In this document: piece by piece, positions 1 through 28,327 of the stretch | How positions within the stretch are numbered: position 1 is the first letter of the stretch | Layout of the letters: each line of letters begins with the position of its first letter | Virus record (IMG/VR): IMGVR_UViG_3300009182_000250 | Span: 1-28,327 of that record | DNA: 28,327 nucleotides | From: a virus | Strand: one strand, 5' to 3' | Notes under the pieces: generated by a model | What the model was told of the DNA's origin: nothing | What the model saw: only the letters and a program-made list of their open reading frames with translations | The model's database searches: none | Position numbers and translations under genes: made by a program

Positions 1-12
1 AACGGTGAAGTT

Positions 13-360
13 ATGTTTAATAAGAAACAAGACCTAACCAAACAATTTGGAGAAGATTTCTTTTTAAATAGCGTTAAAGTAAAAGTTACACAACCAGAGA
101 TACATGAATGTCACGGTTTTCCAACCATGTGTGCTCCGTATAACAGTATGTACGATGTTAGACGTAAATTGCCGTTGTTTACTAAAAGCGCACAGAGTAA
201 AAGTCTATACTGTGCCGGCTATTACATTATTAAATTCAACAAAGGTTGGGTTAAAAGTTTCTGTCCTAAAGCAATTACTATAGAACGTTACCCATACCAG
301 GGTCCTTTTATGGATAAGCTAGAAATGAAAACGGTATTGGCAAATGCAAAATCAAATTAA
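13..360 (+). CDS. Uncharacterised small phage protein (5' end uncertain)
   Basis: A 115-residue protein if it starts at the ATG at 13. The frame stays open to the left edge (AAC GGT GAA GTT precede the ATG) and the purine-rich GGTGAAG lies only 2 nt before that ATG, too close for a normal ribosome site. The true start may therefore lie outside the window. The sequence is basic, with four scattered cysteines and a run rich in Tyr, Lys and Phe. No signal peptide, membrane segment or catalytic motif is visible. Its last 17 nt overlap the next gene, which suggests translational coupling in a dense cluster of small genes. I do not recognise a function. Such small basic proteins are common in T4-like phages, but that is context and not evidence of a role. 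Confidence 0.75.
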   Translation: MFNKKQDLTKQFGEDFFLNSVKVKVTQPEIHECHGFPTMCAPYNSMYDVRRKLPLFTKSAQSKSLYCAGYYIIKFNKGWVKSFCPKAITIERYPYQGPFMDKLEMKTVLANAKSN

Positions 361-592
361 TACAACGCCTATTACTCAATTAATTCAGTTAATAAAAGCC
401 GCTGAAATAAGTCAAAGCAAAGAAGTTAGGATAACTATTCAACAAGCTCGTTTGTTGAATTTAGCACTTAGCGAAATGTTAATTAAAATGAATCAAGATT
501 ACGAAAGTATGTATAATGCTTTAAAATCTAGTGTAAATCCAGAAGTTGTTACCGTACAACTTGATGGCGGTGGCTTCGGACCACCCGGATAA
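344..592 (+). CDS. Uncharacterised 82-aa helical protein
   Basis: An 82-residue protein starting inside the previous gene with a 17-nt overlap. There is no clear Shine-Dalgarno site, so it is probably translated by coupling. Residues 10-66 are rich in Leu, Ile, Gln and Ala and look mainly helical, possibly a short coiled coil. The C-terminus ends in a glycine/proline tail (DGGGFGPPG). No cysteines, signal peptide or membrane segment are seen. Function is unknown. The glycine-rich tail is the only distinctive feature and might be a docking peptide, which is speculation. A late promoter motif and hairpin follow directly after its stop codon, so this gene probably belongs to a different transcription unit from the next one. 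Confidence 0.75.
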   Translation: MQNQINTTPITQLIQLIKAAEISQSKEVRITIQQARLLNLALSEMLIKMNQDYESMYNALKSSVNPEVVTVQLDGGGFGPPG

Positions 593-595
593 AGA

Positions 596-603
596 GATAA
601 ATA
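596..603 (+). promoter_or_regulatory. T4-type late promoter, GATAAATA
   Basis: GATAAATA matches the NATAAATA form of the T4-like late promoter (T4 consensus TATAAATA), which is read by RNA polymerase carrying the phage late sigma factor. By T4 spacing the last A is -6, so transcription would start near 609. That gives a roughly 22-nt leader carrying the AGGA ribosome site for the ATG at 631. It lies in the only gap between the 82-aa and 94-aa genes. It overlaps the 5' arm of the hairpin at 603-629. Confidence 0.6.
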
Positions 604-629
604 TATGCGTATATTACCAGGACGCATAT
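603..629 (+). promoter_or_regulatory. Hairpin covering the ribosome site of the 94-aa gene
   Basis: ATATGCGT at 603-610 is perfectly complementary to ACGCATAT at 622-629, with an 11-nt loop at 611-621. The AGGA Shine-Dalgarno at 619-622 is in the loop and the first 3'-arm base, and the arm ends 1 nt before the ATG at 631. In read-through RNA this would hinder initiation. In RNA started at the late promoter (about 609) most of the 5' arm would be absent. A smaller alternative hairpin (AATATA/TATATT, 600-615) would compete with it and leave the ribosome site free. No expression data are available. Confidence 0.6.
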
Positions 630-630
630 T

Positions 631-915
631 ATGTCAAGACCTAAGCCAAAAGTTTTATTAGAACATACTAATAAAAAAACCTATAAATCTGAACAGATTT
701 TAGAAGCTGAAGCCATATGGGCCGTGTTCTACAAAAACGAGCCTTTTAATTTAAAAAGTTTTAACAGCTTAGTCAACTATCCCGGTCCTAAGTATAAAAA
801 AGTGTCTTTTAGTAATCCTGGACACGCTAAAAATCTTGCTAAAAAATTAAATTTAACTTTTGGATGTGAGGATTTTGAGGTAGTTATGCTAACTGCTGGC
901 ACAGTAGTAAAATGA
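631..915 (+). CDS. Uncharacterised 94-aa protein, likely late expressed
   Basis: A 94-residue basic protein of mixed alpha/beta appearance. The middle, around residues 44-65, carries a Tyr-Pro-Gly-Pro-Lys-Tyr-Lys-Lys segment followed by a Ser-Asn-Pro-Gly-His-Ala stretch. This resembles a conserved type of small protein I associate with T4-like aquatic phages, but I know no function for it. There is no signal peptide or membrane segment. The start at 631 has an AGGA site at 619-622 with an 8-nt spacer. The site lies inside a hairpin that overlaps a late promoter motif, so translation may be blocked early and allowed late. Its ATGA overlap with the next gene (912-915) implies co-translation. 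Confidence 0.8.
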   Translation: MSRPKPKVLLEHTNKKTYKSEQILEAEAIWAVFYKNEPFNLKSFNSLVNYPGPKYKKVSFSNPGHAKNLAKKLNLTFGCEDFEVVMLTAGTVVK

Positions 916-1319
916 TCAACCGAAATACACTTACTAAGATTTTTTTGGAGCAATGGGGCAAAAGTACAGACGATGCCAATGTAACACTATTTGGTCGTAA
1001 ATGGTGGCAAAGCAATCGAGTAGGCAAAGAGAATGCATTTAGATTAACCGACGAAGGTTATGAATTTTTGGTAAAAGAATTGGAATTGAAAGAGCACGAA
1101 ATTCCGTTTACAGAACCAATCGAACTCAGTCCCCAAACAATTATTTTTTTGGAAAGATACGTTGATTGCCCTTATTATCTTACACCAATGTCAATTACTG
1201 TTTTCTCAGAGCGCAAGGGTTTTGAACTAATGTTGTTTTCGGACGACATTAGAAAATTTGGTTTAATTAAGGCCATGAATGAGCGAGAAAAAGAGCTAGC
1301 TAGTCAAAATAACAGTTGA
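912..1319 (+). CDS. Uncharacterised 135-aa protein
   Basis: A 135-residue protein beginning in an ATGA overlap with the 94-aa gene. No separate ribosome site is seen, so coupling is likely. It has an aromatic patch (FGRKWWQSN, about residues 27-35) and a C-terminal run ending KFGLIKAMNEREKE, and is otherwise mixed alpha/beta. No catalytic motif, signal peptide or membrane segment is visible. I take it as a conserved-type hypothetical protein of large myoviruses without known role. Its TGA stop codon (1317-1319) lies inside the -35 box of the next promoter (1316-1321), so the 3' end of this gene is also constrained as a promoter. Confidence 0.8.
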   Translation: MINRNTLTKIFLEQWGKSTDDANVTLFGRKWWQSNRVGKENAFRLTDEGYEFLVKELELKEHEIPFTEPIELSPQTIIFLERYVDCPYYLTPMSITVFSERKGFELMLFSDDIRKFGLIKAMNEREKELASQNNS

Positions 1320-1344
1320 CTTGATACACTATATGCCGTATAAT
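1316..1344 (+). promoter_or_regulatory. Sigma70-type (early) promoter for the MoxR gene
   Basis: -35 TTGACT at 1316-1321 and -10 TATAAT at 1339-1344 are separated by exactly 17 bp, which is near consensus. Transcription should start near 1351, giving a leader of about 50 nt to the ATG at 1401. The leader contains an AGGAAAAG ribosome site just upstream of the start. The downstream sequence ATACATACATAC shares the ATACAT element with the other two promoters of this class in the window. Confidence 0.85.
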
Positions 1345-1400
1345 ACATACATACAGCGTTAATCAACAACAATTTATTTTTAACTAAGATAGGAAAAGAA

Positions 1401-2492
1401 ATGGCATCAGAACTCGCTACTCGCACCGTAGGCCCCCAAGGTGCAAAAAAGTCTCTGCGTAAAGCATTTAAAAACAAACGTCCAATTTTCCTATGGGGTC
1501 CTCCCGGAATTGGTAAATCCGATATTATTAAACAACTGGGTACCGAACTTGATGCCCATGTAATTGATGTACGGCTAAGTCTTTGGGAACCTACTGATAT
1601 TAAAGGTATCCCCTACTTTGATTCTAACGACAATACTATGCGTTGGGCACCGCCTAACGAATTGCCAACACAAGAAATGGCGGCAAAACACAAACACATT
1701 ATTTTGTTCTTAGACGAAATGAATAGTGCGGCTCCTAGCGTACAAGCGGCTGCCTATCAGTTGGTTTTGAATCGCCGTGTAGGTACGTATCACTTGCCCG
1801 ACAACGTTATGTTGGTAGCGGCTGGTAATCGCGAAACAGATAAAGGCGTTACATTCCGTATGCCTGCTCCGTTGGCTAATCGTTTTGTTCACTTGGAAAT
1901 GACAGTGGACTGGGATGACTATTTTGGCTGGGCCGTAGACAACAAGATCCATCAGGATGTTGTGGGCTTTTTGACTTTCAGCAAGAAAGACTTGTATGAC
2001 TTTGATCCAAAGTCTAGCTCACGTGCGTTTGCTACTCCTCGCTCTTGGAGTTTTGTAAGCGAATTGCTTACAGACGACGACTGCGATAACGACACGTTAA
2101 CTGATTTAGTGTCAGGTTCTGTAGGCGAAGGTTTGGCAGTTAAGTTTATGGCACACCGTAAACACGCAAGCAAAATGCCTAATCCTACAGACATTTTGAG
2201 CGGTAAAATTAAAGAACTTAAAACTAAAGAAATTAGTGCTATGTATTCTTTGACTGTATCGTTGTGCTACGAACTTAAAGAGTCTTGCGAAAAGAAAGCC
2301 AAAAATTGGAATGATCAAGTTAACAACTTCTTCCAATTTATCATGGATAATTTTGAAACAGAATTGGTTATTATGGGTACTAAATTGGCATTGAGCACTT
2401 ACAAATTGCCATTAGATCCAGACGAGATCAAATGTTTCGATGCTTTCCACGCTAAGTTTGGTAAGTACATTAGCGCCGCTACAGAGAAGTAA
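1401..2492 (+). CDS. MoxR-family AAA+ ATPase
   Basis: A 363-residue AAA+ ATPase of the MoxR type, a family of chaperone-like ATPases that usually remodel or insert cofactors together with a VWA-domain partner. Walker A is GPPGIGKS (33-40), Walker B is ILFLDE (101-106), sensor 1 is the Asn of AAGN (143), and an arginine finger candidate is R161 in LANRF. The catalytic core fills residues 10-200, followed by a helical C-terminal part of about 160 residues without recognised motifs. It is cytoplasmic, with no signal peptide. It has its own sigma70-like promoter at 1316-1344 and an AGGAAAAG site just before the ATG. The next gene encodes a VWA protein, the expected partner, so the two probably act together. 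The substrate is unknown. Confidence 0.9.
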   Translation: MASELATRTVGPQGAKKSLRKAFKNKRPIFLWGPPGIGKSDIIKQLGTELDAHVIDVRLSLWEPTDIKGIPYFDSNDNTMRWAPPNELPTQEMAAKHKHIILFLDEMNSAAPSVQAAAYQLVLNRRVGTYHLPDNVMLVAAGNRETDKGVTFRMPAPLANRFVHLEMTVDWDDYFGWAVDNKIHQDVVGFLTFSKKDLYDFDPKSSSRAFATPRSWSFVSELLTDDDCDNDTLTDLVSGSVGEGLAVKFMAHRKHASKMPNPTDILSGKIKELKTKEISAMYSLTVSLCYELKESCEKKAKNWNDQVNNFFQFIMDNFETELVIMGTKLALSTYKLPLDPDEIKCFDAFHAKFGKYISAATEK

Positions 2493-2508
2493 TTTGGTGT
2501 AGCTGTAT

Positions 2509-2537
2509 TTGACACCTCCTTCGGGAGGTGTTATACT
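2509..2537 (+). promoter_or_regulatory. Sigma70-type promoter for the VWA gene
   Basis: -35 TTGACA (2509-2514) and -10 TATACT (2532-2537) have exactly 17 bp between them. The predicted start is near 2544, giving a short leader of about 23 nt that contains AGGAG (2557-2561), 5 nt before the ATG at 2567. The spacer is taken up by a perfect inverted repeat. This promoter would allow the VWA protein to be made independently of the upstream ATPase. Confidence 0.85.
2512..2531 (+). terminator. C(UUCG)G hairpin after the MoxR gene
   Basis: Arms ACACCTCC (2512-2519) and GGAGGTGT (2524-2531) pair perfectly over 8 bp around a TTCG loop closed by C-G, the unusually stable UUCG tetraloop form. A G-U and a U-A pair could extend the stem. 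It lies 19 nt after the MoxR stop codon. The downstream TTATACTATA is not a U-tract, so strong intrinsic termination is doubtful. A 3'-end-stabilising or pausing hairpin, as known for CUUCGG hairpins between T4 genes, fits as well. Confidence 0.75.
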
Positions 2538-2566
2538 ATATACATAGTAAACAATCAGGAGCAAAT

Positions 2567-3751
2567 ATGTCAAACGCAGATCCAATTATTGATAAAATTA
2601 TTGTAGCCCGTGTGGGTCTACTACTTCGCCATCCGTTTTTCGGCAATATGGCTACACGTTTAAAAATCCAAGAAGCATCAGATTGGGTTCCCACTGCCGC
2701 TACTGATGGACGCACAATCTATTTTAATCGTGAATTTTTTGCTCCACTTAGTGTTAAGCAAGTAGAGTTTGTTATTGCACACGAAATTTTACACAACGTA
2801 TTTGACCACATGGGTCGTCGTGAAGGTCGTAACGCACGTATTTTTAATATTGCCGCTGACTATTGTGTAAATGGACAATTAGTTCGTGACCGTATCGGTG
2901 AACACAATATTGAAGGTATTAAAATCTTCCATGACCCTAAATATTACGGTATGGGTGCAGAAGAAGTCTATGACAAAATCTTTGACGAAATGGACGAAGA
3001 TGAACTTAATGCACTTGGTCAATTGTTGGATGAACACATTGATTGGGGCGAAGACGGCAAGGGTAATCAGCCTAAGTATACCAAAGAAGAATTAAAACAG
3101 ATTCGTGACGAAATTCGTGAAGCTACTATTCAAGCGGCAAATGCCGCAGGTGCAGGTAATACTCCTGCAAGTGTACAACGAATGATTAAAGATTTTACAG
3201 AACCCAAAATGAATTGGCGTGAAATCTTACGCCAGCAAATTCAAAGTACTATTAAAAACGACTATTCGTTTATGCGTCCTAATCGTAAGGGCTGGCATAT
3301 GAACGCTATTTTGCCCGGTACACAATTTCAAGAAACTATTGATATTTGTGTAGGCATTGACATGTCAGGTAGTATCGGTGACGAGCAGGCTAAAGACTTT
3401 TTGTCAGAGATCAAAGGTATTATGCAAGAGTATCAAGACTTTAAAATTAAAGTGTGGTGCTTTGACACTAAAGTATACAACGAAGCTGATTTTGATGGAT
3501 ATAACATCGACGAGTTTGACTACTACGAGCCAATGGGCGGTGGCGGAACAGAGTTTGATGTTAACTGGGATTACATGAAAGAAAATGATATTCATCCTAA
3601 GAAGTTTATCATGTTTACAGACGGTTATCCTTGGGGTAGCTGGGGTGATGAAAACTACTGTGATACAGTGTTTATTATTCACGGCAATGATAAAATTGTT
3701 CCTCCATTCGGCGAGTATGCGTACTACGAAGAAGTTAAAGAAGTAGCATGA
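2567..3751 (+). CDS. VWA-domain protein with N-terminal HExxH metallopeptidase-like domain
   Basis: A 394-residue protein of the two-part type (DUF2201-like): an N-terminal zinc-metallopeptidase-like domain and a C-terminal VWA-like domain. The zinc motif HEILH is at 72-76. The MIDAS metal site is visible as DMSGS (265-269), a Thr in GGGGTEF (about T328) and the Asp of FTDG (D352). The middle, about 130-220, is acidic and helical. I chose the ATG at 2567, 5 nt after AGGAG. An upstream in-frame GTG at 2528 lies within the promoter hairpin and before the predicted transcript start. It lies just after the MoxR ATPase, a classic MoxR/VWA pairing, and overlaps the next gene by ATGA. Whether it cleaves protein or acts as a metal-dependent adaptor cannot be told. 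Confidence 0.88.
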   Translation: MSNADPIIDKIIVARVGLLLRHPFFGNMATRLKIQEASDWVPTAATDGRTIYFNREFFAPLSVKQVEFVIAHEILHNVFDHMGRREGRNARIFNIAADYCVNGQLVRDRIGEHNIEGIKIFHDPKYYGMGAEEVYDKIFDEMDEDELNALGQLLDEHIDWGEDGKGNQPKYTKEELKQIRDEIREATIQAANAAGAGNTPASVQRMIKDFTEPKMNWREILRQQIQSTIKNDYSFMRPNRKGWHMNAILPGTQFQETIDICVGIDMSGSIGDEQAKDFLSEIKGIMQEYQDFKIKVWCFDTKVYNEADFDGYNIDEFDYYEPMGGGGTEFDVNWDYMKENDIHPKKFIMFTDGYPWGSWGDENYCDTVFIIHGNDKIVPPFGEYAYYEEVKEVA

Positions 3752-4026
3752 CACTAAAAGCAGGCAAAGCCAATCCTTTAAATTATTTCAATTTGCGGAG
3801 GGTTGATTTTGCCTGTCCCCATTTTAAATACACAATTATTGACCGATATAATCCCACGTTAATCAAATCTTTAGATGCGTGGATCAGTAAGAACTTAAAT
3901 AATCGGTACTACATAGGACAGGGCATTGGGCTCGATAGTTCAAATACTATTGTATATAATACACGAATTGGCTTTGAAAGTGAAAAAGAACTAAGTTTTT
4001 TCACGATTGCTTGTCCGATTTTATAA
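3748..4026 (+). CDS. Uncharacterised 92-aa protein, coupled to the VWA gene
   Basis: A 92-residue protein whose ATG overlaps the VWA stop codon (ATGA), so it should be co-translated with the ATPase-partner gene. It contains an aromatic/basic N-terminal half, a segment SLDAWISKNLNNRYYIGQG (41-59), and a C-terminal stretch ending SFFTIACPIL. The two cysteines (23 and 89) are far apart. No membrane helix, signal peptide or enzyme motif is seen. It resembles a class of small conserved proteins of T4-like phages with no assigned role. The strict coupling suggests a link to the MoxR/VWA system or just compact packing; the sequence alone cannot decide. Confidence 0.78.
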   Translation: MTLKAGKANPLNYFNLRRVDFACPHFKYTIIDRYNPTLIKSLDAWISKNLNNRYYIGQGIGLDSSNTIVYNTRIGFESEKELSFFTIACPIL

Positions 4027-4066
4027 ACAAGATAATTAATATTAGTACTTTTCAAAGGAGATACAC

Positions 4067-4309
4067 ATGACTGATACTGTACAAGATACACAAGAACAAG
4101 CGCCTGCACAGGATGCACAACAACAAGATCAAGCAAATGATTTAACTATCAATGACTTGGCCGCAATGAAAAACATTATTGATTTGGGCAGCCAACGCGG
4201 TGCATTCAAACCAAACGAAATGGTCGCAGTTGGTACGATTTACAATAAACTAACAAACTTTTTAGAGCAAGTACAAAAGCAAGCCGAAGCTCAAAAAGCA
4301 CAAGGATAA
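4067..4309 (+). CDS. Uncharacterised 80-aa protein with Gln/Asp-rich N-terminus
   Basis: An 80-residue protein. Residues 1-26 are a low-complexity Gln/Asp/Ala tail and are probably disordered. Residues 27-68 are a compact helical unit (LTINDLAAMKNIIDLGSQRG and onwards), followed by a Gln/Ala/Lys-rich helix. The start has a near-perfect AAAGGAG site at 4054-4060, 6 nt before the ATG, the strongest ribosome site in the window, so high expression is likely. No clear promoter is seen in the 40-nt gap before it. The helical core resembles a small conserved family of T4-like aquatic phages of unknown function. The next gene follows after 4 nt with its own AAGGA site. Confidence 0.8.
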   Translation: MTDTVQDTQEQAPAQDAQQQDQANDLTINDLAAMKNIIDLGSQRGAFKPNEMVAVGTIYNKLTNFLEQVQKQAEAQKAQG

Positions 4310-4313
4310 TATT

Positions 4314-4913
4314 ATGGCCGAACTTAAACACGTAGGCAGAGTTGCTACTACAAAGAAAAAATGTATTATAGTATATCGCACATTACCAGGTGATGCACAT
4401 AATTGTTTAATCGTACCAACTGAAAATTTGCCCGATGCATATCACGATGCAATTATTAATTTGGTAGAAAGCAATGCTGGCCAAGATGCTTACGAGTTTG
4501 CCGAAGTTATGGCTCGTTCAACTTTTCCAGATGGTAGCACAATGTTATCTGCTTTGCATGCACAAGGCCGATTAATTAAAGTTGGCACTAGCGATATTGA
4601 AATGACTCCGACTAACTCTAATACTATTATATTATCCGAGTTGAATCAAATTATTGCCGAGCAACGAGGTGTAGCTGTAGACGAATTGTCGTTGAAGTCA
4701 AACACTCCAGAAATCAAAAAGGCTGAGACCGTACCGGTTACAGAAACTGTCGCTCCAACTGTGACTGCTACAGTGCCATCAACTCCGGAAGCTCAAGCAA
4801 AACAATTTCGAAGTGAAGCAGATCGTCTAAGCAAGCAAGCGGCTGAATTGCGTCGTCAAGCAGAAGCATTAGTTCCAACTACAAAGAAAACTAAGGTAAC
4901 TACTGAATCGTGA
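4314..4913 (+). CDS. Uncharacterised 199-aa protein with C-terminal coiled coil
   Basis: A 199-residue protein with three visible parts. There is an alpha/beta N-terminal domain (about 1-125) containing NLVESNAGQDAYEFAEVMAR (50-69). A Pro/Thr/Val-rich linker (about 130-155) follows, then a charged heptad-like helix (about 157-187, EADRLSKQAAELRRQAEALV) likely to form a coiled coil, and a Lys/Thr tail. An AAGGA site at 4302-4306 precedes the ATG with a 7-nt spacer. No membrane or secretion signal is present. It sits between two other small conserved-type genes and overlaps the next by GTGA. The architecture suggests an oligomeric scaffold or adaptor, but this is inference. Function is unknown. 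Confidence 0.82.
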   Translation: MAELKHVGRVATTKKKCIIVYRTLPGDAHNCLIVPTENLPDAYHDAIINLVESNAGQDAYEFAEVMARSTFPDGSTMLSALHAQGRLIKVGTSDIEMTPTNSNTIILSELNQIIAEQRGVAVDELSLKSNTPEIKKAETVPVTETVAPTVTATVPSTPEAQAKQFRSEADRLSKQAAELRRQAEALVPTTKKTKVTTES

Positions 4914-5230
4914 CATCAACGGGAAAAGTACTTCCCAAAGATGTCATAGCAAATTGGCCTGAAGTTTTCGGGGATATTAAACTAAATGTGATGCCTCTTG
5001 GCTACGTACATGCAGTATTGATCAATTTTAGAAATGGTAAAACTTGGGAAATAAAAATAACAAGTCAGGTTAAAAAAGACGGATGGAGTGCCTTTGAAAA
5101 GAATCTATCCGAAATGGTTAAACGCTACGAGAGTGAAATTGTGGATGTCGATTTTAAACTAGATACGCACAAGGTTAAAAAAGACATTGAACATAGCACT
5201 CAAAAATTTCTCAAGAAAAAGAAGTTATAA
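4910..5230 (+). CDS. Uncharacterised 106-aa protein (GTG start)
   Basis: A 106-residue protein starting with GTG at 4910, which overlaps the stop codon of the preceding gene (GTGA), so translation is probably coupled. The N-terminal half carries LPKDVIANWPEVFGDIKLNV (8-27). A beta segment, NFRNGKTWEIKI (39-50), follows. The C-terminal half is a long basic helical region ending in a run of lysines (LKKKKL). The basic tail could bind nucleic acid, but no known motif is present. Its stop codon is 3 nt before the thyX start. I regard it as one of the conserved small proteins of T4-like phages without known function. Confidence 0.8.
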   Translation: MTSTGKVLPKDVIANWPEVFGDIKLNVMPLGYVHAVLINFRNGKTWEIKITSQVKKDGWSAFEKNLSEMVKRYESEIVDVDFKLDTHKVKKDIEHSTQKFLKKKKL

Positions 5231-5233
5231 ATA

Positions 5234-5914
5234 ATGAATGTTCAGTTACTTAGCTACAGTCAACCCACACCAGAATTTGCAAATTTGGGCATCAAAGATG
5301 CGCAGGAACTCATTGCGTATTGCGCCCGTGTGTCCAATCCAAGTAATCAACTCAACACAGACACATCCGAAAAACTCATCCGATACCTCATCAAACACCA
5401 GCACTGGTCACCACTCGAAATGGTCTCAGCCTGCATCGAAATTACTACAACCCGAGATATTGCCCGTCAAATCTTGCGACACAGAAGTTTTAGTTTCCAA
5501 GAGTTCAGTCAGCGATATGCTGACCCTACTAAAGACTTGTCGTTTGTACGTAGAGATGCACGAAAGCAAGATACAAAGAACAGACAAAACTCAATTGAAT
5601 TAGACATTCAAAATGATGATGCTGATCGGTTCCTTGCTTATCAGTGGGAACAGATGCAAAATAAAGTTATTGAAACAGCCCAAAATGCTTATACATGGGC
5701 TATTGAAAAAGGCATCGCTAAAGAACAAGCCCGAGCTGTACTACCCGAAGGACTTACAGAAAGCCGTTTATATATGAATGGCACATTACGTAGCTGGATT
5801 CATTTTATTGAATTACGTAGTGCCAATGGCACACAGAAAGAGCATCAAGAAGTTGCAATTGCCTGTGCTCGAGTGATAGCTGAAATCTTTCCTTTAACAA
5901 ACGATCTTATTTAA
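5234..5914 (+). CDS. thyX: Flavin-dependent thymidylate synthase
   Basis: A 226-residue ThyX, the FAD- and folate-dependent enzyme that methylates dUMP to dTMP using NADPH, supplying thymidine for phage DNA synthesis. The signature RHRxxSxxxxSxRY is intact at 82-95. The second conserved block, with NGTLRSWIHFIELRSANGTQ (182-201), contributes dUMP and FAD binding residues. Length is normal for the family (about 200-250). The start is fixed by the family N-terminus (AYCARVSNPS at 28-37) and an AGAAG site 9 nt upstream. It is the last + strand gene of this block, and its final 8 nt overlap the end of the convergent glycosyltransferase-like gene. It is typical of T4-like aquatic phages, where ThyX often replaces the ThyA type. 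Confidence 0.95.
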   Translation: MNVQLLSYSQPTPEFANLGIKDAQELIAYCARVSNPSNQLNTDTSEKLIRYLIKHQHWSPLEMVSACIEITTTRDIARQILRHRSFSFQEFSQRYADPTKDLSFVRRDARKQDTKNRQNSIELDIQNDDADRFLAYQWEQMQNKVIETAQNAYTWAIEKGIAKEQARAVLPEGLTESRLYMNGTLRSWIHFIELRSANGTQKEHQEVAIACARVIAEIFPLTNDLI

Positions 5915-6620
5915 AAGACTCTGGCGGGAATTGTGCAATATGCGCATTGAACTGATGTTCTAGCCATTCAAAATCATTAATCTTAGACAGTGCTTCTGGG
6001 TCATCTTTATACGTTGAGCCATACCATTCTCCTGCGCTTGCGCCGCCCCTAGAATACTCTGCGAACGGGGCTTTGCTATGATTGAATCTCCAGATTTTTA
6101 AACGCTCAGTAGTTTCCGCATCTAATTGTCCAGTAATACTCTTGCTGGACAATTTAACACATTCTCTAAAACTACTACGCCATGTACATAACGGATCAAT
6201 ATTAAATTCTGTTATGTTACTAATTTTATTAAATGATTTAAATTTCTTGCTGATACTAGTAGTCATATCAACATTAGATGTGTTCATATCAATAGTCATT
6301 TGCTTGGGCAATAATTTAACTCCACCATACCCATATTCTAATCCGTTGATAGGGTTTACTGATCTCCAAACATACACAGTATCTTCTTCGTCTTTTTCTA
6401 ATTTTAAATCAAATTTAAAGCTAGGTAATATACTGGCATCTGCATCAACTACATAAAACATATTAGTATTTGATTTTTTAGCGGCTTCAATATGAGCTTG
6501 ATGTATACCTTTAATATTTTGAACTCTAAAAATTCTATTATAAGTATGATTCTTTAATAACAGTATGTATTGATCCGTAGCTTTAGGCTCATTATAACTT
6601 ATAAATGCAATATCATACAT
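5907..6620 (-). CDS. GT-A-type glycosyltransferase-like protein (DAD motif)
   Basis: A 237-residue protein with an N-terminal Rossmann-like segment MYDIAFISYNEPKAT (1-15), a conserved KGIHQAHIEAAKK block (37-49), and a DxD-type metal/sugar-nucleotide motif DAD at 59-61 after a hydrophobic strand. GYGGVKLLP (97-105), FRECVKL (151-157) and DFEWLEHQF (216-224) all have counterparts in the upstream 303-residue protein, so the two are paralogues. I place the start at 6620, where AAGGA lies about 9 nt upstream and the N-terminus aligns with the paralogue. A longer frame reaches 6692 but would overlap the upstream gene by 80 nt. It is the last gene of the operon and converges on thyX. Donor and acceptor are unknown. 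Confidence 0.75.
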   Translation of the reverse strand: MYDIAFISYNEPKATDQYILLLKNHTYNRIFRVQNIKGIHQAHIEAAKKSNTNMFYVVDADASILPSFKFDLKLEKDEEDTVYVWRSVNPINGLEYGYGGVKLLPKQMTIDMNTSNVDMTTSISKKFKSFNKISNITEFNIDPLCTWRSSFRECVKLSSKSITGQLDAETTERLKIWRFNHSKAPFAEYSRGGASAGEWYGSTYKDDPEALSKINDFEWLEHQFNAHIAQFPPESFK

Positions 6621-7524
6621 TGTGTTTTTTCCTTGTAATACGGGGACTATTGTTAAAAACTCGTTTAAAAAATTTACTTCCGGCAGCATCAATATCTGTA
6701 ATTTCTAAATTACATTCATGTTTAAGAGTTTCACCTAATCCCATAATTTCATAAGATAACATTTCTTCAGTAATTTTACTGTATTTTTCTTCCCACTGTT
6801 GTGTTAGATATTCAAAATCACGAACATTGGTATAGTCCCAATCAGTACAATTGGTCAAGTATGCTCCCTCTCTTGCACCATAAATGCTCCAATCACCATT
6901 AGGAACATCTGCACCAATGTTACACCATACTAACAATCTGTCATAGTTTTGCCACCAAATACTTTTAAGATCTTTTACTTTAGCACCTTGGTCTAAACTC
7001 ATTTTAACACCTTCCCGAAATCCTGCTCTAAAGGCTTGAAACGGACTTGCATTGGTAAAGCTCTCACTATAATTTTCGTTAAACTGATAGTATTTGTTAT
7101 CAAAACAAAATTCTACTAATCCTTTAGTATCTGTGGGATCTGAATTTTCATGTGTTTTCATTTTGTTAACAAACTGACGTGTCCACATTTTGAGCCCGCC
7201 ATTTCCGTACATAAGATTGTTTACATGAACATTGCCGCACCAGCTGAATACGTGGTCGGGTGTAAGACCTAATTCATCTAAATCTATTTCAACTTCTAAA
7301 AATTTAGGGTCAACAATGTTATCACCGTCTACTGTAATAAAATATTCTGTTTCGCTTAGTTTTGCACAGGCCTTGTGTGCGGCATCGCTACCTTTAACAC
7401 CATGCACACGTTTGGCCCAAGGAACCTTTGCTAACAAATCTGCATAATTTTTTTCAGCGTTTGGTTCGTCGTAACTTAAAAATACGATGTCTTGATCTAT
7501 AATTTTTATTTTTTTATTTTCCAT
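6613..7524 (-). CDS. GT-A-type glycosyltransferase-like protein (DGD motif)
   Basis: A 303-residue protein, paralogous to the 237-residue protein downstream. It has an N-terminal strand DIVFLSYDEPNAE (12-24), VKGSDAAHKACAK (43-55), and a DxD-type motif DGD at 66-68 after YFITV. GNGGLKMW (107-114) and FREGVKM (169-175) follow, and DFEYLTQQW (236-244) also matches the paralogue. A C-terminal extension of about 45 residues is absent from the smaller copy. These features fit a nucleotide-sugar-binding GT-A fold. The ATG at 7524 has only a weak GGA upstream and overlaps the previous gene by 19 nt, so coupling is likely. Possible targets are a virion protein, DNA or host surface glycan; nothing in the sequence decides this. 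Confidence 0.75.
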   Translation of the reverse strand: MENKKIKIIDQDIVFLSYDEPNAEKNYADLLAKVPWAKRVHGVKGSDAAHKACAKLSETEYFITVDGDNIVDPKFLEVEIDLDELGLTPDHVFSWCGNVHVNNLMYGNGGLKMWTRQFVNKMKTHENSDPTDTKGLVEFCFDNKYYQFNENYSESFTNASPFQAFRAGFREGVKMSLDQGAKVKDLKSIWWQNYDRLLVWCNIGADVPNGDWSIYGAREGAYLTNCTDWDYTNVRDFEYLTQQWEEKYSKITEEMLSYEIMGLGETLKHECNLEITDIDAAGSKFFKRVFNNSPRITRKKHNV

Positions 7525-8129
7525 ATTTTCAATCCATAACTATCAAATACTGTTCTAGAACTGATCGATATTTGATCTATTTTTGATTCTAAATTAAATT
7601 CAAACGGCACAATAACCTTGTCTACTATTAGTAGTTTTAGTTCAATTTCTATAGTTCTTATTAAGAAATCAAAATCGTTTTGCAATGTAATAAAAAATTT
7701 AACTATAGGTGTAGTTATTTTTTTATCGTAATAACGTTGTCTTGCATTATCTGAAATTATAAAAATCCAATGCTTTTTGTACTCATCCCAATGCACAACT
7801 AAATCTGTAGATTTAGTCGGGGGATCTATAATCCATTCAAACATGTTATTTCTAAATGTGTGTCCTTGAAATACTTTTTGTATTAATTCTACTCCGTTTT
7901 TAGTGTTAATAACTGACCAATCTTTAAAATGCTCTCGGCCTGTAATAAATGCTTCGTACTGTTCATAAGAAACAATTATGTTATGATCATATTCGGAACG
8001 ATCCTCGTTGGATAAGGCTAGTATTTCGCCCGACTCAAGATTAAAATATAATCTATAAATTGGATTAAAAGATAGTCTTGCAATATTATCTAGATCCTCA
8101 GCACTCAAACCGTCTTCAATTTTTTTCAT
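7506..8129 (-). CDS. Uncharacterised 207-aa protein in the glycosyltransferase operon
   Basis: A 207-residue protein that I do not recognise. It starts with an acidic helix and an aromatic, beta-rich segment (about 22-60, NPIYRLYFNLESGEILALSN). It ends in alternating hydrophobic/charged strands rich in Ile, Phe and Lys. No DxD motif, signal peptide, membrane helix or cysteine is seen. AAGGA lies 7 nt before the ATG at 8129, and the gene overlaps both neighbours (14 nt upstream, 19 nt downstream). It lies between two pairs of glycosyltransferase-like genes, so a role with them, as a carrier, chaperone or acceptor protein, is possible but only inferred from position. Confidence 0.75.
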   Translation of the reverse strand: MKKIEDGLSAEDLDNIARLSFNPIYRLYFNLESGEILALSNEDRSEYDHNIIVSYEQYEAFITGREHFKDWSVINTKNGVELIQKVFQGHTFRNNMFEWIIDPPTKSTDLVVHWDEYKKHWIFIISDNARQRYYDKKITTPIVKFFITLQNDFDFLIRTIEIELKLLIVDKVIVPFEFNLESKIDQISISSRTVFDSYGLKIWKIKK

Positions 8130-8961
8130 TGAATAGTCCTTCTAATTTAGATAATATTTTTTTATTAATAAAATGTTTTTCAACATAGTGGAATAGTTTA
8201 TGTTGACGTATATTGCCTACTACAAGATTTCCACTGCTATTTAAGACACAAGGCACAGCAGTTTGCCAGCTATCAGGAACAACAGGCCATCCTTGAATAG
8301 GTGTTTTCATATGAGTAAATTGCATAGGATTTAATTTACTAAACGCGGCATTTTCTAAACCAGAAAGTTTAATAGCAATGGCGGCAGATACATCCATACT
8401 TACCCAATCCTGATAATGTTCGGAAGCAAATCTGCCATAACAGCCTTCCCAGTTATTAACAACAAATTCAAGAATTTTATAAAACTCCCGGGCTGTATCC
8501 GATTTTTTAAAATAGTGTAATGCATAATAAACATTAGGCAAGTTATTTTCAATAAATGTTTTACGATGTACTGTATCTACTATTGTTTCTAATTTGTAGT
8601 TAGTAATATGGCTACAAAAATGCACATCGTAATTACTGCAATAGTTCCACCAATCTGTTATATCTTCCGACAATAGCATGTCGCTATCTAAAACTATTGT
8701 TTCAGTATAGGGCGTGGCGGAGTATAATTGATACCTATGTTCTGCATGTAACGGGCTGTTTTTTATTTTTTTAAAATACGGAATTGGAATAATTTGATCA
8801 AATATTTTAGTATATTTTTTAGGAACTTTTGAATTAGTAACTAACGAAATATTCTTAATAGTTTGCTGACTGTGTTTAATACTTAAAGCAAGTGCATACG
8901 CCTGTTCAACATAATCGACAGTATCTGTATTTTGTGCAAAAATTAAAAATCCTTTAGACAC
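8116..8961 (-). CDS. Glycosyltransferase-like protein (GT-A, DSD motif)
   Basis: A 281-residue protein resembling GT8-like nucleotide-sugar transferases. It has an N-terminal strand GFLIFAQNTDTVDYV (4-18) and a second strand ISLVTNS (38-44). TETIVLDSDMLL (86-97) follows, with the DSD metal motif at 92-94 and a long alpha/beta C-terminus. It is paralogous to the 282-residue protein upstream: both share an AQN..T.DYV start and an FDQII.IP block near residue 54-61. The start codon is GTG at 8961, supported by a strong GGAGG 5 nt upstream. It overlaps the upstream gene by 8 nt and the downstream gene by 14 nt. No membrane segment is present, so it should act in the host cytoplasm. Sugar donor and acceptor are unknown. 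Confidence 0.78.
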   Translation of the reverse strand: MSKGFLIFAQNTDTVDYVEQAYALALSIKHSQQTIKNISLVTNSKVPKKYTKIFDQIIPIPYFKKIKNSPLHAEHRYQLYSATPYTETIVLDSDMLLSEDITDWWNYCSNYDVHFCSHITNYKLETIVDTVHRKTFIENNLPNVYYALHYFKKSDTAREFYKILEFVVNNWEGCYGRFASEHYQDWVSMDVSAAIAIKLSGLENAAFSKLNPMQFTHMKTPIQGWPVVPDSWQTAVPCVLNSSGNLVVGNIRQHKLFHYVEKHFINKKILSKLEGLFNEKN

Positions 8962-9802
8962 CGGTGCCTCCGTCTATATATCGACTAAGACTTAATTTGT
9001 TCATAACATGAACATCAAGTCCGTGAGTTTTGGCCAGTGTATATTCGCCTAGATAATTTTTCTTTTCTATTAAAAATTTCATTGTAGTATTTTCTATGCT
9101 TATCAGTACATCTGTGTCTTTACCATAAATCATTTTTCCTGGCAATTCTTGTGCAAAATCTCCCGATGTTTTTCCATCCATAATATGTATAGCAATACTA
9201 AATGCTATATCGTTTCTAAACATAGGACTGGTTACACAATACAAAGTTCTATAATAATCCCAATTATCTTTAATATGTGTTAGCAATATAAAAAACGATT
9301 CTGTAATTGCGCCTTTGTTAAAAATAAAAACCGTAGCCCAATAAAAAGGAATACTGTAAGGATTGATACGTTGAAATTCTGTTAAATCTCTCCATTCAGC
9401 TATATCCATACTATTTGAATAAATTTGTAAAGGACAGTCCAAATATAACGCAGATTTTAGCACAGAAGAATTGATTATATAATCTACATCAACTACCAGA
9501 GTAGTATCATATGGGCTTAAATCATAAGTGCGATATCTTGATAAATTTTTCCATTCAAGGATTTTGCTAGTTAAAGACCCATCATTAAATCTACGTTGAG
9601 AGAAATTTTCACCGAACGGAATATCTATGATCTGATCGAATGGATGATTGGGATATTGAGATTCTACATATCCTCGACTATCAGTTAGTATGCTAACCGG
9701 AATATCTAAAAAGTCTTTGATTCTCTGGGCAGAAAAAATTGCCAGCTTGACATAATCAATAGTAGAATTATTCTGAGCAACAAGCACTGCACCGATACTC
9801 AT
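8954..9802 (-). CDS. Glycosyltransferase-like protein (GT-A, DVD motif)
   Basis: A 282-residue protein, paralogue of the 281-residue protein that follows. The N-terminal strand GAVLVAQNNSTIDYVK (4-19) is followed by VSILTDSRG (36-44), FDQIIDIPFG (55-64) and the DxD-type motif DVD at 105-107, after the hydrophobic strand TLVV. Residues 150-215 are aromatic and helical. Overall this fits a GT-A glycosyltransferase, probably retaining GT8-like, with moderate certainty. The ATG at 9802 overlaps the previous stop (ATGA). An AAGGA lies 12 nt upstream, which is long for a ribosome site, so coupling is probable. The close relation of two adjacent copies points to gene duplication followed by divergence in acceptor or donor use. 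Confidence 0.78.
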   Translation of the reverse strand: MSIGAVLVAQNNSTIDYVKLAIFSAQRIKDFLDIPVSILTDSRGYVESQYPNHPFDQIIDIPFGENFSQRRFNDGSLTSKILEWKNLSRYRTYDLSPYDTTLVVDVDYIINSSVLKSALYLDCPLQIYSNSMDIAEWRDLTEFQRINPYSIPFYWATVFIFNKGAITESFFILLTHIKDNWDYYRTLYCVTSPMFRNDIAFSIAIHIMDGKTSGDFAQELPGKMIYGKDTDVLISIENTTMKFLIEKKNYLGEYTLAKTHGLDVHVMNKLSLSRYIDGGTGV

Positions 9803-10149
9803 AATTCAATAATATCCTTAATTTTTCTTTTAACACGAATATCATTGTATTTTTTAATATAATCATGGCATGCTGTAAGATAACAGGAAGAAATATCATC
9901 TAAAAATTTCCGTACATCATCTATTAGAACTGGCACGCCATTACTATCAATAAAAACTACATCAATTGTATTGCCAAGATCAACTACAGTTTTGATGTAA
10001 CTAATTAAATCTGTTGTAATTTGAAATGTGCTACCATTAATATAAAATATTAGCTGTTGCTTAAATTCTTCTTGTATTATTCTTTTTTGATTCGAAAGCG
10101 TGGCCATATAATTGGCAGTTTCGAACGCTTTTTCAATTCTTTCGTCCAT
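9799..10149 (-). CDS. Uncharacterised 116-aa protein, first gene of the glycosyltransferase operon
   Basis: A 116-residue protein with an N-terminal helix (ERIEKAFETANYMATLSNQK, 3-22), a short mixed middle with STFQITTDLI (40-49), and a basic C-terminal helix. I associate this pattern with a conserved small protein of T4-like aquatic phages of unknown function. No catalytic motif or membrane segment is seen. It is the promoter-proximal gene of a six-gene minus-strand operon. GGAG at 10157-10160 lies 7 nt before the ATG, and a consensus promoter lies just upstream. The ATGA overlap at its end couples it to the first glycosyltransferase. Confidence 0.82.
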   Translation of the reverse strand: MDERIEKAFETANYMATLSNQKRIIQEEFKQQLIFYINGSTFQITTDLISYIKTVVDLGNTIDVVFIDSNGVPVLIDDVRKFLDDISSCYLTACHDYIKKYNDIRVKRKIKDIIEL

Positions 10150-10169
10150 AGATAAACTCCGTAATGTAT

Positions 10170-10198
10170 ATAATACACTACAGTAATTAGCTTGTCAA
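10170..10198 (-). promoter_or_regulatory. Sigma70-type promoter of the glycosyltransferase operon
   Basis: On the minus strand, -35 TTGACA (10193-10198) and -10 TATTAT (10170-10175) are separated by 17 bp. The start would be near 10163, giving a short leader with GGAG before the ATG at 10149. It lies in the 60-nt gap after the 306-aa structural gene, so the operon can be expressed early, independently of the late genes upstream. ATACAT follows the -10 box, as in the promoters at 1316 and 2509. Confidence 0.85.
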
Positions 10199-10209
10199 GA
10201 GATTAGATA

Positions 10210-11130
10210 TTATAAAGCTGAGTTTACGTAAGTTGGGGTACCAACTGATACGTTTGAACCAGTAGGTGTTATTATCTGCGAGACGCTAGATAAAGTTCCA
10301 CTGGCAGCTTCCAGCACATTACCGCCGGCTGTGTAACTCCAAGTTGGAGTAAAAATAATTTGCGCATTGGTGGCGCCAAATCTTGCATATAAATCGTATT
10401 GATTAGGACTATAAGTTGGAGTGTATGCTGGATCTACTAGTTTGGTAAACATTAATTGATTGCTTGTTGTAAGATCAAAAAATCCTTTAGCTTGTGGAGT
10501 GCCCGATCCGGTGTTAGTAGTAGCATGCGCCCCAAAAGTAATTGTTCCCATGTTTGCTAACAAAGTTGCCCACGACTCGTTTACTGTTCGCGACCCATCA
10601 GTTGTATAGTTTGAAAAACTAGCACTAAATTTTACTAGTCCGCCGGCATTAAAAAATGCTCTAGCATTATTAATTGCAGATACTACTGTTGAACCGCTGG
10701 TATATCCTGGAAAATTTAATGTTAGTGTATAACTAACTGTACTTGCCCAAGGGTTTGTTCGAGTTACAGTTGGAACTGTAGTTAATGAATATTGAGATGC
10801 TGGGGGTGTAACTAGTCTATTAGTAAGAATAGTATCTGCAAACGTGTTATAAGCAGACCTGTCTGCTTCCTTGATAGTGGTGCTACTAGTTGGTAATGCT
10901 AGTTGGCCGCTTTGATCTGAGCCTGTTTGGTGTTGTCTTGCTAATAATAAATCAGTACGAAGATTATTCCATTGATTAACTGTAATTTTGGTGTTAAGAT
11001 TGTTAACTTGACTGCTTAATACTTGTTGACAATAGCCGTAATCTGACGATCCTGTTCCAAGAACTAATGCGATTTTTGCTTGAATTGTGTTGTAATCGTT
11101 TGCTACAATTAAATTACCTTGGCCGGCCAT
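10210..11130 (-). CDS. Virion structural protein (putative tail- or fibre-associated)
   Basis: A 306-residue protein rich in Thr, Ser, Asn and Gly. The N-terminal part is NLIVANDYNTIQAKIALVLG (6-25), then YGYCQQVLSSQV (31-42), NQWNNLRTDLLLARQHQTGS (52-71), and later beta-rich segments with TVSYTLTLNFPG and ARAFFNAGGLVKF. This matches a type of structural protein I associate with T4-like marine phages. The precise place in the particle is not known to me. A perfect TATAAATA late promoter lies 16 nt before the leader start, with AAAGG before the ATG, so late expression is expected. It is the last gene of the structural block. No terminator hairpin is apparent before the following early promoter. 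Confidence 0.75.
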   Translation of the reverse strand: MAGQGNLIVANDYNTIQAKIALVLGTGSSDYGYCQQVLSSQVNNLNTKITVNQWNNLRTDLLLARQHQTGSDQSGQLALPTSSTTIKEADRSAYNTFADTILTNRLVTPPASQYSLTTVPTVTRTNPWASTVSYTLTLNFPGYTSGSTVVSAINNARAFFNAGGLVKFSASFSNYTTDGSRTVNESWATLLANMGTITFGAHATTNTGSGTPQAKGFFDLTTSNQLMFTKLVDPAYTPTYSPNQYDLYARFGATNAQIIFTPTWSYTAGGNVLEAASGTLSSVSQIITPTGSNVSVGTPTYVNSAL

Positions 11131-11151
11131 ACATTTACCTTTAGTTGATGT

Positions 11152-11159
11152 TATTTATA
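11152..11159 (-). promoter_or_regulatory. T4-type late promoter, TATAAATA
   Basis: An exact match to the T4 late promoter consensus on the minus strand. It overlaps the stop codon of the upstream fibre gene (11155-11157). The predicted transcript start is near 11146, giving a 16-nt leader with AAAGG 7-8 nt before the ATG of the 306-aa structural gene. Confidence 0.8.
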
Positions 11160-12645
11160 GTACGATTACTTCGATAGTGCCAATTTCTGAACTGCCATCG
11201 AAGTTTTCTAGCGCAATTCCGAATGGGTAAAGTGTCGGAGCACTGACATCATTGTTTATAGACATACCTACGCCGCCGTTTGTAGCAACTAATTGATCAC
11301 CTTTATTAATAGTACCAGTAACTTTACATGGAACTCGTCCCTTGAGGGCAATATATGTTCCTCCGGCTAATTCGCTATTCATCATATAAGCTGGGTTTGT
11401 TGATACTACTCCAACTGCTCTATCACCCCAGACTGTTGCTCGAACTTCTGCAGAGCCGCCAACAGCTACTACAGTGCCTGCTTCTAATTCAACATCTGTT
11501 AAATATTTTTCTGCCAAGTCAGCATAATTAGCACTTGTAGCAGTTCCTTGGAACAAATTAGCGTTTAAGTTGCCGTTACTGTCTCGAACTGCAATGGTAT
11601 TAATGGCACTGGCTATACTTGCACTTCTATATGTTCCACTAACACTCAAAGCGTCAGCTTGTTGTGCTGTACCATATACATAGTTAGCATAAAGATTGTT
11701 CCACTGTAATGTTGAAGATCCAATATTGTTGGTTAAATTTGTGCCTGGCAACATGTCTGCGCCCACTAAATTCAATGGATTTTTAGTAACAGCGTTGACT
11801 GTTGTTTGGAATGTAAGTGTATCGCCTACTTGATTAATAAAAGTAGGTGTTGTAGCGGCATTATTGTAAATTTTCAACTTAGCTGGAGTAGCTCCAACCG
11901 TAAAACCTGCATCACTAAACTGAACTAGACTTGAGAATATTGCGTTTCCAGTTTGGATAAAACTACTAGCACTTAGTCCACCCAGGCGATCTGAGTTGGT
12001 ACTTGTTCCCCAAAATCTATGATTACTAGTAGTTTGGCCAGGTAGAGAATCGTTATTTGAATAAACTAGGGTAACACCCTGGTGTATTTTTGTAAATCCT
12101 GTAATAGCATTAGCTGAAGAATTTAATGTAAATTCAGCATCTGAACTAATCGTGAATATAACATTGCCACTATCAATAGCTTTGATAATAGTATGGGCGC
12201 CACCATTAGAATCTAACACACTTGCTGTTTTTAATTCAGTAGTATTTGCGCCTGCAGAACCTTGCGGACCTACTAGTGTAAATCCAGAGCCGTTATAAGA
12301 GTAAAGTTGTTGATTAGCGGTATCCCACCAGAAATCACCAGTAGTTAACCCAGTTGGTTGAGTAGCCGATATCTCTGCACCACCTGCAATTCTAAATTTA
12401 CCATTAACATCGTAAAATTTTAACTTGTTTGTGTTACTATCAAACCATAGTTGACCGCTTACAGGGCGAGGAGGTTGGGTGGAGCCGGCAAAATTTTCTA
12501 GCAAATATACAAAATTTTCGTTCTGTACAGCTCCGTATCCTGCGTAATTCTTACCAATTAATTTAAGATCTAGTGTAGAATCAATGGTTCCATCAGCAAT
12601 TACTGATACTGGAGTTCCATTAAATCTGTTTATAGTATATGACAT
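11155..12645 (-). CDS. Tail-fibre-type protein with DLAE-type C-terminal domain
   Basis: A 496-residue fibre-like protein. Its N-terminal region (about 1-160) is shared with the 556- and 734-residue neighbours: GKNYAGYG near 31-38, LLENFAG, SGQLWFDSNTNKLKFYD, and GDFWWDT followed by QQLYSYNG. The middle is beta-rich. The C-terminal 125 residues start with ANYADLAEKY (372-381) and contain VVSTNPAYMMN (413-423) and GRVPCKVTG (436-444). This domain type recurs in phage fibres and resembles self-cleaving or chaperone-like C-terminal domains (for example peptidase G2), though I cannot confirm active residues. An AATAAATA late promoter and AAGGA (9-nt spacer) precede the ATG. Probable role: adhesion fibre or its adaptor. 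Confidence 0.8.
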   Translation of the reverse strand: MSYTINRFNGTPVSVIADGTIDSTLDLKLIGKNYAGYGAVQNENFVYLLENFAGSTQPPRPVSGQLWFDSNTNKLKFYDVNGKFRIAGGAEISATQPTGLTTGDFWWDTANQQLYSYNGSGFTLVGPQGSAGANTTELKTASVLDSNGGAHTIIKAIDSGNVIFTISSDAEFTLNSSANAITGFTKIHQGVTLVYSNNDSLPGQTTSNHRFWGTSTNSDRLGGLSASSFIQTGNAIFSSLVQFSDAGFTVGATPAKLKIYNNAATTPTFINQVGDTLTFQTTVNAVTKNPLNLVGADMLPGTNLTNNIGSSTLQWNNLYANYVYGTAQQADALSVSGTYRSASIASAINTIAVRDSNGNLNANLFQGTATSANYADLAEKYLTDVELEAGTVVAVGGSAEVRATVWGDRAVGVVSTNPAYMMNSELAGGTYIALKGRVPCKVTGTINKGDQLVATNGGVGMSINNDVSAPTLYPFGIALENFDGSSEIGTIEVIVL

Positions 12646-12668
12646 GTCGCCCGTTCCTTATTCTAGTG

Positions 12669-12676
12669 TATTTATT
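12669..12676 (-). promoter_or_regulatory. T4-type late promoter variant, AATAAATA
   Basis: A minus-strand AATAAATA in the 41-nt gap between the 556-aa and 496-aa fibre genes. The predicted start near 12663 leaves an 18-nt leader with AAGGA 9 nt before the ATG at 12645. Position and spacing match the TATAAATA site at 11152-11159. Confidence 0.65.
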
Positions 12677-12686
12677 CTATTTTGCA

Positions 12687-14357
12687 TCACAATTGAGTCT
12701 GATATGCCCATGTGCCAGCTAATAACTGGAACTGCCTAACTGTAGTAGTGCCGCCATCAGTACAAACAACCCTTGCAATAGTGTTGTCAGGATGCTCGCC
12801 TCCCGGAAATACTTTACTTAGATAGTTACCTGCAATTTGTGGGTTTGTTAGTCCGGTTGTTGTTAAACTTATTGCTAAAGGTGCCTTAGCAATAGCAGTA
12901 TCTACGTAAGATTTATTTGCGGCATCTCCATTAGCTGTAGGAGTGGCTAGGTTAGTTATCTTAAAATTTCCAATATCTACGCTACCCGATCCCTTTGGAA
13001 CTAGATAAATGGTACCATTAGTCTGACTGCTATTTGTATAGGCTATTGTTGATTCAGTACCAGTGCCGCCAAGTGTCATGTAACTGACACCTACTCCTGC
13101 TAAAGTTCCAACACTGACTAATCCCGGAGCACTGGTAACTGTTGTACCTAATTGAGTTTGGCTTAGGACGCTAAATCCTCCAACTTTAAACGATTTGCCA
13201 GCAGTCAAGTTAATATTTTCACTGCTGTTGAAACTTAAATTACTTAAATTCCATAAAAATTGTTTGTCAGTATCGTTGCCGCCAGCAATTGTAAAGCCGC
13301 CGCCGTCTGCTGTAGTGTTACTGGGCGTAGTTACTTTGCCTAATGTAATAAATTTGTCAGCAATATTAATTACACTTGTACTAATTGTTAAAGTGCTTCC
13401 TTTTACTGTAAGATTACCACCGACTGTAACATCTCCATTAACATCTAGTGTACTAGTAGGTGTGTTTGTGTAAATTCCAACATACTTATTAGCAGTATTA
13501 ATAAACACGCTATTTTGAAGACCGCTATTATTTAAAGTGTTAATTCCAAAATTTTGATTTATTGTATTTGATTTAATCTGGAATAAAGTAGAAGTTGTAT
13601 CAATTTCAGTATTTGCGCCTACACCTAATACAAGTGGTGTAGTATTTTGAATTGTAATTGTTCCAGTTGTACTAGAACTATCCGTTGTACTTAAAAAATT
13701 AGCGGCTGTTTTTCTTGACCCGTCTGGAGCTAGCAAGTAATCTGCTTGCGTAGTTGGAGTTGTAAATTTAAGGCCAGCATAAGTGCCTATATTAAATCCT
13801 GCGGTTATGCTACCGCTAAATCCGCCAATTGGTGTAGCTGGTGTAAAATTATCTTTGCTGAAAATTCCAATTAATGTTTGTGCAACATATAATAATAGAA
13901 TTGTTCGGCTTATACTGTTAGTATCTAATACATCTTCTGTACTAAATCCTGTAATGCCCTGACTTGATGTGTATATTGGGCCAGCTAGTTTTGTGCTTGT
14001 TCCATCATTAAAATAAAGTTGTTGTCTATTACTATCAATCCATAAATCTCCAGCAGTTATGCCGCTAGGAGCGGTATTAGATATAATCGTGCCGCCGCTA
14101 ACTTTGAATGTAATTCCATCATATACTTTTAATCGATTTTCACTAGTGTCAAACCATAACTGTCCAGTAATTGGATGTATAGGTTGAACTACATTAGAAA
14201 AATTTTCTAATAAATGTACAAAATTATTATCTATATAATTACCGTACCCGCTTGCATTTTTTCCAATTAATGTAAGGTCAGTTGTTGTTTGGTCTAATAC
14301 TCCGTCTGCTACCTGCGTTAGTGTAGAGCCATCTGTTTTAGTGATCAGATATGTCAT
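12687..14357 (-). CDS. Tail-fibre-type protein (556 aa)
   Basis: A 556-residue fibre-like protein with the shared N-terminal domain: GKNASGYG near 33-40, LLENFSN, TGQLWFDTSENRLKVYDG, GDLWIDSNRQQLYF. The middle holds a motif common in beta-structured fibres (VGIYTNTPTSTLDVNGDVTV, then GNLTVKGSTLTIST). The C-terminal region begins with ANKSYVDTAI and ends RQFQLLAGTWAYQTQL, different from both paralogues. Its start overlaps the 734-aa gene stop by 1 nt, with GGAG 7 nt upstream, so it is translated from the same mRNA as its upstream neighbour. Likely a trimeric receptor-binding or adaptor fibre. It has no collar domain and no enzymatic motif. Confidence 0.8.
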   Translation of the reverse strand: MTYLITKTDGSTLTQVADGVLDQTTTDLTLIGKNASGYGNYIDNNFVHLLENFSNVVQPIHPITGQLWFDTSENRLKVYDGITFKVSGGTIISNTAPSGITAGDLWIDSNRQQLYFNDGTSTKLAGPIYTSSQGITGFSTEDVLDTNSISRTILLLYVAQTLIGIFSKDNFTPATPIGGFSGSITAGFNIGTYAGLKFTTPTTQADYLLAPDGSRKTAANFLSTTDSSSTTGTITIQNTTPLVLGVGANTEIDTTSTLFQIKSNTINQNFGINTLNNSGLQNSVFINTANKYVGIYTNTPTSTLDVNGDVTVGGNLTVKGSTLTISTSVINIADKFITLGKVTTPSNTTADGGGFTIAGGNDTDKQFLWNLSNLSFNSSENINLTAGKSFKVGGFSVLSQTQLGTTVTSAPGLVSVGTLAGVGVSYMTLGGTGTESTIAYTNSSQTNGTIYLVPKGSGSVDIGNFKITNLATPTANGDAANKSYVDTAIAKAPLAISLTTTGLTNPQIAGNYLSKVFPGGEHPDNTIARVVCTDGGTTTVRQFQLLAGTWAYQTQL

Positions 14358-16561
14358 TAAATAACTCCAGTGTAAATAATATAATTAATAGTCAAGTACG
14401 GATTCATTACGTTTAGCGCATTTCCCAAAGTTGTATTTTGATCTGGAATAACTCCGCCGCTGTTTGGAAGTCCCGAACCAGTACTAAAATTAGGTAAACC
14501 GTAAGATGGAATTGCCGCTGGATCTGGAACACCACTAGGTAGTCCTGGAGCATAGTATTGAGCGGCATTACTGCTTAAATTATGTTTGTGATCAGGTAAA
14601 TTTCTAGTTTGAATTGTTACTTGTTGCAATCCTGAACCTGTTCCTAATGTTTTTCCAGTAATGTCCGATACTCGGTTAGCTGATCCGCCGCCGGCATTTA
14701 TTAATGTGCCGGTCCCATCGTTGCTAGGAATCTCATTTTGATTATCCATGTCATCTTTGCCTAAAGGCACTCTGCCTCGAAGATCTGGTAAGCCGAAAGT
14801 TCCCAGTCCCTGTAACGATACGGATGCTTTGTATGTGTAACCAATTACGCTGAACAGCGTGGGGTAAGCCGAGGTCAAAACTTCACTGCCATCGCATAAT
14901 AAATATCCTGTAGGTACAGCACTGGCCGAGCCAGCAAATGGAAATATAATTCCTACTGGAATTTGAGGAATATGATTAAACAAAACTGACTTAGACATAC
15001 TAACAAGACCTGAGTTAGATCTATAAACTAACAACTGGTCAGTTAAAAACGAATCGGTAGCCGCTGATTTAGTTGATATAAAGTCTGGGCTAATAACTGT
15101 GTTTAGAATTGCCCTGCCGTCGACAGTTTGGCCAGTGAACGCTGTTCCGCCGTCACTACTTGCAACGTCACCTGCAAGACTAAACTCTGTTGCGCTTGCT
15201 AATCGTGCGGCAGATCCACTAATATTGCCTTGTAATGTACCAGTAAACGTGCCTGTAAAATTTCCTACAAAACTACTAGCGTATATGTTTCTAAAACTAA
15301 GACTGGCACTGCCAATGTCATAAATTCCAGTCGTTACTGGCAGTAATGCTGATCCTGTCTTAGGTATACCCGTAACACCGTCTATCCAATTTAAATAAAG
15401 TTGTCCGTTAACTGTAGTGTCATCGCCTAATTTGGTACTTTTGGCAACACTTAAACCGCCCAAAGTTTGTATACTTGCTCCGCCTGGATCTCCTAACCCT
15501 GTACTGAGTGCTCCTACATCCGAAGTCCCGTTTACAAGCAATCTGCCCAACAAACTAGAGGCAGTATCATCTCCAATGTTAACTTGACCTATCACATCTA
15601 AAGTGGCCTGGGGACTTGAATTATTTTTCCCAATGCCTACTTTTAAACTGGAATCTATGTATAGTGCAGTATATGGAACATTGGACTGAGTAACACGTAT
15701 ACTCATACTCTTGTTACTAGAGTTATTATACAACACTCCGTTACCAACGTTATCAGTTACCAAGCTGACACTTAATGCACTACCTACAGTTATACCACCG
15801 TTGGCTCTAACGCTGATAGGAAAACTACTTACGTCGGCAATGTCTTTTCTTAAAAAATTAGTTGCTACAACTGGAGTTCCGTTATAAACTAACGAAGTAG
15901 CTTGTTGAGCAGTTCCCCATATACCCGCACTTGACCCGGCCTCGAGACCTAAATCACCGGTATCTGTATATAAATTAATACCTTTATTAAAAGAAATAAA
16001 TCCGGTTATTGTAGATTTTGGTGTGAAAGAATCCTGACTGATAATAACTACGGGAGTATTGTTTGAATATATTGTAACAACACTGTGCGAAACATTTAAT
16101 GTATCGATAATATTTTCAACTTGGGGGCCTGTTAATGTGCCTTGACTAAATTGAGGGCCGACTAATACCCAGTTACTACCTGTAAAAATATACAACTGAC
16201 TATTAGTTGTGTCAGCCCACAAGTCTCCAATAACACTATTTGCAGGTGGAGGTTGCTGACTGCTAGGACTTTTCTTAACCGATCCTGCTGCCGTCCAAGT
16301 TGTACCGTCATAAATTTTTAATAAGTGAACACCGCTGGTATTATCATACCATAACTGACCTTCTATTGGATTGCTCGGGGCATGGTCGGCTGCAAAATTT
16401 TCTAATAAATGTAAAAAATCAGTAGCAACAATAGGAGCATATCCAGCATAGTTTTTACCAACAAAAGTCAAACTAGTTTGACTATTAAGTGATTGATCAG
16501 CTACTGTAATTGGCGGTTTAGCTGGATTAGTGGAGTCTGTAAATGTAACTTGATATGACAT
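14357..16561 (-). CDS. Tail fibre with C-terminal phage tail-collar domain
   Basis: A 734-residue fibre. The N-terminal domain has GKNYAGY (35-41), LLENFA (52-57), GQLWYD (68-73) and GDLWADT (112-118). A beta-rich shaft carries VGIGKNNSSPQATLDVIG. The phage tail-collar fold is near 534-602 (IPVGIIFPFAG, GYLLCDGSE, LPDLRGRVPLG). A Gly/Pro/Ser-rich tip follows with an HxH motif (H658, H660) and the ending MNPYLTINYIIYTG (719-732). This layout is typical of short-tail-fibre/collar-type receptor-binding proteins. In T4 fibres, HxH motifs bind iron. AAGGA lies just before the ATG at 16561. It shares the transcript with the 205-aa and 556-aa genes. Confidence 0.88.
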   Translation of the reverse strand: MSYQVTFTDSTNPAKPPITVADQSLNSQTSLTFVGKNYAGYAPIVATDFLHLLENFAADHAPSNPIEGQLWYDNTSGVHLLKIYDGTTWTAAGSVKKSPSSQQPPPANSVIGDLWADTTNSQLYIFTGSNWVLVGPQFSQGTLTGPQVENIIDTLNVSHSVVTIYSNNTPVVIISQDSFTPKSTITGFISFNKGINLYTDTGDLGLEAGSSAGIWGTAQQATSLVYNGTPVVATNFLRKDIADVSSFPISVRANGGITVGSALSVSLVTDNVGNGVLYNNSSNKSMSIRVTQSNVPYTALYIDSSLKVGIGKNNSSPQATLDVIGQVNIGDDTASSLLGRLLVNGTSDVGALSTGLGDPGGASIQTLGGLSVAKSTKLGDDTTVNGQLYLNWIDGVTGIPKTGSALLPVTTGIYDIGSASLSFRNIYASSFVGNFTGTFTGTLQGNISGSAARLASATEFSLAGDVASSDGGTAFTGQTVDGRAILNTVISPDFISTKSAATDSFLTDQLLVYRSNSGLVSMSKSVLFNHIPQIPVGIIFPFAGSASAVPTGYLLCDGSEVLTSAYPTLFSVIGYTYKASVSLQGLGTFGLPDLRGRVPLGKDDMDNQNEIPSNDGTGTLINAGGGSANRVSDITGKTLGTGSGLQQVTIQTRNLPDHKHNLSSNAAQYYAPGLPSGVPDPAAIPSYGLPNFSTGSGLPNSGGVIPDQNTTLGNALNVMNPYLTINYIIYTGVI

Positions 16562-16571
16562 TTCTTATTCC

Positions 16572-17189
16572 TTAAACTGACACTAGGCCGGTTAAACTTT
16601 GAAGCCTTACTGTATAATCAATTTGTATAAGTCTATTAAGGCTTTTTTGTACAGGGTGGAAAATTACGTGTGTTAATAATAACGGATTTCCAGTAGCACT
16701 GTAACTTTTTAATCCAAGCTCGTCAAATACAAACGTACTGTTATTATTATTTGTATTATCAAATGCGCTTTGTCCTGCATCATTTCCATCGCCATAATCT
16801 AATAAACAAGTCACAAATATGTCACTATAATTTGTGCCGGTGACGTGTCTAACTTCCATGTAATTTCTTGTAGGATCTGCATTGCTACTAGAATTTTGAT
16901 TGACTATTTTATGATATGTTTCATTGTATAAACCAGCATTACTACCTGTACTATTCGGAGTAAAATATGTAATAATTCCAGTTGGATCGATTGCGGTTCC
17001 GCCGTTACCAAACGACATTTGGCTGATAAATCCGCCATCGGTATTGTTGGATAAACTGTTGGCTAGGGCTGTACTAATGTTTTCGTAATGAATTGCGTTA
17101 CGTTTATTAATATAGACTTCCTTACTTTCAGGATCCCATATTTTAATATGTCCTTCAATGTGGATTCCGGTTAGATCTTTACTCTGCAT
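16572..17189 (-). CDS. Virion-type protein of 205 aa
   Basis: A 205-residue protein. It starts with GIHIEGHIKIWDPESKEVYI (8-27) and RNAIHYENISTALANSLSNN (30-49), then FGNGGTAIDPTGIITYF (60-76), followed by an Asn-rich stretch. The C-terminal part holds FVFDELGLKSYS and SLNRLIQIDYTVRLQSLTG. I associate this pattern with a structural protein of T4-like aquatic phages, function unassigned. No enzyme motif is seen. A GATAAATA late promoter (17210-17217) sits upstream with a leader of only about 15 nt, and the ribosome site is weak (AAAGAGAG). It starts a three-gene late transcript with the 734- and 556-aa fibres. A baseplate or fibre-attachment role is plausible but unproven. Confidence 0.78.
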   Translation of the reverse strand: MQSKDLTGIHIEGHIKIWDPESKEVYINKRNAIHYENISTALANSLSNNTDGGFISQMSFGNGGTAIDPTGIITYFTPNSTGSNAGLYNETYHKIVNQNSSSNADPTRNYMEVRHVTGTNYSDIFVTCLLDYGDGNDAGQSAFDNTNNNNSTFVFDELGLKSYSATGNPLLLTHVIFHPVQKSLNRLIQIDYTVRLQSLTGLVSV

Positions 17190-17209
17190 GTTGGTCTCTC
17201 TTTATCTAA

Positions 17210-17217
17210 TATTTATC
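17210..17217 (-). promoter_or_regulatory. T4-type late promoter variant, GATAAATA
   Basis: A minus-strand GATAAATA in the 49-nt gap between the S53 peptidase gene and the 205-aa gene. The predicted start near 17204 gives a leader of about 15 nt. It is the same octamer as the site at 596-603 on the other strand. Confidence 0.65.
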
Positions 17218-17238
17218 AATGTTTATAATGTGCTAGTT

Positions 17239-18825
17239 TTATCGGGCACCTGTTGTTTTCCGAGGATAAACTGGGCCTGTAGACCTAAATCCGTAATTTT
17301 GTTTAGGGAATGTCGATCCGGTATGGAAGTATTTGTAAATTTGATCTACCTTTGGACTGCCTAACCCTGTGGCAGCATCCCAGCCTGCGGTTGTAGTATA
17401 ACCAGTAGTATATCCATTTCTATTATCACCGCTTGTAGTATCAGTGAACATTGAAGAATTACTATACCAAATAGACATATCAAACGGTACTCTAGTGCCT
17501 AATAGTGCAGTTAATCTTGCCCAAGTGCCTGCTAAAAACGGTGCGCTGGCGCTGGTACCGCCCCAGGTCTGCAAGGAGTTGTTTACATAAAATGTCCAGC
17601 CGGTAGACGGATTTGCAGGAGCACTGATATCAGGAACACCTCGGCGAGGTAAAGCAGTTGGAGAACCTGTTGAGCTGGCTGTTTTAGTAGTCGAGGTTAA
17701 ACCAGTTTGCCAACTGGGCAAGGGCACTGAACTGCTAATACCGCCGCCACTTCCGCTCCATGCAACTTCGCTACTGATGTTATTACTGCCATCTAGTACT
17801 GTAGTCGTGCCACCGGCTGATACCATATATTGACTGCAACAAGTTTGCGCCATACTTAAATTGTTTGCACCGCTATCGCCTGAACTAACAAAAACTGTAA
17901 TGCCTTTGGTCACGCAGGCTTGCAATGCTGAATCAAATACTGTGCCATCGCCAATTCCCCAGCTTATATCAAGTACGCAAGGATTGTTTACAGTATCGTT
18001 TGCACACGCATTGATATTGTCAATGATGTTCTGTGTTCCACCATTTGGTGCTGTATAGTATGCTATTTTTGCTCGAGGCGCGGCGCCTCCTGAACAATAA
18101 ATGTCCAGCATACTTTCTGCATCGCTGGTTGAACTTACTGTTGCTCCATTTACATTTATATTTGTAATTGTTGGAGCAGTTAGCCCGATACGAGAAAAGC
18201 TATTTGTAACATCCGTGGCGTTATATCCTGTAACATAACCACTATAAGTTAATTCAAAAATTCCAATACACACACCATATCCGTCACCGGTCGGTGATTT
18301 ATAAGCTGTACTCATTTGTATGGGTGTTACTGCTATTGCAGGATTAGCAATCGTAGGATCAGCGCCAGGATAATCTAGAGGATCATATTTTGTTGCATGT
18401 TTTACAGCAATAAAACTTTCGTCAAATCCAGGAACACTTTCAATTATACCTATCATTGCTTGAGGAATAGTCGGAGCAACATTTGGCATCATGTAAGTTC
18501 TACCACCATCCGTCACATCTTGTAATGTAATGTTAAATGCACTATTAAAAGCACCCACTGACCCTGTAACTTTGACTACACTTTGTCCGTGATGCGATTC
18601 ATGAATAGAAAAATTATTTGCACGGGCCCAGTCTATAGCTTTTTGCAAATTTTCATCTGTCGCACCAAATTGATAAACAAACGAACTGTGACCTAAAATT
18701 GGTTCTTGGCCTTCAAGCACAGCATCTGCATATTCTTTTAAAGTCATTCCATTTTCGTGAGTATCTCTTACAAGATACAGACTAATCATTATCTGGTCGT
18801 TGACATTTTTATTGACTGTGGTCAT
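17239..18825 (-). CDS. S53 (sedolisin / pro-kumamolisin) serine-carboxyl peptidase
   Basis: A 528-residue peptidase with the full S53 layout. A pro-domain (about 25-140) has family hallmarks: FGATDENLQKAIDWARANNF (53-72), VVKVTGSVGAFNSAFN and GGRTYMMP. The catalytic domain (about 165-498) has the Glu/Asp pair E237/D241 in ESMLDIY, the oxyanion Asp D317 in SSGDSG, and the nucleophile S425 in GGTSASAP. The calcium site is visible as FTD (D462) and GWDAATGLGSP (D483). All catalytic residues are present, so activity is expected after removal of the pro-domain. No signal peptide is seen. Seven cysteines and a basic C-terminal tail of about 28 residues follow the family core. It sits between fibre genes and is probably transcribed with them. 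Likely roles are virion protein maturation or attack on host surface protein. Confidence 0.9.
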   Translation of the reverse strand: MTTVNKNVNDQIMISLYLVRDTHENGMTLKEYADAVLEGQEPILGHSSFVYQFGATDENLQKAIDWARANNFSIHESHHGQSVVKVTGSVGAFNSAFNITLQDVTDGGRTYMMPNVAPTIPQAMIGIIESVPGFDESFIAVKHATKYDPLDYPGADPTIANPAIAVTPIQMSTAYKSPTGDGYGVCIGIFELTYSGYVTGYNATDVTNSFSRIGLTAPTITNINVNGATVSSTSDAESMLDIYCSGGAAPRAKIAYYTAPNGGTQNIIDNINACANDTVNNPCVLDISWGIGDGTVFDSALQACVTKGITVFVSSGDSGANNLSMAQTCCSQYMVSAGGTTTVLDGSNNISSEVAWSGSGGGISSSVPLPSWQTGLTSTTKTASSTGSPTALPRRGVPDISAPANPSTGWTFYVNNSLQTWGGTSASAPFLAGTWARLTALLGTRVPFDMSIWYSNSSMFTDTTSGDNRNGYTTGYTTTAGWDAATGLGSPKVDQIYKYFHTGSTFPKQNYGFRSTGPVYPRKTTGAR

Positions 18826-18826
18826 A

Positions 18827-21490
18827 TTATGCTTCTAGTTTTAAGTACGTGATTGTAACTGTTATTGCAGATGCACCGGCACTGTTATTATTATAAATCT
18901 TCAAATACATGTTTGTCCCCGGAGTGCCGTCTGCATTGAATCCCATTACAGCTGGAGTAAAATAAGTTGTATTTGATACTGCACCAGTAGTAATTATCTC
19001 TGCTATTACACCGCTTCCCGGTGTGGGATCAGTAGTTATTGCTCGTGAACTATCTGCACTTTGCGCACTTGAGCTTGTATAAATTGTAATCCAGGCGCCT
19101 GCACTTGCTTGTATACTGTACAATGCATAACCTTTGGCTGCTACTACCGTTGCCGTGGCGCTTGTTTGATATGCAATGCTAGCTGTTGTCGTTGAAACTG
19201 TTGTTCGACTAGACAAGCCTGCACCGCTAGATGTTAATTGTCCGCTACCATTAATAGATATAGTCGTGCCATCTATTTTAACAGCACCAAGTTGTGTTGT
19301 AGATGCTGCCGAAACACTGATAACTCCACTGGTAATTGTTATTGTGCTGTTGTCAACTTTGACGCCGCCCAATTGTGTGTCGCTTGCAGTGGCTAAACCA
19401 ATAGTGCCTGTACTATTTGTAATGCCGCTGGTTGCCACAGCTGGAATTTTTACACCTCCTGTAACACTGGTGGTAGCCGTTGGTAAACTATACTGGGCGG
19501 CTGGCGTGAAAAAGAATGTATTACCGCTGATACTCAGTGCACCGCCACCGCTGGCAGAATTAGTAGTTACTGTATAAGTTGGTACTACAGGAATAACTGG
19601 AGGCGTGAATGAAAATACACTTCCATTTAAACTTAACGCTCCGTTTCCGCTTGGTGTGTTTGACGACACTGTGTATGTTGGCACTAAAGCCGGAGTGAAC
19701 GAAAATGTGTTTCCACTTAAACTTAAACTTCCGTTACCGCTAGCTGTATTAGATGTTACTGTATAAGTTGGTACTGTAGGTATTAACGGAGGAGTATATG
19801 TGAATGTATAACCGCTTAATCCTAATGCACCAGAACCACTTGCACTATTTGTTTGTACATTATAAGTTGGTATGCTTGCTGGAGTAAACAAGAATGTAGT
19901 TCCATTTAAACTTAAACTACCGCCGCCATTAGCTGTTGGACTTGTTGACACACTATAACTTGGAACGCTGGCCGGTGTAAAAGTAAATACTCCACCACTG
20001 TAACTTAAAGAGCCACCACCACTAGCAGTATTGGTAAGCACACTTAAACTAGTAGATTGTAAAGGTGTATACCCTAATGCTGTAGTAACTTGATTACCAG
20101 TAATTCCTGTTAAGTATGTTGATAGATTTGGCGGTGTAAACGAAAACACTCCATTCAAATAACTTAATGCACCAGTTCCGCTGGCTGCATTTGTTGTTAT
20201 GCTTAAACTATTGATATTAAGATATGTTGATAAATTTGGAGGGGTATATGTGAACACACCGCTAGCATAACTGATAGCTCCAGATCCGTTGGCGGCCGCA
20301 TTTGCTCCAACACTTAGACTACTCAACTGTATTGGAGTAAATCCTAACGCTGAAGTTATTTGACCCGTTGTTAATGTTCCGCTATAAATTCCAGTTATAG
20401 TACCAGCAGTTCCACTTACATTACCAGTTACGTTACCAGTTACGTTACCAGTTACGTTACCAGTTAAATTTCCAGTGAATGTGCTGGCAACAATAGGAAT
20501 ATTACTTGTAAAACTAGTATTAGCGTGAGTATATAAAAAAGTAGGATTTGGCGTTGGGCCGTACACTTGTAATCCGCTACCATCACTTAATGCACTACTT
20601 GTACTGCCGTTACTAACAATAATTGTTTTATTAGCTACACTTAAAGTGCTAGTACTGGTACTTGTTGTTGTACCAGTTACTGTTAGGTTTCCAGTAATAA
20701 CAGTATTTCCAGTAACGTTCAAACCTGATAGTGTTCCAACGGTTTGCAAACTAGAATTAATAACTGTTGTAGGTAGTGTTGTTAAAGAACTAGCAATAGT
20801 AGTAGCGGGAACTGTGATATTTGCAGTTCCATCAAAACTAACACCATTAATAGTACGAGCAGTTTGCAAAGCTGTTGCTGTTCCAGCATTGCCTGTTATT
20901 GTGGTAGTTGCGGCTGGAGGTACAAATGTAAATAAACCTGTAGAACTATTATAAGATATGCCGCCAACGCCAGATGGTGTAGTATTAATAACACTTAAAC
21001 TAGTTAAGGAAATCAAAGACGATACATTTGGTGGAGTGTAGGTAAAAACACTTCCGCTTATACTTAAACTACCTGTGCCAGCAGGACTAGCCGTATTAAT
21101 AGTATATGTAGGCACAACTGGTGGTGTGTAAGTGAATTGTCCGCCGGAATAACTCAACGCTCCGTTACCGCTGGCAATACTTGTTCTAACTGATAAACTT
21201 TCAGCAGTTAAATAGATTCCTAAATTTGGAGTGTTTATTAATTTTGAATAGTTTAAACTAGTAATCCAAGCAGGATCTGAATAGGCAGCCGTAGTGACTA
21301 CTCCGTTAGTTGCTTGGAATGGTTGCCAGCTAACAAGGTTACCGTCTGTTGTTAAATATTTTCCGCTATTTCCAATCAGCGATGGCAAGGATAGCGAATA
21401 TAGTTCAGTAAAATTACTGTTGATTTTAGCGGCGCCAGATTTTAAACTATCTGCGGCGCCTGCTTTTGTATTAATTATTAGTTGCGACAT
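18827..21490 (-). CDS. Repeat-containing tail fibre (887 aa)
   Basis: An 887-residue fibre. The N-terminus AAKINSNFTELYSL (20-33) is the usual start of phage fibre proteins. Residues 104-192 and 399-664 hold at least eleven copies of a unit of the form (S/T)xxGxG(A/S)LSxxGxxFxFTPP, most spaced 30-36 residues apart. Between them is a beta-rich part with NVTGNTVITGNLTVTGTT and a GNVT tetrapeptide repeat (about 340-359). After the repeats come QLGGVKVDNSTITI and QLGAVKIDGTTISI segments. The C-terminal 110 residues form a compact domain containing ALYSIQASAGAWITIYTSSS. AAAGGA lies about 11 nt before the ATG. Probably a long trimeric adhesin whose shaft length depends on repeat number. Confidence 0.87.
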   Translation of the reverse strand: MSQLIINTKAGAADSLKSGAAKINSNFTELYSLSLPSLIGNSGKYLTTDGNLVSWQPFQATNGVVTTAAYSDPAWITSLNYSKLINTPNLGIYLTAESLSVRTSIASGNGALSYSGGQFTYTPPVVPTYTINTASPAGTGSLSISGSVFTYTPPNVSSLISLTSLSVINTTPSGVGGISYNSSTGLFTFVPPAATTTITGNAGTATALQTARTINGVSFDGTANITVPATTIASSLTTLPTTVINSSLQTVGTLSGLNVTGNTVITGNLTVTGTTTSTSTSTLSVANKTIIVSNGSTSSALSDGSGLQVYGPTPNPTFLYTHANTSFTSNIPIVASTFTGNLTGNVTGNVTGNVTGNVSGTAGTITGIYSGTLTTGQITSALGFTPIQLSSLSVGANAAANGSGAISYASGVFTYTPPNLSTYLNINSLSITTNAASGTGALSYLNGVFSFTPPNLSTYLTGITGNQVTTALGYTPLQSTSLSVLTNTASGGGSLSYSGGVFTFTPASVPSYSVSTSPTANGGGSLSLNGTTFLFTPASIPTYNVQTNSASGSGALGLSGYTFTYTPPLIPTVPTYTVTSNTASGNGSLSLSGNTFSFTPALVPTYTVSSNTPSGNGALSLNGSVFSFTPPVIPVVPTYTVTTNSASGGGALSISGNTFFFTPAAQYSLPTATTSVTGGVKIPAVATSGITNSTGTIGLATASDTQLGGVKVDNSTITITSGVISVSAASTTQLGAVKIDGTTISINGSGQLTSSGAGLSSRTTVSTTTASIAYQTSATATVVAAKGYALYSIQASAGAWITIYTSSSAQSADSSRAITTDPTPGSGVIAEIITTGAVSNTTYFTPAVMGFNADGTPGTNMYLKIYNNNSAGASAITVTITYLKLEA
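19499..20296 (-). repeat. Coding repeat block: about eight FTPP units in the fibre
   Basis: This covers residues 399-664 of the 887-aa fibre, with eight imperfect copies of a unit ending FTPP/FTPA, at about 399, 435, 488, 519, 549, 582, 612 and 645. Three further copies lie at 20915-21181 (residues 104-192). DNA copies are diverged, so the repeat is clearest in protein. Copy number may vary between related phages. Confidence 0.8.
20421..20468 (-). repeat. 12-bp tandem repeat, four copies (GNVT codons)
   Basis: Four copies of the 12-bp unit TTACCAGTTACG (as read on the + strand) at 20421, 20433, 20445 and 20457. The first three are identical and the last diverges in its final two bases. In the fibre frame each encodes a Gly-Asn-Val/Leu-Thr step. 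The unit is a multiple of 3, so slippage would change fibre length without a frameshift. Confidence 0.9.
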
Positions 21491-21508
21491 TTTTATTATT
21501 TTCCTTTG

Positions 21509-24500
21509 TTACCACGTATCTGTACTATCATCGAATCCTGTACTACTATTATCAAAAGTTCCCGTAAATGTTGTACTTGTTGTCAATACAACTTTATCAT
21601 GATACCAAATTCCAGGTGTTGCTTTTAAGAAATTAGCAATAGCATTATCATCATATTGAATATTTAACGAACTATCCCATCTTGTGCCTTTTCGTCTTAC
21701 TACAGTAATCTGAGTGCCAGCAGGTATTAAATTTGTTAATCTTAAACTTGGACTAACACCGTCTACTGCAAATTCTGCATCCAGCTTAACATCTCCGGCA
21801 GGGCTATATGGAGATATTGTTTCATTATGTACTTTATAAGGTTGTTTTTTCAATCTTAAATTTCCAACAAAGAATTGCCAATTGGCTTTATCATTTAGGA
21901 AGTTTGTTGAGCTAGTGTGCGCCGAAATGCATCTATAGGTATAACTTGCCACTTTAACGATTACACCAACTGTATAACTTGTTTTTTCAATCCACTCTAT
22001 TGCGTCATTATACCCTGCAATGAAAACTTCAAGCTCGTCGCATTGTTCAAATCCCACAGGAACTTTGGTATCGTATAGTTCCCAATAAACTTTGTTTGTG
22101 GGAAGAATTATATTCTTCTTATCAAACACATAGGTTTTTATATTTACATAATACAAATTGTTATAAATTACCACATCGTTGATTGTGTATCCATTTGCCC
22201 CATTATGGTTGTCTTTGAGTGTGAATCCCAATTTTGTAAACCACTGTTTGATACCAGATTTTGTCGGTACAAACGGTAAAGGCACAATATTAGTACCAGT
22301 GCTAATCACTGTTGTTACTAATGAAGATTCCGAATACGGCAGTGTTTCACTTGGCCCAATATCTTGCACTGGAGTTCCAATAGGATGGATTCTTGGAGTG
22401 CCAGTTCCGTGTGTGCCTCGTCGTAACTGGCTTAATGTATTACCTTCAATTTGATAAAACTCAATACGTTCTCCGTAAATTTCAATCACACCCGGTTTGT
22501 TTAGTGTAGTGTTTGGTAAATCAAAATTGCTAGCATCAATTAACTGAATAGCAATATCGTTATAACGTAAATCTGTTGCTAATTTTGTTTGTTTATTTTT
22601 ACTTAATCTCTTAAAATGTGTTCTGTTAAGCATATCTTTAAATTGCATATACGAAATTCCAGGAACTAGAACGTTATTGTTAAACGTCATCAAAGAGTAC
22701 ACATCATTACGAGCTGGTGTAATTTCTAGTATTATAGATTTTTTATTGTCTGACAACTTATAGTCAACGGACGGAGTTAACAACACATTATTCTTCATTA
22801 CCCATACATAAGCATCACTAAGTACTGTTCTATCAACCGGTAGAATTCCTGCTCCAAGACCAGTATAGGTAAAATACGCTACTGTATCTTGTGTATAAGA
22901 TATGTTAGTGGTTATATTAAATGCGGTTCTTTCAATATCTAAAATATCGTGATTATAAAAACTCATTACTTCAATAGTGTTTGAAGGAGTGTAGACAGTA
23001 TTAAATAAAATTTGCTGAGTATCTGGCAAATATGTATAGCCGTTAGTTTGTATAATACTAATAGCTAACGTCTTACCTTTGTATATATTATAATTTTGTT
23101 TAGTTATATTTACAGTTATGCCGCCTAAGTCGATAACATAGTCTGTTCCTAAATTTAATTTTTTTCCAGATACATATACTAGAATATTACTGATTATGAT
23201 ACTGTAAGGAAGTGCTCTTGCCTTATCAATAGTGTAGCTAAGATTATTATTTTCAATAGTAAAATACTGATTAGTTGGATTTGGTAAAATCGTATTATCT
23301 ACTCGTACAATTATATTAGATTCAGCCGGCAAAGTATTTCCCACTGGGTATGATAAATTATATGTATTTTTAACACCGTCGGCAACAATTGTTTCAGTCT
23401 TGGCTATACTAAATGTTTGTTGAGTTCCACTAACAATTACATAATTGATTACAGAATCAACTAATGGAGCAAGTCCAAATCTAATTCCTGTACGGTTTGC
23501 CGAATCATATGTTGAATCTGTTTTGAATAATTCAACTGATGCCGCAACTCCGTTTACGTATACAAGACCTGTTTCGTATGTTAGCCAAGGTGCTTTGGTT
23601 AAAAATTCAGTAGTTGATCCATCACCCACAAAAGAATCAATGTCTATTATATTAGAACCGTTAAATCCAAAACTGAATATACTAATAATATTTCCAGCAT
23701 TTGGAGCAAAAGTAAAATTAACTAATTTATTCTTATAATCAACAACGTAATCTGTAGTATATGAACTAATTACATTATTATTTTTAACAATAATTGCTCT
23801 TTCATTATTAAATGTCTGTGTAATTGCAAATGATTTAGTCTTACCGTCGGCAAAATACTTGTCTACTTTAATATTTGCACTTCCAGAATTAGGTTGGTCA
23901 TACACTTTAATAGCTAGTGCATCAACTATTTGACCGGGAACTACTTCTTCTGGGGCAGGACTAGTAGTTGGGCTAATTAGATCATCACCGTCCACGATAA
24001 TCTCATCCGGCGATATACCCGTTGCTGTACTATATACCATATTGCCGCCAGATAACGCAGTGTCATAGTCTTGCTCAAGAGGTTTAATTGATCCGTCACT
24101 GGTGCTTTGTCTTATAATAAATTGATCACCGTCGTACACATCAAATGTGTCAGGTATGACAAAAGTATTGGTATTATTATCACCTACTGGAGAAACCATT
24201 ACAGCTGACTGATTTGTTTGATACGGATTATCAGGGTGCGCTGGATCAAAATCAACTCCATAGTATGGATCGTCTAATCTTATAGAATCTAATACACCTG
24301 TTATTATAATTCTAGTTCCAATTGCTGCCGGTGATGGCAATATAGCATTGTAATTATAAAAAACTACACTGATCTTACGTGAGAAAGTTATAGTAGTATT
24401 GTAAGGAACAATCCTGTAAATTATTTGATTCAGTTTTACTATTTTATTAACTGTGTCCACTCCAACCACAACAGTATCATTGCCAAAACAGGATGAAACT

Positions 24501-27500
24501 GTTGTGGATACTAGATCCCCTACCAATACACCGTCAGCATTGTCAACGTATAAATTAAAAGAACCGGGAATATTAAAAGTAAATGATAACACTCCAACTG
24601 GGCGCACATTTGGTGGAGAAGTTAGCAACACAGTACTGTTGACTGAATTAACACTAATCACTTTTTGCAATGGCACAAGAGTTTTTGGATCGACCACAAA
24701 CCCTGTGCCAAACACTGACATTCCTGGACGTATTCCAACGGTGCTGGTAACTCTTATTGTGGTAGAAGCAATATAAGTAGGTGGAGCAACGTAAGAAGTT
24801 TGTATAGTTACCGAGACTGCATCATATTCTGCGCTTGTTTCCACAAAAGTATCCCGTAAAGAGAAAGGATAGTTTAAATTTACTCCATCAGAAACGCCCA
24901 CATCTACATTTTTTTGTATGTAGTAGACATTGAGTTGTGTGCCAGTTGAAGGAGTATACGGCAATGTAAACGAATGAGTATTGGCTCTCACTGTTACAAT
25001 GTAATCATTAAATGTTGGATCAGCACTGTCCCACTTGTCGCTGTAATAAGGCAATGTGCCCCAGCCAGTTGCTACATCAAAACTTAGTCCATCTATAATG
25101 ACTCCACCATAATCTATCCCCGTCATCAGCTGAGCAAGATCCGATCCAACTGTGTTCTTACTTGATTGATAGTAATATTGTATTCTGTCGGCAGCATTTA
25201 ACAAAGATTCGTCTTTATTGTAATTAACAATGACGACTGAACCAGTCGCTGGTGCTGTCAAGAATGTTATTAAACCAGAATATTGTGTGGTGTTATTCTT
25301 TTTGGAGGTTATTATTGTTAACTTGTATAAATCTCGTAGCACTACTACACCGTCGACAGTTACAGAACTATTTCCAATTTTAATGTCTGGTGCCCATTTT
25401 AATTGGAATTGTACAATGCCAGATCGTCCGGCAAATGTTTGAGTGACTGAAAGTTGTGTTACATAATAAGAATAAGTAGTTCTATCAAATTTAATTTTAA
25501 TCAAGTTAGATCTCACTACGCCTTTTCCAATAACTGCGGCGGCCGTGGCCTGCGTTCCGCCTACCGACAAACCACCCGATATTGTAATTGTTGGAGCCGA
25601 TAAGTAGCCGGCTCCCGGAGTTAGTAATGTAATTCTGTTAACTATTCCATTTGCAAAAAATGCTCTTGCTGTAGCTCCGCTACCAGAATCGCTAGTGATT
25701 GATACTACTGGTTCTGAAATATACCCAGAGCCTCCGTCGACTATATTAATACTAGTTATAGTAAATCCTACATTTTGTAGCCAATTTTTCCAAGGATAAA
25801 CTTGTATGTTAGCATCGTCTACTATCATACTGCCATTCTTAACATAAGGATTAATTACTGTATTTGAATTATCTTCAAAAATTGGCGGTAAATCAAAGTC
25901 TGATATTAAGGTGTTTTCTTGATCTATAGCAGTATGAGAACTAATATACTCTCTAATTGTTGTTCTGTAAGGAACAACTTCTGAAATGTAGTCTTGGAAA
26001 TTACTTAAATTATCAGGACGATATGTCACTGGTTGGTCTAATAATCCAACATTATGCGTTGATTTAATAAAACTTGTTTTAAAAATCCAATCAAGATACA
26101 ACTGTTCGCTCAGTGCATACCTTATTGTAGTAAAAAATAAATTTAAATAATCTTGTTTTAAATTCCCAATTAGAATATCATCTTTTAAAGTTTCTAATAT
26201 AATACGTAATTCAATATTTGGGCTATTATCATATACAACATTATCGTATATTGATCCGTCATATCCTAGTGGTGTATTAATACTTTGATATAAAGAAGAT
26301 TTCAATTGTATCGTACCCTCTTGTAACCCTACAACACGATACGATTGTGTCCAATCTGAAGATTTTGAGTTAGCATATTTTTCTAGTAAACTCCAGCCAC
26401 CAGCATTTGTGTTTCTAATTTTAACAATTTGTGTTAATTCTGTAGTTATTGTGTTTAATCCGTAATAGTTGTCCACAGAATAATCAATAGGAGAAAATTT
26501 ATTAAAACCCGGAGCATACCAATCAGCATATTCCCAGAAATTTCTTACATCATAGCTTTGTGTTTGTATTCTAGACCAGATTTTTGTAGAAGGTTCATAT
26601 GAATAGATGCTCCAAAATCCTTCTGCTTCACTATCACTTTCAATTAATACAGAAAAATTTCTTATAGATGCAGTGGTATTAACAGTATAACCTTCGCCTG
26701 AATTTATAATAGTAACACCTGTAATTTGTCCTGCGGCATTAATTACTGATTGAACTTTTGCGCCTATTCCAGTTCCCACTATAGTAATGTAAGGAGCAAA
26801 CAAATAGCCTCGTCCTGCATTAATTATTGGAATATCAATAATTTTTCCGTTTGAAATAGTTGGTTCGCCTAATATTGGTTTACTAAATGCTCCTGTGTTA
26901 ATTAAAGGAATACTAACTTCTGTTGTTTTAACTAAGTCGTAAAGTCCTGTATTCTTACTAGGCTGTTTATCGTAAGATTTTAAACGTGAAATATTTCTAG
27001 TTTTTACTATTTGATTAAGAGCTAATGTTGAATTTACACGGTCTGCTAATTCTTTAAGTGCTTCAAATCGGTTTACAAACATGCTTTGTCTTGGTCTGTT
27101 TTGAATACCGTATTTTAATTTTGGAGGCAGGGCAGGATCTGGGACTAGTCTTCCGAATAAATCATTCCCGCATAAACTATCGGCCCATTTTTGTTCTATT
27201 ATTGTTGGCAATATAGTGTTGGCATCATTACTAATTAATTTATACTGACTATGAATATTCTGGTCAAGTTTATCTATAGTCCAATACTCTACAGACAATA
27301 CCACGTTTACATCAATTAGATCATTTGCAACGTTTACTAAGCTAAAACTGTTTGCGCCAGTTAACGCCAAATAAGAATAGTTATATCCTCTTGGATTTGA
27401 AATAAGCAATGAAACATCCAACGCTGACAAATATCTACCAGAAACATTAGGTATTATTTTTTTATTTTTGACCCAAAAATAATAGGTATATTTGTTGGTT

Positions 27501-28327
27501 TGTGCAATGGTATCAAACTTAGTTACCTTACTATAAACTGCATCTCCGTATAAACTAGTTCCACTGATATTCGCGGCAAGTCCAGCTGTAGTGTCTGCTC
27601 GTTTATCCCACACCGATGGTAATATTGTAGATTCTACCCATTCGTAAATATCAATGCTGGCGCCGGTTGCTAGTGTATTCCAGTTAGTATTTCTGTATAC
27701 AACATCGTTATCATAAGAATCAATAAATTTAGCTGTAGATAAATTCCACCATAGCATGCCTACTTGAGATTTAGTCCAAGATTGTTGGCTATCTTGGACT
27801 ACAGTATACACACCAGTAGACTCTGAATATATTGCAGGATCATAGAATGTTTTGAATTTTATTTCTTCTTCGGCAGCGCCGGCAATTTTTCCCTGCGATA
27901 CATCGATAACATCTAAGTATTTGATTAAAGTTCCAGTTGCTTTATTGTATAAAAACGCCTTTTTAATTTTCTTTGGATCTGGTTTTTCTATCTCGTAGTG
28001 TGCTACATTCCAATTTAACGCATTTAATTTTTTATAGTAGTCGTAAATTTTTCCTGATTTAAATATGGAATCTAGACTAAATGGTGCTCCTACTAAAATA
28101 TGATTTGCACCCACAGCAAATCCTAGCCCGAAGCCGTCAAATTCTTCATTAGTAGTTTCTAAAGTGTCGCTATAAACCCATTTTGTCAAGTAACGGTCAT
28201 AGATATCAATTCTTCCACTGTTTGTATGTGTTGCTGTAAACACTGTAGATCGTTTATCAAAGGTAGTTAATTTTGCATCAAATTTAGTATTTTGACTAGT
28301 ATCTTCGTCTTGGCTATAAATTACTAG
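21509..28327 (-). CDS. Giant virion structural protein, partial (runs off right edge)
   Basis: At least 2,272 residues. Translation is open to the right edge, so the true start lies outside; the GTG at 28243 is internal. The visible N-terminal part has a beta-propeller-like (FG-GAP-type) stretch, DGFGLGFAVGANHILVGAP. Four glycine-tyrosine motifs (NAGRGYLFAPY, NSGEGYTV, GGSGYISEPV, GAGYLSAPTI) occur in two pairs near 26690-26850 and 25560-25750. Many DGV/VNG-type beta segments follow. Near 22390-22460 is GERIEFYQIEGNTLSQLRRG, a motif I associate with large structural proteins of T4-like aquatic phages. It is first in this visible late block. Likely a tail or baseplate-associated protein, possibly host-binding. 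No enzyme motif is recognised. Confidence 0.82.
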   Translation of the reverse strand, partial: LVIYSQDEDTSQNTKFDAKLTTFDKRSTVFTATHTNSGRIDIYDRYLTKWVYSDTLETTNEEFDGFGLGFAVGANHILVGAPFSLDSIFKSGKIYDYYKKLNALNWNVAHYEIEKPDPKKIKKAFLYNKATGTLIKYLDVIDVSQGKIAGAAEEEIKFKTFYDPAIYSESTGVYTVVQDSQQSWTKSQVGMLWWNLSTAKFIDSYDNDVVYRNTNWNTLATGASIDIYEWVESTILPSVWDKRADTTAGLAANISGTSLYGDAVYSKVTKFDTIAQTNKYTYYFWVKNKKIIPNVSGRYLSALDVSLLISNPRGYNYSYLALTGANSFSLVNVANDLIDVNVVLSVEYWTIDKLDQNIHSQYKLISNDANTILPTIIEQKWADSLCGNDLFGRLVPDPALPPKLKYGIQNRPRQSMFVNRFEALKELADRVNSTLALNQIVKTRNISRLKSYDKQPSKNTGLYDLVKTTEVSIPLINTGAFSKPILGEPTISNGKIIDIPIINAGRGYLFAPYITIVGTGIGAKVQSVINAAGQITGVTIINSGEGYTVNTTASIRNFSVLIESDSEAEGFWSIYSYEPSTKIWSRIQTQSYDVRNFWEYADWYAPGFNKFSPIDYSVDNYYGLNTITTELTQIVKIRNTNAGGWSLLEKYANSKSSDWTQSYRVVGLQEGTIQLKSSLYQSINTPLGYDGSIYDNVVYDNSPNIELRIILETLKDDILIGNLKQDYLNLFFTTIRYALSEQLYLDWIFKTSFIKSTHNVGLLDQPVTYRPDNLSNFQDYISEVVPYRTTIREYISSHTAIDQENTLISDFDLPPIFEDNSNTVINPYVKNGSMIVDDANIQVYPWKNWLQNVGFTITSINIVDGGSGYISEPVVSITSDSGSGATARAFFANGIVNRITLLTPGAGYLSAPTITISGGLSVGGTQATAAAVIGKGVVRSNLIKIKFDRTTYSYYVTQLSVTQTFAGRSGIVQFQLKWAPDIKIGNSSVTVDGVVVLRDLYKLTIITSKKNNTTQYSGLITFLTAPATGSVVIVNYNKDESLLNAADRIQYYYQSSKNTVGSDLAQLMTGIDYGGVIIDGLSFDVATGWGTLPYYSDKWDSADPTFNDYIVTVRANTHSFTLPYTPSTGTQLNVYYIQKNVDVGVSDGVNLNYPFSLRDTFVETSAEYDAVSVTIQTSYVAPPTYIASTTIRVTSTVGIRPGMSVFGTGFVVDPKTLVPLQKVISVNSVNSTVLLTSPPNVRPVGVLSFTFNIPGSFNLYVDNADGVLVGDLVSTTVSSCFGNDTVVVGVDTVNKIVKLNQIIYRIVPYNTTITFSRKISVVFYNYNAILPSPAAIGTRIIITGVLDSIRLDDPYYGVDFDPAHPDNPYQTNQSAVMVSPVGDNNTNTFVIPDTFDVYDGDQFIIRQSTSDGSIKPLEQDYDTALSGGNMVYSTATGISPDEIIVDGDDLISPTTSPAPEEVVPGQIVDALAIKVYDQPNSGSANIKVDKYFADGKTKSFAITQTFNNERAIIVKNNNVISSYTTDYVVDYKNKLVNFTFAPNAGNIISIFSFGFNGSNIIDIDSFVGDGSTTEFLTKAPWLTYETGLVYVNGVAASVELFKTDSTYDSANRTGIRFGLAPLVDSVINYVIVSGTQQTFSIAKTETIVADGVKNTYNLSYPVGNTLPAESNIIVRVDNTILPNPTNQYFTIENNNLSYTIDKARALPYSIIISNILVYVSGKKLNLGTDYVIDLGGITVNITKQNYNIYKGKTLAISIIQTNGYTYLPDTQQILFNTVYTPSNTIEVMSFYNHDILDIERTAFNITTNISYTQDTVAYFTYTGLGAGILPVDRTVLSDAYVWVMKNNVLLTPSVDYKLSDNKKSIILEITPARNDVYSLMTFNNNVLVPGISYMQFKDMLNRTHFKRLSKNKQTKLATDLRYNDIAIQLIDASNFDLPNTTLNKPGVIEIYGERIEFYQIEGNTLSQLRRGTHGTGTPRIHPIGTPVQDIGPSETLPYSESSLVTTVISTGTNIVPLPFVPTKSGIKQWFTKLGFTLKDNHNGANGYTINDVVIYNNLYYVNIKTYVFDKKNIILPTNKVYWELYDTKVPVGFEQCDELEVFIAGYNDAIEWIEKTSYTVGVIVKVASYTYRCISAHTSSTNFLNDKANWQFFVGNLRLKKQPYKVHNETISPYSPAGDVKLDAEFAVDGVSPSLRLTNLIPAGTQITVVRRKGTRWDSSLNIQYDDNAIANFLKATPGIWYHDKVVLTTSTTFTGTFDNSSTGFDDSTDTW

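Follow-up and report, generated by a model that had tools for sequence, protein, structure and literature searches.

Peptidases of family S53 are typically extracellular enzymes, most often secretion products of bacteria and fungi, and those characterised so far work at acid pH. For a partner at the end of a phage fibre, a fair model in terms of position is gp38, which in T2-type phages sits on the tip of gp37, according to the relevant passage of PMC12892980, and which in T4 acts as a chaperone and is then released (passages of PMC12892980 and PMC3004832). Regarding proteases, the relevant section of PMC3037559 reports an S8 peptidase gene in P-HM1 and P-HM2 that was absent from other sequenced cyanophages, with syntenic peptidase genes in both. 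No report of a fibre-linked S53 or S8 protease was found in the open-access literature, covered by titles and the beginnings of abstracts among the best matches of longer lists, with subscription journals and preprints largely outside. Nor was a paper found that describes the fibre link of the proteases occupying the corresponding slot in Synechococcus phages, though some annotations name a protease. Here, an S53 gene located directly behind a fibre gene was analysed. Comparisons of sequence suggest that it probably encodes a protease borne on the fibre, docked by a C-terminal tag and perhaps cutting a protein of the host surface.

The window, meaning the whole stretch of DNA analysed, is one virus record of 28,327 bases. 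Its virion cluster lies on the minus strand in the order giant protein, fibre, S53, a 205-aa protein, then collar and fibre-like genes, with the following features.

17239..18825, minus strand: S53 (kumamolisin-type) peptidase gene, 528 aa, ATG start (ORF list, Pfam, phmmer)
18376..18825, minus strand: pro-kumamolisin activation domain, residues ~1-150 (Pfam match 26-135)
18337..18396, minus strand: variable linker between prodomain and catalytic domain, residues 144-163 (alignment), likely the region of activation cleavage
17335..18336, minus strand: S53 catalytic domain, residues 164-497 (phmmer, alignment)
18115-18117, 18103-18105, 17875-17877 and 17551-17553, minus strand: catalytic codons E237, D241, D317 and S425, respectively
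17440-17442 and 17377-17379, minus strand: codons of the calcium aspartates D462 and D483, respectively
17242..17334, minus strand: basic C-terminal tail of S53, residues 498-528
17260..17286, minus strand: conserved tag R-S-T-G-P-V-Y-P-R, S53 residues 514-522, the proposed docking signal
18827..21490, minus strand: fibre gene, 887 aa, with its stop codon 1 nt ahead of the ATG of S53 (TAA-T-ATG)
18830..19156, minus strand: fibre C-terminal domain that accompanies the protease, residues 779-887, predicted beta-sandwich (pLDDT 93.5)
16572..17189, minus strand: 205-aa virion-cluster gene, whose homologue lies directly 3' of the fibre gene where the protease slot is empty
21509..28327, minus strand: giant protein gene, open at the window end

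A complete S53 peptidase had been claimed by the first-pass annotation, which gave no strand, and an open reading frame is present at exactly 17239..18825 on the minus strand. The four catalytic residues stand at the positions it had assigned to them. The prodomain it had named is recognised by the Pfam model Pro-kuma_activ (PF09286, E 4.3e-11, residues 26-135), and the HMM search it had proposed also returned a match to Peptidase_S8 (E 1.1e-11, residues 244-442). With phmmer, the window protein matches pro-kumamolisin (1t1e) at E 8.9e-50 over residues 44-492. An alignment of viral S53 was established with 61 rows, of which 3 are truncated and in which the window protein is present twice. The E, D and D of the catalytic set are kept in 60/60 rows with a letter and the S in 58/58, so that the S53 call is not a matter of chance. 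The presumed calcium site is likewise supported: D462 and D483 align and are kept across the viral rows, in 55/57 and 56/57 rows with a letter, respectively. The suggested lack of a signal peptide agrees with the absence of an evident hydrophobic N-terminal stretch, judged on Kyte-Doolittle values alone, the highest mean of any 15-mer starting within the first 60 residues being 0.48. The proposed structure prediction gave a divided answer: the best PDB match of the AlphaFold2 model was indeed pro-kumamolisin (E 1.6e-27, TM 0.48), but the model, built from 16 sequences, was poor, with a mean pLDDT of 56. By catalytic residues, whole-domain homology, prodomain and calcium aspartates, as read from the sequence, the window protein is an S53 peptidase. 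Shorter viral S53 of ~408-425 aa (L052, L073, L080, L092, L119, L164-L170 and L178-L181) were also observed, with slot and tag kept; a Pfam prodomain match was absent in both that were scanned (L080 and L092).

By tblastn (E 1e-5), no relative of the window S53 was found among 50,697 phage records. In IMG/VR, 31 S53 loci at 47-100% identity were found, and 71 loci with a profile, on contigs of up to 354,680 bases. The Pfam S8 model also matches S53, and the type was therefore assigned by the better of two custom profiles; a first assignment of L068 as S53 was dropped after Pfam. Among the best 80 of 276 cellular S53, the best by E-value are 32-34% identical and belong to Ralstonia and its kin. 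In a quick tree of 85% clusters, without bootstrap, 41 viral clusters form one clade apart from 30 cellular ones (SH-aLRT 99), and because of this grouping S53 is read from the sequences as a gene long at home in phages. Recent capture from a host was rejected for this sample, the viral S53 being one clade beside proteobacterial and other bacterial S53.

Regarding the phage itself, two longer IMG/VR contigs (L002 and L003) share 97-100% protein identity with the window over the compared stretch. The 205-aa protein has relatives in 60 phage records. Among the 15 best listed are Phosso, Atu_ph07, Munch, RaK2 and K64-1, all of them jumbo phages, so that the window most likely represents part of the genome of such a jumbo myovirus, to judge from the sequence of this neighbour. 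The T4 major capsid family gp23 was present in 8 of 14 large contigs that carry the system with either S53 or S8. Photosynthesis genes, used as a test for a cyanobacterial host, gave a match in 1 of 14 large records, which are possibly fragments; this record (L112) is an S8 carrier close to S-CAM1. Judged by sample numbers, boreal and bog lakes are presumably the source of the S53 loci and the sea that of the S-RSM4-like S8 loci, and by eye the two lists have no sample number in common. The split between lake and sea is not strict, because S53 loci also occur in the samples of three S8 loci (L049, L059 and L089; samples 3300013285, 3300034198 and 3300010885). Elsewhere in the window, the plus strand holds a gene for a MoxR-like AAA ATPase and, next after it, a DUF2201 gene (putative metallopeptidase and VWA-like domain) at 1401..3751, and a ThyX-type thymidylate synthase (Thy1, E 3.8e-46) at 5234..5914. 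In one lineage (L005 and L006), an extra gene of 587 aa lies between S53 and the 205-aa gene.

The first-pass annotation had further placed the gene 1 nt from a fibre gene and close to other virion genes. The gap between the genes at 17239..18825 and 18827..21490 is 1 nt, and the gene is part of a virion cluster and linked to the fibre gene. The same layout was found in the search for this gene beside fibre genes elsewhere, as the annotation had recommended: a fibre ORF lies upstream in all 30 first-scan loci with an upstream ORF, and ends exactly 1 nt before the S53 ATG in 30/30 (the count omits L028, whose contig starts inside the gene). These fibres range from 216 aa, a truncated case, to 1071 aa, and their genomic neighbours occur in several arrangements, in every one of which the last ~105-110 fibre residues match one domain. 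Overall, this domain is encoded directly upstream in 61 of the 71 S53 loci. Since such searches started from S53, the pairing might have been an artefact of sampling; this was ruled out by a scan of IMG/VR started from the fibre domain. Of at least 579 relatives, it covered the 80 that most resemble the domain of the window phage. The next gene is S8 in 42, S53 in 26 and neither in 12, a clan-SB protease thus being the next gene in 68/80, with a gap of 1 nt in 48 of these 68; the query alignment came mostly from protease-linked fibres, and the protease share may differ farther out. Among the 12 protease-free loci several are near-copies, and for one (L110) only 590 bases remain before the contig end, which falls in a gene resembling the S-CAM1 subtilase. 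In a further scan (best 80 of at least 584 relatives), five loci have another copy of the domain with no protease beside it. Of 20 partner representatives initially classed as non-S53 or uncertain, Pfam recognised 19 as subtilases, the exception being L104 without a match, and it found a subtilase in 4 of 7 partners from isolate phages; in three further downstream ORFs (truncated L084, the 184-aa ORF of L098 and the first partner in L033) a Pfam match was absent. The AlphaFold2 model of the fibre domain is a confident beta-sandwich (pLDDT 93.5). Foldseek gave one match below E 0.001, the HFTV1 turret (E 8.7e-4, TM 0.42/0.45), and VIA-align a best Z of 7.9 (XepA), a score at the level of common beta-sandwiches; kinship to either is not claimed.

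Among phage records, the fibre domain alone was found in 46, by name 41 of Synechococcus phages, 3 of cyanophages and 2 of marine viruses, and 16 of the 46 were inspected. An S8 protease is the next gene at 1 nt in S-H9-1 (behind its second domain copy), S-MbCM7, S-CAM1, S-RSM4, S-CREM1, S-WAM2 and ACG-2014j/e. In S-H38 the S8 gene overlaps the domain-bearing gene by 1 nt, and in AG-345-P14, a record without annotation, S8 also lies behind the domain. The existing annotations of the slot proteases read “subtilisin-like serine protease”, “peptidase” or “hypothetical”, and in S-CAM1 “putative proximal tail fiber protein”. In 113 distinct complete viral S8, the active-site His, Asn and Ser are invariant and the Asp is kept in 110. 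Other occupants also exist. In Sf-CH1b and S-BM3 the slot protein follows at 1 nt with neither tag nor Pfam match, both of which are likewise absent from the partner of the first domain copy of S-H9-1 and from the 184-aa ORF of L098; further proteins lie behind the domain in S-SCSM1 (3 nt), ACG-2014i (5 nt), PSS2 (23 nt; 365 aa) and S-CRES1 (30 nt). Because proteins lacking both a tag and a Pfam match occur in some slots, the fibre domain is not only a protease dock. Behind the domain, a cyanophage family ending in ..ARTT was also observed (L036:4353-6650, L040:4326-6152, L033:930-3233 and L277:14709-16679), with no Pfam match and no tag in the three scanned (L036, L040 and L033).

The basic C-terminal tail, which the first-pass annotation had thought might attach the enzyme to the particle, is real. 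Residues 498-528 hold 6 K/R and no D/E, and within them lies a motif common to the S8 proteases of the same slot, which makes a role in attachment plausible from sequence. A typical S53 end reads FPKQNYGFRPxSGxxYPRKTTGAR or similar, and none of the other ORFs in the first 32 loci is matched by patterns derived from it. The tag has the common form R-x-x-[ST]-G-x-x-[YFW]-P-R; its strict form was defined as [RK]..G..[YFW]PR and its core as [YFW]PR. In the S8 partners the motif is terminal, or lies behind the protease domain when further domains follow. In 13 aligned S8 partners, at 29-66% identity to the first, only the G, P and R of the tag are invariant beyond the catalytic domain. Counted as loci rather than distinct proteins, the 59 complete S53 behind a fibre domain comprise 50 with the strict tag, 7 with only [YFW]PR near the end and 2 with none (L155 and L188). 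By comparison, in 7 complete S53 no fibre domain was seen upstream, and none of these has the strict tag; two (L182 and L183, with the same ORF span and end) have a bare FPR end, and one (L176) starts 34 bases into its contig, the upstream gene lying outside. Fisher tests gave p 1.5e-5 for the strict tag (50/59 vs 0/7), related and identical loci being treated as independent, and p 4.7e-5 for the core (57/59 vs 2/7), only a guide as kinship is ignored. These tests leave out the truncated L163, L186 and L185 as well as L028 and L158, both tagged, whose contigs begin inside the gene. Among 81 distinct complete S8, 77 have the fibre domain upstream, and 77/77 of these carry [YFW]PR behind the catalytic region, 45 of them in the strict form; the 4 without the domain show no strict tag and one bare match (S-TIM54, L360), with no recognised catalytic Ser motif ahead of it. 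Within the final 150 residues, for frames of at least 300 aa, [YFW]PR occurs in 137/167 viral S53/S8 vs 6/488 other frames of the same loci, and in 4.8% of shuffled protease ends. It follows the catalytic Ser in 1/74 cellular S53, and shared ancestry of S8 and S53 therefore does not explain the tag.

The simplest reading of these sequences is that the tag is a binding signal for the fibre domain, though it may mediate something other than docking. Covariation between tag and domain was also calculated as mean mutual information, without control for relatedness. For S8, the 14 tag positions gave z of -1.2 to 1.4 against catalytic columns of like entropy, and one position (G) ranked first by corrected score when set against 375 control columns (percentile 1.00). 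For S53, z ranged from -1.1 to 3.9 and exceeded 2 at three positions outside the P-R core. Moreover, three viral S53 without fibre domain and tag (L171, L175 and L176) share another C-terminal stretch, ..KTxxxTWSNVxAIWTK.., and the fibres upstream of L171 and L175 end in GSVGDIWYQTF; such ends are possibly a second docking solution. The window itself carries the fibre domain (residues 779-887) upstream and the [YFW]-P-R tag (514-522) in the protease, and by sequence it is a member of the proposed class of docked clan-SB modules.

The process that these features suggest may be described as follows. Fibre and S53 would be synthesised in a coupled manner through the stop-restart layout (TAA-T-ATG). 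The proenzyme, without an evident export signal, would fold in the cytoplasm, with the prodomain keeping it off. Its C-terminal tag would bind the C-terminal domain of the fibre, and in the finished particle the enzyme would presumably be located at the fibre end, like gp38 on gp37 of T2-type phages. At the host surface, loss of the prodomain would activate the enzyme, which might then cut a surface protein, so that a receptor is exposed, a protein coat is opened or the phage is freed from a false receptor. Many host surfaces are not acidic, which counts against an S53 of acid pH acting there. The evidence, all of it based on sequence, consists of the intact S53 and S8 enzymes, their pairing with one fibre domain, the common tag, the swapping of types and the empty slots. 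Because one fibre end pairs with two protease types that share a tag, it is suggested that such phages have protein-cutting enzymes mounted on their tails. For the wider proposal, that T4-superfamily and jumbo phages, many cyanophages among them, possess a general and interchangeable docking system for fibre proteases (domain, tag, S53 or S8) which digests host surface proteins, the chances appear about even.

The swaps and empty slots bear directly on the strongest alternative, which is nevertheless unlikely, namely that the protease binds the fibre domain by its tag inside the infected cell, trims the fibre or a neighbouring virion protein and leaves. The 1-nt layout would give such a maturase local, coupled synthesis, and the prodomain would permit timed activation. 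However, fibres with the same domain lack an adjoining protease in 12/80 loci (several near-copies and the cut-off L110 included). In L362, L363 and L364, the giant protein is followed by a fibre of 288 aa with the domain, 57 nt, the 205-aa gene and the collar fibre, which is the gene order of the window minus S53. On the contig of L364 (G016, a fragment of 47.5 kb), no S53 match was found, which also counts against trimming as the function. On the contigs of L362 and L363 (G003 and G001), one S53 is located elsewhere, beside a second fibre with its own domain copy, and could serve the unpartnered fibre in trans; from these cases it follows that the protease is optional at the site and can sit elsewhere together with the domain. 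Furthermore, S53 and S8 are exchanged for one another even though different specificities are expected of them, and proteins without a protease match can occupy the slot. In a tree of 161 distinct fibre domains (98 S8, 45 S53 and 18 neither; 124 columns, 161 rows, 68/158 inner branches open), parsimony gave 7 changes between S53 and S8, whereas, counted on the starred branches only, the S53 label must have been gained or lost 4 times and the S8 label 2 times, with each label set against every other row. A maturase is weakened by domain-bearing fibres without a neighbouring protease and by the interchange of two protease types, and with the tag considered as well, the sequences favour an enzyme that stays on the fibre. 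Of the roles listed by the first-pass annotation, maturing the fibre or giant structural protein is thus the less favoured, and cutting host surface protein at entry would suit a fibre-borne enzyme.

It is quite improbable that the protein is a protease-derived chaperone or structural cap, which folds or caps the fibre end while proteolysis is incidental. Its position and coupling do resemble those of genes 37 and 38, as described in passages of PMC3004832 and PMC12892980, and a conserved tag suits a structural partner. Nevertheless, the catalytic residues do not vary in S53 and hardly vary in S8, which is needless for a mere cap, and the fibre domain occurs without any such partner. Least probable of all is a free enzyme released at lysis to digest host debris or act in the surroundings, its fibre linkage being operon convenience: the usual extracellular nature of S53 and the lack of direct virion detection of S53 would suit it, but a signal peptide is not evident, and both the pairing with one fibre domain across neighbourhoods and the tag that tracks this domain are left unexplained.

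For a fibre-borne enzyme, presence in the virion is expected, and published particle data touch on the slot in several phages. In P-SS2, ORF087, which bears the fibre domain, and its downstream neighbour ORF088, without a Pfam match here, were detected in purified particles with averages of 11 and 17.5 peptides, respectively (passage of PMC2784084). In S-SCSM1, three proteins carry a virion annotation, namely gp231, which bears the domain, gp232 next to it, which is not S8, and gp228, which contains S8; the section of PMC9602691 on mass spectrometry reports 45 proteins and leaves these three unnamed. For S-CREM1, 14 virion proteins are reported in a passage of PMC9964418 that is silent on whether the peptidase is among them. 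A slot protease was not found in the parts of published virion peptide lists checked, and proteomics of an S53-carrying phage was likewise not found.

If docking is true, the enzyme would represent a new class among virion enzymes. Enzymes of the particle that digest proteins of the host surface would then be the protein counterpart of glycan depolymerases, and many phages, among them Synechococcus phages that are culturable in the laboratory, would present proteases on their tails. Tag and domain would constitute a portable tag-and-dock pair, testable at once and usable as a tool. The slot genes of cyanophages annotated as “subtilisin-like” and “hypothetical” would gain a role, and the question would arise of which host surface proteins are cut by phages at entry.

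Compared with known systems, the locus shares with kumamolisin and pro-kumamolisin (S53, 1t1e) the prodomain, the catalytic domain, the Ser-Glu-Asp set, the oxyanion Asp and the calcium aspartates. Unlike kumamolisin, the phage S53 form a clade separate from the tested cellular S53, show no evident signal peptide, are encoded by a gene coupled to a fibre gene and carry a C-terminal tag, the core of which is absent after the catalytic Ser in 73/74 cellular S53. The subtilisin-like proteases of Synechococcus phages (S-WAM2, S-H9-1, S-RSM4, S-CREM1 and S-H38) have the same slot, fibre domain, tag and clan SB, but use the S8 machinery of Asp-His-Ser, whereas the window has S53. In S-SCSM1 gp228, an S8 domain is likewise found in a protein annotated as a virion protein, which differs as a fusion of 1411 aa without a tag and with no fibre domain found upstream; the domain lies in the N-terminal part of this protein (L277:3577-7812), whose annotation also reads baseplate wedge. 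Tailspike and fibre depolymerases are likewise virion enzymes that degrade host surface polymers, though they cut glycans, usually as domains of the spike, whereas the window has a separate protease gene with a docking tag, docking here being proposed from the genes. The gp37-gp38 pair of T2-type phages (PP01 and S16) is also a distal fibre gene with a partner gene, with gp38 mounted on the tip, and the window S53 is encoded directly downstream of its fibre gene in the same manner, at a 1-nt gap. gp38 is a poly-glycine adhesin rather than an enzyme, and its contact with gp37 in T2 is made through the N-terminus, whereas the window protein is an enzyme with a C-terminal tag (relevant passages of PMC12892980). 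Identity of S53 with an adhesin of this kind, a poly-glycine sandwich with hypervariable loops, was ruled out, as residues 44-492 of the 528 are homologous to pro-kumamolisin and the prodomain match spans 26-135. By analogy, the window S53 may nonetheless sit on its fibre like gp38. The enzyme of the window is a new member of S53, and the system extends the accessory proteins of fibre tips.
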